Below the pieces are notes generated by a model that ran no database searches, was not told the DNA's origin, and saw nothing but the letters and a program-made list of their open reading frames with translations. Made by a program: the position numbers and the translations under genes. A stretch of DNA of 64,000 nt from Paenibacillus peoriae (GTDB lineage Bacteria > Bacillota > Bacilli > Paenibacillales > Paenibacillaceae): assembly GCF_022531965.1 (NCBI RefSeq), contig NZ_CP092831.1, positions 3,109,001 to 3,173,000 of the forward strand, in the 5' to 3' direction. This document shows positions 1 through 64,000 of this stretch, piece by piece. Every line of letters begins with the position of its first letter. The first letter of the stretch is position 1.

Positions 1-1
1 A

Positions 2-157
2 CCAGAATTCCGCGATTTGGCGATGCAGGACCGAGCCATGGAAGGAATGCTGCTGGCTGCGAGAACTTTGGCATGGACTGCTTGCGATGTAATCACGAAT
101 CCTGAACTGCTAGCCCAGATAAAAAAAGAATTCGCTCTGCTGAATAACGAATGCTAA
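2..157 (+). CDS. C-terminal end of a probable M20-family amidohydrolase (partial)
   Basis: An open frame runs from the window edge to TAA at 155-157 and gives 51 residues. The text includes RTLAWTACDVITNPELLAQ, which resembles the last helices of M20 metallopeptidase-like amidohydrolases of the aminobenzoyl-glutamate utilisation type. No metal ligands are in this fragment, so the family call rests on a short tail only. The frame uses ordinary codons and ends 42 bases before the next gene's start, consistent with a real gene end. The function is tentative; that it is coding is fairly sure. Confidence 0.5.
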   Translation, partial: PEFRDLAMQDRAMEGMLLAARTLAWTACDVITNPELLAQIKKEFALLNNEC

Positions 158-199
158 ATCTTAATTCCGTGTTATTTCAGAAAGGAGTAGCCAGCCATC

Positions 200-1270
200 A
201 TGGATAGTATGAGTAGCTTTTGGACGTTGTTTATTGTGATAGACCTCATCATTTTTTGGTTTATATTCCGTGCAATACGCAGGAACCGGGGAAACAGAAA
301 AACACGGCGCCGGAATGCTTTTTTCCTCAGCTCCCCTTCTCCTTCTTCCCTTACGCAGGAGCGTCATCCAGAGATTACGGAGCTGATGCAGCTATTGGAG
401 CAATCCATTCCCGTCTCCTATGCTCATAGCGTAAGGAATCGTGTAATGGAAGCCCACCCAGAGATTACGGAGCAAGAATATGATTGGCGTTGGCATGAGC
501 TAAAACGATATTTTATGCTATGCGCGATTATGAATCGTGTGCCTATGTTCAGTAGTGATGTGGATGAATTATGGCACGAAATGTTGATGTTTACCCGCGA
601 ATATCAGCAATTCTCGGAAGCTTTTTTTGGTCGTATGCTTCACCATGCGCCCCATTCTGGCGGCTCTCAGCCGATGCCGGAGGAGCGTGCGTGGTTTGAT
701 TGGTTGTATGTGGAATGCTTTGGCTGGAACCGCTATAGCGCCAGTTTGTGGGGGACTTTTTTTAATCATCCATTACCGAACGACGAGCTTTCACATTATT
801 ACAAACTCACAACTTCGGCGCAGCCAGCAGGTAACCGTTGGAATACTCAGGAGAATATAGCCATTTCACAGCAAGCCCAACAAACGGTTCATAAGATTGT
901 ACAACATCTGCGCGAGCGGGTGAATAAAGCGGTGGATGATCCTGAGGGTAAGCAATTGCCTAAGGTCAACTATTTACAGGTCGACTATCTGTTATTAGCT
1001 GTTGTATGGTATTCATGGTATCAACCTGAACAATTTGCCATACACATGCACCCGGATGCTACAGGCAATGCCGGGTTAGCTAGCTCATCTGGTTGTAGCT
1101 CGGCAAGCGGCTGCTCGAACTGGGATACGCATCACTCGCATCATCATTCCTCCCATGACAGTTCTCATCATGGAGGCTCTTCTCACCATGATTCAGGCGA
1201 TTCTGGTAGCCATTCTTCGTGTAGCAGCGGCTCTTCATGTGGAAGCAGCTGTGGTGGCGGGGGCGACTGA
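200..1270 (+). CDS. DUF1399/GRDP-like membrane-anchored protein with a Gly/Ser/His/Cys-rich tail
   Basis: 356 residues. Residues about 8-25 form one hydrophobic segment, followed by a basic stretch, so the protein is probably an N-in or N-out single-pass membrane protein. The middle holds the signature DVDELWHEMLMFTREYQQF and then FGRMLHHAP, which matches the W-H ... Y-x-x-F ... H-H-x-P pattern of glycine-rich domain proteins (DUF1399). The last 65 or so residues are almost entirely Ser, Gly, His, Asp and Cys, with HHSHHHSSHDSSHH and repeated C-G-S-S-C, a composition that could bind metal. The start ATG at 200 has AAAGGAG upstream with a long spacer; ATG 209 is an alternative. It stands alone and ends at a bidirectional terminator. 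The biological role is unknown. Confidence 0.75.
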   Translation: MDSMSSFWTLFIVIDLIIFWFIFRAIRRNRGNRKTRRRNAFFLSSPSPSSLTQERHPEITELMQLLEQSIPVSYAHSVRNRVMEAHPEITEQEYDWRWHELKRYFMLCAIMNRVPMFSSDVDELWHEMLMFTREYQQFSEAFFGRMLHHAPHSGGSQPMPEERAWFDWLYVECFGWNRYSASLWGTFFNHPLPNDELSHYYKLTTSAQPAGNRWNTQENIAISQQAQQTVHKIVQHLRERVNKAVDDPEGKQLPKVNYLQVDYLLLAVVWYSWYQPEQFAIHMHPDATGNAGLASSSGCSSASGCSNWDTHHSHHHSSHDSSHHGGSSHHDSGDSGSHSSCSSGSSCGSSCGGGGD

Positions 1271-1277
1271 TCATAGC

Positions 1278-1326
1278 AAAAAAGGGAATTCCTCAGCCAA
1301 ACACTGGCTAAAGGGATTCCCTTTTT
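1278..1326. terminator. Bidirectional rho-independent terminator
   Basis: AAAAAGGGAAT pairs with ATTCCCTTTTT and an inner AGCCA/TGGCT stem closes the loop. It sits between two convergent genes (the DUF1399-like gene and glgA) and has T-rich tails on both strands. Confidence 0.85.
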
Positions 1327-1357
1327 CATTAATATGAATATGGTGTTCCTACTCCGT

Positions 1358-2800
1358 TCAGTCCGTCTTTGTGAGCAAATGGTAAATATCCATATACGCT
1401 TCGGCTGAAACATCCCAACTATATTCTCCTGCGAAAGCCGTCTGTGTAAGCTTCGACCAATGCTCAGATTGGCGATAAAAATGAACAGCACGACGAATGG
1501 TGTTCAGCATATCATGTGCATTGTAGTTCGTGAAGCTAAATCCATTTCCTTCCCCTGTAGACTCATTGTAAGCCTGCACGGTATCGTTAAGGCCCCCAGT
1601 TTCTCGCACAATAGGGATACTTCCATAACGAAGCGCTAGCAGTTGGCTGATCCCGCAAGGCTCAAACCTTGATGGCATAAGATACATATCGCTTGCCGCA
1701 TATATTTTTCGTGACAGAGGTTCGCTAAAAGCAAGCTGCGCCGACATTTTCAGTGGATAGCGTCCCGCTGCCTCACGGAACCAATGCTCAAAAGCCGGAT
1801 CCCCTGTTCCCAAAACGACAAACTGGATATCATCATAATACAAGATTTCATCAAGCACTCTCGTTACCAGATCTAGCCCCTTCATATCTACAAGTCGGGT
1901 TACCATGGCAATCATAGGTACGTCCGGCCGTACCGGCAGACCCAGCTCCTTTTGCAGACCAATTTTGTTTTCCTTTTTCTTTGTCAGACTCGTTCGGTAC
2001 TTCGTATAAATACGATTGTCCGTAGCAGGATTATAGCTTTTGGTGTCAATTCCGTTCACAATCCCTGTTAAGCGACCCTGATCTCCCAATTTACGAAGCA
2101 GACCCTCAAGCCCATATCCGTAAAATTCCGTTTGAATCTCCTCTGCATAGGTCGGACTCACGGTCGTGACATGATCCGAGTACGTAAGCCCACCTTTCAT
2201 AAAATTCAGTCTGCCATGATACTCCACACCCTCGGAGGTGAAATAGCTCCCATCCAGGTTGAGCAGCTCAGTTAAGACCTCATACGGAAAATCCCCCTGA
2301 TACAGCAGATTATGTATGGTAAACACCGTGCGAATATCGCTGTAGAAGGGCAAATGTCGATAATCGGCATTCAGAAGCAGCGGAACCATTGCTGTATGCC
2401 AATCATGACAATGCAAAATATCCGGCCGAAAGTTCAGTTCAGGCAGCATTTCTAAAATCGCTCGGTTAAAAAAGGAAAAGCGTTCGCCATCATCCATATA
2501 ACCGTAAATACCGTCACGACCGAAGTAATACTCATTGTCTATAAAATAAACCTTGATTCCGTCTAATGTCAGTTCCTCTATTCCACAATATTGATTACGC
2601 CAGCCTACGGCTACTTGCTTTACCGCTACCGGACGTAGAGACTTTTTATAAGTATCGGGAATCCCCGCATATTTAGGCAAAATGATTCGGACGTCGCACC
2701 CCGCCTGACGAAGTGCCTTCGGCAGTGCGCCAATGACATCAGCCAACCCGCCTGTTTTAATAAATGGATGTGCTTCTGCTGCCGCAAACAAAATGTTCAT
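1358..2800 (-). CDS. glgA: Glycogen (starch) synthase
   Basis: 480 residues, the usual length for bacterial GlgA. It transfers glucose from ADP-glucose to the non-reducing end of alpha-1,4-glucan. The N terminus has the ADP-glucose-binding KTGGLADV motif near residue 15, and the C-terminal GT5/GT-B half carries MPSRFEPCGISQ followed by ETGGLNDTV, typical of the family. The start ATG at 2800 has AAGGAGG about seven bases upstream. It follows glgB by 21 bases and is clearly co-transcribed with it; glgC is divergent just beyond, completing the classical glycogen pathway. Confidence 0.96.
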   Translation of the reverse strand: MNILFAAAEAHPFIKTGGLADVIGALPKALRQAGCDVRIILPKYAGIPDTYKKSLRPVAVKQVAVGWRNQYCGIEELTLDGIKVYFIDNEYYFGRDGIYGYMDDGERFSFFNRAILEMLPELNFRPDILHCHDWHTAMVPLLLNADYRHLPFYSDIRTVFTIHNLLYQGDFPYEVLTELLNLDGSYFTSEGVEYHGRLNFMKGGLTYSDHVTTVSPTYAEEIQTEFYGYGLEGLLRKLGDQGRLTGIVNGIDTKSYNPATDNRIYTKYRTSLTKKKENKIGLQKELGLPVRPDVPMIAMVTRLVDMKGLDLVTRVLDEILYYDDIQFVVLGTGDPAFEHWFREAAGRYPLKMSAQLAFSEPLSRKIYAASDMYLMPSRFEPCGISQLLALRYGSIPIVRETGGLNDTVQAYNESTGEGNGFSFTNYNAHDMLNTIRRAVHFYRQSEHWSKLTQTAFAGEYSWDVSAEAYMDIYHLLTKTD

Positions 2801-2821
2801 ATATGCTTCCTCCTTATGTGG

Positions 2822-4744
2822 TTAATCTGCTTTTTTAGGCCTCCGAGGCGCTTTCTTGAGTATAACGATGCTCAGGGGTGGTATAGTCACCTCCAAGCTG
2901 TGAAGCTGACCGTGGCAAGGAATACGGGCGGTCCGTATCATTCCGGTATTTAGCTGGCCACTTCCCCCAAAGTCCTTATGATCACTGTTCAGCAGTTCGA
3001 TATAACTCCCGGCCTTTTCCAGCCCAATTCGGTAGTTCTCTCTCGGTACGGGCTGAAAGTTAATAAGCACGACCAATGTATCTCCTGGCTTTTTACTTTT
3101 ACGTAAATACGTAATTACGCTCTGCCCACGGTCCTCCGCCTCAATCCACTGATATCCATCCCACGAATGATCCAGTTCCCATAGTGCCTTTTCCTGAATA
3201 TACAAATGATTCAGCGCTTTCGTAAAAGCGTGCAGCGAACGGTGACTGTCATAATCCAGCAGAAACCAGTCAAGCTGCTCCTCATCCTTCCATTCGATGA
3301 ATTGGCCGAATTCCCCTCCCATAAATAATAGCTTTTTGCCCGGCGAGGTGAGTTGGTAACCGAGAAGCGCTCGAAGCCCGGCAAATTTTTGCTCATAGTT
3401 ACCTGGCATTTTATCAAGCAGCGACTTCTTACCATGAACAACCTCATCGTGCGACAATGGCAGTGTAAAATTTTCGCTGTACGCATAAGCTATGGGGAAT
3501 GTCAGCAAATTATGGCGCTCCGGTCTCTGATCGAAATTCGTTTCGATATAATCAAGCGTATCGTTCATCCAGCCCATATTCCATTTGTAATTAAAACCGA
3601 GTCCTCCATCGCTTACCGGGGAAGTTACCATAGGCCAGGCACTGGACTCCTCTGCCATCATCAGAGCATACGGATAATAGCGGAATACTGTTTCATTCAG
3701 TTGTTGAAGGAAGGCAATAGCCTCCTCATTTTCAATACCTCCCTTAGAGTTAAAACGATATTGACCGTCCTGCTTTTCAAAATCCAGCCGTAGCATACTC
3801 GTCACAGCATCTACGCGCAGGCCGTCAATATGGTACATATCCATCCAAAATAACGCATTAGATATCAGGAAAGAACGCACCTCCGGTTTGCTGTAATCAA
3901 ACGTCAGCGTTCCCCAGCCGGGCTTTTCCGCAATCAGCGGATCCGCATATTCGAACAGGGGCGATCCGTCAAACAGCCTTAATCCATGAGCATCTTTTGC
4001 AAAATGGGCTGGGACCCAATCCATCAGCACTCCAATTCCCGCCTGATGGCAACGATCCACCAAATACATAAAATCATGCGGTTCTCCATAACGGCTTGTG
4101 AGTGCAAAATATCCAGTAAGTTGGTAGCCCCAGGAAAGATCATACGGATGTTCACTCAGCGGCATCAGTTCAATATGTGTATACCCCATATCAGTCACAT
4201 AAGGCACAAGAAGCTCAGCTATTTCCCTGTATGTATAAAACGTACCATCTTCTTTTTGCTTCCAAGTGCCCAGATGAAGCTCATATATGTGTAGAGGCTT
4301 TCCATACGGTGCTCTACGTTTTCGGCGCCAAATCGCATCGTTCCAAGTATAACCATCTATAGAAGCTACCACAGAAGCCGTTGCCGGTCTCACTTCAGCA
4401 CGTACCGCGTAAGGGTCTGCTTTCAGAAATCGTTCACCGTTTGCACCCGTAATGTCGTATTTGTAAAAAGTTCCTTGGGATATCCCCGGAAAAAAACGAC
4501 TCCAAAAACCGGATTTGGGAACCCTATATAAGGAATCCTGTTCCCCATTCCAGTTGTTGCGATCTGTAGCAAGCCCGACATGGAGAGCATGAGGAGCCCA
4601 GACCGTAAAACGGACGCCCTGTTCTCCGTTCTCCACAGTAAGGTGGGAACCCAAAGATCGGTAGCTGTGATAAAGCGTTCCTTCATGAAACAAATAAATA
4701 TCTTCCGATGAAATAGCCTGTTGCGGAAGAGTTTGGTCTGTCAT
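2822..4744 (-). CDS. glgB: 1,4-alpha-glucan branching enzyme
   Basis: 640 residues from ATG 4744, which has AAGGGTGGTG just upstream. A longer frame to 4813 lacks a ribosome site and has an atypical N terminus. It has an N-terminal CBM48 domain (HLTVENGEQGVRFTVWAPHA), then a GH13 barrel with the catalytic Asp in GLRVDAVTSML, the Glu in MAEESSAWPMV, and the transition-state Asp in LSHDEVVHGKKSLL, and a C-terminal beta domain. It makes alpha-1,6 branches in glycogen. First gene of the glgB-glgA unit, divergent from glgC. Confidence 0.96.
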   Translation of the reverse strand: MTDQTLPQQAISSEDIYLFHEGTLYHSYRSLGSHLTVENGEQGVRFTVWAPHALHVGLATDRNNWNGEQDSLYRVPKSGFWSRFFPGISQGTFYKYDITGANGERFLKADPYAVRAEVRPATASVVASIDGYTWNDAIWRRKRRAPYGKPLHIYELHLGTWKQKEDGTFYTYREIAELLVPYVTDMGYTHIELMPLSEHPYDLSWGYQLTGYFALTSRYGEPHDFMYLVDRCHQAGIGVLMDWVPAHFAKDAHGLRLFDGSPLFEYADPLIAEKPGWGTLTFDYSKPEVRSFLISNALFWMDMYHIDGLRVDAVTSMLRLDFEKQDGQYRFNSKGGIENEEAIAFLQQLNETVFRYYPYALMMAEESSAWPMVTSPVSDGGLGFNYKWNMGWMNDTLDYIETNFDQRPERHNLLTFPIAYAYSENFTLPLSHDEVVHGKKSLLDKMPGNYEQKFAGLRALLGYQLTSPGKKLLFMGGEFGQFIEWKDEEQLDWFLLDYDSHRSLHAFTKALNHLYIQEKALWELDHSWDGYQWIEAEDRGQSVITYLRKSKKPGDTLVVLINFQPVPRENYRIGLEKAGSYIELLNSDHKDFGGSGQLNTGMIRTARIPCHGQLHSLEVTIPPLSIVILKKAPRRPKKAD

Positions 4745-4979
4745 CACGTCACCACCCTTATATGTTTGTAAGTAAAAATGTATGAATCGGTAATGCATTC
4801 GCTTTTGGCTCAAAGCTGACTTGAGTTATTACCCCATTCTAGCCACAATGAACAGAAAAATGACTAGGAAAAAAATAAACCTTAGTTTTTGGGGAATCTT
4901 ATATACCTAATGGTTTCAAGAGTACCCCATACCGTTTATGTATGTACTACACTGACAACTAAACCGGGAGGGAAACGAA

Positions 4980-6206
4980 ATGTTTAATAAAGAATGCATT
5001 GCCATGCTGCTGGCAGGCGGAGAGGGACGCCGTCTTGCTCCCCTTACTTCAACGATTGCAAAACCCGCCGTACCTTTTGGCGGTCATTACCGAATCATCG
5101 ATTTTCCTCTCAGTAACTGCGTAAATTCAGACATTGATACTGTAGGTGTACTGACGCAATATGAGGCAGAATCCTTGCACGAACATATCGGGGATGGAAC
5201 ACCATGGGGTCTTACAAAAACAGATGACAAAGGAATTACCCTGCTTCCATCTTACAACACAGGTAACGCTGAATACTTAGGAACGGCAGATGCTATTCAT
5301 AAGAATATTGAATATATTGACAGCCAAAATCCGGAGCATGTGCTTATTTTATCCGGTGATCATATCTACTATATGAATTATCGCGAAATGCTGAACCACC
5401 ATAAGGAAAAAGGAGCTGCGGCTACCATTTCTGTCATGGAGGTACCTTGGGATGAAGCACACCGTTTTGGTGTTATGAGTGCGGATGAAGATCTACGTGT
5501 CACAGAATTTGCAGAGAAACCTGAGAAACCGGAAAGTAATTTGGCCTCTATGGGTATTTATCTTTTCAAATGGGATTACTTGAGAAACTACCTGTTAGAA
5601 GACGCACAGGATGCTCAATCCAGTCATGATTTTGGTAAAGATATCATACCTAAAATGTTAGCGGATCAAGAATCCTTGTACGTTTATGAATTCCAGGGCT
5701 ATTGGAAGGACGTAGGTACCGTTAAAAGCCTGTGGGATTCACACATGGATTTGTTACACGAGAATTGTGCGATCGACCTTCAACGTAAGGATTGGCCGAT
5801 GTATACACGTGAACGCCGCACAAGGTTGAGCGCACAAAAGGTACCTAACCGTCAAACGCAGCCATTGGGCAGCTTGTTGCATGATTCCTGTCAAGTAGAG
5901 GGCCGAATTGAACGCTCCGTTGTATTTAGTGGTGTCGAGGTAGGTAAAGGATCAGCCATCAAAGAAAGTATCGTTATGCCGGACACACGCATTGGACGTA
6001 ACGTCCATATTGAACATGCGATTATCGGTGAAGGTGCTGTGATTCGCGATGGTGCTGTCATTAAAGGCAGTCCGGGCGAAATTATGGTCATCGGACCCAA
6101 TGAAGTGGTATTTGGTAAAATGGCGGTACGGCCGCAAACTACACGTATGCTGAAAGAAGCTTACGAGCGCAATACACGCTTGCGTGCCGAAGGTTTTACT
6201 TCATAA
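4980..6206 (+). CDS. glgC: Glucose-1-phosphate adenylyltransferase (ADP-glucose pyrophosphorylase)
   Basis: 408 residues. It makes ADP-glucose from glucose-1-phosphate and ATP, the committed step of glycogen synthesis. The nucleotidyltransferase domain opens with [12 protein letters not shown] (residues about 12-23), contains the sugar-phosphate-binding FAEKPEKP region and GYWKDVGT, and is followed by a C-terminal left-handed beta-helix with hexapeptide-like repeats ([20 protein letters not shown]). ATG 4980 has GGGAGGG nine bases upstream. No glgD partner or glgP/glgX is seen in the window. It ends at a terminator shared with the convergent kinase gene. Confidence 0.96.
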
Positions 6207-6220
6207 CGTTACCCCAAATC

Positions 6221-6263
6221 AAAAACAGCCAGCCCTCCCGATTTAAGAGGACTGGCTGTTTTT
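6221..6263. terminator. Bidirectional terminator between glgC and the histidine kinase gene
   Basis: AAAAACAGCCAG pairs with CTGGCTGTTTTT around an imperfect CCTCCC/GAGG inner stem, with T tracts on both strands between convergent genes. Confidence 0.9.
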
Positions 6264-6292
6264 CTAATTGCACCTATAAGTAGGCTTTAAAT

Positions 6293-7717
6293 CTATTCTT
6301 CAGTGAGTTGTGGTGGTTCCACGGATTGCTCTGCTTGCAGAGCAGGTAATGAAACCGTAATAGTGGTGCCAGCCCCCAGTTCACTTCTGATGAGCATCTG
6401 ACCATGATGGCGCTCGACAAACTGTTGTGAGATTGCCAATCCCAGTCCAGTACCACCGTTTTGGTGGTCTACCTGGAAAAAGCGGTCTCTTACTCTGGCA
6501 AGATTTTCAGCACTAATTCCAATTCCTGTATCTTGTACGGATATCTCGATATTGCCATCAACCCGTTGAAGCGACAGAAAAATAATTGAGCTTTCATGCG
6601 AAAACTTGATAGCATTATCCACAATGTTCAAAAATACCTGTTTTAGACGGTTACCGTCTCCATGGACGAAATATGCCGCTTCTTCCGAATCAAGCTGAAG
6701 TTTTATTTGCTTCATTTCTGCTTTGGCCCATACGTTCAGCATAATTTCCTGCAAAAGCTCCCGAAGATCTACCGTTCCCATTACAAGCTTCATGGCATTT
6801 TGCTCCAGCTTGGAAAAATCGAGAATTTCCTCCACCAAGCCAATCAGCCGATCCGTCTCTTTAGAGATAATCTTCATCCCGATTTTCGTCTCTTCGGGGT
6901 CATAGCCGCCAGAATTTAACGTTTCACTCCAACCCTTAATAGATGTAAGCGGAGTACGCAATTCATGAGATATAGATGAAATAAAATCATCCTTGATTTG
7001 ATTTGTTCTGACAATTTCCTGTGCCATATAGTTCAGAGTCGAAGCCAGTTCACCCAACTCATACCGATAATCGCCTTCAATGCGTGTATCAAACCTCCCC
7101 TGAGCCATCTGAGCAGATACATCGCGGATATTATTAATCGGTCTAACAATGGAATTCGCGAGCCCTGTACTGACCACAAATACAATAACCAGTACAGCTG
7201 CCATGATGCCAAGAGAAAACAGCGTAATCGTAAACAGCTTATCATTTACCAATTCCAGCGAGGTTGTATACCGAATAACGTACACCTGGTCTCCGACGAT
7301 ATTGTCCAGTTTTTGAGATACCGCCATCACCTGCTGCCCCGTGCTCGGTTGCTTTCCGATCCATTTGCCCGTATCCCCAGCTAATGCTTGTGTCACATCA
7401 CTTGTTTGCACACTTAGATCTGCTGCAAAATTCGTTGAGTTATCAATTACATTTCCCTGTTCATCGAGCAACTGCAGTTCAGTAAAGGGCAGAGAAAATG
7501 TATTTAACAAATACGATTGCAAAGACTGTTCCGGCTCTTTAAATTTGGGTGCAAATTCACTTACCGATTCGATACGGCTTTCGATATGTTTGTAAATGGA
7601 ATCGTAATAGTACGACCGGAGTGCAAACATAAAAATGACTTCTACTAACAGAAGCGCTAAGAACACTACGAAAAAATAGTGAAGCACAATCTGTCGGCGA
7701 ATTCCCTTTTTGATCAT
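6293..7717 (-). CDS. Membrane sensor histidine kinase of a two-component system
   Basis: 474 residues from ATG 7717. That codon overlaps the response regulator stop as ATGA and has GGAAAGG upstream; an ATG at 7735 is possible but lacks a good site. Residues about 7-28 are the first membrane helix, then an extracytoplasmic loop of about 130 residues, a second helix (IMAAVLVIVFVVSTGLA), HAMP, HisKA with SHELRTPLTSIKG (phospho-accepting His), and HATPase with N (NIVDNAIKFSH), G1 (DTGIGI) and G2 (GGTGLGLAI) boxes. Architecture is ResE/PhoR-like. It closes a four-gene overlapping operon with an ABC ATPase, a lipoprotein and its regulator. The signal sensed is unknown. Confidence 0.9.
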   Translation of the reverse strand: MIKKGIRRQIVLHYFFVVFLALLLVEVIFMFALRSYYYDSIYKHIESRIESVSEFAPKFKEPEQSLQSYLLNTFSLPFTELQLLDEQGNVIDNSTNFAADLSVQTSDVTQALAGDTGKWIGKQPSTGQQVMAVSQKLDNIVGDQVYVIRYTTSLELVNDKLFTITLFSLGIMAAVLVIVFVVSTGLANSIVRPINNIRDVSAQMAQGRFDTRIEGDYRYELGELASTLNYMAQEIVRTNQIKDDFISSISHELRTPLTSIKGWSETLNSGGYDPEETKIGMKIISKETDRLIGLVEEILDFSKLEQNAMKLVMGTVDLRELLQEIMLNVWAKAEMKQIKLQLDSEEAAYFVHGDGNRLKQVFLNIVDNAIKFSHESSIIFLSLQRVDGNIEISVQDTGIGISAENLARVRDRFFQVDHQNGGTGLGLAISQQFVERHHGQMLIRSELGAGTTITVSLPALQAEQSVEPPQLTEE

Positions 7718-8412
7718 TGAGACTGACCTTTCCATTTATATCCATGTCCCCAAACTGTTTGTAAAAAAGCCGGCTCGGATGGATTGTTTTCAATTTTCTG
7801 CCGAAGACGTCGGATATTCACATCTACAATTTTCGGATCGCCCATATACTCTTTGCCCCATACGTGATCAAGTAGAACATCTCGGCTGAGCGGCGTGTTC
7901 TCTTTTTCCAGAAAAAATTGAATCAGAGAAAACTCAGTCGGTGTCAGCTCAATCAGCTGCCCGTTCTTCTTAAATTGCTTAGCAATCAAATCCAGGGTGA
8001 ACGGTCCAGACTGGAAGGACACTTTGGCTGCTGTTTCACGATGAACATTCACCCGACGCAATAACGATTGAATACGTGCAATCAGCTCCGTCGGGCTAAA
8101 AGGCTTGCTCACATGATCATCGGCCCCTACAGACAAGGCATATACCTTATCCTGCTCCTGTACCTTCGCTGTGAGAAAGATAATGCCGATGCGCTCATTC
8201 GTCTCCCGGATTCTCCGACAGACTTCAAAACCATCCATACCGGGTACCATTACGTCAAGCAGTGCAATATCAATATCCCGCACCGTGTTCAAAATATTCA
8301 GAGCCTCATGCCCTTCCGACGCCTCCAGCACCTCAAAACCGTTACGTTTCAAATTAATGACGATAAAGCTGCGAATGGATTCCTCGTCTTCCATGATTAA
8401 AACTTTACTCAC
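7714..8412 (-). CDS. OmpR/PhoB-family response regulator
   Basis: 232 residues. The receiver has the acidic pocket MEDEE, phospho-Asp in DIALLDVMVPGMDG, Thr in FLTAK and Lys in SKPFSP, all intact. The C-terminal winged helix includes ELTPTEFSLIQFFLEK and VDVNIRRLRQKIE, typical DNA-binding elements. It overlaps the kinase gene by four bases downstream and lies one base after the lipoprotein gene's stop, so it is translationally coupled to its partner. The target genes cannot be read from the sequence; autoregulation of this operon is plausible. Confidence 0.93.
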   Translation of the reverse strand: MSKVLIMEDEESIRSFIVINLKRNGFEVLEASEGHEALNILNTVRDIDIALLDVMVPGMDGFEVCRRIRETNERIGIIFLTAKVQEQDKVYALSVGADDHVSKPFSPTELIARIQSLLRRVNVHRETAAKVSFQSGPFTLDLIAKQFKKNGQLIELTPTEFSLIQFFLEKENTPLSRDVLLDHVWGKEYMGDPKIVDVNIRRLRQKIENNPSEPAFLQTVWGHGYKWKGQSQ

Positions 8413-8413
8413 T

Positions 8414-9748
8414 CTACTCTACCTGCCTTTCCCCCAGCTTGTTTTTAATGGTTTTACGCGGTTCCAGCTCACTGGATCGCTTAATGCCAATGACCTGCGC
8501 ATTCGTTCGCCACAGTTGGCTATACCCTTCGTTGTTTCGCTCCCATTGTGACAACGAGAAAAATTTAATTTCCGCTATCGTTTTGTCTGTATCATCCAAA
8601 ATAAAGCGCAAATAGCTGTCCTTCTTCGAAACTTTCGGATCAATCGTCACCTTGCCATGCAGCTCTTTCGGTAATCTGAAGTAGACCTGTTCATTAGAAT
8701 CACGATACTGCTGCTGCTTAAAAATCGTTCCTTTCGCCCCGTCCCACTGATAGAACGACACAAAATATGGAACCTCATCCAGCGGCTTGTTACTCCAACC
8801 TTTAGGCTTCTCCAAATTACCAAATTCCAGAATACCGTCACCATCCACATCACCACTGGCGATGGTCGCATCCTTGAAGGTGACATCCATAAGATTAAGC
8901 TTCCTAAGCTTGCCGTGATCCATCACAATAACATTGGAAACGGTAGTGGTCTGAGCAATTTTGGTGTCTATAATAATCCCCTGCCTACCCTCGGCTACCT
9001 TGCCAGCAACGACATTATAGACATCTAAGACCTGACTGTCCAAATCCAACGATCCGATTTCCTTAAAGGTCCCCCCACTGAATTGGAATGTTTTAACTGT
9101 AAAGAATTCATTACGTCGCAGCGTGATAATCGTCAAATCATTCAATTTATCCCCGTTTAAGTCCATCTTGTTATGCTTAAAATCATCTACGACGAAGTCC
9201 GTATAACCTGTAGCATATATTTTCTCCAGAGTTCCTCCGGTATAGGAATACACGATGAGTCCCTTCTGGTCCCCGCCATCGCCACTATCTCCGCTGGAAA
9301 AACCCGCTACAATATCGAGTGTTCCATCATTCGTTAAATCCACGAGCTTAAATGACTCCAGCACAGTGCCTTCCCCATCAAACGTCAGCTTCTTTACCCA
9401 CGTTCCGCCCTGATCTTCAAACAAGGCACCATGTATTTTTACGCTCTCATCTGGCGTTTCATAAAAGAGCACTGCTTCGTCTGTGCCATCATTGTTCAAA
9501 TCACCCGTTCGAATTGGCGTCGGGTCATCTGGATCATTCGGCCTTAAAGGCTGTACCGCCCCTAGTTGCGTATTCACTGCACCATTCAGTTCCTGCTTCT
9601 CGTCAGACATCGTCGGTGTCTCCATCAGCGAAATGGGATCGCTAATAACATTACAGCCGCTTAAAAATCCAGCAAGGAGCAGCAAGGAACAGCAGCCAGC
9701 CACCATTCTCAACAGCATTATTTTCACTTCTCTTGCCGTCCCCTTCAC
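8414..9748 (-). CDS. Lipoprotein with FG-GAP/VCBS-type beta-propeller repeats
   Basis: 444 residues from GTG 9748, which overlaps the ABC gene's TGA as GTGA. An ATG at 9718 would give 434 residues with an equally good signal. A hydrophobic stretch ends in the lipobox LSGC, so the mature protein should be lipid-anchored on the outer face of the membrane. Four calcium-loop-like repeats are visible: DLNNDGTDEAV, DLTNDGTLDIV, DLNGDKLNDLT and DVDGDGILEFG. Such repeats fold as integrin-like propellers and bind calcium or partners. Context suggests an extracellular accessory or sensor part for the ABC/two-component unit. No enzyme motif was seen. Confidence 0.8.
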   Translation of the reverse strand: MKGTAREVKIMLLRMVAGCCSLLLLAGFLSGCNVISDPISLMETPTMSDEKQELNGAVNTQLGAVQPLRPNDPDDPTPIRTGDLNNDGTDEAVLFYETPDESVKIHGALFEDQGGTWVKKLTFDGEGTVLESFKLVDLTNDGTLDIVAGFSSGDSGDGGDQKGLIVYSYTGGTLEKIYATGYTDFVVDDFKHNKMDLNGDKLNDLTIITLRRNEFFTVKTFQFSGGTFKEIGSLDLDSQVLDVYNVVAGKVAEGRQGIIIDTKIAQTTTVSNVIVMDHGKLRKLNLMDVTFKDATIASGDVDGDGILEFGNLEKPKGWSNKPLDEVPYFVSFYQWDGAKGTIFKQQQYRDSNEQVYFRLPKELHGKVTIDPKVSKKDSYLRFILDDTDKTIAEIKFFSLSQWERNNEGYSQLWRTNAQVIGIKRSSELEPRKTIKNKLGERQVE

Positions 9749-10470
9749 AATTTGTTCTTTTCCGCTTGTGTCAATCGTCTTCCCTGAATATCAAACACCA
9801 ATTCACCATCATTCAACCCCCATATACGGGAAGCAAAGCGTTCAGCCATTTCCAGCGGCAGTACAGTCATGATCGTCACCCGCTCGTCAGAACACAGCTT
9901 GCGAAAAGTCTCCAATACATGCGCTGCCGAAGCTGGATCAAGTCCATTTACAGGCTCATCAGCTAAAATAACTTTAGCTCCGTGCACGAGAGCACGCGCA
10001 GTCGCTACCCGCTGCCGCTCGCCACCGCTGAGCTTGTCGCATTTATCATGCGCCTTATCCAGCAGACCCAGATCCTCCAGTACGTCCATCGCTCCCATAT
10101 AATCGTCGGAACGCACCATACCGGTCACCATTCTCCACATTGGAGTTTGACCGGATCTGCCAATGAGCACATTTTTAAGAGCGGTTCGATTCATATTTAG
10201 ATGCGGGTTTTGCTCCAGGTATGCCCATTCCCGCTTTATTTTCATCTTGCCAGTCCAACCGGATTTCAGCACATCATTGCCACCTACAATTAAACTGCCT
10301 TCATCCCATGGCTCTTGTAAAGCAAGACAGCGAAGCAGCGTCGTTTTGCCGCTTCCACTTGGCCCCACTATGGCTATGAATTCGCCTTGATGAATTTCAG
10401 CATCAATTCCTCGAAGTAGCTGGGTCCGTTCAGGTCCCACTTGTTTGGTCAGCTTCCGAATTTTAATCAT
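9745..10470 (-). CDS. ABC transporter ATP-binding protein, PhnC-like, without a visible permease
   Basis: 241 residues with Walker A GPSGSGKTT, signature LSGGERQRVATARAL, Walker B VILADEP and the H-loop region altered (TVLPLEMAERFA instead of a His after the Walker B stretch). The overall pattern is that of phosphonate-type or LolD-like ATPases. It is the first gene of an overlapping operon with a lipoprotein and a two-component system, with no membrane permease among them. ATG 10470 has AAAGGGG upstream. The apparent absence of the canonical switch His and of a permease makes a regulatory or mechanotransmission role as likely as transport. Confidence 0.8.
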   Translation of the reverse strand: MIKIRKLTKQVGPERTQLLRGIDAEIHQGEFIAIVGPSGSGKTTLLRCLALQEPWDEGSLIVGGNDVLKSGWTGKMKIKREWAYLEQNPHLNMNRTALKNVLIGRSGQTPMWRMVTGMVRSDDYMGAMDVLEDLGLLDKAHDKCDKLSGGERQRVATARALVHGAKVILADEPVNGLDPASAAHVLETFRKLCSDERVTIMTVLPLEMAERFASRIWGLNDGELVFDIQGRRLTQAEKNKL

Positions 10471-10514
10471 CTAAGTGATTCCCCTTTGCGCACCATCAAT
10501 ACTGTTTATATTTT

Positions 10515-10543
10515 ATAGTAAATGTGAAACAAATACCATGCAA
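10515..10543 (-). promoter_or_regulatory. Probable sigma-A promoter of the ABC/lipoprotein/two-component operon
   Basis: On the minus strand TTGCAT (10538-10543) and TACTAT (10515-10520) are 17 bases apart, followed by AAAGGGG and the ATG at 10470. Found by eye; the -10 is imperfect. Confidence 0.45.
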
Positions 10544-10552
10544 ACCGCAGTT

Positions 10553-11710
10553 TTAAACCGCCGTTACTCTTTTTCTGGAAAACAAACCTAACAATCCGAA
10601 AACAATGTAACTACCACCAAGGACAAGAAACATGCTGCCTTGAGTTCCAAAGTCCAGCAACCCCCCGCTAATATTAGGTCCGATCACACTTCCCAGATTA
10701 AAATGAAAGGATGCCAGTACATTCGCGGCTGCTAAAAAAGATTTGGGCAACAGATCAGCGGCGTAGGCCAAACCGAGGGAGAAAAAGGAGCCTACTAAAC
10801 CACCTGCTAGAGTCAGCAATATCAAAGTGAACATAAAATGATTGCCGCTCCATGGTAGCAACATAAAGGTCATTCCCCCTGCTATGCCTACGCTCATTAG
10901 CACCTTTTTACGTCCCCAACGGTCACTCAATATCCCTAGCGGCAGCTGCAGAACTAACCCTCCCAAACTGACGAACGGCAGCAAGGCGGCGATTTCATCG
11001 GTATGAAAGCCAATACGCAGGCCATAGACTGGAAAGTTACTGTTCAGGCTCGCTTCCATATAGCCATATAGAAATGCAGGCAAAAGAGCGTACCATGCCC
11101 AGCTGTAGCTGCGACGAAATCTTTGAGTGGGACGCGCCTCGGACTCCAGCTTCTCTGGTCTGGAGTCCGGCAGCTTAATTAACACCAACAGCAAAACAAG
11201 CAAGCACAATAAGGCCAACGCAGCAAATGGAACCAGCATTCCATAATCAAGTAGCCATAATCCTAATGGTCCTAATGCAAAACCCAGACCGTAAGACATA
11301 CCATAAAAGGAAATGTTGCGCCCTCGCTTCTCTGCTGGAGTCACCAGCAATATCCATAGCTGCGCAGAGTAGTGCAATGCACTGTCGCCAATACCTACTA
11401 GCAGACGCAGTATGAACCATATCCGAATATCAGGGATTAGCGGAAACAGCAGCAGCGTAATGAGCACTAGCACAAGCCCACCGGCCATCAGCTTTTTAAA
11501 CCCTAACCAGCCCAATGTCCGTTCTGCCACCAACGTCATTGCGAATGAACCAATATACAGAGCAGCCGCATTCATTCCATTTAGTGAAGATGAAACTCCC
11601 ATTTGTTCCAACGAGATAGACAGAATAGGTAATAATAAACCTTGGCATAATCCAGCAACAATAATAACAGCAATTAAAATAAAATAATGAACCCGTAACG
11701 ACGACGACAT
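10553..11710 (-). CDS. MFS transporter
   Basis: 385 residues from ATG 11710, preceded by AGGAGGAG; the open frame continues to 11839 but that stretch is leader DNA. There are about twelve hydrophobic segments. The loop between the second and third helices resembles the family motif (TLGWLGFKKLMAGG), and the central loop has GILSDRWGRKKV, the classic MFS motif A repeat. It is likely a drug or small-metabolite exporter. A good match to a Fur operator lies 80-95 bases upstream, which would suggest iron-linked expression (for example siderophore export), but the substrate cannot be told from sequence. Confidence 0.85.
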   Translation of the reverse strand: MSSSLRVHYFILIAVIIVAGLCQGLLLPILSISLEQMGVSSSLNGMNAAALYIGSFAMTLVAERTLGWLGFKKLMAGGLVLVLITLLLFPLIPDIRIWFILRLLVGIGDSALHYSAQLWILLVTPAEKRGRNISFYGMSYGLGFALGPLGLWLLDYGMLVPFAALALLCLLVLLLVLIKLPDSRPEKLESEARPTQRFRRSYSWAWYALLPAFLYGYMEASLNSNFPVYGLRIGFHTDEIAALLPFVSLGGLVLQLPLGILSDRWGRKKVLMSVGIAGGMTFMLLPWSGNHFMFTLILLTLAGGLVGSFFSLGLAYAADLLPKSFLAAANVLASFHFNLGSVIGPNISGGLLDFGTQGSMFLVLGGSYIVFGLLGLFSRKRVTAV

Positions 11711-11790
11711 CCTAGCTCCTCCTGATCGAACAAATAAAATAATTAAAAAATCAATGTTAAGAAATGATTTGCATTTGATTCCATAATCAA

Positions 11791-11805
11791 TAATAATTCT
11801 TATCA
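11791..11805 (-). promoter_or_regulatory. Possible Fur-type operator upstream of the MFS gene
   Basis: The minus strand reads TGATAAGAATTATTA, matching the 7-1-7 Fur pattern TGATAAT-N-ATTATCA at 12 of 14 positions. The surrounding DNA is AT-rich, so chance is possible. Confidence 0.4.
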
Positions 11806-11883
11806 CTATGTATTCCATGCCGTCCTGCCAAACCGGCAAATCACATACAAATTCAGGTGTAATTTGCGTATTAAAGAATAGAA

Positions 11884-12005
11884 GAAAAAAATCGCCATCT
11901 GAGATGACGATTTTACGGAAAGAGCTTGTCTGGTATGTATCTGACTCCCTTCGGTTAAGGAGCCTCGTATGTTCAATCCGAACCCATTCACGTCACAACG
12001 CACTA
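11884..12005 (-). ncRNA. Unassigned structured RNA (about 120 nt), candidate sRNA or leader of the MFS gene
   Basis: A near-consensus promoter on the minus strand (see next entry) is followed after about 120 nt by a hairpin AAAATCG-CATC/GATG-CGATTTT ending in seven T's (11884-11915). Inside, TTCGG, GGCTCC, CCGAA and GGGAGTC occur in that order, so TTCGG/CCGAA and GGCTCC/GGAGTC could form an H-type pseudoknot. There is no convincing reading frame. Its terminator is about 175 nt upstream of the MFS start codon, so it may be a standalone RNA or a transcription-terminating leader. It does not match TPP, SAM, guanidine, fluoride or ZTP consensus patterns that I can recall. Confidence 0.5.
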
Positions 12006-12011
12006 TTTCAT

Positions 12012-12040
12012 ATTATAGTGGACAATCCCTGGCAGAACAA
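12012..12040 (-). promoter_or_regulatory. Sigma-A promoter driving the unassigned RNA, with an overlapping palindrome
   Basis: TTGTTC (12035-12040) and TATAAT (12012-12017) are 17 bases apart on the minus strand. The perfect inverted repeat CACTAT-N8-ATAGTG (12001-12020) overlaps the -10 and start point and could be an operator. Confidence 0.6.
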
Positions 12041-12151
12041 GCCATAATAAATAAGTGAGCAATTATTAAAATGCTCATGTTTTGCTTATGGACGGGCTTA
12101 ATTACGTTCACCGCTCTGGGCTAGAAGACAGAATAGGAGGCATTGGGTTCC

Positions 12152-13069
12152 ATGAGTTATCAAATTAAAATAGACACTTCTCCAATTTATGAATTGCTCG
12201 GCAGCTTCATGGCCTATGTGACTAAAAAGTGGGTTCAAGATATGGACTTGGGCCATGAATGGATCGACAAGGTAGATGCACGACTACAACATGAAGTTCG
12301 TACTGAGCTGGCTACAGCTCAGGATTGCCCTTTTAGCGATTATGACGCACTCTATGCTTGGGCGTTACTTCGTCCGGAATCAGATGAAATATCTGATTAT
12401 ATCTCTTATTTGGACCACGGTCCGGATAAAGATATGTTTGAGTTGCTCGTTCCGCATATCCCTTTTTTAACCTTTGAAGAATCTTTACGCATTCGTAAGG
12501 TATACGCACCACTCCTCAAATTGTGGGATCGTGATTATTTTCGGGCCCTGGAAGGCGAACTGCGTGTGTTGGCAGAAGAAGACGCTGCGGAAAAGCGCAT
12601 GCTGCTGAGTAAAATGGAACCGGAAGCACTGGTTGAATATGCGACAGCTGGACTAGTCGTGCCACACATGGAAGACCTGGATACAGTAGTCCTTTTTCCA
12701 GTTGTCCATAATCGCCCGATTAATTCATACTGTTTTTATACCCGCACACTGCTGATCCAGTATCCAGTAGATATCCCCGAGGAGAGCGAGGAAGAACCGC
12801 CTACGCTTCTGCTACGGCTCACTCGCGCGGTCAATGATCCGCAGCGGCTGCGAATTCTACGTTATGTAGCTCAAGGTCCTAAGTCTCTCGAAGATATGCG
12901 CCATGATTTGAGCCGTTTGGAAGATACACTCATGTCTGATATGATGATTTTACGAGTGGCTGGTCTGCTTCGTATTCACATCGGACGTTATCATAAGGAA
13001 AAATTCAGCATCCGTCCCGATGGCGCGGCTGATTTACAAGTATTTTTGGAATCCTATATTGGATTGTAA
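12152..13069 (+). CDS. ArsR-like winged-helix transcriptional regulator, large form
   Basis: 305 residues from ATG 12152, which has AGGAGG eleven bases upstream; a TTG at 12143 is too close to that site. The first 210 residues have no recognisable domain and are predominantly helical and acidic. The C-terminal 80 residues carry RLTRAVNDPQRLRILRYVAQ and KSLEDMRHDL, which match the N-terminal helix and helix-turn-helix of ArsR-type repressors. No metal-binding Cys pairs are present. The architecture, long N domain plus C-terminal ArsR HTH, is common in Paenibacillus and Bacillus. It is divergent from the unassigned RNA and may regulate it; that is inference. Confidence 0.75.
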   Translation: MSYQIKIDTSPIYELLGSFMAYVTKKWVQDMDLGHEWIDKVDARLQHEVRTELATAQDCPFSDYDALYAWALLRPESDEISDYISYLDHGPDKDMFELLVPHIPFLTFEESLRIRKVYAPLLKLWDRDYFRALEGELRVLAEEDAAEKRMLLSKMEPEALVEYATAGLVVPHMEDLDTVVLFPVVHNRPINSYCFYTRTLLIQYPVDIPEESEEEPPTLLLRLTRAVNDPQRLRILRYVAQGPKSLEDMRHDLSRLEDTLMSDMMILRVAGLLRIHIGRYHKEKFSIRPDGAADLQVFLESYIGL

Positions 13070-13135
13070 TTTGAATTGTACTTTTAGTTATAACCGAAGC
13101 AGCGTTAAAGCTTTGGCTTGGAAGGAGTATGCATC

Positions 13136-13900
13136 ATGTCGTATCCGAAGCAGCACATTTTATTTGATCTTGATGACACCTTAGTCCACTGCAACAAGTA
13201 TTTTGACCTGATCCTCAACCACTTTTTCGATTTGCTTCAGGAATGGTTTGCAACTCATAACCTAACGAAAAATACGATTCGTGAAAAACAAATCGAAATT
13301 GATGTGGCTGGAGTTCATCAAGTAGGCTTTGCCAGCGAGCATTTCCCACAATCTTTGATAGATACGTACCAATTTTTCTCAGAACAATTCGGACGCCGTC
13401 TCGATTCTCGGGAAGAGCAGGAGCTTCGCTCTCTTGGCCGAAGTGTGTACGAACAGGAAATCGAACCGTATCCAGGCATGGTCGAAACGCTGAACTCCCT
13501 CCAAAAAGCAGGGCATTCCCTCCATCTGTATACTGGCGGTGAGCAGATCATTCAAGAAAGAAAGATTGAACAAATGAAACTGGCTACCTACTTTGATGAC
13601 CGCATCTACATTCGCCAGCATAAAAATGTCGAAGCCCTAGAAGAAATCATCCAGATGAATCGCTTGGACCGAAGCATCACCTGGATGATCGGGAATTCTC
13701 TGCGCACTGATGTTTCTCCAGCCCTTGCCGCAGGTATTCATGCTGTATATCTCAAGCAGCCTAAGGAATGGATTTACAATATGGTTGAACTGCAAAAAAA
13801 CGTGAACTCTGTGATGTATACGATACAGAAGCTAACGGAAGTACCACGGGTTATCCACGAAAGCATTCAATTGCACCAACAAAAAAGGACCCTCGGATAG
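13136..13900 (+). CDS. HAD-superfamily hydrolase
   Basis: 254 residues from ATG 13136 with GGAAGGAG upstream. Motif I is FDLDDTLV (nucleophile and acid/base Asp), motif II is LYTGG, the Lys is in the region around ERKIEQMK, and motif IV is MIGNSLRTDVSPA. It is therefore a phosphatase-type HAD of subfamily I, substrate unknown. It follows the ArsR-like gene by 66 bases in the same direction. Oddly, the last codons form one arm of the terminator: the stop TAG lies inside the hairpin. Confidence 0.85.
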   Translation: MSYPKQHILFDLDDTLVHCNKYFDLILNHFFDLLQEWFATHNLTKNTIREKQIEIDVAGVHQVGFASEHFPQSLIDTYQFFSEQFGRRLDSREEQELRSLGRSVYEQEIEPYPGMVETLNSLQKAGHSLHLYTGGEQIIQERKIEQMKLATYFDDRIYIRQHKNVEALEEIIQMNRLDRSITWMIGNSLRTDVSPALAAGIHAVYLKQPKEWIYNMVELQKNVNSVMYTIQKLTEVPRVIHESIQLHQQKRTLG

Positions 13901-13912
13901 GGTCCTTTTTTT
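13881..13912. terminator. Terminator overlapping the end of the HAD gene; also serves topB
   Basis: AAAAAAGGACCCT pairs perfectly with AGGGTCCTTTTTT over a five-base loop. The HAD stop codon (13898-13900) is in the hairpin. T/A tracts on both sides make it bidirectional between convergent genes. Confidence 0.93.
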
Positions 13913-13932
13913 GTATTGGTCTAAACCCTGTC

Positions 13933-16257
13933 TCAGGATTCCTCTCGAACGCTAAGTTGTCCTGTACCAGGTTCATTCAGAACAATTCGCGCTTTGACGG
14001 TCGATCCATCTTTACGCTTAAAAGACAACAATTGCGTCTGTCCCTTCGTCAACAAGGACTTGAGCATCGTTTCGGTAATCTGCTTTCCAGCATATTCCTT
14101 CCAGACGACAAAGCCACAACCCTGCTTGTAGTGGCTGCACCCATACCCTTTACGCCCTTCAATAATGCTTCCGCCGCAATTAGAGCGTGGGCAGCTACCT
14201 AAAGCTTGCCTTTGGCTTCCTGAAATGCCTGAGGATCCGTCGGAAGAGCTGCGTGCTGGTGGTGCTGCTTGCTCTAGCGTTGCGCTTCCAGCGCTGCCAC
14301 CGCGTCCTGATGTAGCACGCCCCACCCCTTTGGCGGCGGTGCGTCCGCTCGCACGCGCACTACGTGCGCCTTCTTTTCCAACCGCACGCTTCCCCCTTGC
14401 TTCCTCACCAAAGGCATTTGCCGGAGCCGGCGGCTGCTGCCTCACCTTATCAATGATGGACAACGTAAATCTTTTAACGTTCTCCATAAACTTCTCTTGA
14501 GCCGCCTCACCCTTGGAAATTTGATGTAGGCGACGTTCCCATTGACCTGTCATCTCCGGGGAGGCTAATAGATCAACCCCAGCATGACGGATCAGGTCAA
14601 TAGCCATCTTTCCTTTTTCCGTAATAAGAATCTTTTTACCCTTCATTTCAATATAGCCAACCTTTTTCAATCGTTCAATTGTGGCGGCCCGCGTCGCAGG
14701 TGTGCCTAAACCGGCATCCTTCATGACCTCACGCAATTCCTCATTCTCCATCTGTTTACCCGCGCTTTCCATCGCCTTAAGCAATGTACCCTCCGTGTAG
14801 CTTTTAGGGGGCTGAGTCACCTTTTCTTTCATCTCGGCGCGAACACATTCCACGGGACGCCCCGCATCAATCTCAAACTTCTTGTCCGTCCACTCGTCCG
14901 TTTCCTCTTCATCTTCTTTTTTCGGTGATTTGCTCTTTTTACCTTTATCCTGATCAACCTTACTTAAAACTACTTTCCACCCCAAGGAAAGAAGCTCTTT
15001 AATATTTGTTTTAAACAGATGCTTGTCCACCTGTGTCATTACGGTATGCATTTTGTATTCAGCAGGCGGAAAAAAATGCGACAAAAACCTGCGAATAACC
15101 AGGTCATATACATTTTGCTCTTCTTTGCTTAGTGTTCCTGGCCTTTTTAATGTCGGCAAAATAGCATGGTGATCCTCAACACGAGATGGATTGCAGACCG
15201 ATTTATTCTGTTTATGAACCAAATTGGGGTTGGCTTGTTGGACCAGATCAGCATAAGGACCTGTGCCCAGCATCCGTAGTGCCTTGTGCATGCCGTCTAT
15301 ATTTTGCTCTGTCACATAGTTAGAATTGGTACGCGGATAGGAAATGACCTTGTGGCGCTCATAAAGCGCTTGTGCCACATCCAGTGTTTTTTTGGCCGAA
15401 TAACCGTACTTGGCATTCGCCTCGCGTTGAAGCAGCGTTAAATCGTACAATTTAAAAGGATACTCTTTTGTCTGCTTGGTGTCATATTTGGTGATTTTAC
15501 CTATTTTTCCGCGAACAGCCGCAGCGATTTCCTCAGCTTCCTCTGGCTTCGTCAGCCTATCCCCCTGCCACGCACCTTTGTACTTGATCTGATCTTGCTT
15601 AAATTCTGCCCACACGTCATAGAAGGTTTGAGACTGAAATGCCTCAATTTCTTTTTCCCGGTCATGAATCAGTGCCAGCACGGGAGTCTGCACCCGTCCT
15701 ACCGACAGCAGTGTGTTATGTCGTGTTGTGAACGCTCTGGAAGCGTTCATGCCGATCAGCCAGTCCGCTTCACTTCGTGCCCGCGCAGCTTGAGTCAGAA
15801 ATTCAAACTCCGAAGCATCTCGCAATCGTTCAAAGCCTGTCGCAATACTTTCCGCTGTCAAGTCTGAAATCCACAGTCGCTTAACTGGCTGACGCAACTT
15901 TAATTGCTGTTGGATCAACGCAAAAATATATTGCCCTTCCCGTCCAGCATCACAAGCATTTACGATGGCATCGCAGCGTTTGGCCAGTTCACCAATCATT
16001 TTCAGCTGATCTTTTGTTTTCGGATTCGGTACAATTTTGAACTGCTCAGGGATAATAGGAAGATCCTTAATATTCCATCGCTTGTACTTAGCATCGTATG
16101 CATCCGGCTCAGCCAAACCCAGTAAATGCCCGATCGCCCAGGTTACAATGTATTTCTCCCCTTCCAAATAGGTACGGTTATTTTTAGCCCGCGGCTCCAT
16201 AACAGCGGCAATCGTCCGTCCCATATCCGGTTTCTCAGCAATAATCAACGTCTTCAT
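13933..16257 (-). CDS. topB: DNA topoisomerase III
   Basis: 774 residues. A type IA topoisomerase that decatenates and relaxes DNA through a 5'-phosphotyrosine. N-terminal Toprim domain with IIAEKPDMG and NACDAGREGQ; the active-site Tyr is in VISYPRTNSNYV (about residue 320). The core is followed by a low-complexity Ala/Gly/Arg linker (about residues 640-690) and a C-terminal zinc-ribbon-like segment, CPRSNCGG and CSHYKQGCGF, then a short DNA-binding tail. ATG 16257 has no strong site close by, but the MKTLIIAEKPDMG start fits the family exactly. Single gene, convergent with the HAD gene. Confidence 0.93.
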   Translation of the reverse strand: MKTLIIAEKPDMGRTIAAVMEPRAKNNRTYLEGEKYIVTWAIGHLLGLAEPDAYDAKYKRWNIKDLPIIPEQFKIVPNPKTKDQLKMIGELAKRCDAIVNACDAGREGQYIFALIQQQLKLRQPVKRLWISDLTAESIATGFERLRDASEFEFLTQAARARSEADWLIGMNASRAFTTRHNTLLSVGRVQTPVLALIHDREKEIEAFQSQTFYDVWAEFKQDQIKYKGAWQGDRLTKPEEAEEIAAAVRGKIGKITKYDTKQTKEYPFKLYDLTLLQREANAKYGYSAKKTLDVAQALYERHKVISYPRTNSNYVTEQNIDGMHKALRMLGTGPYADLVQQANPNLVHKQNKSVCNPSRVEDHHAILPTLKRPGTLSKEEQNVYDLVIRRFLSHFFPPAEYKMHTVMTQVDKHLFKTNIKELLSLGWKVVLSKVDQDKGKKSKSPKKEDEEETDEWTDKKFEIDAGRPVECVRAEMKEKVTQPPKSYTEGTLLKAMESAGKQMENEELREVMKDAGLGTPATRAATIERLKKVGYIEMKGKKILITEKGKMAIDLIRHAGVDLLASPEMTGQWERRLHQISKGEAAQEKFMENVKRFTLSIIDKVRQQPPAPANAFGEEARGKRAVGKEGARSARASGRTAAKGVGRATSGRGGSAGSATLEQAAPPARSSSDGSSGISGSQRQALGSCPRSNCGGSIIEGRKGYGCSHYKQGCGFVVWKEYAGKQITETMLKSLLTKGQTQLLSFKRKDGSTVKARIVLNEPGTGQLSVREES

Positions 16258-16355
16258 TCATACTCCATTCCTTCCTGACGGCCTTCTGTTTCTCCTCCAT
16301 GAATCATACATATACATGGATATCAATGAAAACACAGGTATCCCGGCCTCATGCA

Positions 16356-16386
16356 AAAGGAGCCTTCTCCCGACGAAAGCTCCTTT
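16356..16386 (-). other. Hairpin in the topB leader
   Basis: AAAGGAGC pairs with GCTCCTTT over a 15-base loop, followed by only four T's on the minus strand. It lies between the probable topB promoter and its start codon and could be a weak attenuator; evidence is structural only. Confidence 0.35.
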
Positions 16387-16425
16387 GTAAATTCATTTAG
16401 TCAAACGCTTCAACAATATACGTGT

Positions 16426-16431
16426 ATTATA
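16426..16431 (-). promoter_or_regulatory. Probable extended -10 promoter of topB
   Basis: The minus strand reads TGGTATAAT, an extended -10; no consensus -35 is present at 17-18 bases. Transcription would run through the leader hairpin into topB. Confidence 0.45.
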
Positions 16432-16454
16432 CCATAGATACCATGGTTCTCTCA

Positions 16455-16720
16455 GGTCATGATTTTAAATAGTCACCGAAAGTTATGTATATGTTAATTT
16501 ACATTACATATATATCAGATATTCTTGTGAAATAATTCTTTTTTCTATAAAAAAGCTACACTAAACACTCTTTTTTATGTTATGATCAATTTAGATAAGA
16601 AATATATGGTGATACGATTAAATTTAAGTTATATTATATAACATATATTTCACAATGTTTCACAGCTCAATAATCATTTATTCATTTTTCGCTTCTGGCA
16701 GACTCAGCTTGAAATACAAT
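16455..16720. other. AT-rich intergenic DNA without a recognisable gene
   Basis: This stretch is dominated by AT runs (for example around 16490-16530 and 16620-16650). No frame with a ribosome site, no stable hairpin other than the gltD terminator, and no repeat element was seen. Confidence 0.6.
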
Positions 16721-16746
16721 AAAGCCCCATCCGAAGATGGAGCTTT
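16721..16746 (-). terminator. Terminator of gltD
   Basis: AAAGCTCCATC and GATGGGGCTTT pair over a TTCG tetraloop, 28 bases after the gltD stop. Confidence 0.85.
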
Positions 16747-16773
16747 GACTGATCCGTAACATAAAATTTATAA

Positions 16774-18261
16774 TTACACCAAAACGGTAGCGCCCATGAG
16801 GTATTTATCAACTTCACGCGCAGCTTCTCGACCTTCATTAATAGCCCACACAACAAGACTTTGTCCGCGACGCATATCACCTGCAGCAAAAACCTTATCC
16901 ACATTAGTAACATATTTTCCATAACGTGCTTTAACGTTGGAACGACGATCCGTCTCCAAGCCAATTTGCTCTACAATCGTTTGCTCAGGACCATCAAATC
17001 CAATGGCAATAAGAGCAATATGTGCAGGGAATACGCGCTCCGTACCTGGAATCGGTTGATAGATTTTGCGCCCTGTTTCATCAACAATCCGTTGAATTTG
17101 AATGGTGTGCAGCTCTTTCAGATTACCGTTTTCATCACCTACAAATTTGGTCGTCATGATGGAGAACTCACGTGGATCTTCTCCGAACAGCGCCTTAGCT
17201 TCTTCCTGTGCATAATCAAGAGAATACACGTTTGGAAATTGTGGCCAAGGATTGGCAATCGGGTCACGCTCCATAGGTGCTTTGGTATGTGTGCCAAATT
17301 GAGTGATACTCCGACAACCATGACGCAAAGAAGTAGCTACACAGTCCGAACCCGTATCACCGCCACCGATTACAATAACGTCCTTACCTTGGGAAGACAA
17401 ATAGTTGCCATCTTCCAGATTGGAGTCCAAGTAACTTTTGATGGTACCATTCAGATAATCCATCGCATAATGAACACCCTTCAAATCGCTACCTTCAATG
17501 TTGAATTCTCTTGGCTTCGTAGAACCACCGCATAGAACAACAGCATCATATTCACCAATCAACTGATCGGTAGGGATATCTTTGCCGATTTCCGTATTGG
17601 TGATGAATTGAATACCTTCAGCCTCCAGCAAATCCACACGCCGCTGAACAACCTTTTTATCCAATTTCATGGACGGTATGCCATACATCAATAATCCACC
17701 CACACGATCTGCACGCTCATACACAGTCACGCTGTGCCCTGCTTTGTTAAGCTGAGCCGCTGCAGCCAAACCTGCCGGACCCGAACCGACAACAGCCACT
17801 CGTTTGCCTGTACGCTTTTCTGGCGGATTAGGGACAACCCAGCCTTCCTCAAAACCCTTTTCGATAATAGCTTCCTCAATGGTTTTAATTGTAACAGACT
17901 GTCCGATCAGTCCCACAGTACATGAACCCTCACATGGCGCAGGACAAACACGACCTGTGAATTCTGGGAAGTTATTCGTTTTGTGCAGCCGCTCTAGCGC
18001 TTCCTTCCACAAACCACGATATACGAGATTGTTCCATTCCGGAATGAGATTATGAACCGGGCAGCCTAAAGTTGCTCCCATGATATCCATCCCCGTATGA
18101 CAATAAGGGGTTCCGCAGTCCATACAACGCGCCCCTTGGGTACGCAGCTCTTCCTCAGACATATGCTTATGGAATTCTTCCCAATCCTTTATACGCTCTG
18201 CCGGGTCCCGGTCTGTAGGAAGCTGTCGTGTGTATTCCATAAATCCAGTTGGTGTAGACAT
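16774..18261 (-). CDS. gltD: Glutamate synthase (NADPH) small subunit
   Basis: 495 residues from ATG 18261, with GGGGGA eight bases upstream; an ATG at 18276 is too close to any site. The N-terminal region has the two cysteine clusters for 4Fe-4S centres ([10 protein letters not shown] and CPAPCEGSC), then an FAD-binding [13 protein letters not shown], an NADPH-binding [13 protein letters not shown], and ending [17 protein letters not shown]. It passes electrons from NADPH to the large subunit GltB, which makes glutamate from glutamine and 2-oxoglutarate. gltB is not next to it on either side, unusual because the two are normally one operon. Confidence 0.95.
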
Positions 18262-18499
18262 GTTACGTTCCCCCATCTCTTCGCTTATGAACCCCGATCA
18301 TCCATTCAGAATTTAAGTCAAATTCGAATTTGTCTATTTGTATTATGAAAGGGTCTGTTCTCATTGAATTTGATTTATTGTATCACAATACAGCGTAAAA
18401 GTGATGAAAACTTATGCAACTTTCTGCATCAACGGCCAAAAGGATTTTTTATATGGTTTATTAATTTTTCAAATGAGTGGGGTCGGATATAGTCTATTC

Positions 18500-18988
18500 T
18501 TATTCGGTTCTCCCGTAAACAACAAAACGATACTCATAGGGATTTTTGTCATCCTTGATACCTGTGGTCTCACTAACTATATTCCAGCCGTTCCAATCCA
18601 GCTCAGGGAAGGTTGTATCGCCTTCAAAAATCTCCTCAATCCGAGTCACAATCAGCCGATCAGCATGTGGCCAAAACAGTGAATAAATCTCTGCTCCTCC
18701 GATGACCATTAACTCTTCCTGCTTTGCTAATTGGAGCCCTTCTTCCAGTGAATGAATTACTTCCGCACCTTCTGTCTGATAGCGCAGATCTCGGGTCAAG
18801 ACAACGTTACGCCGGTTTGGCAGGCTTTTTCCTCCAAAGGATTCCCACGTTTTGCGTCCCATGAGTACCGTTTTATTAATCGTCTGCTCTTTGAAAAAGG
18901 CCATGTCTCTAGGGAGACGCCAGGGAAGTTTGTTATCTCGGCCGATCACACCATTTTGTGCCATAGCCCATATCATTGAAATGCCCAT
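18500..18988 (-). CDS. dfrA: Dihydrofolate reductase
   Basis: 162 residues, the standard chromosomal length. It reduces dihydrofolate to tetrahydrofolate with NADPH. The family signature is complete: MIWAMAQNGVIGRDNKLPWRLPRDM with Asp replaced by the usual acidic/substrate positions, GRKTWES, and VIGGAEIY. ATG 18988 has AGGGGAGG upstream. It lies 17 bases after thyA, the standard thyA-dfrA pair that couples dTMP synthesis to regeneration of tetrahydrofolate. Confidence 0.96.
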   Translation of the reverse strand: MGISMIWAMAQNGVIGRDNKLPWRLPRDMAFFKEQTINKTVLMGRKTWESFGGKSLPNRRNVVLTRDLRYQTEGAEVIHSLEEGLQLAKQEELMVIGGAEIYSLFWPHADRLIVTRIEEIFEGDTTFPELDWNGWNIVSETTGIKDDKNPYEYRFVVYGRTE

Positions 18989-19005
18989 TTTCCCACCTCC
19001 CCTAA

Positions 19006-19800
19006 TCAGATGGCGACAGGCGCCTTAATCCCTGGATGATATTCGTAATTTTCAAAAACAAAATCGTCGTAGGTATAATCAAAAATCGAATCCGGCTTGC
19101 GCAGAATTTTCAACTGAGGCAACGGATAAGGATCACGTTCCAACTGTGTATGCACTTGTTGCATATGATTTGAATAAATATGCACATCGCCGCCTGACCA
19201 AATAAATTCGCCGGGCTCCAAACCGCACTGCTGTGCAACCATATGCGTTAGTAATGCATAACTTGCGATATTGAACGGCAACCCTAAAAAGGTATCCACA
19301 GAACGCATCGTTAGCATACAGGAAAGCTTCCCTCCAGCTACATAGAACTGAAATACAAAGTGACATGGCGGCAACTTCATCGATTCGATTTCAGCCACAT
19401 TCCAAGCACTGACAATGTGTCGACGTGAATCCGGATTTTTTTTAATAGCTTCAATGACATTCGCAATTTGGTCAATATGTTGTCCGTCTGTTGTTTCCCA
19501 CGAGCGCCATTGCGACCCATATACAGGCCCCAGATTCCCCTGCTCGTCTGCCCACTCATCCCAAATGGTAACTCCGTTCTCCTTGAGATAAGAAATGTTG
19601 GTATCTCCCCGCAAAAACCATAACAGCTCATGAATAACGGATTTCAAATGTACTCTTTTGGTGGTCACCAAGGGGAAGCCCTTGGCCAGGTCAAAACGGA
19701 GTTGCCTTCCGAAAACAGATAGTGTACCCGTTCCTGTACGATCCTCTTTTTTTACTCCATTCTCTAAAATATCCTCCAGCAGTTCCAAATAGTTACGCAC
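19006..19800 (-). CDS. thyA: Thymidylate synthase
   Basis: 264 residues from GTG 19800, which has AAAGGAGAGG six bases upstream; the longer ATG frame adds 13 atypical residues, whereas [12 protein letters not shown] is the family's normal start and 264 its normal length. It methylates dUMP with methylene-tetrahydrofolate. The catalytic Cys is in [12 protein letters not shown], with [13 protein letters not shown] and [15 protein letters not shown] also conserved. First gene of the thyA-dfrA operon. Confidence 0.97.
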
Positions 19801-19963
19801 GTTATTCCTCTCCTTTGAGCATGAATAAAAACCTGGCATCGCCAGATTCTAATCTTTAAAATTCTTTTCTGCACCCATATCTATAGTTAGTTTATCATGT
19901 ACGGTACTTCGTTGACCATGTACTGTGTGAATTTTCATGGTAGTCCTGAAAATCCTAAAGTTT

Positions 19964-20012
19964 GAAAAAAAAGAGACAAAGAGCGCAGATATAGCGCTCC
20001 TTGCCTCTCTTT
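19964..20012 (-). terminator. Terminator of the pyruvate dehydrogenase operon
   Basis: AAAGAGAGGCAAGGAGCGC pairs with GCGCTCTTTGTCTCTTT around TATATCT and is followed by a run of T on the minus strand, 40 bases after the lpdA stop. Confidence 0.9.
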
Positions 20013-20052
20013 GTCATGTATGAAAACGAAAACGAGATAATGAAAAATGGTA

Positions 20053-21474
20053 TTAGCGACGTGGTGCCAATGCGTGGATCGGATGACCCAGCACGACTTC
20101 CGCTGCTTCCATAACGATTTCGCCCAATGTAGGGTGAGCATGAATAGTCAAGGAGATATCTTCGAGTGTAGCACCCATTTCAATCGCCAGACCCAGCTCA
20201 GCAATAAGGTTGGAAGCTTCCAGACCTACGATTTGCGTACCCAGTACCAAACCTGTGTCAGCGTCAGCAACGATTTTCACAAAACCTTCAGCAGCGTTCA
20301 GGGAAACCGCACGACCGTTTGCTCCATAAGAGAACTTGCCAACTTTGACATTGTAGCCTTTTTCTTTGGCTTGTGACTCTGTGTAGCCTACGCTGGAGCA
20401 TTCTGGATCCGTGAAAACGACAGCCGGCATACACTTGTAATCTACTACAGACGGCTCGCCTGCAATTGCTTCAGCAGCTACTTTACCTTCGTAAGAAGCT
20501 TTGTGCGCCAGAGCAAGACCAGCTACGATATCGCCGATTGCAAAGATGTGAGGAATGCTAGTACGTCCTTGGTGATCAACTTTCACCATTCCGCGCTCAT
20601 CCAGTTCTAGGCCGATCAGATCCAGCCCCAGTTCACCGTCTGTGTTTGGACGACGTCCAACAGTTACAAGCAGATAATCAGCAGTTACTTCTTTGCTTTC
20701 GCCGTTAACGGAGAATTTCACTGTTACGTCTTTATCTGTTTGCTCTGCACTTTCCGCTTTAGCGCCAGTGAAGATTTCGATGCCCGTTTTCTTCATGCTT
20801 TTCGCAACGATCGAAGTCATATCTTTGTCGAAACCAGGAAGCACTGTATCCATACCTTCAATAATCGTTACTTTGGAACCGAATTTGGAGTACATTTGTC
20901 CGAGCTCTGCACCAATGTATCCACCACCGATTACGATCAGGCTTTTCGGAATTTCAGGCAGGTTCAATGCTTCTGTAGAAGACAGAATGCGTCCACCAAA
21001 AGGGAATGGTTTCAGTTCGATTGGACGGGAACCTGTTGCGATAATTGCATTTTTAAAACGGTAACGTGGTGATTCATGTTCGTTGAATACACGCGCTTCG
21101 TTTTCGTTGATGAACATGCACTCACCATTGAAAACTTCAACTTTGTTGCCTTTGAGCAAGCCACTTACGCCGCCTGTCATTTTCTTAACAACGCCGTTTT
21201 TGAATTCTTGTGTTTTAGCGAAGTCTACTTTTACATTTTCAGCCGAAATACCGAAAGAATCGCCATGTTTAGCTGCTTCGTATTGATGAGCTGCAGAGAT
21301 CAAAGCTTTGGATGGAATACATCCACGGTTCAGACAGACACCGCCCAGCTCAGATTTGTCAACGATCAATACGCTTTGTCCTAATTGTGCGGCACGGATG
21401 GCAGCTACATAGCCGCCAGGACCCGCACCGATAACCAATGTGTCAATATCCAGAGAAGCGTCTCCTACTACCAT
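20053..21474 (-). CDS. lpdA: Dihydrolipoyl dehydrogenase (E3)
   Basis: 473 residues. It reoxidises dihydrolipoyl groups on E2 and reduces NAD. It has the FAD-binding GAGPGGYVAAIRAAQ, the redox disulphide GGVCLNRGCIPSKAL, NAD-binding GGGYIGAELGQMY, and the C-terminal His-Glu pair in HAHPTLGEIVMEAAE. It follows pdhC by three bases and is the last gene of the pdhABCD operon. The start VVGDASLDIDTLVIGAGPGG is typical for Bacillus PdhD. Confidence 0.96.
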   Translation of the reverse strand: MVVGDASLDIDTLVIGAGPGGYVAAIRAAQLGQSVLIVDKSELGGVCLNRGCIPSKALISAAHQYEAAKHGDSFGISAENVKVDFAKTQEFKNGVVKKMTGGVSGLLKGNKVEVFNGECMFINENEARVFNEHESPRYRFKNAIIATGSRPIELKPFPFGGRILSSTEALNLPEIPKSLIVIGGGYIGAELGQMYSKFGSKVTIIEGMDTVLPGFDKDMTSIVAKSMKKTGIEIFTGAKAESAEQTDKDVTVKFSVNGESKEVTADYLLVTVGRRPNTDGELGLDLIGLELDERGMVKVDHQGRTSIPHIFAIGDIVAGLALAHKASYEGKVAAEAIAGEPSVVDYKCMPAVVFTDPECSSVGYTESQAKEKGYNVKVGKFSYGANGRAVSLNAAEGFVKIVADADTGLVLGTQIVGLEASNLIAELGLAIEMGATLEDISLTIHAHPTLGEIVMEAAEVVLGHPIHALAPRR

Positions 21475-21477
21475 TGA

Positions 21478-23091
21478 TTACACCTCCATAACAAGCAACT
21501 CAGGGTTAGCGAGCAGCTGTTTGATATAGTTCATGAAGTTTTGAGCAGTTGCACCGTCAATAATACGGTGGTCAAAGCTCAGAGAAAGAGCCATTACTGG
21601 AGCGGCAACAATCTCACCGTTTTTCACGACTGCTTTTTCACTGATGCGTCCAGTACCCAAAATCGCAACTTCAGGGAAGTTAATGATTGGAGTAAAGAAC
21701 ATACCACCTGCGGAACCGATGTTAGTGATGGAGATTGTGCTTCCTCTCATCTCATTTGCTGCCAATTTTCCATCACGACCGCGCACAGCCAGATCACGAA
21801 TGGAATCAGCAATCATCCAGATACTCTTACGATCAGCATCTTTGATAACAGGAACGATCAAACCGTTGTCTGTATCTGTAGCGATACCGATGTTGTAGTA
21901 TTTTTTGTAGACAATTTCGTTTGCTTCTTCGTCGATTGAGGCATTCAGAGCCGGGAATTGACGGGAAGCAGCAACCAAAGCTTTTACGATGAATGGCAGG
22001 TATGTTACTTTTGTGCCTTTCTTCTCAGCAATTGGTTTGATACGAGTACGGAAAGCAACCAGTTCAGTTACATCTACTTCATCCATAATCGTAACGTGCG
22101 GAGCCGTATAAGCCGATTTAACCATAGCATTGGAAATAGCCTTGCGGATACCTTTAAATGGTACGCGCTCTTCCTCAGCACGTGGATCTGCTGCTGGTGC
22201 GGATGCTGCTGCAGCTTTCGCTTCTTTCTTAGCAGGCTCTTGTGCTTTTGCAGCTTCTTTCGCTACTGGTGCAGCCGCTTGGCCTCCACCATTTTTGAAA
22301 GCTTCTACATCTTCTTTGGTGATTTTACCATTTTTGCCGGAGCCACTCACTTGAGCGATGTTTACACCTTGCTCACGAGCAAATTTGCGGACGCTAGGTG
22401 TAGCTAGTACATCTTTGTTAGAAGCAGCAGGAGTTGCAGCTGGTTTAGTGTTAGCTCCGCCTTGTGCAGCATCCTGTTCTTGTTTAGCAGCAGCTGGTGC
22501 TTCTTCTTGTTCTGGAAGTTCACCCTCCGCAGCGATTACAGCTACGACTTGACCTACGTTAAAGATGTCGCCGTCTTTGGCAAATACCTCTTGTACTGTG
22601 CCATTGACCGGACAAGGAACTTCAACTACAGCCTTATCGTTTTGTACTTCCATGATGATATCTTCATCTGTTACTTTGTCGCCGGCCTTGATGTGCATCT
22701 TGATGATTTCGCCTTCGTGAAGACCTTCACCCAGCTCTGGGAATTTATATTCAAATCTAGCTGTACCTGCAGCTCCGCTTTGTGCAGCAGCACTTGGCTC
22801 AGGGCTAGCAGCTGGTGCTTCTGGTGCATCTTCTTGTTCGGGAAGTTCACCTTCTGCATCAATTACAGCTACGACTTGACCTACGTTAAAGATGTCACCG
22901 TCTTTGGCAAATACTTCTTGTACTGTACCATTAACCGGACAAGGAACTTCAACTACAGCCTTATCGTTTTGTACTTCCATGATGATATCTTCATCTGTTA
23001 CTTTGTCGCCGGGCTTGATGTGCATCTTGATGATTTCGCCTTCGTGAAGACCTTCACCTAGCTCCGGGAATTTATATTCAAATTTAGCCAC
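21478..23091 (-). CDS. pdhC: Dihydrolipoamide acetyltransferase (E2) with two lipoyl domains
   Basis: 537 residues. Order: lipoyl domain 1 (about 2-78), Ala/Pro/Glu linker, lipoyl domain 2 (about 113-190), linker, peripheral-subunit-binding domain ([19 protein letters not shown], about 232-265), Ala/Lys linker, and the catalytic domain with the active His in [13 protein letters not shown] near the C terminus. Lipoyl lysines are in [10 protein letters not shown] in both copies. It carries acetyl groups from E1 to CoA. The two lipoyl domains differ at only a handful of residues and their DNA is nearly identical; most Bacillus PdhC proteins have a single lipoyl domain. Confidence 0.96.
22504..23088 (-). 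repeat. Direct repeat: duplicated lipoyl-domain DNA inside pdhC
   Basis: Copies of 258 bases at 22504-22761 and 22831-23088 align without gaps and differ at roughly fifteen to twenty positions by eye, several of them silent. This points to a recent duplication or ongoing gene conversion between the domains. Confidence 0.85.
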
Positions 23092-23125
23092 GTTTAAAAC
23101 CTCCCAAATTTACGGTGTGCTTTAA

Positions 23126-24106
23126 TTAAAATTCCAATACTTTATTAACCGCATCAATGATACGTGTTGGCGTTGGCAACCAAGTATCTTCAATTTGAGC
23201 AAAAGGATAAACGGTATCCGGACCTGCTACACGCAGAACGGGTGCTTCCAGATGCAGGATTGCTTTTTCGTTAATTTGTGCAATAACTTCAGCAGCTACA
23301 CCGGAGCTCTTTTGCGCTTCTTGAACAACGATGGCACGATTGGTTTTTTGAATAGAAGCAACAACGGTATCAATGTCAATCGGGCTAATGGTACGCAAAT
23401 CAATGATTTCTACTTTGATACCTTTTGTTTTTTCCAGCTCATCCGCAGCTTTAATCGAAGTGTGTACCATCATACCGTAAGTAATGATCGTCACATCGGA
23501 ACCTTCGCGAACTACATTAGCTTTGCCCAGTTCAACTGTGTAATCATTCTCAGGAACTTCAGCGCGGAATGCATGATACAAGTTCAAATGCTCCATGAAA
23601 AACACAGGATCGTTGTCGCGAATAGACGCAATCATGAGACCTTTTGCATCATAAGGGTTGGATGGAACAACAACCTTGATACCAGGTGTTTGAGCCAGCA
23701 GGCCCTCCAAGGAATCTGTATGCAGCTCGGCTGCCTTAACACCGCCACCAAAAGGTGTACGGAATACGATTGGAGAATTGTAACGTCCACCGGAACGGTA
23801 ACGCATACGGGATGCTTGAATTGCCATTTGATCAAGCGCTTCAAAGATAAAGCCTACGAACTGGATTTCAGCTACAGGGCGGAAGCCTTGAATACCCAAA
23901 CCGACAGCAAGACCCCCGATTGCGGATTCCGCCAGCGGAGTATCGAATACACGTTCTTCGCCAAATTCTTTTTGCAGACCTTCTGTAGCGCGGAATACGC
24001 CACCTACATGACCTACGTCTTCACCGAAAAGCAGGACGTTAGGGTCGCGTTTCAACTCTACGCGCAGTGCGTCACGAATCGCTTCTTTCATGTTCATTTG
24101 TGCCAT
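23126..24106 (-). CDS. pdhB: Pyruvate dehydrogenase E1 component subunit beta
   Basis: 326 residues from ATG 24106 ([15 protein letters not shown]); AAGGAGG is eleven bases upstream, and two ATGs further out sit too close to it. It has [16 protein letters not shown], the TDP-pyrimidine-binding [12 protein letters not shown], and [14 protein letters not shown], all typical of E1 beta. With PdhA it decarboxylates pyruvate and acetylates the E2 lipoyl group. It is 34 bases upstream of pdhC and 100 downstream of pdhA. Confidence 0.96.
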
Positions 24107-24206
24107 TTGCTTCATTTCCTCCTTAAACATTGACAGATCAATTTCAGTTCAGGTCAATCGAAAAGCAGACCGGATCGGGTTACGGCCCGGTCTCTTTCAA
24201 GTTCAA

Positions 24207-25274
24207 TTATTTAAAATCAGCTTTTTGTTCTTCCAAGTGCTTAGGCGTTGTTTCGAACATGCTATCGATCAGGCCAGGAATTGTCATTTTCTCTGTTTTC
24301 TCGGCTTTTTTGATCTCTTCGTTCACTTTTGCCTTAGCTTCTTCTTTTACGCGAGCTGTATCTTCTTCAGTCCAAAGGCCTTTTTTCTCAAGGTATTTCG
24401 CAAAGCGGGCAATTGGATCTTTCGCATTCCATTCGCCTTCTTCTTCTTTAGAACGATATTTTGTTGCATCATCAGAAAGGGAATGCGGACGGAAACGGTA
24501 CGTTACGGCTTCAATCAAAGTAGCACCTTCACCATTACGTCCACGCTCTGCAGCTTCTTGAACGGCTTTAATAACTGCAAGCACGTCCATGCCGTCAATT
24601 TTCACGCCTTTAATACCAGCAGCTACTGCTTTATGAGCGATCGAAAGAGCAGCCGTTTGTTTTGAGAATGGAGTCGTGATCGCGTAACCATTGTTTTGCA
24701 CAAAGAAAATAACTGGCAACTTGTATACACCAGCATAGTTCAGGCCTTCGTAGAAATCACCTTCGGAAGAACCGCCGTCACCTGTATATGTAATGGCGAC
24801 TTGTTTTTGTTTTTTCAGCTTGTAACCCATAGCAATACCCATAGCATGCAAAATTTGCGCGCCAATGATGATTTGCGGCATCAGTACATTAACACCGTCC
24901 GGCACTTGGCCGCCGTGTTGATGACCACGGGAATACAAGAAAGCTTGGTATAATGGCAGGCCATGCCAAACGATTTGCGGAATATCGCGGTAGCCTGGAG
25001 CAATAAAGTCTTCTTTTTGGAGCGCATATTCGCTACCAACCATGGTTGCTTCTTGTCCGGATACCGGAGCATAGAAACCGAGACGCCCTTGACGGCCTAA
25101 GTTAACGGCACGGTCATCCCAAGTACGTGTAAATACCATTCGATACATAATTTCTTTCAATTGATCATCTGTAAGTTTAGGCAACATATCTTTATTGATA
25201 ATTTCACCATCCGGAGAAAGTACGGACAGCGCCTCAACTTCCTCTGTGTAAACTTCATAAGGAACCTTGCTCAT
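24207..25274 (-). CDS. pdhA: Pyruvate dehydrogenase E1 component subunit alpha
   Basis: 355 residues from ATG 25274, with GAGGTG six bases upstream; the GTG at 25283 is inside that site. The thiamine diphosphate/magnesium motif is TYTGDGGSSEGDFYEGLNYA ending NN (VQNNGYAI), and the phosphorylation-loop region YRFRPHSLSDD is conserved. First gene of the pdh operon; a consensus promoter lies 55-85 bases upstream. Confidence 0.96.
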   Translation of the reverse strand: MSKVPYEVYTEEVEALSVLSPDGEIINKDMLPKLTDDQLKEIMYRMVFTRTWDDRAVNLGRQGRLGFYAPVSGQEATMVGSEYALQKEDFIAPGYRDIPQIVWHGLPLYQAFLYSRGHQHGGQVPDGVNVLMPQIIIGAQILHAMGIAMGYKLKKQKQVAITYTGDGGSSEGDFYEGLNYAGVYKLPVIFFVQNNGYAITTPFSKQTAALSIAHKAVAAGIKGVKIDGMDVLAVIKAVQEAAERGRNGEGATLIEAVTYRFRPHSLSDDATKYRSKEEEGEWNAKDPIARFAKYLEKKGLWTEEDTARVKEEAKAKVNEEIKKAEKTEKMTIPGLIDSMFETTPKHLEEQKADFK

Positions 25275-25327
25275 TTTCTTCACCTCAACAAAAAAATTTG
25301 AATATCAAGTTCCGCTGTTATAGGATT

Positions 25328-25357
25328 ATTATACACCTGTTATATCGCTCGCGTCAA
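25328..25357 (-). promoter_or_regulatory. Sigma-A promoter of the pdh operon
   Basis: TTGACG (25352-25357) and TATAAT (25328-25333) on the minus strand are 18 bases apart and read into pdhA. Confidence 0.75.
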
Positions 25358-25529
25358 AGATTTAGTTATTTTTTTTGAGTTTGTCACATTTTTGTGTGTG
25401 TAACAGGGTGTGTTTTTTACTGTAACAGCTTAGTACATGATTGAAATTTTAAACATCTATTGCAATCAGGGTAATCTTAACTTATTGTGATCCCGAATGC
25501 AAAATAATACCCAAGAAAGGTGACGAAAA

Positions 25530-26264
25530 ATGACGGATTCTCGGTATTTAAAACGAACCATCCTTAAAGACGAAGTAGACAGCCGCTTTCTTGGCGAGAC
25601 CAGAACTCTCCGGATTTATTTGCCGCCCGGCTATAATGAAATATTGAGCTACCCGGTCGTGTACTGTCAGGACGGAGAAGAATTTTTCAATTTTGGCCGC
25701 ATTGCAACTCATGCCAACCGCCTCATTCTAGATGAGGGCGTCGAACCCTTCATTATTGTAGGTGTGGAAGTGAATACAAAAATTCGAACGCAGGAGTATG
25801 CTCCCTTTGGCAATCGTTTTGAGGCGTATACCGCCTGTTTTGCAGAAGAGATTATTCCCTATGTAGAGCAAAAGTATCCTATAAGAAAAGATGCAGCGTC
25901 CCGTATTTTGGCGGGGGATTCACTGGGAGGCAGTGTGTCTCTGCATTTGGCTTTGATGTATCCTCAGTTGTTCAACCGCATTATCAGCCTCTCAGGTGCT
26001 TACTATGAAGCTTCGCAGGAAATCATCGCCCGTGAGAAAGATCTGTCTCATTTGCGGGTGTGGATGACGGTTGGCCTTCAGGAAGATGCATTTGAGAGTG
26101 ATACTGGCATTTACAACTTTGTAGAGCTTAACCGTCAATGCGCAGATTTGCTGCGCGAACGGAACGCTGAAGTTTCTTACCGTGAAAAGGATGGCAAACA
26201 TTTGTGGGGCTTTTGGCAAAACGAGTTGCCTGACGCGCTAATGTATTTTTTGGATCGCGCCTGA
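25530..26264 (+). CDS. Alpha/beta-hydrolase esterase of the Fes/esterase D-like type
   Basis: 244 residues. The nucleophile elbow GDSLGGS contains the Ser, and the C-terminal GKHLWGFWQ gives the His; the Asp probably lies in the region around LQEDAFESDTG. The overall pattern (LRIYLPPGYNE, YPVVYCQDGEEFFNFGR, IVGVEVN) is that of the putative esterase family that includes enterochelin esterase-like and S-formylglutathione hydrolase-like proteins. ATG 25530 has AGAAAGGTG upstream. Single gene with its own terminator; substrate unknown. Confidence 0.82.
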   Translation: MTDSRYLKRTILKDEVDSRFLGETRTLRIYLPPGYNEILSYPVVYCQDGEEFFNFGRIATHANRLILDEGVEPFIIVGVEVNTKIRTQEYAPFGNRFEAYTACFAEEIIPYVEQKYPIRKDAASRILAGDSLGGSVSLHLALMYPQLFNRIISLSGAYYEASQEIIAREKDLSHLRVWMTVGLQEDAFESDTGIYNFVELNRQCADLLRERNAEVSYREKDGKHLWGFWQNELPDALMYFLDRA

Positions 26265-26295
26265 GTAAAAATTCTCCCAGGTAACTAAAGGGAAT

Positions 26296-26336
26296 GGAGC
26301 ATTTGACCTACTAGGTCATAAAGCTCCTTTTTCTTT
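26296..26336 (+). terminator. Terminator of the esterase gene
   Basis: GGAGC and GCTCC enclose an inner TGACCTA/TAGGTCA stem, followed by TTTTTCTTTTT. Confidence 0.88.
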
Positions 26337-26408
26337 TTCATGATTTGGTTACGCTTTCAAAAATGTATAACGAAAAACGGCAATGATTGCCGTCATCTGT
26401 CGTTCACA

Positions 26409-26873
26409 TTATAGCTTTTCTTCTACGATCTTGTCCAGCAAGGCGTCGCAACCTGCGTCCATTAATCGATAGGTCTCTTCAAAATTCCCTGTAAAATATG
26501 GGTCGGGTACTTCTCTTAATTTTTCTTGAGGGAGCAAATCCATAAATTTTAGAATATCTGCCTCCGCTCCACCTGCAATCTTTCGCATGTTTCGTTCATT
26601 AGAGTCATCCATGCACACAATATAATCAAACGCGTCAAAATCACGGCCCGTTATTTGCCGCGCCTGTATGCCTTGTTCGCTGATTCCATGCAGTTTAAGT
26701 TGCTTTAGTGTTCCCTCATGCGGAGGATTTCCGATGTGCCAGTCGCCTGTCCCGGCCGAGTCCACCCCGATTTCTGCACCCAATCCCCGTTCCTGCGCTT
26801 TATGTCTCAGTATTGCCTCCCCCATCGGAGAGCGGCAAATATTGCCCAAACACACAAACAAAACGTTAATCAT
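26409..26873 (-). CDS. Low-molecular-weight protein tyrosine phosphatase
   Basis: 154 residues from ATG 26873, preceded by GGAAGGAG; the frame runs 27 codons further but those residues are not family-like. The P-loop is VCLGNICRSPMGEA (Cys nucleophile, Arg), and the general acid Asp is in VPDPYFTGNFEE. The closest known relative by pattern is B. subtilis YfkJ. It dephosphorylates tyrosine-phosphorylated proteins in the cytoplasm. Divergent from thiN. Confidence 0.92.
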   Translation of the reverse strand: MINVLFVCLGNICRSPMGEAILRHKAQERGLGAEIGVDSAGTGDWHIGNPPHEGTLKQLKLHGISEQGIQARQITGRDFDAFDYIVCMDDSNERNMRKIAGGAEADILKFMDLLPQEKLREVPDPYFTGNFEETYRLMDAGCDALLDKIVEEKL

Positions 26874-27021
26874 TTCGTTCTCCTTCCTATTACACGTTAC
26901 ACTTCCTTTTTTCTGTTTCATTGTAGCCATGTCCTCCAAAATTGTGCAAGCCATATTTAACGCGGTATACTTAAAAACGATGGTATATATAGGATCGTAT
27001 CAGAAAGAAAGGATGTTGATT

Positions 27022-27663
27022 ATGACAAAAAAACGAGCGATTGTATTTTCAGGTGGTCGTCTTAATGAAGAAGATTTACATCAAATACAGCCCGATGATT
27101 TTATTATAGGTGCAGATAAAGGTGCTCTTTTCCTGATCGAGCACGGTATTACACCACATATCTCTGTAGGAGATTTTGATTCAATCACACCAGAGGAAAA
27201 AGAAAAGGTAGAATCAGCAAGCCAACGTATGATTGCGTGCGATCCAGTACTTAAAGACTTAACAGATACTGAGCTTGCTTTAGAAATCGCTATGGACGAA
27301 CAGGCAGATCAAGTACTGATGCTTGGTGTGACTGGCACCCGGATGGACCACACATTGGCTAATGTTCAAATATTGGTACGTGCAATGCAGCATCATATTA
27401 GCTGCGCTATTATGGACGCACATAATTATATTGAGCTCACCGGATCAACGCTTGAAATCCAACCTATGGGCTATACATATACATCGCTGCTTCCTATGAC
27501 CGCCGAAGTAACTGGCATACAACTAGAAGGATTTATGTATCCGTTACATAATGCCACCCTCAAAATGGGACAATCACGTGCTGTCAGTAATAAGCTAACG
27601 GCTTCAAAAGGTACGATTTCCATCAAAAGCGGTCTGCTACTCGTTATTCAAAGCAAGGATTAA
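27022..27663 (+). CDS. thiN: Thiamine pyrophosphokinase
   Basis: 213 residues from ATG 27022 with AAAGGATG upstream. The frame is open much further upstream (to 26668) but that part lies over the phosphatase gene. It transfers pyrophosphate from ATP to thiamine. Conserved elements are ADKGALFLIEHGITPH, VGDFDSI, LKDLTDTELALE and GVTGTRMDHTLANV, the last two being the family's catalytic signature. No riboswitch was seen in front of it, unlike the thi operon further on. Confidence 0.93.
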   Translation: MTKKRAIVFSGGRLNEEDLHQIQPDDFIIGADKGALFLIEHGITPHISVGDFDSITPEEKEKVESASQRMIACDPVLKDLTDTELALEIAMDEQADQVLMLGVTGTRMDHTLANVQILVRAMQHHISCAIMDAHNYIELTGSTLEIQPMGYTYTSLLPMTAEVTGIQLEGFMYPLHNATLKMGQSRAVSNKLTASKGTISIKSGLLLVIQSKD

Positions 27664-27705
27664 TTATGACATTATTGTAACTATTATATAAATTGTTTTT
27701 CACTC

Positions 27706-27732
27706 AAAACCCTTGATGAACAAGGGTTTTTC
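27706..27732 (+). terminator. Terminator of thiN
   Basis: AAAACCCTTG pairs with CAAGGGTTTT, followed by TCC; the hairpin is 43 bases after the stop. Confidence 0.8.
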
Positions 27733-27942
27733 CGTTTATAGAGATCAATGAATCGATATATTTTTTACAAATTGTAATTTTTAATCGTTTTTTAATAATC
27801 GCTGTGTAAGTCTTGTCCCTCAAGCATTTGAGCGTTCTTTTCCAACTATTAGGCGGCTTCAAAACTGTTATACTCAACGCTGTCAGTTAGTTAGCAACTC
27901 AGCAAAATATTGCACAAATCAATTTTTGGAGGTATTTACAAC

Positions 27943-28440
27943 ATGAATATGCATAAAATCATAAAAAAGGTAATTATAGCAGGGGTCGCAGCCACGATCG
28001 GCTTTGGCACTTTTGCAATTGAGGGAACAAATACGGCACAAGCCGCCACTACGACTTCGGTAGGCCAAAAAGTAATTAACTACGGTGAAAAATATATGGG
28101 AACTCCTTATAAGTTTGGAGCTTCCACAAGCACTACACGTAATTTTGACTGTTCTTCTTTCATGAAGCACATATTCAAGAAATACGGAGTAAATTTGCCG
28201 CGTACTTCTGTTCAACAGTCTAAAGTTGGACATGCCGTATCCAAGTCCAATTTGAAAAAAGGCGACTTAGTTTTCTTTTCAAGCGGTAGTCGTGCTACAG
28301 GACGCAACATTACCCACGTAGCAGTCTATATGGGCGGGGGTAAAATTTTACACACTTACGGCGGACCTGGCGTGACCATCTCCGATTTGAACTCTGGCAA
28401 CTGGAAAAGAACATACATTAAAGCACGCCGCGTGCTGTAG
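27943..28440 (+). CDS. Secreted NlpC/P60-family cell-wall hydrolase
   Basis: 165 residues from ATG 27943, which has GGAGG ten bases upstream. A signal peptide (basic MNMHKIIKKV, hydrophobic core, cleavage likely after TAQA near residue 36) is followed by one NlpC/P60 domain: catalytic Cys in RNFDCSSFMKHIF, His in NITHVAVYMG, and a third polar residue (His) in KILHTYGG. Such enzymes cut D-Glu-diaminopimelate or related bonds in peptidoglycan. No SH3 or LysM anchor is present, so it is probably released or loosely wall-bound. Confidence 0.92.
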   Translation: MNMHKIIKKVIIAGVAATIGFGTFAIEGTNTAQAATTTSVGQKVINYGEKYMGTPYKFGASTSTTRNFDCSSFMKHIFKKYGVNLPRTSVQQSKVGHAVSKSNLKKGDLVFFSSGSRATGRNITHVAVYMGGGKILHTYGGPGVTISDLNSGNWKRTYIKARRVL

Positions 28441-28464
28441 TATGAAACTCATTTTGAAATATGC

Positions 28465-28495
28465 GAGCCGGGACGAAAAGTTCCGGCTTTTTTTA
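28465..28495 (+). terminator. Terminator of the NlpC/P60 gene
   Basis: GAGCCGG pairs with CCGGCTT and ends in seven T's. Confidence 0.88.
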
Positions 28496-28504
28496 TACCT
28501 AATA

Positions 28505-29197
28505 CTATTCTGATACGGTAGGTGTTCTGAGTGAATAACCAATACCTCGTTCCGTACGGATCATTTTAAACTTATACCCCTTATCTACTTTAACCCTCAA
28601 ATGTCTGATATAGACATCTACTACGTTCGTATCAACGATATAGTCATGTTTCCAAACATCCTTCAGAATTTGCTGCCTGCTACAAACTTGGTTAAGATGT
28701 ATCGCCAGATGAAGCAAAAGATCGAATTCCTTCGGAGTTAATTCCAGCTTTTGTCCCCCTCTGCTCACCATTCTGCTTGCATTGTCTATATGTAAATCAC
28801 CCGCCTCGATTGCCCTTTTCACATCACGTTCAATACCAAAAATCCGCAATAAATTAGCCACTCTAGCCTGAAAAACTCTAGGATAAAAGGGCAGAACGAT
28901 CACATCATGTGCTCCTTGTTCAAAACAGGAAACAATATGGTCCTCCTTATCTGATGAAGTCATTGCTAATAGCGGGACATGAGGATGGTATTGCTGCAAT
29001 ATGCGAAGCAAGCCTTGCGAAACCGTCTGTTCATCTTCTATATTGAGCAGCAACAAATCCACAGGATTATGGGCTACATAAGAGCTTGCATCCGTCGTAT
29101 TGCTAACATGAACCACCTGATAACCTTCCTGCTCCAATGGACGAACAATTACGGGAGACGCTTCATTTACATCCACAAGCAAAATTAACGGGCTCAC
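28505..29197 (-). CDS. Orphan OmpR-type regulator with a degenerate receiver
   Basis: 230 residues from GTG 29197 (AGGTGGGTG five bases upstream); ATG 29227 has no visible site. The fold is receiver plus winged helix: KLELTPKEFDLLLHLAIH, VDVYIRHLRVKVDKGYKFK and TERGIGYSL are normal DNA-binding elements. In the receiver the phospho-accepting Asp is replaced by Asn (DLLLLNIEDE), the acidic pair reads VDVNE, and the conserved Lys is Leu (LPFYPR). It is therefore unlikely to be controlled by phosphorylation. No kinase gene is adjacent. It lies downstream of the thi operon's terminator and has its own start region. Confidence 0.88.
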   Translation of the reverse strand: MSPLILLVDVNEASPVIVRPLEQEGYQVVHVSNTTDASSYVAHNPVDLLLLNIEDEQTVSQGLLRILQQYHPHVPLLAMTSSDKEDHIVSCFEQGAHDVIVLPFYPRVFQARVANLLRIFGIERDVKRAIEAGDLHIDNASRMVSRGGQKLELTPKEFDLLLHLAIHLNQVCSRQQILKDVWKHDYIVDTNVVDVYIRHLRVKVDKGYKFKMIRTERGIGYSLRTPTVSE

Positions 29198-29290
29198 CTT
29201 TTCACCCACCTGGTTTGGACATAGCATTACATATTGGATACGAACAAGTTTGTGTTATAAGCCATTAAAGCATATTAATATTATTGTAAC

Positions 29291-29334
29291 AAAAAAGCAG
29301 AAAATCATTCTCCAAAGAATGGCTTTCTGCTTTT
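29291..29334 (-). terminator. Terminator of the thi operon
   Basis: AAAAGCAGAAA and TTTCTGCTTTT form the outer stem with an inner ATTCT/AGAAT, followed by a T run on the minus strand, just after the thiF stop. Confidence 0.88.
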
Positions 29335-29339
29335 ATCGT

Positions 29340-30401
29340 TTAACCCAAATAGCGATGATACAGACTTCTTGCTTTTGCCACGTCCTTTGTCCCATGGATC
29401 AGCGCTCTGCCATCTGCAAAAACAACCAAGCGATGCTCGCTTGTACTAAAGGAAACCAAAAACGGATTTCGCTCTACTTTTCCTTCTCCCAAAGAAGCAA
29501 ATCTATCTGCCGTTTCTGCAAGATTCAGATGGATCGGGTTTGCTGGTCTAATTTGAACGGTATCCCTACCGCACAAAACATCTGTTTTCTGCCGATGAGA
29601 GGCCGACAAATAGGGATACGTCGGTTGGCTGCCGCAAGAAGGACAGTTCTCCTTTTTAACGCTATCTACCGCTATCGCTACATACTCATTTTTCCACAAA
29701 TCAAACGAAAGTAACTTTCCTCTCAAATCTTCCGGATATCCGCCAAGAAGTTTGAAGGCTTCCGTAGTTTGGTTAGCCGTGACCATCTGTACAGCCTGCG
29801 GAATAATCCCGGCGGTATCACAGGTTTCCCCACCAAACGGTACAGTTCCCAGCAGACAGTGAAGACAAGGCGTTTGACCCGGTAAAATGGTGTAGGTTAC
29901 ACCATAGCTGCCTACACATCCCCCATAAATCCAAGGTATCCGATGCTTGAGTGCCATGTCGTTCATAAGAAGTCGGGTATCGAAATTATCGGTTGCATCC
30001 ATCAAGAGATCTACCCCTTGGATCAACTCTTCCAGCTCTTCCACCCCAACATCCAGTACATGTGCATGTATAACCGTTTCCGAATTAATATCCTTTAATC
30101 TTCGCTGAGCAGCTACTACTTTGGGATATCTTTGCGCAGCATCACTTTCCTGAAAAAGCTGCTGGCGCTGCAAATTGCTCCATTCCACATAATCCCGGTC
30201 TACGAGGCTCACTGTACCTACACCCCCGCGAACGAGCGTTTCCGCAATACCTGTACCTAACGCTCCGGCACCTATGATTAGTACGTGGGAAGAAGCAAGC
30301 CGACGTTGTCCTGTCGGTCCAAAGGGCGCGAATCTTTCCTGTCTGGAATAACGGTCACTTGAATGTGTTCCTCCTGCACCGGATTTGTCAGTTACCTTCA
30401 T
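29340..30401 (-). CDS. thiF: ThiF-type sulfur-carrier adenylyltransferase
   Basis: 353 residues. It adenylates the C-terminal Gly of ThiS (an E1-like reaction) so that sulfur can be loaded for thiazole formation. The ATP-binding [13 protein letters not shown], Arg-containing SNLQRQQLF and [14 protein letters not shown] are canonical. Zinc Cys pairs are CLHC and CPSC. About 85 residues follow the usual ThiF/MoeB core (from about 265), a C-terminal extension of unknown role that lacks a rhodanese active site. It overlaps thiG's stop by four bases. Confidence 0.93.
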
Positions 30402-31165
30402 GCCTGAACCATACCTTCTATCGGACTGCTTGCTGAAGCGTAACGTTTTACAGGAATCATCCCCGCCTCAAAACCATATCTTCCAGCACGAACAGCCAGT
30501 TTCATGGCCTCGGCCATTTTTACCGGGTCCTTCGCTCCTGATACGGCTGTATTCAACAAAACAGCATCTGCCCCTAACTGCATCGCTATTGCCGCGTCAC
30601 CGGGTGAGCGAATACCCGCATCGACAATAACCGGAACCTCCGCCTGTTCAATAATTAGACCTAATGAAAACGGATTAAGCAAACCATGTCCTGTACCAAT
30701 CGGTGAAGCTCCAGGCATAACGGCATGTACTCCAAGCTCTTGTAGCCTCTTTGCTAGAATCACATCGTCCGATATGTAGGGCAGCACGATAAAGCCTTCT
30801 TCTAACAGCTTTTCACTAGCTTTCAACGTTTCAAATGGGTCCGGCAGCAGTGTCTTTCTATCCCCAATGACTTCCACCTTAATCATATCGCACAGGCCGG
30901 AGGCTTTTGCCAATTTGGCAATACGAATCGCCTCCTCTGCTGTTGTAGCCCCTGCTGTGTTGGGAAGAAGTGTATACCGGCTCAAATCCAGCATATCGAG
31001 AAAATGCTGCTTATCCCGTTCCTCCAAGTTCAATCTCCGTACAGCAAACGTCAATATTTCCGTCTCAGCAGCCTCTACGGCTTGGGATTGGATATCCAGA
31101 TCAGAGAATTTTCCTGTTCCCAACAACAACCTCGAGGTAAAAGATGCTTTTCCAATGGTTAACAT
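30398..31165 (-). CDS. thiG: Thiazole synthase
   Basis: 255 residues from ATG 31165 (GGGAGGCGG upstream), the family's usual length. It builds the thiazole phosphate from deoxyxylulose phosphate, dehydroglycine and ThiS thiocarboxylate. The Schiff-base Lys is in [10 protein letters not shown], with [17 protein letters not shown] and [20 protein letters not shown] all typical. It follows thiS by two bases and overlaps thiF. Confidence 0.96.
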
Positions 31166-31167
31166 AA

Positions 31168-31371
31168 TCAACCGCCTCCCACAAAATGTACAATCTCTAG
31201 GCAATCTCCATCTTTCAGTACCGCTTCATCATGATCTTCACGGGTCAATATATGCCGATTCAGCTCCACCACTACGGTTTTCACCTTTACATCAAGCTCA
31301 TGTAGCAATTGATTCACATGAGTGATTCGATTAGAAAAGGTCAGGCTCTGGCCGTTAATCGTCAGCTTCAT
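31168..31371 (-). CDS. thiS: Sulfur carrier protein ThiS
   Basis: 67 residues with a ubiquitin-like pattern ([34 protein letters not shown]) and the essential C-terminal Gly-Gly. ThiF adenylates it and it donates sulfur to ThiG. It overlaps thiO by four bases and abuts thiG, so the order thiO-thiS-thiG-thiF is that of Bacillus. Confidence 0.96.
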
Positions 31372-32516
31372 AAGCTTTTCTCCTTGAGGAGCTCAGAAGA
31401 AAAACTACTTATCCCAAGTTCTGCTGCACAAGCCCCATTAAGCATAGCTGCCATCGCACGCCCGGTAGCATCACTCAGCAGGACACCGTTACGATAATGC
31501 CCGACTGCAGCATATACGCCCTCGACCCCAGGAACAATGCCTATAAAAGGATGACCTGATACAGCCTGCGGACGTAAGCCCGCCCAAGCGCGTATAAAAG
31601 AAGCTTCACGGACGCGCGGCAGCCAGGCAGAGGCACGTGCCAGCAACCCCTCCAAGCCTCCTACGGTCACCTCTTCGTCATATTGATGTGGAAGGCTCGT
31701 TGCCCCAATCCAAAGCTCGTTATTCTGTTTAGGCACGAGGTAAATATCATCAGCATAAATGGTATATTCTAACGGGTGATCCTTCAAGGAGACCGCTACC
31801 GCTTCGCCCTTGACCGGATAAAGTGGATATTCAAACCCAACCTGCGCTAGCAATTTCATGCTATCCAAGCCTCCGGCAATAATGACCTGATCGCAGGAAA
31901 AAAAACCACTATCTGTACGGACACCGCAAATTCGACCATCCTGTATGACCAGTTGCTCTGCCTGTGTACCAGACCATACCGTTGCTCCCAGCACCGCAGC
32001 AGCACCTGCATAAGCACGGCAAAGCTGGACAGGAGCCACTTGTGTCTCCTTTGAACGATATATTGCCCCGATCGCTTGTTCATCCAAACCTGGAATTCGT
32101 CGGGCCAATTCTTTCGCATCCCACCAGATAGGACAATCACCTTCTCGCGTTTTAGCAGCTTTCCAGCGTTTTTGGCCTTCAGTCTCCGTACGGAAAGGGG
32201 TCACAAACCCTTCAGTACGGAATTCCACCGAAATACCTGACAAACGCTCTAGATCACAGACAAGCTCAGGGAATGCATCTCGACTTATGCGAGCAAATCG
32301 TGATAGCTCAGAGTCGGTGAACTCTTCACTTTCCGCTGCCAGCATTCCAACCGCTGCTCCTGAGGCTCCCTCACCCGGGATCAATCGTTCCAGCATAATC
32401 GTACTTCTTCCCTCCTTGGCCACATGATAAGCAATGGAACTGCCGATGACACCTCCACCTATGACCAAGCATTCAGCGTGTCCAATCACTCTTTCCTCTG
32501 TGTGTATCTTTAGCAT
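31368..32516 (-). CDS. thiO: Glycine oxidase
   Basis: 382 residues. It oxidises glycine to dehydroglycine (iminoacetate) for the thiazole ring. The FAD-binding motif is LVIGGGVIGSSIAYHVAKEG near residue 18, with a DAO-type C-terminal end (GLRPQAVSGHPFIG, GHYRNGVLLSDATG). The first 15 residues precede the Rossmann motif and are longer than usual by a few. ATG 32516 has GAGGAG about 12 bases upstream. Confidence 0.95.
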   Translation of the reverse strand: MLKIHTEERVIGHAECLVIGGGVIGSSIAYHVAKEGRSTIMLERLIPGEGASGAAVGMLAAESEEFTDSELSRFARISRDAFPELVCDLERLSGISVEFRTEGFVTPFRTETEGQKRWKAAKTREGDCPIWWDAKELARRIPGLDEQAIGAIYRSKETQVAPVQLCRAYAGAAAVLGATVWSGTQAEQLVIQDGRICGVRTDSGFFSCDQVIIAGGLDSMKLLAQVGFEYPLYPVKGEAVAVSLKDHPLEYTIYADDIYLVPKQNNELWIGATSLPHQYDEEVTVGGLEGLLARASAWLPRVREASFIRAWAGLRPQAVSGHPFIGIVPGVEGVYAAVGHYRNGVLLSDATGRAMAAMLNGACAAELGISSFSSELLKEKSL

Positions 32517-32580
32517 TTGTTCCGTATCTCCTCTCCATAAACCCTTCTGCTTTCAGCTTGCCTCTACTCTCGTTTTCTCG

Positions 32581-33195
32581 CTACAGGCTGTGAACTACAA
32601 GGTCTGCCATTCGCCTATACTCCATTGCAGCTGCAACGGGCGACTCAGCCTCCCATATACCAGACATCACCGCAATTCCGCTTGCTCCGGCCCTATAAAG
32701 CTCCGGGATATGATGCGGTTGTATGCCGCCTAGCGCAATCACCGGAATGTTTGACAGTCTGCAAATATGTTCAAGCTGAGCTAAACCCCGCGGTACAATA
32801 CCGGGCTTACAATGGGTCTCATATACGTGACCATAAAGTACATAGTCCGCTCCTGCCCGCTCAGCAATTTGCATCTCCTCCAAGGAATGTACAGACACTC
32901 CACAGCGTGTACCCTTTGGAAGTAGGCTTTTCACATCCACAACAGGTAATCCATTAGCTGGTAATTGAACGGCTCCGACCAAAGTAAGTAAAGCTACATC
33001 CACACGATCATTTACTACAATTTGTTGCAAAGGAACTTCCTGCTCCACCAGGCTGCGAGTCAAAGAAAGCAATGCAGAGGCACCATTCTGTTTTAAACGT
33101 GCGTGTACATAATGAACATACGGACAAATCACAGCAGCCACTTGGGCGGCTTGTGCAAAAGTGCCCTTTTCCATCGAAATTGCGTGTAATTCGAT
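32581..33195 (-). CDS. tenI: Thiazole tautomerase (TenI), apparently starting at ATC
   Basis: 204 residues if read from ATC at 33193-33195. TenI isomerises the thiazole product of ThiG. The usual family N terminus, x-ELHAIS, is encoded directly upstream of the first ATG (33174), beginning at the ATC codon; GAGGTGA lies seven bases before that ATC, while the ATG has no ribosome site and would cut off the first beta strand. An in-frame TGA just upstream excludes a longer start. The body (VQLPANG, GVSVHSLEE, GADYVLYGHVYET, GIAVMSGIW) matches TenI rather than ThiE. First gene of the thi operon, behind the TPP riboswitch. Confidence 0.85.
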   Translation of the reverse strand: MELHAISMEKGTFAQAAQVAAVICPYVHYVHARLKQNGASALLSLTRSLVEQEVPLQQIVVNDRVDVALLTLVGAVQLPANGLPVVDVKSLLPKGTRCGVSVHSLEEMQIAERAGADYVLYGHVYETHCKPGIVPRGLAQLEHICRLSNIPVIALGGIQPHHIPELYRAGASGIAVMSGIWEAESPVAAAMEYRRMADLVVHSL

Positions 33196-33321
33196 TTTGT
33201 CTTCACCTCACATTGGACTAAAGGATCTAAGCTTAGCCAGCCACGTCTACCAGCAGGAATGAAAGGGGATTATATGTGAATCGTCTACGGAAGCTCGAAC
33301 TACTTAAAATGAACGAAACGC

Positions 33322-33352
33322 AAAAAAACCACTTCCCCAAGGAAGTGGTTTA
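33322..33352 (-). terminator. Terminator controlled by the TPP riboswitch
   Basis: AAACCACTTCC and GGAAGTGGTTT pair over a CTTGGGG-type loop and end in seven T's on the minus strand, about 95 bases downstream of the aptamer and upstream of tenI. Confidence 0.88.
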
Positions 33353-33445
33353 ACGAACGTCCAATAATCGAACGGACCATGATATCCGTATACGTGTATC
33401 GTCCCACGCACAAACAAAAATAAAGATGGTGTTGCCTTGTTTGTA

Positions 33446-33545
33446 CGGCGCTCACTTCCCTACGCTGGCATAACCCAGATCAGGTGCAAAGGGTCCGAAA
33501 TCCATTTATTCCGTCTCAGCCGCATGGGCGGCTCCCCTAGTGTGA
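33446..33545 (-). promoter_or_regulatory. TPP (thi-box) riboswitch
   Basis: The minus strand holds the full thi-box consensus: CTAGGGGAGCC, GGCTGAGACGG, GGACCCTTTGCACCTGATCT, and GGGTTATGCCAGCGTAGGGA. Thiamine pyrophosphate binding should favour the downstream terminator and shut off the tenI-thiO-thiS-thiG-thiF operon. Confidence 0.96.
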
Positions 33546-33642
33546 CTATTTTATTGTATAAGCTAAAGATAGCTTAGCATATTTTTCTAATTCTGCAAAC
33601 CCCACTTCGTGTGAAATTTGCTGGAACTGGATTTAGCTGATT

Positions 33643-35196
33643 TTAGTTAACTTTACTTGACCACTCTTCCACATTCCACGTTTTGGTTACCCAATCCTCG
33701 TAAAAGTCCGGTTCGTGAGATACAAGCAATACGGTCCCTTTGTATTCCTTCAAAGCACGTTTCAGCTCATCCTTTGCTTTAACATCCAAGTGGTTGGTAG
33801 GCTCATCGAACAGTACCCAGTTGCTTTCACGCATTAACAGTTTGCAAAGACGGACTTTAGCCTGTTCTCCACCACTGAGCGCAGATAGCGGACGCGTGAT
33901 ATGCTCATTTTTCAAACCGCAACGCGCCAAATGCGCTCGTACTTCATGCTGGTTCAAATGCGGAAATTCATTCCACACATCGTCAATCGGTGTAATTTTC
34001 TCGGCCTTTACTTCCTGCTCAAAATAAGCGGGCTGCAAAAAATCACCTTGATAGGTTTTTCCACTGATTGGCGGAATTTTTCCCAATATGGTTTTGAGCA
34101 ATGTCGATTTACCGACACCATTGTAGCCGACAATTGCAATCTTTTCGCCACGTTCAATCGTCATGGACATTTTAGGCAAAAGGGCATGTGTATAACCAAT
34201 CTCAAAATCAATACCCTCAAATACCGTCTTTCCGCTTGCACGTGCCTCTTTGAATTGAAAGGTTGGTTTTGCGGCTTCTTCAGGCTTATCAATACGTTCG
34301 ATCCGATCAAGCTGCTTTTCACGGCTCTTTGCTCGGCCTGATGTAGAGGCACGCGCTTTATTACGCTGAATAAAATCTTCCTGTTTCTTAATAAAATCCT
34401 GTTGCTTCTCATAAGCATCAATATGCTGGGCTTTGTTTAGATCCGCCATTTCGAGAAACTTTTCATAATTAGCTGAATAACGGGTCATCTTGGCAAATTC
34501 AAGATGGTAAATAACATTAACGACCTGGTTCATAAATTCAGTATCATGTGAAATAAGAATAAAAGCATAAGGATAATCCTTCAAATAGCGCGTAAGCCAT
34601 TCAATATGCTCTACATCCAAATAGTTGGTAGGTTCATCCAGCAACAGGACGTTCGGCTTTTCCAACAGCAACTTAGCAAGAAGAACCTTTGTCCGTTGCC
34701 CGCCGCTAAGTGCGGATACATCCCGATCCAGTCCTATGGCCGACAGACCTAGTCCATTCGCCATCTCTTCAACCTTTACATCAATGAGGTAAAAATCCCC
34801 CATATCCAGTTGCTCCTGAATTTCACCCATCTGTTCCAGCAACACTTCCAACTCATCAGGAGAAGCATCCCCCATTTTGTCAGTAATCTGCATCATTTCC
34901 TTTTCCAATTCCAACAAAGGAAGAAAAGCATCCTTCAATACATCACGTACCGTTTTGCCCGGTGTCAGCTTGGTATGCTGATCCAGATAGCCGTAACGCA
35001 CACGTGGAGTCCATTCCACTTTACCCTCATCCTTAAGCAATTTTCCAGTGAGAATGTTCATGAGTGTCGATTTACCAACACCGTTAGCTCCTACCAAACC
35101 TACACGTTCCCCCGCAAGCAATCGAAAGGAAACATTTTTAAATAATGCGCGGTCCCCAAAGTTGTGGGATACATTTTCTACAGTCAATAAACTCAT
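33643..35196 (-). CDS. ABC-F family ATPase (YfmM/EttA-like)
   Basis: 517 residues from ATG 35196; AAGGAG is 13 bases upstream, and the longer ATG (35223) has none. There are two ABC domains (Walker A GANGVGKST and GYNGVGKST; signatures LSGGQRTKV and LSGGEQAKV; Walker B LLLDEPTNYLD and VLFDEPTNHLD) joined by a basic linker (about 235-310), and no membrane segment. ABC-F proteins act on the ribosome as translation factors or antibiotic-resistance factors. The sequence resembles housekeeping YfmM-type members more than Vga/Lsa resistance proteins, but this is not decided here. Confidence 0.92.
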   Translation of the reverse strand: MSLLTVENVSHNFGDRALFKNVSFRLLAGERVGLVGANGVGKSTLMNILTGKLLKDEGKVEWTPRVRYGYLDQHTKLTPGKTVRDVLKDAFLPLLELEKEMMQITDKMGDASPDELEVLLEQMGEIQEQLDMGDFYLIDVKVEEMANGLGLSAIGLDRDVSALSGGQRTKVLLAKLLLEKPNVLLLDEPTNYLDVEHIEWLTRYLKDYPYAFILISHDTEFMNQVVNVIYHLEFAKMTRYSANYEKFLEMADLNKAQHIDAYEKQQDFIKKQEDFIQRNKARASTSGRAKSREKQLDRIERIDKPEEAAKPTFQFKEARASGKTVFEGIDFEIGYTHALLPKMSMTIERGEKIAIVGYNGVGKSTLLKTILGKIPPISGKTYQGDFLQPAYFEQEVKAEKITPIDDVWNEFPHLNQHEVRAHLARCGLKNEHITRPLSALSGGEQAKVRLCKLLMRESNWVLFDEPTNHLDVKAKDELKRALKEYKGTVLLVSHEPDFYEDWVTKTWNVEEWSSKVN

Positions 35197-35351
35197 AAGC
35201 TGTTTTTGGCTCCTTATTGTCATCGGCGTTGCCGACTGTTCTTATTTCATATGCATTTCGTTTCTTTCAAAGCTTTATTGTAGCACATTCTGCAACCATA
35301 TCGGAATATTGAAAACAGTGAATTTTAAGGTTTTTTGGTATGGATCTGCCT

Positions 35352-35380
35352 AAAAAAAGAAAAACCACCCATGAGGGTGA
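35352..35380 (-). terminator. Terminator of the Tad-like operon
   Basis: TCACCC and GGGTGG pair over a TCAT loop and are followed by TTTTTCTTTTTTT on the minus strand, directly after the last gene's stop. Confidence 0.8.
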
Positions 35381-36370
35381 TTATTTTAAGCCATTATAAC
35401 ATTTGTACTCAAAGTAACCCGCAGCTGCTGCAGATTTTTCATCCGTGAAACGTTCACTCGCTTTAAAGGGAGCTGGACATGAATCTCTATAAAAATACTT
35501 TATTCCAGTATCTGGTTCTATGCCACCGATAATGTCTTGCTTTCTAACGACTCTCCCACCACCAAATCCATAGTTATTGTAATACCTGTCTCCGACCGGA
35601 ATGCCTTGGATAAACGCGATCAGCCCCACATCATCTACCGTGTTGTACCACTCCTCTTGCGGAATGATCGGTAGCGTGAACGAATAAGTTATGCCGTTAC
35701 GCGCTGCTTTTTCGTTATGGACATTAATAATTCGCGCCAAGTCCTCTTGAACGCTGCGAACAATGGTGGAACGACGTATTTGCTCAAAAGTTTCTGAATT
35801 TTTCAGCAAAGATATAGCGGTCTGATCCTGAAGTTCCTTTTGAAAGCCCTCTACCCACCTGTGATTTCGAGCATCGTATGCGTGCACATAATTATCCAAG
35901 GTGAACCCCACACTGTTGCCTACTGAATCAACATAGGCATATGGCTTTTTTTCGCTCCATTTGTGGCCAATAGCAGCTTGTCCATGCTCGTCTGTATAGG
36001 CTTCTGAGGTGAACGCATAATAACCGTCATAATCCAGAATTACAATAGCCGGTATGTAATCCAATAATGCACGTTGTGCTACTATATCCCCATCAATGCC
36101 TACATTAAGAAAAAGGGTGTGCAGGAACGTGTTCAGCGCTGCTTCTTTATCTACCCGAAAAAACTTATCCGATCCGTATCCGGCCTCGCGTTCCTGACGT
36201 TCATTCTGTGAGAGCACAACCCCTGCATCCTGAACTGCGGTACGGAGAGCCGACGTATATTTCATTTCTAGCTGCTGCACTTCACGCTGATTCTGCACCC
36301 GTAAGTCACTAACTACACCAAAGGGCAAAAACAAAAGTATAAATATGACCGCAAAATCAGTAATCCTCAT
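35381..36370 (-). CDS. Single-pass envelope protein of the Tad-like operon
   Basis: 329 residues. One N-terminal hydrophobic segment (residues about 4-21) is followed by a long soluble part, probably outside the cell. No known domain was recognised. It contains DYIPAIVILDYDGYYAF, an aromatic-rich stretch, and two Cys near the end (DSCPAPF and YKCYNGLK) that could pair. It overlaps the preceding gene by 14 bases, so it belongs to the operon. The N-terminal pattern, short tail then a single TM helix and a helical stalk (about residues 30-60), fits a TadE/TadF-like minor pilin or pseudopilin, which is inference. Confidence 0.65.
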   Translation of the reverse strand: MRITDFAVIFILLFLPFGVVSDLRVQNQREVQQLEMKYTSALRTAVQDAGVVLSQNERQEREAGYGSDKFFRVDKEAALNTFLHTLFLNVGIDGDIVAQRALLDYIPAIVILDYDGYYAFTSEAYTDEHGQAAIGHKWSEKKPYAYVDSVGNSVGFTLDNYVHAYDARNHRWVEGFQKELQDQTAISLLKNSETFEQIRRSTIVRSVQEDLARIINVHNEKAARNGITYSFTLPIIPQEEWYNTVDDVGLIAFIQGIPVGDRYYNNYGFGGGRVVRKQDIIGGIEPDTGIKYFYRDSCPAPFKASERFTDEKSAAAAGYFEYKCYNGLK

Positions 36371-36737
36371 TCAGAATCATGCCCCCGTAAGAAGCTGTAA
36401 CTGCTGGCTTGCCGCTATCTGCCCCACCAAGAAGCCATGATTTGTACAAGTCCGCAGGAGTCCGATTCGTATTATGTACCCGGACCGTAAAATAATCCCC
36501 GGCCATCAAGGTATATCGACGCGTCTGATCTGATTTTGGCTGCTGATTGTCAGGAAACAGTACAGGAAAAATTTGCGAATTATAGTACCCATCATATACA
36601 GCTTCATAATTGCCCAGAAAACTGTCTGGCTTCGCGGCATCTGCATAGTCCGGTACATACTTTTTGTGCATATGTTCCAAGTCAACTTCGTACGTATTGC
36701 CTGTCAATTCCAGATCACGCATAAAATCGTTATACAT
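36357..36737 (-). pseudogene. C-terminal part of a frameshifted envelope protein in the Tad-like operon
   Basis: From ATG 36737 this gives 126 residues (MYNDFMRDLELTGNTYEV...). In the same frame the codons just before the ATG read WITPTMYNDF, which makes a natural continuation of the upstream piece if the single A at about 36753 is skipped: FVD then WITPTMYNDF. ITPxxYxxF...L-x-x-T-G-N-x-Y is a recurring segment in Tad-cluster secreted proteins as I remember them. It could instead be translated separately: the ATG overlaps the upstream stop as ATGTATAA. It overlaps the next gene by 14 bases. Confidence 0.55.
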
Positions 36738-36894
36738 CGTCGGTGTAATCCATATCAACAAAACGTACAGTTGAATGATATGTATTTAACCCGGATATAT
36801 CATCCTGCTGTTCAGCAGCTTGAGCTGCGGGTACGATGTACAAAAGCAATACAGCGAGCAGCGCCCCCAACAGCTTCGATATTGTTTGAACCAC
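36730..36894 (-). pseudogene. N-terminal part (signal peptide) of the same frameshifted protein
   Basis: 54 residues from GTG 36894, which directly follows the previous gene's TGA and has GGGGGAAG upstream. It consists of a signal peptide (core LLGALLAVLLLYIVPA, likely cleavage after AQAA) and 20 or so mature residues before a stop in frame at 36730-36732. Too short to function alone; with a one-base shift it continues into the entry above to make a secreted protein of about 179 residues. Confidence 0.55.
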
Positions 36895-36895
36895 T

Positions 36896-37291
36896 TCAGT
36901 CTTCCCCCAATTTCTCAAAACGTACAGATGTTATGTCCCCATTCCCATTACGCTGGGGGTACATGGAATATAATGAGGAAGCATCCAGGGTCGATACATC
37001 AGGCTCAAACGGTTCAGAAAATACATCATACTCTGTCCCGTCGACTTGAATCGAAATCCCCTCCTGTAAGTTCATGCGAATTGCCTGTATGACCTGAGTT
37101 CCTTTAATCCGCTCCGGCAACCCCACCCCAGCAGTACGGGCTATTCGCCCTTCAGAATGCTCCTCTTGCTGTGATCTTAATTCCAGTGCACCATCCAGCT
37201 GGCTGGACAAGTCTGCTGCCGTTACACATGCGGTTATGAACAGAATAACTGACACACCAAGCCGCAGCATGCTTGAAGCGTGATCAGACAT
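36896..37291 (-). CDS. Small single-pass protein of the Tad-like operon (pilin-like)
   Basis: 131 residues from ATG 37291 (GGGGGATGAG upstream). Residues about 8-27 form one hydrophobic helix (MLRLGVSVILFITACVTAAD), followed by a soluble, acidic extracytoplasmic domain. The layout of a short N terminus, one helix and a small C domain is that of minor pilins/TadE-like proteins. No conserved family was recognised. It lies between the probable major pilin-like gene and the frameshifted gene. Confidence 0.6.
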   Translation of the reverse strand: MSDHASSMLRLGVSVILFITACVTAADLSSQLDGALELRSQQEEHSEGRIARTAGVGLPERIKGTQVIQAIRMNLQEGISIQVDGTEYDVFSEPFEPDVSTLDASSLYSMYPQRNGNGDITSVRFEKLGED

Positions 37292-37331
37292 ACTCTCATC
37301 CCCCTTTTGATTATTATCTTTGCTGTAGTGC

Positions 37332-37811
37332 TTAGGACTGGATAAACAACAACCCACGGACAACGTTCGATTTGTCCTTGACGATTTCAGCTTTAAATTT
37401 ACCACTCGGATTTACGTATTCATTCTCTTTCTCATTAAGTGTATTCGTGATTTTACCTGTCTTATCACTGCCACCATTCACGGCGCCATACTGTTCACTG
37501 TCTGGGCTAATGTTCAGAGCATTACCGTACCACTGGCCTGCCATATTTTTGCCGGTTTTAATCTGAATGCCGAATTGGTCCTTCCCCTGAAACTTCCGCA
37601 GCGCATTGGTCACCTGGGAACCGCTAATCGTTGTGCCGTCATATACCGTAAAAGAGGCTTGAGACAATTCGGTCTGAATATCAGCAAAATTGTTTTGTGC
37701 CGTTTTAGTCGCCTCCTGGGCTGAAATAAATAGTATAACTACAATCGTAATTAGAGCGATGGTCAAAAATATCCCAGCGGCTACCTTTAAAGCTGTCGAT
37801 GCGTTATTCAT
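37332..37811 (-). CDS. Pilin-like single-pass protein
   Basis: 159 residues. A short N terminus (MNNASTALKVA) precedes a hydrophobic helix (GIFLTIALITIVVILFI) and a helical stalk (QEATKTAQNNFADIQTEL), then a beta-rich domain. This is the pattern of type IV-type pseudopilins, though no prepilin-peptidase site of the classical G-F-x4-E form is present. A TVYDGTTISGSQVTNAL segment follows. It is the first small gene after the membrane platform gene and could be the major surface subunit. Confidence 0.6.
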   Translation of the reverse strand: MNNASTALKVAAGIFLTIALITIVVILFISAQEATKTAQNNFADIQTELSQASFTVYDGTTISGSQVTNALRKFQGKDQFGIQIKTGKNMAGQWYGNALNISPDSEQYGAVNGGSDKTGKITNTLNEKENEYVNPSGKFKAEIVKDKSNVVRGLLFIQS

Positions 37812-37862
37812 TTATTTTTCTCTCCTAGCTTGTTATTTTGTATTAGTCATAGGTTAACTTTC

Positions 37863-39947
37863 TTACTGATTTTTTTGTATTTGTTCATAATAGTTATCCA
37901 TTTGAACAAAGCTCATACCGATCAACGGAATCACCAAATATAAAAAGATAAGACCATACATCGGGGCAAAACCAATCATCCTTCCCCAGATAGCCTTACT
38001 GTCTATTATTTTTTCATACTCCTGTTTTCTTTGTTCGAAATAGTAGGACATATGGGATTCCAAATCATCAAAGGCCTCTCGAATCGTAATTTTACCTAAA
38101 GACAAATGAAGCTTATCCACGAGACGTTGAAATTCCGGCAAAGGCGCTTCTTCTTTTAGCAAGTCGAGAGCTGCCTCTGGCCCATGTTCATAATGAAGCA
38201 AACATTTTTGCAGAGGTCTTTTGAATATAACTGAAAATCTGTTCAGCCACTCCAATATTTCCTCGACAGACATTCGTTCCATAACCCGTAAAATGGAAAT
38301 AACTGTTTGAAATTGATACACCTCATGCCTCATATCCAACCGACGCATTTTTCGTTGCAAATATAATAAAAGCATAGGCATTTGATAGGCTGCGTACCCA
38401 ACAATCAAACTAATCAGCACTTCCCACCACTTGATGTATTCATCATTCCAATCTTTTAGCTTTTGGAGGATACGCCAAGTATTTGTGGATAACTGTTCAG
38501 GAGTAGCAGTTCCATTAGCATTATGCTCTAAAACAGCGTACGTCTGTTCGTATGTGCTGTTCGACCTCATGTTCAGCGAATGCATGATTTTGCGATCAAT
38601 CTCACTCTGCTTCAAAGCTTCTTTTTGCTCCACCGGACTTAAACGTCCAAACATTTGACCCGATTGCACTGGTGCGTGAAGGATATGCGTTCTCTCAGCT
38701 TCATGTAAAAAAAATATCGTACTGATACTGAGCACCAATCCTATAATACAAAGAGCCATTCTGCGTATGTAGAGCCACTCCAGCCTAATCTCCGCACCAC
38801 TTTCCTTTAATAGGCGGATTATTTGAAAATAAGAAGACATATGCTGACGTGGAATTAAAGAATCCACCACATTACGAATGATAGGAAAACGGTATAGCTT
38901 CTGCTCCCAAACCCTCCGTCCTCTACCCGCACGATATCCTGTCTCGTCGGTCTGTTGTAGCTTCTGTAACAGGAAATAAGATACAATTATCACAATATAA
39001 ACGGATAATTTTGTGATATAACCCAATTTTCCCTGATAAAACTCATCCATGGAGGGAAAGCTGGATCTCGCCCATGTCTCGATTGGGATGGTAAAGAAAA
39101 CAGGTGCTAGTGCGATCACGTTTAGACTTTTTAACAGATAGTCCAGTTTATTTCTTCGCAGCAACTCCAACTGGATTTCGCGTGCGAGACTGCCGAGCCC
39201 CTTCAAATAAATGGAGCCACCCTCCTCAACCCGATCACCAAACTCCATTACCATATACGAGATACCGGCAAAAGCTTTTAAAAATCGATTAGGAGCCGAT
39301 TCATAGTATCTTTCCAATGCTTCGTGCGGATCAACATCTGTTAGCGCCTCATGGATGAGTCGTGCGTGTCTCCCGGCCTCTGCCTCCGCCAAATCGGCCG
39401 CTTCGGATATAGCTTCCTCCACCATACCGTGCTGATGGTAATAGTGACGCACATTGGCGAATAATTCGATCATCTGTGCAAGTAGCCTTTTTTCCATCCG
39501 GCTAATGGCCATATCCAAAATAAGACTGTTGATTACCACTCCGCATAAAACGGCTAATATAGCAAACTCTATTCCTGGCTTCATCATGACCAGCACAACA
39601 CCACTGCAAGCAAAAGCTCCCCAGATGAACAGTGTCATCTTCATCGTCTGTAGGCGAAGCTTGTACTCATCGTAGGCATGCTGACCAGCTAGTCGCTTAC
39701 GTATACTCGTGATGTATCCGGATAAGAAAGGGACCTTCATACACAGCGTGTACAACTTATGCAGTAAGGCTTGCAGCTCACGTTGCAGTACCGCTTTTCC
39801 CTTGCGCCCTTCCTTCACAGAATAAATTCGTCCTCTGCGAACTGCATGACTACTGCGCTTACGCAACCCCCATAAAGCTATATATAGAAGCGTAAAGCCC
39901 CCACCTGATATAAGTAAAATCCATAATAAAATTTCTTTAAGACTCAT
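37863..39947 (-). CDS. Fused TadB/TadC-like membrane platform protein
   Basis: 694 residues with hydrophobic segments near residues 6-27, 108-145, 280-300, 318-335, 400-420, 520-545 and 660-680. Two soluble helical blocks between them resemble T2SF/TadB-TadC domains: MIELFANVRHYYHQHGMVEEAISEA with DVDPHEALERYYES in the first half, and VYQFQTVISILRVMERMSVEEIL ... ITIREAFDDL in the second. In ordinary Tad systems TadB and TadC are two proteins; here one long chain holds both. It overlaps the ATPase gene by 11 bases and would form the inner-membrane assembly platform. Confidence 0.75.
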   Translation of the reverse strand: MSLKEILLWILLISGGGFTLLYIALWGLRKRSSHAVRRGRIYSVKEGRKGKAVLQRELQALLHKLYTLCMKVPFLSGYITSIRKRLAGQHAYDEYKLRLQTMKMTLFIWGAFACSGVVLVMMKPGIEFAILAVLCGVVINSLILDMAISRMEKRLLAQMIELFANVRHYYHQHGMVEEAISEAADLAEAEAGRHARLIHEALTDVDPHEALERYYESAPNRFLKAFAGISYMVMEFGDRVEEGGSIYLKGLGSLAREIQLELLRRNKLDYLLKSLNVIALAPVFFTIPIETWARSSFPSMDEFYQGKLGYITKLSVYIVIIVSYFLLQKLQQTDETGYRAGRGRRVWEQKLYRFPIIRNVVDSLIPRQHMSSYFQIIRLLKESGAEIRLEWLYIRRMALCIIGLVLSISTIFFLHEAERTHILHAPVQSGQMFGRLSPVEQKEALKQSEIDRKIMHSLNMRSNSTYEQTYAVLEHNANGTATPEQLSTNTWRILQKLKDWNDEYIKWWEVLISLIVGYAAYQMPMLLLYLQRKMRRLDMRHEVYQFQTVISILRVMERMSVEEILEWLNRFSVIFKRPLQKCLLHYEHGPEAALDLLKEEAPLPEFQRLVDKLHLSLGKITIREAFDDLESHMSYYFEQRKQEYEKIIDSKAIWGRMIGFAPMYGLIFLYLVIPLIGMSFVQMDNYYEQIQKNQ

Positions 39948-41772
39948 AGTCTTCCTCCCAATAGCGGGTCAAAAAACTGCGGAAATCTCTGGCATCATTT
40001 ACATTCATCTGCTCATACATTTCTTGTACACTTTTGGCTGTTAAGGACTCCATCGGTATATAGCTTCCGTTCCGATATTCCATAACGTGGCGATAACTGT
40101 AGCTCGTTGAAGCATTGGAGCCTGCATCCGTATGATCCGGGTCACGCGGCACACATTCTGTGATCCGTTCGATGTAGCGTCGCCCTTCCGCATCACGTTT
40201 GAGATGCACATCAAAGTTAATGACATGAACTACCTGTTCCTCAGCAATGCCTTCATGCTGAAATACTCCTGTTTTGAGCAATGAATTACGAAGTGAAAAC
40301 ACGAGATCACGAAATGTTTTGGCATGATGAGTAAAAATGGTGAACAGACTGGCAACCTGCGACATTTGAATCATCCAAGCAGCTACTTCATCACTTGCTA
40401 CTTCGCCTAGAATATTGACGGTTCCATCTGTTTTTTTCTGTAAGTCAAGCCCTTGTTGTCCTGAAATATGATCCGTTTCTCGAAAGCTAAGAATGTTACG
40501 GCGACTGTAGATGCTGCGTAGATGCAGTTCAAAAGCCATTTCCTGAACGCGAAGCGTATACGAAGCATAAATGTGCTTGACCATCGCCATTAACAACGTC
40601 GTCTTACCTGAGCCCTGCGCGCCTGTGATAGCAGTAATCCGGCTGCCTTTCATTAAATAAGAAAGTAGCTGGATTGGAAAATCAGCATTTTGTCCCTTAA
40701 TTAACTGTTCCAGCGATGCGCTTTGAATATCAAATTTACGGACAAAGAAAGCCCACGATTCTGAGAAAGGAGGTCGCACCACCACTACCCGTGACCCATC
40801 CTTCATTTCATTGACCTTATAACCATTCGCTTCGGAAAGCTGTCCCGGGTAATTGTATTTGTAAATATTTTGGCACACCCTTTTAAGTTCACGCTCAGAT
40901 CCGAAGGAAAGGAACGAAAGATGGATCGTTTTACCTTTATAAAAAATCCATACGCTCTCATAACTATTGGCAGTAGGCATAGTTGTTTGTTCAAATACAT
41001 ACCCATCGGAAGGCCAGTCTGATGATGCAGGAATCCCACCTTCCGGCATACCACTGACGCCCCCACTTACACCGTCGATCCGCTGGTCACGAATATCATC
41101 AATGACGGAAAAGCCTTTATAATGCTGATAAATCCGCTGGACAATAATATCCACCTTCTCCAAAAAGGAAAGGGGCCGGTACTCACAATCATAGATATAA
41201 CGAATGTCCTCTGCGGTAACGAGATAACTTCCATCTTCTTCACCTTGCTGTGAATATCTCATTTCGGCCAAGTCATAAGTATCCAGTAAACGTGATAGTG
41301 CATCAGCGCCAAACTTCTGCTGGTATTGGTAAAATATAATTTCGAATTGATCCTGTATGCTAAACAACTCAGGTCTGGAGAATGGCATAACAGTATCGAC
41401 GATTTTCTCGTTCAAGCCGTAACCGTGAATCAGAAGCTCAGCCATCAGATTTTTAACAAAACGTTTATCTCCACTGCTACCATTGGCACAGTCCTTTAAT
41501 GCCCTGCGTAGTTCCGCCCTTTGATGGATACGCCGTCTATATTCCTCTTCATGCAATCCGGCATCCGCCATCTGGCTATGACTTAGTTCATGAAGTGCAT
41601 TTTTGATATACTCTATTAATGTTTCGAATGTGGCATCTTCATTCTTTTTTTCTACTCGAAGGGTTGAATGTCGCGAGTGAAAATCCCCTCGATATTTAAC
41701 AAGAATCAGTACGATGCACATCAATACTATACAGGTAAGAATCAATCCGTTGATCATTTGAGCGGACAGCAT
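39937..41772 (-). CDS. CpaF/TadA-like secretion ATPase with an N-terminal membrane helix
   Basis: 611 residues. The C-terminal half is a VirB11/CpaF-type ATPase: Walker A GAQGSGKTT, Asp-box-like region, ILGEVASDEVAAWMIQMSQ in place of the usual GEVRxxE, and FTIFTHHAKTFRD in place of the STxHAN motif. The N-terminal extension of about 200 residues begins with a transmembrane helix (MINGLILTCIVLMCIVLILV), which canonical TadA proteins lack. It should energise assembly or secretion through the platform protein it overlaps. Directly follows the MinD-like gene with no gap. Confidence 0.8.
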   Translation of the reverse strand: MLSAQMINGLILTCIVLMCIVLILVKYRGDFHSRHSTLRVEKKNEDATFETLIEYIKNALHELSHSQMADAGLHEEEYRRRIHQRAELRRALKDCANGSSGDKRFVKNLMAELLIHGYGLNEKIVDTVMPFSRPELFSIQDQFEIIFYQYQQKFGADALSRLLDTYDLAEMRYSQQGEEDGSYLVTAEDIRYIYDCEYRPLSFLEKVDIIVQRIYQHYKGFSVIDDIRDQRIDGVSGGVSGMPEGGIPASSDWPSDGYVFEQTTMPTANSYESVWIFYKGKTIHLSFLSFGSERELKRVCQNIYKYNYPGQLSEANGYKVNEMKDGSRVVVVRPPFSESWAFFVRKFDIQSASLEQLIKGQNADFPIQLLSYLMKGSRITAITGAQGSGKTTLLMAMVKHIYASYTLRVQEMAFELHLRSIYSRRNILSFRETDHISGQQGLDLQKKTDGTVNILGEVASDEVAAWMIQMSQVASLFTIFTHHAKTFRDLVFSLRNSLLKTGVFQHEGIAEEQVVHVINFDVHLKRDAEGRRYIERITECVPRDPDHTDAGSNASTSYSYRHVMEYRNGSYIPMESLTAKSVQEMYEQMNVNDARDFRSFLTRYWEEDYES

Positions 41773-42630
41773 TTAAGCGCCCCTCTCCAAAGCCTTGAGC
41801 CGAAGATCGGACTCTGCCGCCTCCAGAATAGCTTTGCTGATATGACGTATACTCTGCGCCCATCCTACAGTCATAAAAAGCTTGCGAGGCTGCCCTTTTC
41901 CACTTCGTACCTCACGCTGCACATGGCCGATCACATCCCTGCGGTTCCATGCGTCCATAAATCCGGTGTTATAAGGGACTGTATACAGAGCACCTTTGTA
42001 GCCATATCTCCTGCGAATATTCGCTTCATTCACTTGAGAATGCACATCATATTTTCCAAGTACTATTAATAAGGGTAACGATGAGTAGGTAGATAACGGA
42101 GACACGGATTCAAAATAAGCGTCTAACTCTCGCATATTCTGAGTGAGTGAAAGAACAGCCAGTTTGGCTCGTGCACATGCTTCATGCTGTACAGCCCCCC
42201 ATCCTGCTCCACTTCCTGCATCAATTAGCGTTAAATCATAATATTGGTTCGCTGTATCTAGTACTGCCCGTACAAGCCCTGGAGACAGTAACGGCGGTGC
42301 AGCTCCAAAGCTGGAGGTTCCCTCAAGTACATCCAAAGTATGTTCGAGTACAGGTGTCGTATAATTACGAATATTTTCTTTAGACAGTGTCCCTCGCAGA
42401 ACTAAACGTGCGGCAGCATCCCAGCCCCCTTCCTGAAGCTGTAGGGTTGGATCATCCATACCATACTCTTGTATAGGTAATCCTGATTCAATACCGGTAT
42501 GTCTACGACCCAAATGAGTCAATAATAGTCTTCCTCTATATAGATTGCCTATGGTAATTGCTATTGCTGCCGCCAAAGAGCTACTTCCACTAGCCCCCTT
42601 AATGGGGCTCCAAAACAAAATGGTACTCAT
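41773..42630 (-). CDS. Degenerate MinD/CpaE-like protein 1
   Basis: 285 residues. The N terminus WSPIKGASGSSSLAAAIAI aligns with the deviant Walker A of MinD/ParA (KGGxGKTT): the signature Lys is kept, the P-loop Lys is Ser. Later DLTLIDAGSGAGW matches the MinD DxxIIDxxxG switch region, and a positionally normal LAVLSLTQNMREL follows. In Tad systems this place is taken by CpaE/TadZ, which positions the machine. Loss of the P-loop Lys suggests ATP binding without hydrolysis, or none. Overlaps the next MinD-like gene by four bases. Confidence 0.7.
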   Translation of the reverse strand: MSTILFWSPIKGASGSSSLAAAIAITIGNLYRGRLLLTHLGRRHTGIESGLPIQEYGMDDPTLQLQEGGWDAAARLVLRGTLSKENIRNYTTPVLEHTLDVLEGTSSFGAAPPLLSPGLVRAVLDTANQYYDLTLIDAGSGAGWGAVQHEACARAKLAVLSLTQNMRELDAYFESVSPLSTYSSLPLLIVLGKYDVHSQVNEANIRRRYGYKGALYTVPYNTGFMDAWNRRDVIGHVQREVRSGKGQPRKLFMTVGWAQSIRHISKAILEAAESDLRLKALERGA

Positions 42631-43340
42631 GCTCTACTCCTTTCCGCACGCTTTAGCGCACGACGAATCACCTTTAATTCCCAACTCATCCATTCCCCAA
42701 TACAACGGCATAGTTCTTTCTTATACATTCTGGATAGCGGTTTTAGTATTAGCTGTTTTTTATGCTCATTTTCCAGTTTCAGAGCAAGCAACCCCTCATC
42801 CCATGGCAGTATATATGGCTCTTGCTGCCAAGATGCCGGGAAATGGTTCATGTATTCCCACAGATACGGCTCCTCCAGACCACAATCCACGGCCTGTAAA
42901 AATAGCTTGTGAAATACAAGATCTTTGGGAAATTCAGATTGACTGAATAAATGCTGAAGCCAATTCTGTCCGTTATGCATTAGCATGCGGCTATAATCAC
43001 TGACCCAAACTCGCAGTTCTGCCCTTTTCCAAACAGAAATTGGACAAAAATCAAGTAACTCTACATCTAAAATAACAATGTCATAAACCTGCTCTGCCTT
43101 CTGATCAGCCGTCATACCTATATGCAGGTCTTCCCATGCTGTAAATCCAATTGCTACATCAAAACCACTAAACTGCGTAATGGGAAGTGGTTTGTCAAGC
43201 ATCCCTATGCTATACCGATACCGTCCCCGCAGCGTAGCATCTACAAGCAGTACCCGTTGGCCGGAAGCTGCTAATATGCTGCTGATGTATAACAAGGTAT
43301 CGCTTTTGTCACAAAGCCCGGCAAATATCCATGTTTTCAT
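42627..43340 (-). CDS. Degenerate MinD-like protein 2
   Basis: 237 residues. It opens AGLCDKSDTLLYISSILAA and continues GQRVLLVDATLRG, the MinD/ParA strand-helix-strand layout, with a P-loop that has lost the GxGKT core. YDIVILDVELLDF corresponds to the switch strand. No other domain was recognised. It lies between the SAF-domain gene and MinD-like protein 1, overlapping the latter, so a heteromeric TadZ-like complex is plausible. The identification is from fold pattern, not from strong motifs. Confidence 0.6.
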   Translation of the reverse strand: MKTWIFAGLCDKSDTLLYISSILAASGQRVLLVDATLRGRYRYSIGMLDKPLPITQFSGFDVAIGFTAWEDLHIGMTADQKAEQVYDIVILDVELLDFCPISVWKRAELRVWVSDYSRMLMHNGQNWLQHLFSQSEFPKDLVFHKLFLQAVDCGLEEPYLWEYMNHFPASWQQEPYILPWDEGLLALKLENEHKKQLILKPLSRMYKKELCRCIGEWMSWELKVIRRALKRAERSRA

Positions 43341-43362
43341 ACTTCCGTTCCTTTTCTCTCAT

Positions 43363-44349
43363 TTATTTGGCATACGGGTCAGAGCTTCCACCCTGCGTCA
43401 GAATCTTTGTTTGTTCTTGATGATCCTGCTCATTCTCATATTCATTTCTTGTAACATCAATCCCGCTTGTTGGGTTTTCTATAGTAGCACCCGCATGTTG
43501 AGCTGCAATTTCCTCACTCAGACTTCTTTCCACGGGTGTTGAAATTACACTGTTTGATGAACTAATTGCATTTTCAAGGGAATCCCGCAGCTGCTTAGAC
43601 AGCTTTTGTTCAGCAATGTGTATCAAATTCGGATCACTATTCATTAACGCTAACACCTGCGCGTTAGGTGGATAGGTCGGGATTGCCTTAGGCTGAAATT
43701 GGGGATCGACATACGTCAGAGCATAAATGGATGCTTTATGCAGATAGGCATCAACAATCGCGCTCGAAAGCGATAATATTTCCTGCTCATTCAAAGTGAC
43801 CCAGACAATTGGACCTTCCAGTCGGGAAATCTTCTTTTTGGATAATAGAATGTAATCCTGACCTGTTGGAAATTGTATGCGGATATCTACTTCGTCCCCC
43901 GACTTTAGACTGTTGGGTAGTACCACCACCTTTAGCTCACGGTTGCGTAAATCTTTAGGTGTGGGTTCATCAGCAGTAATCATAGACGATGTAAGCACAG
44001 ATCCTTTTTTAAGCTCAATCTTGGCTGTGGTTCCGGAAACTTCACTTTTATTTGCCAGCAAATTTGATGGAGCCTGAGAACCGGGAACTTTAATTCCCTT
44101 CAAATCATTAGATGCAATCTGTTCACCTGGAGAAATATCACGGACAACCGCCCAGCCTTTTTTCGCGGTTCGTTGCTCTTGTTCATACACTTTCCATTTC
44201 AGTTCTGCCTCTACCTCAGCCTGTTTCCTAACCTCATTCATTTGATGGATATTAACCATAAGGTAGCCGGCAAAGATAATGCCAACAATCCCAGCGCCAA
44301 TGCAACCGGCATACAGTTTTTGTTTACTGCTTTTTCTTAGCTTGGACAC
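43363..44349 (-). CDS. SAF-domain (CpaB/RcpC-like) envelope protein
   Basis: 328 residues. One N-terminal transmembrane helix (YAGCIGAGIVGIIFAGYLMV) is followed by a coiled segment and a SAF domain: AVVRDISPGEQIASNDLKGIKVPG, KIELKKGSVLTSSMI, and then LKVVVLPNSLKSGDEVDIRIQFP, the CpaB pattern. About 110 polar residues follow at the C terminus without recognisable structure. CpaB proteins in Tad systems guide the pilus through the envelope; in a Gram-positive cell it would sit on the outer face of the membrane. Confidence 0.78.
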   Translation of the reverse strand: MSKLRKSSKQKLYAGCIGAGIVGIIFAGYLMVNIHQMNEVRKQAEVEAELKWKVYEQEQRTAKKGWAVVRDISPGEQIASNDLKGIKVPGSQAPSNLLANKSEVSGTTAKIELKKGSVLTSSMITADEPTPKDLRNRELKVVVLPNSLKSGDEVDIRIQFPTGQDYILLSKKKISRLEGPIVWVTLNEQEILSLSSAIVDAYLHKASIYALTYVDPQFQPKAIPTYPPNAQVLALMNSDPNLIHIAEQKLSKQLRDSLENAISSSNSVISTPVERSLSEEIAAQHAGATIENPTSGIDVTRNEYENEQDHQEQTKILTQGGSSDPYAK

Positions 44350-44389
44350 ACAACTTCTCCCCTGCCTCTTTTTGATATATACTTTCTAT

Positions 44390-45880
44390 TTAGCGCCGTC
44401 GCTTAAGGGATGCGAAGCGTCTTCTCCGGGTGTCTGGAATAACTCCGCGAAACAGCTCGTCCAGCACCTGATCCATCTCATCATCCCGTTCGAAGGGGTC
44501 TGAGTGGAACGGTAGAGCAAATACTTTATCGTGATCCAGCTCCTTACGAAGCCTGCGAACCGCCTCCGAAGTTGCCAATGGCAAGCAGTAATTCCATTTG
44601 TGCTGTGGGTGGCGCTGAAGAGATCGGGTTAGCCCTGCTATATCCTGAACCCTCCATTCGGCCCCTGAGCCAACGACGAGCGGATAATCGGCTCTCAAGA
44701 ATTCTTCCAGACGTTCATTATCCTGCCCACTCCCCAGGTCCAGTACGATAAATCTGTAAGAACCACCCAACAAAGAAATGACATCCGCACGCGATGTTTG
44801 TCGCCAGTAATGTACTCCATCGACTTCAAAACGCCGACTTGAACTCATTTGTCCAACGGATGTGCCTTCTACGACTTCTTGAAGTCGGGCAAATGCTTTG
44901 GCTGTGCTGTGCAGCTCAACCAAAGCTACGGAGCGGGATCTTCGAGCCAGATAGTGGCTCACCATAATTGCTGTATGCGTAGCACCGGAGCCGGCAGAGA
45001 CACCCAGTACAGCCACTACCCTTGTACCTGCATAATCCATTGAGGCATCATTAACGGATATTCCTTGTTGAGCAGGTTGAAAATCAGCACTGCGACGCAG
45101 TTCTCCAATGACCTCCCCGGCGGATTGAAATCGTTCCTTAGGATTCTCACGCAGCAGTTTTCGAATTACTGGAATCAAATGACGAGACAATTCCCCGCGT
45201 ATATATCCTTCTACTCCCGCAGTCCACTCGCTATATTTGCCTCCTGTACAGAGATACAATAGCAGCGCTCCCAAACTGTATAAGTCTGAACGAGCATCCG
45301 TCTGACCTGCTCCATATTGCTCCGGGGCAGCGAAGCCCACTGTGCCCAGCTTTACCGTATCTTGATCCAGCTCAGCCTTGTAGCTCCTCGCTATTCCAAA
45401 ATCAATCAGTATAAATTCCATTTCCGGTGTCAGCATAATATTCGTTGGTTTCAGATCCCGGTAAATGACTGGTGGTTGACGGGTATGCAAATAATCCAAC
45501 ACATCCAGTACCTGCAAAGCGAATGGGACGATTTGCTCCTGTGGAATATAGCCTTGGTAACCCTTCATATATGCTTCCAGCGTAATTCCTTCGATGTAAT
45601 CCATAACCAGGTATACCGCACCAGATGGGGGATGCTCAAAAAAATCAACAATTCTTGGTAAACGTGGATGGCTTAGTGAAATCAGCATCTCTGCCTCCGT
45701 GCGTACAAGCTTCATCACTTGTGGCTCGGCAACCGACTCCTTCACTGCCCATTGCTTGCCTGGCAGTTTTAAATCCTCTGCCATGAACACGCGGCTCATT
45801 CCTCCCGAACCCAATGTGCGCACAATACGGTAACGCTCACCAACAATTGATCCGAATTCCAACTGTGATGGTTGCTTCAT
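44390..45880 (-). CDS. Ser/Thr protein kinase fused to a degenerate MinD-like domain
   Basis: 496 residues from ATG 45880, preceded by GGAGGTAGGAG. Kinase domain about 15-275: Gly-loop LGSGGMSRVF, Lys in WAVKES, catalytic YRDLKPTNIML, metal-binding IDFGIAR, and APE (AAPEQYG). After a linker, residues about 305-470 read VAVLGVSAGSGATHTAIMV, SVALVELH, YRFIVLDLGSG, the MinD/ParA layout with Ala in place of the P-loop Lys. No transmembrane helix or PASTA repeats, so it is cytoplasmic. As the first gene of the operon it may control assembly by phosphorylating other parts; the fusion itself is unusual. Confidence 0.82.
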   Translation of the reverse strand: MKQPSQLEFGSIVGERYRIVRTLGSGGMSRVFMAEDLKLPGKQWAVKESVAEPQVMKLVRTEAEMLISLSHPRLPRIVDFFEHPPSGAVYLVMDYIEGITLEAYMKGYQGYIPQEQIVPFALQVLDVLDYLHTRQPPVIYRDLKPTNIMLTPEMEFILIDFGIARSYKAELDQDTVKLGTVGFAAPEQYGAGQTDARSDLYSLGALLLYLCTGGKYSEWTAGVEGYIRGELSRHLIPVIRKLLRENPKERFQSAGEVIGELRRSADFQPAQQGISVNDASMDYAGTRVVAVLGVSAGSGATHTAIMVSHYLARRSRSVALVELHSTAKAFARLQEVVEGTSVGQMSSSRRFEVDGVHYWRQTSRADVISLLGGSYRFIVLDLGSGQDNERLEEFLRADYPLVVGSGAEWRVQDIAGLTRSLQRHPQHKWNYCLPLATSEAVRRLRKELDHDKVFALPFHSDPFERDDEMDQVLDELFRGVIPDTRRRRFASLKRRR

Positions 45881-45914
45881 TATTCTCCTACCTCCTTTCT
45901 TAAGCAAACAACGC

Positions 45915-45987
45915 AAAAAAGGGAAAGCTGCCGCAAAATCAAATTTCCATGTCGCCATGAAAACCGTTTCGCGGGATGCTTTCCCTT
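45915..45987 (-). promoter_or_regulatory. Attenuator-like hairpin in the leader of the Tad-like operon
   Basis: AAGGGAAAGC (5') pairs with GCTTTCCCTT (3'), with CCCGC/GCGG near-pairing inside, and ends in six T's on the minus strand. It lies after the promoter at 46030-46059 and before the kinase start codon, so read-through is required for operon expression. An alternative reading is the terminator of the upstream methyltransferase operon. Confidence 0.6.
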
Positions 45988-46029
45988 GATTTAAACATCA
46001 TTATTATTTTTAAGGAACAATTTGGATTT

Positions 46030-46059
46030 ATTATATAGCACACCTGTATCTATTGTAAA
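46030..46059 (-). promoter_or_regulatory. Sigma-A promoter of the Tad-like operon
   Basis: TTTACA (46054-46059) and TATAAT (46030-46035) on the minus strand, 18 bases apart, immediately after the methyltransferase stop codon and reading into the kinase gene. Confidence 0.65.
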
Positions 46060-46062
46060 GTG

Positions 46063-47121
46063 TTATTTTCCATACTTAATCATGTACAGGGTAATCTCAT
46101 CTCGATTATGGAATAGCTGCTTAGCTCGCTGAATCTGCATGCCGGACTCCTCAAATGAAGCAATTACATCATGAATGAGCGCCAAGGGCTTTTTATGCAT
46201 TAGCTTGACCGTAACGATAGCAGTACCACCACTTCGCAAACTATATAGTAAATCAGTAACAAGCCTTGCCATTTGCTTAGGACTCCAGCTCATATCACAA
46301 ACCAGCAGATCGAACGAATTCTCTTTAAATTTGACTTCACTTGCATTTTTACGCAAAAAAGTCAGATTGGCGTACTTCATCAGTGATGGCTCCATCTTTG
46401 CCGGATCAACCGCAGTAACTTTCAGTCCCCGCTCCAGTAAGAAGGAAGTCCATCCACCCGGTGCTGCCCCAATATCCAGTCCCTGATGGAAAGCGCCAAA
46501 ATCTATGCCGAACGTTACTTCTGCTTCCAATAGCTTGAATTTGGCACGGGAAATTTGTCCGTCTTCTTTCTGAAAACGAACCGCACCTCCGCTCCAATCC
46601 GATAGGTTGTCCTCAGGACGTGATACACCTGCATACCACGTATCTGTATCTGCAAAAACGGACACAATAACATCGGCGCCTTGTACTGTTTGCTCCATAG
46701 GTAGATCACTTAATTGTTCACTCAAAGCCTGCTTAAGTGCACCTGCGCTTTCAGTCCAGCTGCTATTAGATCCTTTGCGCACCTGTAAAGAAACACGTTG
46801 ATCCATCAGTTCCTTGCGGTTACGGATGAATGCAACCAGACGCTCCTGCACCTGAACCAGATCCGTTCCTTCTTCCTGAAAATGAACAGGAAACAAGTGA
46901 CGTAAAAACATCGGCGGCTGACCTGTAATTGTCCTCACTGTCTCAATTTCTTCCGCAGGTAATGTAGCCAGAAAAATTTCACCAGGTAAAAGCATCGTAC
47001 TTTTCACAGAGCCAAATATTCTTCTAAGCTCCTCTTGAGCATAGGGTGCAAAACCGTGATTGGCCGTACAAATAAATCTTGATGATGACAAAGTAGATTC
47101 ACTTTGTTCATCTGTACTCAT
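46063..47121 (-). CDS. RlmM/FtsJ-type SAM-dependent methyltransferase
   Basis: 352 residues from ATG 47121 (TGGAGG nine bases upstream). The N-terminal half looks like a THUMP-containing RNA-binding region (ICTANHGFAPYAQEELRRIFG); the C-terminal half is a Rossmann methyltransferase with motif I LDIGAAPGGWTSFLLERG, an acidic VDPAKM, DLLVCDMSWSPKQM, and a late Lys (TVKLMHKKP) as in the K-D-K-type 2'-O methyltransferases. It is most like RlmM (23S rRNA C2498 2'-O-methylation), but the site modified in this organism is not known. Last gene of the repair/ABC operon. Confidence 0.82.
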   Translation of the reverse strand: MSTDEQSESTLSSSRFICTANHGFAPYAQEELRRIFGSVKSTMLLPGEIFLATLPAEEIETVRTITGQPPMFLRHLFPVHFQEEGTDLVQVQERLVAFIRNRKELMDQRVSLQVRKGSNSSWTESAGALKQALSEQLSDLPMEQTVQGADVIVSVFADTDTWYAGVSRPEDNLSDWSGGAVRFQKEDGQISRAKFKLLEAEVTFGIDFGAFHQGLDIGAAPGGWTSFLLERGLKVTAVDPAKMEPSLMKYANLTFLRKNASEVKFKENSFDLLVCDMSWSPKQMARLVTDLLYSLRSGGTAIVTVKLMHKKPLALIHDVIASFEESGMQIQRAKQLFHNRDEITLYMIKYGK

Positions 47122-47143
47122 ATATAGTTCCTCCAAAATAACA

Positions 47144-47917
47144 TTACCCTCCAGCGCACACCCGAATCCAGGGACGTTCTCCATCCCAATCCAGCTCAAC
47201 CGAAACTTCATATGTGTGCATAATCAATTCTTTCGTTAAAACTTCTTTTTTCGGTCCAGCTGCTGCAACCTTACCATCACGAATCAATGCAACATGTGTA
47301 AATAGGGGGACAATCTCCTCAATGTGATGAGTCACATAGACCACTGATAAGTCCCGCTTGCGGAGCCGATCAATCTCGACCAGCATTTTTTCCCGCTCAA
47401 ATAGATCCAACCCAGCACAAGGCTCGTCCATAATTAGCAGACGGGGTTCCGCCATCAGTGAGCGGGCCAACATCACCTTTTTACGTTCTCCTTGAGATAA
47501 CGTCCCCAGCGGATGATGAATCAAGTCACCTAAATTCATACCCTCCAGCAAAGATATGGCCTTTTCTTTTGCCTCTGTTGGAATTTCCTGATAAAAGCGC
47601 AAAAAAGCATACGCACCTGTAGCGACTACTTCCCAAACTGGATCTTTTAGCGCCAGCTTTTCCAATAAGGTCTGACTGATATATCCGATCTGCTTGCGGA
47701 CCTCCCGCACATCACATTGACCATACATTTGCCCAAGCACTTCAACCGTACCACGACTTGGAAACATATACCCTGTCATCATTTCCAGCAAAGTTGTTTT
47801 ACCGGAACCATTGCGACCCAGAATAGCCCAATGTTGACCTTCTCGTATATCCAGGCTTACATCGTCCAATATCCGTCTTTCTTCCCGCTGCAACGTAATG
47901 CTCTTCATGGATATCAT
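47144..47917 (-). CDS. ABC transporter ATP-binding protein (YlmA-like)
   Basis: 257 residues: Walker A GRNGSGKTT, Q-loop in IGYISQTL, signature LSQGERKKVMLARSL, Walker B LLIMDEP, H-loop VTHHIEE. No permease is near, as with B. subtilis YlmA and E. coli YbbA/ModF-like soluble members. It overlaps the thioredoxin-like gene's start by four bases and is followed by the methyltransferase. The cellular role is not evident; a soluble regulatory role or pairing with a distant permease are both open. Confidence 0.85.
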   Translation of the reverse strand: MISMKSITLQREERRILDDVSLDIREGQHWAILGRNGSGKTTLLEMMTGYMFPSRGTVEVLGQMYGQCDVREVRKQIGYISQTLLEKLALKDPVWEVVATGAYAFLRFYQEIPTEAKEKAISLLEGMNLGDLIHHPLGTLSQGERKKVMLARSLMAEPRLLIMDEPCAGLDLFEREKMLVEIDRLRKRDLSVVYVTHHIEEIVPLFTHVALIRDGKVAAAGPKKEVLTKELIMHTYEVSVELDWDGERPWIRVCAGG

Positions 47918-48228
47918 TCCATCACGCTCCTTATTTTGCTCAGCAAGTGTTCTACAGATTCCATTTTGTAGATGATTTCAGGATTATTGTTTTCACCATT
48001 ATATATAAGAAGCGCGGGAACGCTGGATATCCGGTACTCCTGTACCAGTTCAGGAATATAGTTAATGTTGCTCTGCACCACTGCTCCTTCGGGGAGCAAA
48101 TGCTCTGCTACCTCCAGCATCTTACGGGCAGCCGCGCATGTTCCGCACATGGGAGTGTACACAAACAAAGCCAGCTTGCATCCCTCCCATATGGCACGGC
48201 GCGCGTCTTTTTGTCCGATCTCTTTCAT
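47914..48228 (-). CDS. Thioredoxin-family protein
   Basis: 104 residues with the redox motif TPMCGTCAAARKM (CGTC instead of CGPC) and cis-Pro in ISSVPALLIYNGE. There is no signal peptide, so it is cytoplasmic. The C-G-T-C active site is as in several YtpP/YdbP-type Bacillus proteins. It overlaps its neighbours on both sides by four bases. Confidence 0.88.
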   Translation of the reverse strand: MKEIGQKDARRAIWEGCKLALFVYTPMCGTCAAARKMLEVAEHLLPEGAVVQSNINYIPELVQEYRISSVPALLIYNGENNNPEIIYKMESVEHLLSKIRSVME

Positions 48229-48563
48229 TGTTCAGACCCTTTTCTGATCTCTCGCATACGCTCCTCGGGTATGGGCCCATTATGCACGGTGACTCCCTCT
48301 GGCTTATTCGCATAGAGCAGCTCATACATGGCTCGCCGCCCCTCTGGACTGGAGGAATGCAAGTAAATTTCACGCGGATATAACCGTTTCCCTGCGATAG
48401 CAGCAGCCACATCTTTTCCCGTGGGTTGACCTGAACCCAAATCATAATCTAGCGATAGTATCGTAATAGGATATTCATGAAGCAGCAGCAGACACTCTTC
48501 CGCATCTCTTGCCAGCTTAAAGCCCGGAGGACAAGGCCGATAATCGTCCATAAACAAATACAT
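48225..48563 (-). CDS. Cyclic-phosphate-processing receiver-domain protein
   Basis: 112 residues from ATG 48563 (GGAGGAG upstream). YLFMDDYRPCPPGF, ILSLDYDLGSGQPTGKDVAAAI and LHSSSPEGRRAMYELL match the conserved blocks of the cPPR family, receiver-like domains implicated in cyclic nucleotide or cyclic phosphate (RNA end) processing in conflict-system contexts. Here it sits in an operon with DNA repair genes (nfo, Fpg) upstream and thioredoxin and RNA methyltransferase genes downstream. A single domain without a fused effector; function unknown. Confidence 0.72.
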   Translation of the reverse strand: MYLFMDDYRPCPPGFKLARDAEECLLLLHEYPITILSLDYDLGSGQPTGKDVAAAIAGKRLYPREIYLHSSSPEGRRAMYELLYANKPEGVTVHNGPIPEERMREIRKGSEQ

Positions 48564-48634
48564 CAACTTCTCCTCCTTTTCCCATATATGCAAGCTCACA
48601 TGCCTCAAAGATAGTTATTATCAATCAGATTGAT

Positions 48635-49483
48635 TTACTCCCAGCTTAGAATCATTTGAATATCCTCCTGATGTGTTCCATCAGGTCCCGTCTCACTCTC
48701 CAAAACGATAGGAATGCCTCTTACAGCCTCCTGATCTGTCATCCAGCGCATGCCCTCAGTACCAATGTAACCTTGCCCCACACGAGCGTGTCTGTCTTTT
48801 TTAGAGCCATACGGGTATTTAGAATCGTTCAAGTGAACTCCGCATAGAGCTGACCAATAGCCGAGACGGTTTCCTTTATCAATCAAAGCCTCGTCCATTC
48901 CACCGTTCCACAATCCTGCTGCATACGCATGACAAGTGTCCAAGCAAAAGCCGATACTGTCAGGATACCGGCACAACTGACGGATTTGCACCATTTCCTC
49001 AAGCGTGGTTCCCATAGGTCCATGATCCCCCGCCTGATTTTCAATCAATATTTTAGCATTTCCCTGCCAGCCTTCCAGCACATCATTAAAACAGTTAATG
49101 ATGTTACGATAGCCCTCTAGAGGGTCTAACGAATGCATGTGACCAAAATGAACGACAATCCCTTTTGACCCACAGGCTTCAGCAATATCCAGATCATTGC
49201 GTAATGAAGCAATCGTCAGCTCATAAAGTTTCTGACCACGCTCAGACCCATGAGCCGGATTAACGGGATATGGCGAATGAGCAATGGATTGAAGCTGGTG
49301 CTCTACACAGTAAGCGTTGCAAGCAGCAGCATCAGTAGCACTCCATTCCTTCAGTCTCAGACTACGAGGATTTTTCGGGAAATATTGAAATGAACGCCCC
49401 TCCTGCTCTCGCGCACGCATAGCGGCTTTGAAAAAGCCACCACGCGTACTCACATGGGAGCCGATGAGCAATTTAGGCATCAT
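48635..49483 (-). CDS. nfo: Endonuclease IV (AP endonuclease)
   Basis: 282 residues from ATG 49483 (or 281 from the adjacent ATG 49480), overlapping the Fpg gene. TIM-barrel AP endonuclease: IGSHVSTRGG, VVHFGHMHS, LIENQAGDHG, GFCLDTCHAYAAGL, HLNDSKYPYGSKKDRHARVGQGYIG broken into shorter blocks, and VLESE, which carry the three-zinc-site His, Glu and Asp residues. It cleaves DNA 5' to abasic sites left by glycosylases such as its operon partner. No strong ribosome site, so translation is probably coupled. Confidence 0.93.
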   Translation of the reverse strand: MMPKLLIGSHVSTRGGFFKAAMRAREQEGRSFQYFPKNPRSLRLKEWSATDAAACNAYCVEHQLQSIAHSPYPVNPAHGSERGQKLYELTIASLRNDLDIAEACGSKGIVVHFGHMHSLDPLEGYRNIINCFNDVLEGWQGNAKILIENQAGDHGPMGTTLEEMVQIRQLCRYPDSIGFCLDTCHAYAAGLWNGGMDEALIDKGNRLGYWSALCGVHLNDSKYPYGSKKDRHARVGQGYIGTEGMRWMTDQEAVRGIPIVLESETGPDGTHQEDIQMILSWE

Positions 49484-50291
49484 GCTGCTGTACCGGGCAA
49501 TAAAATGCTTTTTTCCCCGCCAGTTCAACCCTTACAATTTTTCCGCCACTTGGAGATTCTTCTCCTTCGCGGTCATATACTCGACACTGATGATCAAATC
49601 CACCTGTTAGCGTGTCTCCCTCCATTAGAGGCATTTCCATGTACCCGCCTTCCGCAGTAGCTTCACGTAGTACGGATTGAGTGGCATGGTATAGCTTTTC
49701 CACTTTTTCTGGCGACTGCACAATGTTTTGTACTTTGGAACCCGGTGTAAATCCGGCGATATAAGCAATTTCGTCCGAATAACAATTGCCAATACCTGAA
49801 AAAATCTGCTGATTCACCAGTGTTGTTTTTAAAATCCCCCGGCGTCCCTTCAGCCGTGCTGTAAACTTTTCCAACGTCATGCGGCGGTCTAACGGGTCAG
49901 GTCCCAGGTCTGACAAAGCCTCCTCTGTTTCTTTAGCCGTCAGCAAGTGCAGATAACCTAAGCGCAGTCCGATAAAATAAAGCTTTACTCCACTAAAATC
50001 TAATTCGATCTGAACTGTACGATCTGGACGCTGCTCCTCCGTTCCCAGAAATAACAGCCCTCCCAACATCAGATGAAGTACGAGCCTCCCGCCCGTGTTT
50101 AAATGAAAAATCAAATGCTTGCCTCGACGCTCTAAATATACAACGGTCGTTCCGAGCAATTGCTTCTCAAACGTTTCCACTTCAGTATTAATGGACTTTT
50201 CACGGCTAACCGTCACTCCAGTAATCGGAATGTCCAAAATTTGTTTGGATAATAAGATTCTGTAGTTTTCCATTTCAGGAAGTTCCGGCAT
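49473..50291 (-). CDS. Fpg/Nei-family DNA glycosylase with a degenerate zinc finger
   Basis: 272 residues. N-terminal catalytic Pro-Glu in MPELPEMENYR, catalytic Lys in ERRGKHLIFHL, H2TH region GIGNCYSDEIAYIAGF. In ordinary Fpg the C terminus holds C-x2-C ... C-x2-C; here the first Cys pair is replaced (EESPSGG) and only one Cys of the second remains (FYCPVQQ). It should thus fold the finger without zinc, or have altered lesion preference. A standard zinc-finger MutM is expected elsewhere in the genome. Paired with nfo, it would remove oxidised bases. Confidence 0.88.
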   Translation of the reverse strand: MPELPEMENYRILLSKQILDIPITGVTVSREKSINTEVETFEKQLLGTTVVYLERRGKHLIFHLNTGGRLVLHLMLGGLLFLGTEEQRPDRTVQIELDFSGVKLYFIGLRLGYLHLLTAKETEEALSDLGPDPLDRRMTLEKFTARLKGRRGILKTTLVNQQIFSGIGNCYSDEIAYIAGFTPGSKVQNIVQSPEKVEKLYHATQSVLREATAEGGYMEMPLMEGDTLTGGFDHQCRVYDREGEESPSGGKIVRVELAGKKAFYCPVQQHDA

Positions 50292-50363
50292 TTCAACATC
50301 TTTCCTTTCGTAGCTACATAGCTTTTAATGCTCGCAAGTTTTCTAAAACATATACTTTTTCTA

Positions 50364-51170
50364 TTATTTCAGCTCTTCTTTCATCCAGTCCTGCAATTCA
50401 GCGAGATTTTCAAACATCAGGTCAGGTTTTACTCCAACGGTACGCACATGTTCGTCCATATTAGCGCGGGTCGTCACGCCCGACAGGATCAGAGCTGTTT
50501 TACAACCTGCTGCTGCACCTGCCGCAATATCTGTAAGCATATTATCGCCCACAACCAGAGCTTCATCCGCCCTAATGTTTAAGCGGTTCAGTGCATAATT
50601 CATCAATACGCTTGAAGGCTTACCGATGACAATAGGCTTTACCTGTGAAGCCGCTTCAATTGCTGCTCCAATCGTACCTGCTCCTGGCGTTAGCCCATCA
50701 TGTGAAGGCAATTGGAGATCCGGGTTTGTCAAAATAAAAGTGGCTCCTTCCCGAATCCAACGCATGGCAGCGGCCAGCGCATCATATGTAAATTGACGAT
50801 CTATCCCCTGCACCACATAATCAGGATGGTTTTCAACAAGCTGCAAACCGGCTCCTGTGAGTGCATCACGTAATCCTGTCTCACCAATACAATATACACG
50901 AGCTCCAGGACTTTGCTGTGCTACATATTGTGCAGCTGCTAACGCCGAAGTATATACTTCATGGCTGGCCGCTTTAATTCCCATACCAACCAAATGCTCA
51001 GCCACCGATTCGGGTGTGCGTGAAGCATTGTTTGTAACATAAGCATAAGGTATCTGGTCTGTACGCAATCGGGATATGAACAGATCCGCACCCTTGATCA
51101 TCCGATTTCCATGATAAAGGGTTCCATCCAGATCAATTAGTAACGATTTTATCGCAATCCCCTCCCCCAC
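50364..51170 (-). CDS. HAD-IIA (NagD/TIGR01457-like) phosphatase
   Basis: Motifs are IDLDGTLYHGN (nucleophile), AYVTNNAS, KPS (VIGKPSSVLM) and VVGDNMLTDIAAGAAAGCKT, the full HAD-IIA set with a C2 cap, about 260 residues of core. The start is unclear. GTG 51170 is the nearest canonical codon but has no site; ATG 51212 has AAGGAG 15 bases away. The best-placed ribosome site (GGAGG) is eight bases before an ATA at 51150-51152, which would give MKSLLIDLDGTLYHG, a perfect family N terminus. Coordinates use the GTG. Substrate unknown (sugar phosphates in the family). Confidence 0.8.
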   Translation of the reverse strand: MGEGIAIKSLLIDLDGTLYHGNRMIKGADLFISRLRTDQIPYAYVTNNASRTPESVAEHLVGMGIKAASHEVYTSALAAAQYVAQQSPGARVYCIGETGLRDALTGAGLQLVENHPDYVVQGIDRQFTYDALAAAMRWIREGATFILTNPDLQLPSHDGLTPGAGTIGAAIEAASQVKPIVIGKPSSVLMNYALNRLNIRADEALVVGDNMLTDIAAGAAAGCKTALILSGVTTRANMDEHVRTVGVKPDLMFENLAELQDWMKEELK

Positions 51171-51314
51171 TTCAAATCCATTCACATCATAGCATTGAAA
51201 ATTATAATTCATCCTATGAACGATGTTCTCCTTCTTATTTAACCACCTTAATGATTCAGGTTATAAAATAATCGGCTGTCTCCATTCATCCCATCTATCT
51301 TAAGTCAAAAATGC

Positions 51315-51485
51315 TTATGAAGTCCATGAATTGCTGGTAAACCGTGCAAAATAGCGCCATTCCTCGCTAAAAGCCGTCGCTTTCACATGACATAAGTTCA
51401 CATCTTCGTCGAAATCCATCGAAGGCGCTATTTCCTCAAAGGAAATCTTCTGTATTTCCTGATCATGCTCAAGACATAAAATCCT
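51315..51485 (-). pseudogene. Unrecognised coding-like remnant
   Basis: An uninterrupted 56-codon stretch ending in TAA at 51315-51317 reads as a soluble, well-composed sequence (for example FEEIAPSMDFDEDV and KATAFSEEWRYFARFTS). It has an in-frame TAA directly upstream and no start codon with a good site. It could be the tail of a decayed gene, or a 34-residue ORF starting at the internal ATG. No family was recognised. The rest of 51171-51676 shows nothing but the rnz terminator. Confidence 0.3.
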
Positions 51486-51615
51486 TTAAATTCGATATAT
51501 AGAAACGCGAATATGACATACCTCCATATGTGGTAGAACAAATTCATCCCCACCACCGTGTACGGGTTCTCATCTCTTGTCGCATCCTGCGCTTTCCCGG
51601 AAAATAATTTCGGTG

Positions 51616-51648
51616 AAAAACAAAGGCACCGGAGCAAGCCCCGGTACC
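51616..51648 (-). terminator. Terminator of rnz
   Basis: GGTACCGGGG and CTCCGGTGCC pair over CTTG and are followed by TTTGTTTTT on the minus strand. Confidence 0.82.
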
Positions 51649-51676
51649 CATGCACATATCTTTCTCCAATCGTTTA

Positions 51677-52606
51677 TTAACCGATATCGGGTACCGGTAA
51701 CAACACATGCTGCTCCGCAAGCAATGAATTGGGAAATATGCTTCGCGCTTCCTCCAGCAATGGCTGAAGCTGCTCCTGATCTTTATACCTAGAACTAAAA
51801 TGTGTCATGATTAGCTGACCCGCACCTGCGGCTTTTGCAGCCTCCGCTGCCTGAAGCGCCGTACTATGATGATACTCGTACGCTGTATCTGCCAGTTCAT
51901 GCAGAAAAGTGGCTTCATGAACGACGACAGTTGCATCTTGAGCCAGCACTACCGTATTCGGGCAAGGTCTCGTATCCCCCAAAATCGTGATGATACGCCC
52001 CTTTTTCGGCGAACCCAAAACATCCTGAGGGTGCAAAATAACTCCACCCTCTACCTCCACGCTTTCCCCACGCTTTAACTTACCGTACACCGGGCCGGGC
52101 TTGATTCCATATCGCTCCAACAGTTCTTGGTTAAGCTTACCGGGCTTATCCATCTCTACAACTCGGTAGCCATAGCTGTCGATCCGATGATCCAGCAAAG
52201 CTGACTCTACCCGGAATTGTCCGTCATCAAACAGAACCCCGCCCGTATGCTCCACAATATGTAGTTGGTAATTGATACGCGATTGGCTGATCCCTAAAGA
52301 TAGCTCGATATATTGCTGGATTCCAGGCGGTCCATATACCGTCAGTGGTGTCGTTCCCCCCTGGTACGCTCTGCTCGACAGCAGCCCCGGCAGACCAAAA
52401 AGATGATCCCCATGCAAATGGGTGATAAATATTTTTTCAAGTCTGCTTAGTTTGAGCGGCGAACGCAATACCTCTTGTTGAGTGCCTTCACCGCAGTCGA
52501 ACAGCCACATGCTTCTTCGTTCTTCCAGCAAACGAAGAGCGATGGACGTTACATTTCGCTGAATCGTAGGCACCCCTGCATTTGTACCGAGAAAATAAAA
52601 TTCCAT
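51677..52606 (-). CDS. rnz: Ribonuclease Z
   Basis: 309 residues from ATG 52606 with AGAAGG upstream, the family's usual length. A metallo-beta-lactamase-fold endonuclease that matures tRNA 3' ends: MEFYFLGTNAGVPT, FDCGEGTQQ, THLHGDHLFGLPGL (zinc His/Asp), and later THFSSRYKD. Single gene between the nagD-like gene and metH, with terminators on both sides. Confidence 0.95.
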   Translation of the reverse strand: MEFYFLGTNAGVPTIQRNVTSIALRLLEERRSMWLFDCGEGTQQEVLRSPLKLSRLEKIFITHLHGDHLFGLPGLLSSRAYQGGTTPLTVYGPPGIQQYIELSLGISQSRINYQLHIVEHTGGVLFDDGQFRVESALLDHRIDSYGYRVVEMDKPGKLNQELLERYGIKPGPVYGKLKRGESVEVEGGVILHPQDVLGSPKKGRIITILGDTRPCPNTVVLAQDATVVVHEATFLHELADTAYEYHHSTALQAAEAAKAAGAGQLIMTHFSSRYKDQEQLQPLLEEARSIFPNSLLAEQHVLLPVPDIG

Positions 52607-52633
52607 AACATTAACCTTCTTCCTGCTGACCAG

Positions 52634-52660
52634 CAAAAAACCTCCGAAGCTCGGAGGGTA
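52634..52660 (-). terminator. Terminator of metH
   Basis: CCTCCGA and TCGGAGG pair over a short loop and end in TTTTTTGC on the minus strand, shortly after the metH stop. Confidence 0.88.
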
Positions 52661-52685
52661 TTTGCTATCCCATCTGATAAAGGTG

Positions 52686-55600
52686 TTAAACCTTTTCGAC
52701 GTTAAAATACTGCGCCTGAGGGTGGCTGAACACCATGGCTGATACAGAAGCCTCCGGTTCCATCATAAACCCTTCCGTCAGCTCAACGCCAATATCCTCA
52801 GGTTTTAACAACTGGAACAACGGCCCCTGTTCCTCCAGATCTGGACATGCAGGGTAGCCAAAGGATACCCGAATGCCTTGATATCTGGCACCGTGCCGCT
52901 GTTTCATTGTCATATCGGCAGGGTCCGGAAAACCCCAGCTATCCCTGATAATATGGTGAAGCCGTTCCGCTAACCCTTCTGCTACTTCGAGTGCTACCGC
53001 TTGAAGTGCATGCGAGCGCAGATAATCCCCTTTATCTTTCCACTGGGTAGATATCTGCTGAATCCCATGACCAGCTGTAACGACCATGAAACCCACATAG
53101 TCCATAACTCCGGATTCCACTGATTTCAAGAAATCAGCCAGACACAGATAAGGCTCTACCTGCTGGCGCGGAAATGTAAATGTGTGCAGTACCTTGCTCA
53201 CATCCGACGGATCATAGATCAGAATTTGATTCCCTTGCGACTGCGCTGGAAAGAAACGATACATGGCATGTGCCTGGATGATTCCGTCTGTCACAGCTTC
53301 AAACATGATGCTGTCCACGGTTTCCTTCAACTGAATCGCTTTCGGATCTTCCGAAGCCAGCAGCTGCTCAACATTGCCTTTTAAACCAAGATGATGCCCC
53401 ATTAGCATCTGCATATTCACGTAAGGCAAAATATAATTCAGTGGATAGTTACGCAGTACATGGCGATCCGTATCTGGTGGAATATAGACGGGCAGATCCT
53501 GAGCAATGTTAGAGCGCACAGCTCGAGTGAGTTTAGGGAGCGGCTTGGCTTCCACGACGATTGCCGCTTCAGCTTCTCGCTCAGCCTCCATCTCCTCGGC
53601 CATTTTTTTACGGGACTCAGGATTCATAAGCTTATTGGCAATATCTAGGCCATCCATAGCATCCTTTGCATAGGCAACCAGACCATCATACTCAGGACGG
53701 ATACGATTTTTAGTGAACTTACGTGTTAAAGCAGCTCCACCCACCATTATTGGAATATCAATATTCGCATTTTTCAAATCCTGTGCGGTCAGCACCATTT
53801 GTTGTGCCGATTTAACAAGCAACCCGGATAAGCCAATCATGTCGGCCTTTTCTTCACGGTAAGCCTCAATAATGCGTTCTGGTGGTACTTTTATACCCAG
53901 ATTCACAATATGGTAACCATTGTTGGATAGAATAATCTCCACCAGATTCTTACCAATGTCATGCACATCACCTTTGACTGTAGCCAACAAAATCTTACCT
54001 TTTACTGAGGATTCATTCTTCTCCATGAACGGCTCTAAATAAGCCACGGACGCCTTCATTACTTCAGCGCTTTGCAGCACCTCTGCTACAATCAATTCGT
54101 TATTGTTAAACAGTCGTCCTACTTCCTCCATCCCCTTCATCAGCGGGCCGTTAATAATCTCCAGCGAAGAATATTTCACAAGCGCTTGCTCCAGATCCGG
54201 AATGAGTCCCTCCTTACTTCCCTCCACTACGTAGGAAGCCAGTCTTTCTTCGAGCGAAAGGTTTGATATCTTTTCTTTTTTCTCCACTTTCTTGTTACGA
54301 AAAGCTGCTACAAAAGCGGATAAAGTATCGTCATTTGTTTTATAGATCAAGTCTTCCGCAAGTTTCCGCTCATGCTCTGGAATGGATGCATAACGCTCAA
54401 GCTTCTCAGTGTTTACAATCGCATAGTCCAGACCTGCTTTGGTACATTCATATAAGTAGACGGAATTGAGCACTTCACGACCCGCTTCCGGCAAACCAAA
54501 AGAAACGTTACTGATGCCCAAGATAGTATGCACTCCGGGAAGCGCCTCTTTAATAATGCGAATACCCTCAATCGTTTCCTTAGCTGAACCGATATATTGC
54601 TCATCACCTGTTCCTACTGGAAATACGAGCGTATCAAAGATTAGATCCTCTGCTGCCAAACCGTAACGGTTCACCAACAGATCATAAGAACGTTTAGCTA
54701 CCTCAAGCTTATCCTCACGCGAAATAGCCTGTCCGCGTTCATCAATCGTACCAACAACAACAGCGGCGCCGTACTTATGAATAAGAGGAGCCATGTTCTC
54801 AAATTTCTCTTCACCATCCTCCAAATTAATGGAGTTAATAATCGCCTTACCTTGCGAATATTGAAGTGCTTTATCAATGACTTTAATATCCGTTGTATCT
54901 ATCACCAAAGGTACTTTTACCTTGTTTACAACCAGTTTCAAAAACGCTTCCATATCCGTCATTTCATCGCGGTCCGGGTCCTGCACACAAATATCAATGA
55001 CATGCGCTCCGCTTTTTACCTGAGCACGGGCAATTTCAGACGCCTCTTCATATTTGCCTTCCACAATCAAACGCTTGAATTTGCGGGATCCCAGAACATT
55101 CGTTCGCTCACCAACCATATACGGACGATTGTCCTGTTCAATATATACAGGCTCAATGCCTGATACGGCAGGAGGATGATGACCTACCAGCGGGCGCGGC
55201 TCAAACTGCGCCATACTTTCACTCATAACTCGAATATGATCAGGCGTGGTACCACAACATCCCCCAGCAATATTCAGCCAGCCTTTTTCAGCGAAAGCAG
55301 CCATTTTACGTGCTAATGAATCAGGCGATTCATGGTATTGACCATTTTCGTCGGGCAAGCCCGCATTTGGATAACAGCTAATAGCTGCAGAGGACATTTC
55401 AGACAGAGAGCGAATATGATCACGCATAAACTCTGGACCTGTAGCACAATTCAACCCAATTGAAATTGGATGCAAGTGTTCCAGTGATATGCAAAAGGAT
55501 TCGATATTTTGTCCAGCCAACGTCGTTCCCATAGGCTCAATCGTGCCTGAAATCATTAGCGGAAGCTCGATACCTGTCTGCTCAAAAGCCTGCCGAATTC

Positions 55601-56126
55601 CGATACTTCCAGCTTTGACGTTAAGCGTATCCTGTGAGGTTTCCAAAAGGAGTACATCCACGCCGCCTTCAATAAGCGCCAAGGCCTGCTCTTGATAGCT
55701 GTCAATCAGCTCAGCAAATGTAACACCACCTGTGACAGACAAGGTTTTCGTGGTTGGGCCCATAGCTCCTACTACAAAGCGAGGCTTGTCCGCAGTGCTG
55801 TATTTATCCACCGCGTTACGCGCCAGTTTGGCCGCCACCAGATTAATTTCACGGGCACGTTCTGGTATATCGTAATCCGCCAAAACGACGGATGTTGCTC
55901 CAAATGTATTCGTTTCAATTAGGTCTGCTCCGGCCTTCAAGTATGCTTCATGAATCCCTTGAATGACATCCGGTCTCGTTAAGACCAGCATTTCATTACA
56001 GCCCTCCAGCTCTTCCCCACCAAAATCATCGGGGGAAAGGTCTTCCTGTTGAATCATGGTGCCCATGGCCCCATCAAGAAGGAGTATTCTTCGTTGTAAT
56101 GCATCCTGCAAGCTAACTTTATCCAA
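52686..56126 (-). CDS. metH: Cobalamin-dependent methionine synthase
   Basis: 1146 residues from TTG 56126 with GGGGGTG seven bases upstream. Modules in order: homocysteine methyltransferase (1 to about 320, zinc Cys in GGCCGTTPD), pterin-binding (about 350-600, VGERTNVLGSRKFKRL), cobalamin cap and binding (about 650-880, KGDVHDIGKNLVEI with the Co-ligand His), and reactivation domain (about 900-1146). It methylates homocysteine from methyl-tetrahydrofolate. No SAM (S-box) or T-box leader was seen in the 280 bases upstream, and no metF is near. Confidence 0.96.
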   Translation of the reverse strand: MDKVSLQDALQRRILLLDGAMGTMIQQEDLSPDDFGGEELEGCNEMLVLTRPDVIQGIHEAYLKAGADLIETNTFGATSVVLADYDIPERAREINLVAAKLARNAVDKYSTADKPRFVVGAMGPTTKTLSVTGGVTFAELIDSYQEQALALIEGGVDVLLLETSQDTLNVKAGSIGIRQAFEQTGIELPLMISGTIEPMGTTLAGQNIESFCISLEHLHPISIGLNCATGPEFMRDHIRSLSEMSSAAISCYPNAGLPDENGQYHESPDSLARKMAAFAEKGWLNIAGGCCGTTPDHIRVMSESMAQFEPRPLVGHHPPAVSGIEPVYIEQDNRPYMVGERTNVLGSRKFKRLIVEGKYEEASEIARAQVKSGAHVIDICVQDPDRDEMTDMEAFLKLVVNKVKVPLVIDTTDIKVIDKALQYSQGKAIINSINLEDGEEKFENMAPLIHKYGAAVVVGTIDERGQAISREDKLEVAKRSYDLLVNRYGLAAEDLIFDTLVFPVGTGDEQYIGSAKETIEGIRIIKEALPGVHTILGISNVSFGLPEAGREVLNSVYLYECTKAGLDYAIVNTEKLERYASIPEHERKLAEDLIYKTNDDTLSAFVAAFRNKKVEKKEKISNLSLEERLASYVVEGSKEGLIPDLEQALVKYSSLEIINGPLMKGMEEVGRLFNNNELIVAEVLQSAEVMKASVAYLEPFMEKNESSVKGKILLATVKGDVHDIGKNLVEIILSNNGYHIVNLGIKVPPERIIEAYREEKADMIGLSGLLVKSAQQMVLTAQDLKNANIDIPIMVGGAALTRKFTKNRIRPEYDGLVAYAKDAMDGLDIANKLMNPESRKKMAEEMEAEREAEAAIVVEAKPLPKLTRAVRSNIAQDLPVYIPPDTDRHVLRNYPLNYILPYVNMQMLMGHHLGLKGNVEQLLASEDPKAIQLKETVDSIMFEAVTDGIIQAHAMYRFFPAQSQGNQILIYDPSDVSKVLHTFTFPRQQVEPYLCLADFLKSVESGVMDYVGFMVVTAGHGIQQISTQWKDKGDYLRSHALQAVALEVAEGLAERLHHIIRDSWGFPDPADMTMKQRHGARYQGIRVSFGYPACPDLEEQGPLFQLLKPEDIGVELTEGFMMEPEASVSAMVFSHPQAQYFNVEKV

Positions 56127-56337
56127 ATTTCTTCACCCCCGCAAAACGTTAAATCCTAGTTTAGCAGAAACCGTATCATTTAGATAGATTGAAGTAAAAA
56201 CATACGTTTTATACAGGTTGTTCTTTGTAAAAACGACTTCTCTTATCCATTTTTATAGTTTGTAGCATTATTAAACGTACTTAACCCTGCATCCTTTAGC
56301 TATGTTCATTTGCATTATAAAATGTTGAAATCCTGTA

Positions 56338-56366
56338 TTGTACAACGTTTCAAGACATGGTATTCT
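56338..56366 (+). promoter_or_regulatory. Probable sigma-A promoter of mtnD
   Basis: TTGTAC (56338-56343) and TATTCT (56361-56366), 17 bases apart, 40 bases before the mtnD start. Confidence 0.5.
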
Positions 56367-56407
56367 TTATACAACATTAATCCAAGTGGAAAAGAGGGGA
56401 TAAACAC

Positions 56408-56950
56408 ATGGCCGAAATCTTAATACGTAATACGAATGAAAGAATTAGCGGTGAAGAACAAGTACGTGAATTTCTGGAGAGTCACGAGATATTGTATGAA
56501 CATTGGGATGCTTCCAAATTGTCCGGGGAACTGCAAGAGAACTTTACCTTAACAGATGATCAAAAGGCCGCTGTTCTCAAAACATTTGAACCCGAAATCA
56601 AGGATTTAGCCGCACGTCGCGGATATAAAATATGGGACGTTATCACTCTATCTGAAGCAACGCCGAATTTGGACGATCTGCTGGCCAAGTTTGAGCAAAT
56701 TCACACCCATACCGAGGATGAAATCCGTGCCATTGTCGCTGGTAAAGGCATCTTTATCATTAAAGGACCTGAAGAGATCGGCTATTTTAACGTAGAGCTT
56801 TCACCGGGGGACGTTATCTCCGTACCCGAAAATATACCTCACTTTTTCACTTTAATGGAGAATCAAAAGATCGTGGCAGTCCGCTTGTTCATTGAAGAAA
56901 ATGGCTGGATTGCGGAACCGTTCGAAGATCCAACCTTCATTAAAGCATAA
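56408..56950 (+). CDS. mtnD: Acireductone dioxygenase (ARD)
   Basis: 180 residues, a cupin of the methionine salvage pathway that cleaves acireductone to 2-oxo-4-methylthiobutyrate and formate (Fe) or takes the off-pathway CO route (Ni). Metal ligands are in the His-x-His-x4-Glu motif IHTHTEDEIRAIVAG and the later His in PENIPHFF. ATG 56408 has AGAGGGG upstream. It stands alone here; mtnABCW/K are not in the window. Confidence 0.93.
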   Translation: MAEILIRNTNERISGEEQVREFLESHEILYEHWDASKLSGELQENFTLTDDQKAAVLKTFEPEIKDLAARRGYKIWDVITLSEATPNLDDLLAKFEQIHTHTEDEIRAIVAGKGIFIIKGPEEIGYFNVELSPGDVISVPENIPHFFTLMENQKIVAVRLFIEENGWIAEPFEDPTFIKA

Positions 56951-56976
56951 TTACGAATTTATCCTTGTGTAAATAA

Positions 56977-57017
56977 AAAACTCCCTCTGCTCTGTGACAA
57001 TCGAGCGAAGGGAGTTT
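56977..57017. terminator. Bidirectional terminator after mtnD
   Basis: AAAACTCCCT and AGGGAGTTTT pair over a 21-base loop with A/T tracts on both sides, between convergent genes. Confidence 0.85.
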
Positions 57018-57050
57018 TCTTAATACTCGTTTCCAAAGACTGTGGATTTC

Positions 57051-57845
57051 TTACTTTAACGATTGAATAATTCCGTCCAATTCAGACAGATGCTTGATTT
57101 GGAACTTCGGCTTGATCTCTGTGGTATTGGTTTTGGCGTTTCGGTTCACCCACACCGAGTGAACACCTGCTGCCAACGCTCCTTGAATATCAGTCGTCAG
57201 CTTATCTCCTACCATTAAAGCATGTTCAGGCTCAATACCAAGAAGCCCCAACGCATGCTGGAATATAGACGGATCAGGCTTGCCTCGACCAAATGAACCT
57301 GAAATGACCACATGATCAAAGAAAGGAGCTAATTGAGGAACTCCATCCAGTTTCTCCTGTTGTAAATCAGGGGAACCGTTTGTCAATAATAATAGCTTGT
57401 ATTGTCCCTTCAATTGTTCTAGAATTTCAAACGTTTCTTCATATACATGGGGACGTGCGCGTCTTTCCGAAGCAAATTGGGTAGCCAGCTTTTCCGCCAA
57501 CTTCTCATTATCTATCCCTAGTTGCTGGAGTCCTCTGCGCCATGATTCCTTTCGATAAACAGGGGCCAACTGTTCCAATTGACGGAATTCAGGTTGCTCA
57601 CCTGCTGTAAAATTCGCCCACAATCCTTCAAACGGATTAATGCCGATCATTTGAGTAAAACTAAAAGTTTCATAGGATTCATACAAAGCGCGTGCTTCTT
57701 TACGTACGGCTTCCTCCAAAGCTTTTGGATCAACACCTGCTTCACGGGAGCCTGTTTGACACGCTGCATCAAATGCCTCTTCTACACTACGTTCATCCCA
57801 CAAAAGGGTATCATCAAGATCAAACATTACCGCCTGAATCGTCAT
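57051..57845 (-). CDS. HAD-family hydrolase (YjjG/YsaA-like)
   Basis: 264 residues from ATG 57845; the frame continues to 57902 but that part is not family-like. Motif I FDLDDTLLWDE, motif II LLTNGSPD, motif III Lys in GRGKPDPSIF, motif IV VGDKLTTDIQGALAAG. It has a helical C1 cap. Likely a phosphatase on nucleotides or sugar phosphates; substrate not predictable. Confidence 0.87.
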   Translation of the reverse strand: MTIQAVMFDLDDTLLWDERSVEEAFDAACQTGSREAGVDPKALEEAVRKEARALYESYETFSFTQMIGINPFEGLWANFTAGEQPEFRQLEQLAPVYRKESWRRGLQQLGIDNEKLAEKLATQFASERRARPHVYEETFEILEQLKGQYKLLLLTNGSPDLQQEKLDGVPQLAPFFDHVVISGSFGRGKPDPSIFQHALGLLGIEPEHALMVGDKLTTDIQGALAAGVHSVWVNRNAKTNTTEIKPKFQIKHLSELDGIIQSLK

Positions 57846-57999
57846 CTGAATTATCCACTCTCTTTCCACAGTATATGTACGCCTATTTGCTTGATTAAGC
57901 ATTTGAATCGTTATGTGTGCCCATATTAAGCAAGCGGCCGCAGCATGTTATATGAAATAACATCATACGGCCTTTGTTACAGAGTACAGGCTAAATCAG

Positions 58000-58509
58000 T
58001 TATTTCTTGTCAACCTGTATCTGATTGGATAGCGCAAACTTCTCAAGTCGCTCTGCAATGGCATCCGTGTCATAGCGACCTAATGATTTTGTGAAAATAA
58101 AATTACCACCCTTACCTTTTCTTTCAACGGTTACGTAACCCTTTTCAATCTTGATGGCTTTCATGTCCCCAGCGGTCATTGGACGTTCCCTACCACCTTT
58201 CAGCATATAGAGAGTATCCTTTCCCACTTTCAGATAAGGACGACGGATAAAAAAGATAACAGCCAGCATCAAGTACAGGCCGAATACAAGCCAATCCATC
58301 CCTCGCATACCGGTCTTAGTCAAAAAGTAACTCATAAGCATGTACAATACAGAAAGACCAGCCAGCATAATTGGCACAGTAATGTTACGTCCACGGAAAA
58401 TATCCATTGCAGAACCTGCGCCGCTAATGGTTTGAATACCTTGCTTTTTGCGCGATTTATTTAAATGCGCTGTGTTTTTGCGTACTTTTCTTTCAAATGA
58501 TCGGGCCAT
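58000..58509 (-). CDS. Small membrane protein of unknown function
   Basis: 169 residues. A strongly basic N terminus (RKVRKNTAHLNKSRKKQG) precedes two hydrophobic helices (about 43-62 and 70-88), then a soluble C domain with basic patches (KVGKDTLYMLKGGRE, KIEKGYVTVERKGKGG). No family was recognised. ATG 58509 has GGAAGGAATTG upstream. It is flanked by the HAD gene and ynzC-like gene in the same direction but with gaps that suggest separate control. A long palindrome (57935-57972) lies between it and the HAD gene. Confidence 0.65.
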   Translation of the reverse strand: MARSFERKVRKNTAHLNKSRKKQGIQTISGAGSAMDIFRGRNITVPIMLAGLSVLYMLMSYFLTKTGMRGMDWLVFGLYLMLAVIFFIRRPYLKVGKDTLYMLKGGRERPMTAGDMKAIKIEKGYVTVERKGKGGNFIFTKSLGRYDTDAIAERLEKFALSNQIQVDKK

Positions 58510-58629
58510 CTCTCAATTCCTTCCCAGATATATTACATTAAAACAATTGCCTCAAAGCTGATCTATATAGATACCATGAGAGGTACCTAAAACAAAAGGC
58601 AAATTGCAGGCTTGGGCGCTTTAACAACA

Positions 58630-58836
58630 TTAATGCTTCAGCCCGTCATTTCCCTTCGATGTATCATCGTCCACAAATTCAATCGTTTCTAGCTGCTGCC
58701 GAAAATTACGGCGAATGTTACCTAAATAAATTTCCCGAAGGTTGGCACGTTCTGTGGTTTCCTCTTCTGTTAATCCCTCGGATTTTGCTTTGCGCGCTAA
58801 TTCATTAATGCGCTGTACCAAGCTGTCTATATCCAA
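58630..58836 (-). CDS. ynzC: DUF896 (YnzC) family protein
   Basis: 68 residues from TTG 58836 (GGAGGGG eight bases upstream). DIDSLVQRINELARKAKSEG and LREIYLGNIRRNFRQQLE match DUF896 closely. In B. subtilis ynzC sits in the SOS-regulated yneA-yneB-ynzC operon next to lexA; the same neighbourhood is seen here, without a yneB recombinase gene. The small helical hairpin protein has no known biochemical activity. A promoter of its own was not seen, so co-transcription with yneA is likely. Confidence 0.88.
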   Translation of the reverse strand: MDIDSLVQRINELARKAKSEGLTEEETTERANLREIYLGNIRRNFRQQLETIEFVDDDTSKGNDGLKH

Positions 58837-58944
58837 ATTGTGTCCCCTCCATAAAAGCAAAGATATAATACACTTTGACATGTAGAAAAGAGCTTGTCAA
58901 GGCTCCCGCATTACGCTCCCTGACAAGCTCTAATAGTCTATAGA

Positions 58945-59316
58945 TCATAAGTCAGGAAGCTTGAGTACCTGACCTGCCTGCACTCCCCGATCCTCTAAAC
59001 CGTTAATCCGCACAATTCCTTCTATATATACCCGTGTATCCATTCGTTCCGGTTTATGATTCGCGGCAATCTGCCACAACGTATCCCCAGGTTGTACTGT
59101 CAGTTTAGTCACTTCTTCCTTGGAAGCTGAAGGAGCCGCGAAAACCGTAAGTACACCTGCTCCTGCAATCCAAGCAACAATCATTATAATAAGAAGCTTA
59201 AGTAAAAGAGTATGGGTAATAATCTGCATAAAACGCGCCCTACCCTCTTTTCGGGTCTCCTGTAAATTTTCTATATTCATTGGAAAAATACTTTGATAGG
59301 TGCTATATTTCATCAT
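58945..59316 (-). CDS. yneA: LysM-containing SOS cell-division suppressor (YneA-like)
   Basis: 123 residues from ATG 59316 (GGAGGACACAACC upstream); the codons before it are the ribosome site. One transmembrane helix (LLLKLLIIMIVAWIAGAGVL) and an extracytoplasmic LysM domain (LTVQPGDTLWQIAANH ... GLEDRGVQAGQVLKL). In B. subtilis YneA delays division during the SOS response. Divergent from lexA with several LexA-box matches between them, which supports the assignment more than sequence alone. Confidence 0.85.
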   Translation of the reverse strand: MMKYSTYQSIFPMNIENLQETRKEGRARFMQIITHTLLLKLLIIMIVAWIAGAGVLTVFAAPSASKEEVTKLTVQPGDTLWQIAANHKPERMDTRVYIEGIVRINGLEDRGVQAGQVLKLPDL

Positions 59317-59328
59317 GGTTGTGTCCTC

Positions 59329-59404
59329 CAAACGTTTGTTCTTATGTTTTCACAATATAACACGAACGTTTGTTTTGTTCAATAGAAAAGAGAACAAAAG
59401 TTCG
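59329..59404 (-). promoter_or_regulatory. LexA operators and promoter of yneA
   Basis: The minus-strand promoter is TTGAAC (59377-59382) and TATATT (59354-59359), 17 bases apart. LexA-box matches (consensus CGAACNNNNGTTCG) lie at 59391-59404 (one mismatch), 59363-59376 (two to three mismatches, inside the spacer) and 59329-59342 (two mismatches, downstream of the -10). Confidence 0.7.
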
Positions 59405-59437
59405 CAATTATTTTTAGGGATTATTTAGAACTTATGT

Positions 59438-59466
59438 TTGTACGAACGGAGGTTCTATGCTATAAT
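59438..59466 (+). promoter_or_regulatory. lexA: lexA promoter with a LexA operator in its spacer
   Basis: TTGTAC (59438-59443) and TATAAT (59461-59466) are 17 bases apart; CGAACGGAGGTTCT (59443-59456) between them matches the LexA box at nine of ten fixed positions. This fits autoregulation of lexA in the SOS response. Confidence 0.8.
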
Positions 59467-59500
59467 TTTCCCAAACGTTACTAAATGGGGTTGATACGGT

Positions 59501-60127
59501 ATGTCTAAGATTTCGAGCCGCCAGCAGGCCATTCTTGAATTTATCCGCAATGAAGTGCGTCTAAAGGGATACCCCCCTTCTGTACGCGAAATAGGCGAGG
59601 CTGTCGGATTGGCCTCCAGTTCTACGGTTCACGGTCATTTGGATCGTTTAGAGAAAAAAGGACTCATTCGCCGCGATCCTACAAAACCACGGGCTATTGA
59701 GTTACTCGGTCAAGACGAATCGGATAACAGCAACTTGATTAATTACTCCATTAGTCGTGTCCCCGTCGTCGGCAAAGTAACCGCTGGTCTTCCTATTACG
59801 GCGACAGAAAATATTGAAGATTACTTTCCTCTTCCCCAACACTTTGTTGGTGAGGATAAAATATTCATGTTATCTGTTGTAGGCGAAAGCATGATTGAGG
59901 CTGGGATTGCTAACGGAGACTATGTAATCGTACGTCAGCAGCAGACCGCTGATAATGGCGATATTGTTGTAGCTATGACAGATGAAGACGAAGCTACAGT
60001 TAAAACCTTCTACAAAGAAAAAGATCATATCCGGCTTCAACCTGAAAATCCAGCCTTTGAACCGCTTCGTCTGACACACGTCAGTATTTTGGGCAAAGTT
60101 GTAGGACTCTTCCGGGACTTCCACTGA
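59501..60127 (+). CDS. lexA: LexA repressor (SOS response)
   Basis: 208 residues. N-terminal winged HTH ([35 protein letters not shown]), then the autocleavage Ala-Gly site in [11 protein letters not shown], and a C-terminal S24 peptidase domain with Ser in [10 protein letters not shown] and Lys in [10 protein letters not shown]. RecA-stimulated self-cleavage derepresses the SOS genes, including yneA next door and lexA itself (operators above). Start ATG has GGGGTTGATACGGT in front, modest. Confidence 0.96.
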
Positions 60128-60167
60128 TTTCTCGTTCTTCCTTCCCCGTTATTCTATCCCCTAATAC

Positions 60168-60197
60168 AAAACCGGCTGCCTAGGGCAAGCCGGTTTT
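60168..60197 (+). terminator. Terminator of lexA
   Basis: AAAACCGGCTTGCC-type stem (AAAACCGGCTGCC with GGCAAGCCGGTTTT) over a three-base loop, followed by GTATTGTT. Confidence 0.85.
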
Positions 60198-60410
60198 GTA
60201 TTGTTATTATGCTTACTATGTATCTCACAACTATTCTTTCCTTTTTGCAACCTATTCCTATTGTATCTACTATAAAATCAGCCTCATCATCTCAAATAAT
60301 CCCCCACTGATCTTGAACAGCTATACTGTTATGGGAAAAACTAATAGATCTTTCTTTCTTTTAGCTAAATATGGTATATTAATTACTCATAGCTCTGTAG
60401 GAGGAATTAA

Positions 60411-60713
60411 ATGAAAAAAATAATAATTTCAGCGTTTGTTATGATATTTATCGTCGTAAGCTGTGCAGTTCCAACAATGGATCATTTGTATGCAGAAGAG
60501 AAATCACACATAACAACCTACGATCGTATTCAGTACATACAAATACTCATCCATTTCAGGTATTTAGAAAAGCAACTTGAAGCTGTAATTTCCGAAAGAA
60601 ATAATTACCCAGAGGCCAGCCAAGAATATAAACAGCTCTCAGAACAACTGAATCATATTCTTGCCCAAGAGGCATACTACGAAAAAAAACTTAACACCCT
60701 TAATAGTAAATAA
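60411..60713 (+). CDS. Small secreted or lipid-anchored protein
   Basis: 100 residues; GTAGGAGGAATTAA precedes the ATG. The N terminus is a signal sequence (KKIIISAFVMIFIVV) with SC just after it, so a lipoprotein is possible but the lipobox is not typical. The rest is a helical stretch rich in Glu, Gln and Tyr (IQYIQILIHFRYLEKQL). No family recognised. The region is AT-rich relative to its neighbours. Confidence 0.55.
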   Translation: MKKIIISAFVMIFIVVSCAVPTMDHLYAEEKSHITTYDRIQYIQILIHFRYLEKQLEAVISERNNYPEASQEYKQLSEQLNHILAQEAYYEKKLNTLNSK

Positions 60714-60754
60714 TTTTCATACAAACTGCATATTATCTTTATTCTACACATTAG

Positions 60755-60831
60755 ACTCATGCCGACCTGCCTGTAACATCTCCTGCAACGTAAAGTTGAA
60801 AAGGCGAAGACAGGTTCGCATGAGTTTTTTT
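60755..60831 (+). terminator. Long hairpin terminator, possible sRNA element
   Basis: ACTCATGC-GACCTG and CAGGT-CGCATGAGT form a long stem with a 45-base loop and seven T's. The loop contains CATCTCCTGCAACG, which can pair with ribosome binding sites. The size suits either a terminator for the upstream small gene or a small RNA's body. Confidence 0.55.
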
Positions 60832-60948
60832 GTTAACCTTTAGGGATATAGGTACTAGCTTCTTTTTGCTTCTAATAGATTTATGCTGATACATTACTAT
60901 CACAATTGACATATATATATAGCAGAACTAAGCAAAGGAGATATGCAG

Positions 60949-61113
60949 ATGATCAGAAATAGAGTTAAAACGTATAAGCATCGCATCGGGAAAAACAGAT
61001 ATCTGGTCGTTAAAGTCTTTCAAGCCGCAGCTGCTAAAACAGGAAGCGGAAATGCACTAGCAACCAATGCCTTGAATATCAAAATTTCCAAGCGTAAGCA
61101 TAAACGCCACTAA
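60949..61113 (+). CDS. Basic microprotein 1 (54 aa)
   Basis: 54 residues. The ATG at 60949 has AAAGGAG ten bases upstream. The sequence is rich in Lys and Arg: MIRNRVKTYKHRIGKNRYL at the start and ISKRKHKRH at the end, with TGSGNALATNAL between. The phrase GNALA-x-N also occurs in the next gene, so the two are paralogues. No known family was recognised. It resembles small basic nucleic-acid-binding or spore-associated proteins in composition; a protein of this size would be missed by length-filtered callers. Confidence 0.6.
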   Translation: MIRNRVKTYKHRIGKNRYLVVKVFQAAAAKTGSGNALATNALNIKISKRKHKRH

Positions 61114-61153
61114 GATTCAACCGCACCTTCATTTCTTGAAGGGAGGTGATATT

Positions 61154-61294
61154 ATGAGCAGAAGACATTGCAGACGTGATTTAAGAAGAAGAAGATTGAA
61201 CATCCGTTCCAATCAAAGAGCCACTGCGCGTGCAAGAGGTAACGCACTGGCTGTTAATTTGTTTAGCGTAAACGATAGACAACGCAGACGTTAA
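61154..61294 (+). CDS. Basic microprotein 2 (46 aa)
   Basis: 46 residues. GGGAGGTGAT lies three to twelve bases before the ATG at 61154, a near-perfect ribosome site. It is dominated by Arg (RRHCRRDLRRRRL, RQRRR) with the shared ARGNALAVNLFSV element. It follows microprotein 1 by 40 bases and is followed by a terminator, so the two form an operon. Function unknown; a DNA- or RNA-binding role is inferred from charge. Confidence 0.65.
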   Translation: MSRRHCRRDLRRRRLNIRSNQRATARARGNALAVNLFSVNDRQRRR

Positions 61295-61308
61295 TAATCG
61301 TTTTCATG

Positions 61309-61340
61309 CAAAAAGCGGGAGAAATTCTTCCTGCTTTTTT
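61309..61340 (+). terminator. Terminator of the microprotein operon
   Basis: AAAAAGCGGGAG and CTTCCTGCTTTTTT pair with one wobble over AAATT. Confidence 0.85.
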
Positions 61341-61522
61341 GTGTTAAGCAGCACACCTAACTACTGCTATGAATCGTTTAAGCAAGCGGACGAGATCGTA
61401 AATATCACACATAGTTGAACAGTCGCTACTATTTTACTCTTTTATAAATCTAACAGACAGGAAAAAGTGGTTCTCTTTTAGAATAATGTGCATAGAGAAA
61501 TTAAACCAGAAGGAGACAAGCC

Positions 61523-62062
61523 ATGATAATTAAAATGTCACTTTCAAATATGGGGGATTTTAAAAAGTCAAATGAGAATAACGGCTTTATTGTGTCAGGA
61601 AAAATTATACCTAAATACGAGAACAACATTTGGTCATATATAGAAGAAAGTTTTCCCGAACCATATTTTAAACAGTATGAGGATGATGACGTCGATATCA
61701 GTTATATTAATGAACAAGGAAAATCTATTTTTTTATATTATGATGAGAACGACTGTGTTGGGAAAATTAAACTTTGTACTAATTGGAATGGCTATGCTCT
61801 AATTGAGGATATTGTCGTCGCTAAAGACTGGAGACACAAGGGAATCGGAGCAGCCTTATTGAGTAAAGCAACCGAGTGGGCTAAGCAGAATAATCTTGTT
61901 GGCCTTATGCTTGAAACACAGGATGTGAATATTTTAGCTTGTCAATTCTATGCTAAAAATAACTTTGTAATCGGCGGAGTTGATACTATGCTATATTCTA
62001 ATTTTTCCACAGCCCATGAGAAAGCGATTTTTTGGTATTATAAGTTTAAGTATTCAAATTAG
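61523..62062 (+). CDS. satA: Streptothricin N-acetyltransferase
   Basis: 179 residues, a GNAT protein. GKIIPKYENNIWSY, ISYINEQGKSIFLYY, VGKIKLCTNWNGYALIEDIV, the acetyl-CoA loop WRHKGIGAALL, and GLMLETQDVNILACQFY match SatA/Sat4 throughout. It acetylates the beta-lysine of streptothricin and gives resistance. The chromosomal B. subtilis homologue is YyaR/SatA. GAAGGAG precedes the ATG. Codon use is more AT-rich than the housekeeping genes, and it lies next to a broken tetracycline-efflux gene, so the region looks acquired. Confidence 0.88.
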   Translation: MIIKMSLSNMGDFKKSNENNGFIVSGKIIPKYENNIWSYIEESFPEPYFKQYEDDDVDISYINEQGKSIFLYYDENDCVGKIKLCTNWNGYALIEDIVVAKDWRHKGIGAALLSKATEWAKQNNLVGLMLETQDVNILACQFYAKNNFVIGGVDTMLYSNFSTAHEKAIFWYYKFKYSN

Positions 62063-62169
62063 CCTATCCTTCTGTAATAAGGCCGAATTTAAAAACAATA
62101 CTATCTTGTACGCACACTTTGCATTGCTACTTTTCCCGTATCTAGTAAAATCAAACTGATCAGCACACA

Positions 62170-62206
62170 AAACTCTGCCGGCCAATTAAGGTTAGCAGAG
62201 CTTTTG
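62170..62206. terminator. Terminator between satA and the tet(L)-like pseudogene
   Basis: AAAACTCTGC and GCAGAGCTTTT enclose a 16-base loop; usable in both directions between convergent genes. Confidence 0.65.
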
Positions 62207-62283
62207 ATTTATTTTCAGAGTATTCACTTACTTCAAACGTGAGGATGCGATCATTTTCAGCATGTAATCCTTTTTTGCTCTTA

Positions 62284-63659
62284 TCAGGAATCTGAAACTG
62301 AACGTCTATATACAATAACAGATAAAATCCCGCTAATTATAATGACCACTGAAAAAATCAATAACATATTGCTATATAAATAAGCAGATGGAAAATTAAT
62401 GATTGGTATAAATTTTTGATGAATAAGACGTATTGACAATAAGCCTCCTACAACTGAAATCCCCGTTCCTTCTGATAAAAAGCTTATAAAATTAAGCAAG
62501 CTCATTCCTGCGCCAGCTTCTTCTTGTTTTAAACTACTTGAAACAATAGTGGATATTACTGTTTTAATAAAAGAAAGACCACCGAAAACAAAGACTAGAA
62601 TAATAGACATCAGCCAAGGTGTCATTTCAATAAAGAAAGCAGCTACCAAAAAACTGACGGCAAGAAATGCAACGCCGACTGCTAGCACATGTAAGGAACC
62701 TTTCTTATCAACAAGTGCTCCTCCAAGAAAACCAAAGAAAATAACACTTATCGTTCCAGGAAAAATAATTCCACTGCCAAACATTGCGGTACTTAAGTGG
62801 TGAACGTCTTTCATCATATAAGGGACCATAGAAACAAATCCAGCTACGGTACCAAACATAAGCCCGCCACAAAGGATTCCTATCATAAATGCAGTATTTT
62901 TCCCCAATGAAGGATCAACAAAAGAATTGGTTACTTGTCTGATATGTTTTAAAAAGATCAAGAAAAATAGAACACTTATCACCAGAAAAGAAATTCTGTA
63001 AGAAGTTGTATACAACATAAACAATACAATACCTAGAGATATAAGCACGATTCCTGCAATGTCAAACGAGCCCTTTGAAATGACTTCCTTTTTCAATAAT
63101 TTTATCAGGAAGGGAACAGTTACAAACGTTAAAACAGGAAGAAGCAGTAAATAAGCCAATGAATATAATGAGCAATCACCCCACCAATAGCCGGTCCTAT
63201 CCCTTCACCCATTGCTACGATAGACCCGATGAGGCCATATGCCTTTCCCCTGTTTTCTTTTGGGATATAGCGAGCAACTACGACCATCACAAGTGAAGGA
63301 AATGCAGCTGCACCAATCCCTTGTATAAATCGCCCCAAGATAAGTGTTGGAAAAAAAGTATGTCCCACAAATCCAATTAATGATCCTATGCAATTCACTA
63401 TGATTCCAAACAGGAGCAACCTTTTAATACCTAACTGATCAGATAGCTTTCCGTATATAGCTGTTCCTATAGAAAAACTTAGCATAAAGGCAGTATTCAC
63501 CCAATTTGTAATGGCTGGTGTCTTATTGAATTCATCAGCAATATCAGGTAAAGAGATATTAAGAACCATTTCATTTAACACACTAAAAAACGAAAGAACA
63601 CAAAGCCACATTAAAATTTGGTTATAGCTCAAAACGGACTGTGAATAAGGGGTTTTCAC
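62284..63659 (-). pseudogene. tet(L)/tet(K)-like tetracycline efflux MFS gene, broken by one frameshift
   Basis: Start GTG 63659 has GGAGGG six bases upstream. The first frame (to TAA at 63129) gives the N-terminal half of a 14-helix MFS exporter ([54 protein letters not shown]) and then ends in nonsense; a second frame gives the C-terminal half ([55 protein letters not shown]). The sequences match Tet(L)/Tet(K) closely. One missing base in TGGCTTATTT near 63150 (expected TGGTCTTATTT) explains it. A TTG at 63159 could restart the second half, but no activity is expected. Confidence 0.85.
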
Positions 63660-63686
63660 TTTTGACCCTCCAGAAACAAGATACAT

Positions 63687-64000
63687 TCAAGACATGAGTG
63701 TATCCTTGCTCCATATCATTGGAGGTTTAATATCAGCGCCTATTTCCATACGAGAAAATGTAATGATCTTTTGGTCACCATCCCAGCCCCCTATGATTAC
63801 AATATAGAGCGTATATCGCTCTTGTGGTCCCCTCTTCCAAAACCAGCAGACGCGCCTTTATGTCCATTACACTGCTACCTGTTCTTATCTCCAGTCCTTC
63901 ATGTTGGACCACATCATTGCTCAGTAGAATAATTGTACAGTATTGGTAATAGCGTTTTGATATCGGGTAACAAAGCGTTCAGCTTCTTTATTACCTGTCG
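63687..64000 (-). pseudogene. Scrambled coding remnants upstream of the tet(L)-like gene
   Basis: Three overlapping minus-strand stretches read as protein-like text in different frames, each ended by a stop: TGNKEAERFVTRYQNAITN (from the edge), GLEIRTGSSVMDIKARLLVL, and IIGGWDGDQKIITFSRMEI ending at 63687-63689. They look like one gene decayed by at least two frameshifts. No family was recognised, and no complete gene is present in this 314-base stretch. Confidence 0.35.

Follow-up and report, generated by a model that had tools for sequence, protein, structure and literature searches.

We describe an operon of ten co-directional genes on the minus strand, filling positions 35381-45880 of a 64,000-nucleotide stretch of Paenibacillus peoriae DNA (the window). 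It encodes a distant relative of the Tad adhesion pilus that is carried by the soil-dwelling Paenibacillus group. We favour the interpretation, with a probability of about 0.6, that the operon belongs to the Tad/type IV filament class as a divergent and self-contained branch, and that this branch has a DUF5704 surface module. The computed basis for this is homology, shown for the ATPase, three TadZ-like proteins and the N-half of the platform, together with conserved gene order, purifying selection and the co-occurrence with DUF5704. A literature search found no paper that describes this divergent family as such.

A chance assembly of genes can be excluded, because relatives show the same gene order, few of them deviating, and purifying selection acts on all nine genes that are intact (by dN/dS; an ABC-F control in locus L045, with 24% identity, was discarded as an artefact of the locus end). 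An earlier note, made from the sequence alone, had counted ten or eleven co-directional genes; ten were retained and an eleventh was not.

Gene content of the operon

The operon is preceded by a promoter-like site (46030-46059, minus strand; TTTACA and TATAAT separated by 18 nt, 11/12), the best of 13 such sites in a region where they are rarer than in shuffled sequences (mean 23.7). It is closed by a terminator-like hairpin with a T-run (35363-35382, minus strand), a type of site that occurs 12 times in the region as against 8.4 expected. The first gene, g1 (44390-45880), encodes a Ser/Thr protein kinase (Pkinase, 125.6 bits) that keeps the catalytic K, RD and DFG motifs and is joined to a MinD/TadZ-like domain with a degenerate P-loop. 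Its start is probably at 45880 (496 aa) rather than at 45958, to which the reading frame can extend, because proteins of 497-501 aa, measured from the leftmost start, are encoded at 10 of the 19 same-genus loci compared (L041-L060, excluding L057). The kinase-MinD fusion previously placed at the head of the operon thus holds for the window but not as a general trait, as a kinase front occurs in only 41 of the 64 loci with full flanks; its place can be taken by a kinase-like gene plus a GGDEF protein, or by a further protein of ParA/MinD type. As a swappable front module, the kinase is not a defining part.

Next comes g2 (43363-44349), a single-pass SAF-domain protein of CpaB/RcpC-like type. 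Its proposed identity as a CpaB-like SAF protein is upheld for the SAF part (29.6 bits, Pfam cut-off 21), whereas the CpaB model TIGR03177 stays below its cut-off (36.2 bits against 71). Two further MinD/TadZ-like proteins follow: g3 (42627-43340), in which a P-loop is not recognisable by eye (motif columns of 111 sequences), and g4 (41773-42630), with a degenerate P-loop in which the five commonest residues at the usual GKT/S lysine position, accounting for 105 of 117 sequences, exclude lysine. Matches to the canonical TadZ profile all have a probability of 97, with E-values of 1.9e-10 for the C-terminal part of g1, 2.5e-10 for g3 and 1.5e-10 for g4.

The ATPase g5 (39937-41772) is CpaF/TadA-like and carries its own N-terminal membrane helix. 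It matches canonical CpaF (hhalign probability 99, E = 1.6e-18) and a solved CpaF structure in the PDB (E = 1.7e-8), while the TadA model matches weakly (41.5 bits, under the cut-off of 373.15), as do VirB11/TrbB models. Among 19 aligned divergent ATPases, the GE and HH residues are invariant, as are the glycines and the lysine of Walker A; the GEVR position reads GEVA in 15 and GEAA or GEAS in four, and the GHAN region reads HHAK in 14. The usual GEVR/GHAN motifs are present in the canonical CpaF of the same genome. Both the assignment as a CpaF-like ATPase and the earlier description of its membrane helix and altered GEVR/HAN motifs are borne out. In an ATPase tree with TrbB/VirB11 as outgroup and archaeal ATPases left out, the divergent family is monophyletic (support 90) and joins inside the Tad group with a support of 36, which does not fix its place among the CpaF proteins.

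The membrane platform g6 (37863-39947, 694 aa) is TadB-like in its N-half (E = 8.9e-6 local and 3.1e-7 global, with a probability of only 83-88). The C-half matched neither TadB nor TadC by profile, and g6 as a whole gave nothing over cut-off in Pfam or NCBIfam. Its model (pLDDT 84.2) consists of two similar helical blocks, with no significant match in Foldseek; the top VIA rows were SpoIIIAB and a chain of a T4aP machine, with middling Z. The extension ATPase and GspF-type platform of the type IV filament superfamily are both present, the platform being recognised by profile in its N-half and only by model layout and the middling VIA Z in its C-half. Of the fused TadB/TadC-like platform suggested before, the TadB-like half stands, but the second half lacks a profile match to either protein.

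Single-pass proteins and the prepilin signal

Four single-pass proteins, g7-g10, close the operon. The most constrained gene is g7 (37332-37811), with the lowest dN/dS of the operon (0.006-0.010) and one to five copies per locus in relatives. Its model shows a helix at residues 2-55 followed by a small beta domain, a pilin-like layout with a 54-residue helix, and had no significant Foldseek match to a solved pilin; model, dN/dS and copy number mark it as the candidate filament subunit. A distant paralogue, g8 (36896-37291), is a candidate minor subunit (g7 versus g8 profiles: probability 96, E = 5.9e-9). The single-pass gene g9 (36357-36918) is frame-broken in the window strain into ORFs at 36918-36730 and 36735-36357 but is a single ORF in relatives, with an intact homologue in P. 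polymyxa (P0121); 17 alignment columns are missing compared with three relatives, and in metagenomes two variants of 134 aa (P0202, P0210) are broken at another position. The break may be a sequencing error, and the machine of the window strain may or may not be working with a broken g9. The last gene, g10 (35381-36370, 329 aa), is found by alignment in all 64 loci with full flanks. No Pfam match over cut-off was obtained for g7-g10, and PDB sequence searches with g10, g7, DUF5704 and g2 returned nothing useful (best E 0.16, 0.025, none and 0.2, respectively).

A class III cleavage motif, tested as G followed by E at +5, is nearly lacking from these proteins (0/135 homologues of g7, 1/96 of g8, 0/113 of g9 and 0/109 of g10), whereas the same test detected it in 14/17 Flp and 13/16 TadE controls (27/33 together). 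Comparison of g7-g10 with canonical TadE/TadG sets gave no hhalign match above a probability of 15, and no Flp profile match was found. TadV is absent from 63 of the 64 loci with full flanks, and the exception (L095) has an adjoining canonical Tad locus. That the locus contains neither a Flp-type pilin with a G-F site nor a TadV, as first noted by inspection, is thus confirmed by motif and profile searches.

These data argue against an ordinary, fast-evolving Tad pilus that borrows the TadV of the canonical locus and has its cleavage site hidden by divergence. Such a pilus would be consistent with the attachment of the family inside the Tad group of the ATPase tree (at a support of 36), and with the distribution of Peptidase_A24, as the single match in the strain's whole genome lies in its canonical Tad locus and all 79 platform-positive genomes of the family have at least one. 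However, the peptidase also occurs in 67 of 69 platform-negative genomes, so its presence is uninformative. We consider this explanation unlikely and retain that of a divergent branch. Processing of the pilins by a peptidase is part of the definition of type IV filaments, and a family that keeps the motor and the platform without the pilin signal makes this rule directly testable.

Distribution, the DUF5704 partner and a proposed mechanism

Of 198 related genomes, 115 carry a divergent copy. The system also extends beyond Paenibacillus and its kin, to Clostridia MAGs and Bacillaceae plasmids. A phylum-wide search with the platform profile identified at least 7 genomes among 398, including two weak matches (E = 2.9e-5 and 6.9e-4), a number that may be an undercount as few candidates per genome passed the first step. 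The occurrence of copies on large plasmids, together with the weak VirB11/TrbB matches, would suit a plasmid-spread apparatus for DNA transfer or competence, related to VirB11/TrbB machines. We regard this as most improbable: all 35 same-genus relatives searched have a divergent-type copy, 23-24 of 80 loci keep the chromosomal neighbours of the window locus, the ATPase tree sets the family apart from the TrbB/VirB11 outgroup, and the conserved gene set showed no recognisable relaxase or coupling protein.

The divergent branch is associated with DUF5704, a secreted, uncharacterised surface protein of about 1,100 residues. It was detected in 75 of 79 platform-positive genomes of the family (four lack it) and in none of 69 platform-negative ones; in the seven genera that include genomes of either kind the figures are 11/15 versus 0/58, and in the first genome set 43/45 versus 1/14, all on mutually related genomes, so that p-values overstate independence. 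In many loci a DUF5704 gene and an SLH or stalk gene directly follow g10; in the window strain's genome the two genes are not linked to the operon but lie about 1.9 Mb from it. A literature search on the name DUF5704 returned no paper, and its co-occurrence with the machine is new here. The pairing provides a hypothesis for the function of DUF5704 and a first clue as to how such a machine meets the thick Gram-positive wall.

From these findings we infer a mechanism that includes filament formation, a collar, regulation by the front module and a role for DUF5704. The CpaF-like ATPase, tethered by its membrane helix, would drive the single-chain platform, which would extract g7 subunits from the membrane and build them into a filament or a short pseudopilus, with g8-g10 serving as minor, initiating or tip proteins. 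The SAF protein g2 may form a collar on the outer face, like that reported for RcpC (PMC12307814). The three MinD/TadZ-like proteins, which are degenerate in the window, could position or gate the motor, and the swappable front module (an active kinase, a kinase-like protein with GGDEF, or ParA/MinD) could signal when to assemble. Outside the cell, secreted DUF5704 would team up with the SLH or stalk protein as a wall-anchored exit or adhesin module.

Comparison with known systems

The same genome carries, 1.6 Mb away, a complete canonical Tad locus (L023) consisting of TadZ/CpaE, CpaF, TadB, TadC, Flp, TadE, a TadG-like protein, a further TadE and TadV. Both loci have a CpaF-type ATPase, a TadZ-type MinD protein and a TadB-type platform domain, in the common order TadZ, ATPase, platform and single-pass proteins. 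However, canonical Tad has TadB and TadC where the divergent operon has one platform chain, while the latter differs in its three TadZ-like proteins, kinase front and DUF5704 partner, as well as in its SAF protein, none being seen by eye in L023. Flp, TadE, TadG, TadV and the class III motif belong to canonical Tad only. Profile and neighbourhood checks thus lead from the ATPase to CpaF, from three proteins to TadZ and from the platform N-half to TadB, in an order that recurs in relatives: the proteins belong to Tad-related families but do not make up the canonical set in canonical order, and the machine is clearly different from the Tad system that the genome carries separately and complete.

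Gram-positive Tad-like loci without a prepilin-like protein, containing tadA-, tadC-, tadZ- and rcpC-like genes that are distant from other tad genes, were reported by Imam et al. 2011 (PMC3244431). Compared by their description, those loci differ in having tadV and in coming from clostridial species and Desulfitobacterium; the main text of that paper mentions no kinase, CpaB or Paenibacillus. In archaeal type IV pili a single two-block platform is found, with TadC aligning to the N-half and TadB to the C-half (Denise et al. 2019, PMC6668835). The divergent platform is likewise one chain of two blocks, but it is the N-half that is TadB-like. An archaeal-type fused platform is therefore not favoured, and the reversed order suggests that this platform arose by a fusion of its own, with tadB before tadC, the C-half being assigned by layout only.

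A third point of comparison is type VII secretion. According to Garrett et al. 2024 (PMC11217815), T7SSg and T7SSh always adjoin Tad pilus genes; their clusters, from Acetivibrio and Paenibacillus, place an EssC-type ATPase, WXG100 and a ubiquitin-like protein beside Tad-type genes, which these authors call a full set while leaving the link open. In the divergent family, 8 of 59 relatives have an EssC gene, scoring over the family cut-off, no further than about 9 kb from the ATPase gene; one relative has a WXG100-like gene inside the operon, and in L165 EssC, WXG100-like and YukD-like genes and an RHS protein come after it. A machine primarily for secretion, with a pseudopilus piston acting on surface or T7-type proteins, would fit these arrangements. 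Against this, an EssC-like gene is present in only 7 of 80 loci within the flanks covered and in none beside the window locus; the operon has neither EssC nor WXG100, the EssC of its own genome being at C1:2276051. Moreover, the DUF5704, SLH and stalk proteins have Sec-like N-termini (by eye) and so need no extra exporter across the membrane. We judge a primarily secretory machine to be quite unlikely. The earlier suggestion of a distinct Gram-positive secretion system therefore stands as regards a distinct, Tad-related machine, but a secretion role is not established, and a filament or pseudopilus fits equally well.

Returning to the divergent filament branch, a more far-reaching version of it is conceivable though doubtful: a Tad-class motor and single-chain platform would polymerise pilins without a class III leader, and hence without a prepilin peptidase, through an SLH/stalk and DUF5704 wall module. 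Control would be exchangeable between kinase, c-di-GMP and ParA-type input, and in several lineages the machine would be coupled to type VII secretion, the filament and the export of toxins then working jointly. The Tad neighbours of the published T7SSg and T7SSh clusters may themselves be members of this divergent family, which offers a candidate answer to why Tad genes adjoin these systems, a point that Garrett et al. 2024 (PMC11217815) did not settle.

Layout and gene content of the operon

The ten genes of the operon (g1–g10) lie consecutively on the minus strand at 45880–35381, overlapping or separated by short gaps, in a genome consisting of a single contig of 5.84 Mb. Among named proteins, the ATPase is 97–99% identical to those of Paenibacillus sp. 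and about 89–91% identical to the next ones, from P. terrae, P. kribbensis and P. peoriae, so that the genome probably belongs to the P. polymyxa group. A promoter-like site in the gap ahead of g1 (46059–46030, minus strand, 11 of 12 consensus matches) and a terminator-like hairpin immediately past g10 (35382–35363, minus strand) were noted, although such consensus matches are weak evidence. The upstream methyltransferase-like gene and the downstream ABC-F ATPase gene (both assigned by eye) keep their positions in 24 and 23, respectively, of 80 named loci, so that we regard this copy as a settled chromosomal locus. These 80 were the most similar to L038, a distant family member, out of at least 569 matching stretches in named genomes; the two search patterns may have registered the same locus twice. 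Compared to three relatives, the nine genes other than g9 are under purifying selection (dN/dS about 0.06–0.22, and 0.006–0.010 for g7).

The first gene encodes a Ser/Thr kinase (125.6 bits, catalytic motifs present) joined to a MinD-like part, and g2 a SAF protein that may form a collar like RcpC, as that protein is presented in PMC12307814. By profile comparison, the tail of g1 as well as g3 and g4, which have no Pfam match, are TadZ/CpaE relatives (probability 97, E about 2e-10), and the P-loops of all three look degenerate from their sequences. In g4, the position where GKT/S has its lysine is taken in 105 of 117 sequences by one of five most frequent residues, none of them lysine, and in g3 a P-loop was not recognisable by eye. 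The ATPase g5, which carries a membrane helix at its N terminus, is related to CpaF (probability 99, E 1.6e-18). All 19 aligned sequences share the glycines and lysine of Walker A as well as the GE and HH residues; GEVR is replaced by GEVA in 15 of them and GHAN by HHAK in 14. The platform g6 is a single protein of 694 residues, the N-terminal half of which aligns to TadB nearly over its full length (E 8.9e-6 local, 3.1e-7 global; probability 83–88), with no profile match of the C-terminal half to TadB or TadC. In the structural model (pLDDT 84.2), a pattern of long helix, short helices and long helix occurs twice.

The single-pass proteins g7 and g8 are paralogous by profile (probability 96, E 5.9e-9). 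The g7 model (pLDDT 81.5) consists of a helix of 54 residues and, after it, a small beta domain; g7 would be the subunit that polymerises. No Pfam or NCBIfam match above cut-off was obtained for g10 or for the 3' piece of g9, the only part of it scanned, and a PDB profile search found no relative of g10. In the window strain, g9 (36357–36918) is split by a frameshift due to a short deletion (17 alignment columns missing relative to three relatives), while intact homologues are known, e.g. P0121 of P. polymyxa. Two metagenome variants of g9 (P0202 and P0210, 134 aa) also change frame in mid-gene, at a place different from the break in the window, which may reflect recurrent breakage of this gene or a liability to sequencing errors.

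Gene content was counted in the 64 of the 80 named loci with at least 21 kb of sequence. All 64 have g2, g4, g5, g6, g7, g9 and g10, with g3 in 62, g8 in 60 and the kinase in 41. More than one g7 occurs in 9 of the 80 loci (at most five copies); L091 has an extra g7-type gene past g9, and L088 and L090 have additional g3/g4-type genes ahead of g2. For L026, L027, L032, L033, L037 and L038, genes were called by single-sequence searches, which did not find g2, g3 and g8 in L032, g3 and g8 in L033 and L037, or g3, g4, g8 and g9 in L038; a profile search of L086, the same stretch as L038, recovered g4 and g9. L026 ends at a contig end, and L027 (genome G046) looks decayed, as its platform is split into two ORFs and g8–g10 are missing. 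In the relative G014 (C1:3091000–3146500; L172, L173), an insert of about 54 kb interrupts the ATPase gene. The two ends of the insert that were read contain ORFs resembling, by eye, phage-tail, endolysin and integrase genes; judging from these sequences, a prophage seems to reside inside g5.

The front of the operon is more variable. The catalytic lysine of the kinase is retained in 39 of 48 sequences, and 8 or 9 of the 48 appear to be catalytically degenerate. Directly ahead of the kinase-like first gene, eight loci (L103, L115, L116, L135, L138, L139, L145 and L148) encode membrane proteins that form a single sequence cluster; the L148 member, the only one scanned, has a GGDEF domain. Going by length, these eight seem to coincide with the loci whose kinases are degenerate. 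Other loci open with a different MinD/ParA-type protein having an intact P-loop. Given these variants, control is exchangeable and the core is not. We think that the front module may gate assembly.

Distribution and a secreted partner

An ATPase copy of the divergent type, called at E below 1e-100, is present in 45 of 59 genomes, namely the window's own, 35 of 35 from the same genus and 9 of the 23 from elsewhere in the order; in G017 and G019 the sole copy is 47–49% identical. The platform profile matched 79 of the 148 family genomes (15 of 19 genera) and, in a sample taken across the phylum, 7 of 398. The ATPase and platform surveys share nine genomes and together yield 115 positives among 198. 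The best 80 loci contain representatives of Paenibacillus, Cohnella, Tumebacillus, Thermoclostridium caenicola and Clostridia MAGs. Plasmid copies, 40–57% identical, occur in P. polymyxa M1, Thermobacillus, Cohnella, Alkalihalophilus pseudofirmus, Sporosarcina, Cytobacillus and Lysinibacillus, and one with 89% identity is on a plasmid of Paenibacillus sp. IHB B 3084. Complete-looking copies with SLH/stalk and DUF5704 genes were also seen on large Bacillota plasmids (L200–L203), where the genes are annotated mainly as hypothetical proteins; in L200 and L201 a GGDEF or diguanylate cyclase gene follows the operon.

Just past g10, many loci encode an SLH or copper-amine-oxidase-N (stalk) protein and then a secreted protein of about 1,000–1,280 aa. 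The secreted proteins of 27 of the 80 loci fall into one sequence cluster; measured from the last assigned gene, they start 1.1–4.7 kb past it in 24 of these loci and, by this measure, elsewhere in L110, L142 and L148. L125, the only member scanned, has a DUF5704 domain. Four plasmids have annotated S-layer/stalk and DUF5704 proteins past g10, immediately adjacent in two and separated by one more gene in the other two. In G030 the pair sits between g10 and the ABC-F gene, and coordinates indicate the same placement in G009. In the window's genome it lies away from the operon, at C1:1.2018–1.2060 Mb (in L188:5793–17066, upstream of genes that by eye are apparently for nitrogen fixation, nifB/nifH-like).

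In the set of 59 genomes, DUF5704 occurs in 43 of 45 with the machine (the exceptions being G038 and the decayed G046) versus 1 of 14 without it, and that one match, in G039, is a fragment of 44 positions. The corresponding numbers for the 148 family genomes are 75 of 79 with the platform versus 0 of 69 without, and none of 14 control genomes has the domain. Within the seven genera that include both positive and negative genomes the ratio is 11 of 15 versus 0 of 58 (Fisher 3.8e-10, genome relatedness inflating such p-values), a within-genus pattern which argues for the linkage being real. In the relative G037 (L194:107–8913, C13), a stalk-like gene (310 aa, by eye) and a DUF5704 gene (894 aa) close the canonical Tad locus instead, so that DUF5704 is again tied to a Tad-type machine. 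A literature search by the name DUF5704 found no paper, nor was its link to this machine found in the literature searched. The protein and its SLH/stalk partner might provide a wall exit or an adhesin.

Adjacent type VII secretion genes

In 8 of the 59 genomes, the divergent ATPase gene has an EssC gene above family cut-off no more than about 9 kb away. Six of these (G002, G022, G023, G024, G027 and G029) look like one lineage, with G053 and G038 belonging to other families. In G053 the first gene is separated from g2 by a WXG100-like gene, which at 24.9 bits is below the cut-off of 27.3. In L165 (698–13960), EssC directly follows the Tad-like operon, succeeded by WXG100-like, vWA-like, YukD-like and kinase-like genes (by eye), and the same gene run also encodes an RHS protein of 1615 aa that carries a pre-toxin domain. 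According to Garrett et al. 2024 (PMC11217815), T7SSg and T7SSh always adjoin Tad genes, for a reason left open there; the EssC-adjoining loci suggest that the Tad genes in question may be the divergent family.

Relation to the canonical Tad system

The window's genome has a complete canonical Tad locus at C1:1.537–1.546 Mb (CpaE, CpaF, TadB, TadC, a 63-aa Flp, TadE, TadG-like, a second TadE and TadV, all named by eye), so that the operon in the window represents a second, separate machine. These nine canonical families are present at 16 of 17 loci examined, with none listed for L076. The only Peptidase_A24 match in the genome is the TadV of the canonical locus, and TadV occurs in just one of 64 loci of the divergent family, where a canonical Tad locus adjoins. 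The cleavage motif with glutamate at plus 5 is present in the controls (Flp, 14 of 17; TadE, 13 of 16), compared with 0 of 135 homologues of g7, 1 of 96 of g8, 0 of 113 of g9 and 0 of 109 of g10. As a prepilin peptidase is counted among the minimal parts in the review by Pelicic (PMC6916266), we consider the absence of a prepilin signal the most testable oddity of the operon. It is possible that the canonical TadV acts on the divergent operon in trans. Profile comparison found no relatives of Flp, TadE or TadG in the divergent operon.

In an ATPase tree of 50 sequences, the divergent family is monophyletic (bootstrap 90) and has a long stem; its placement within the Tad group has a support of only 36. 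Judged from the sequences of its ATPase, TadZ and platform, the machine probably works like the Tad class; since it lacks several defining Tad features, we do not class it with the Tad pili. Denise et al. 2019 (PMC6668835) derive TadB and TadC from an archaeal two-domain platform in which TadC comes first. The divergent g6 differs from this arrangement in having the TadB-like half first, which favours a later fusion.
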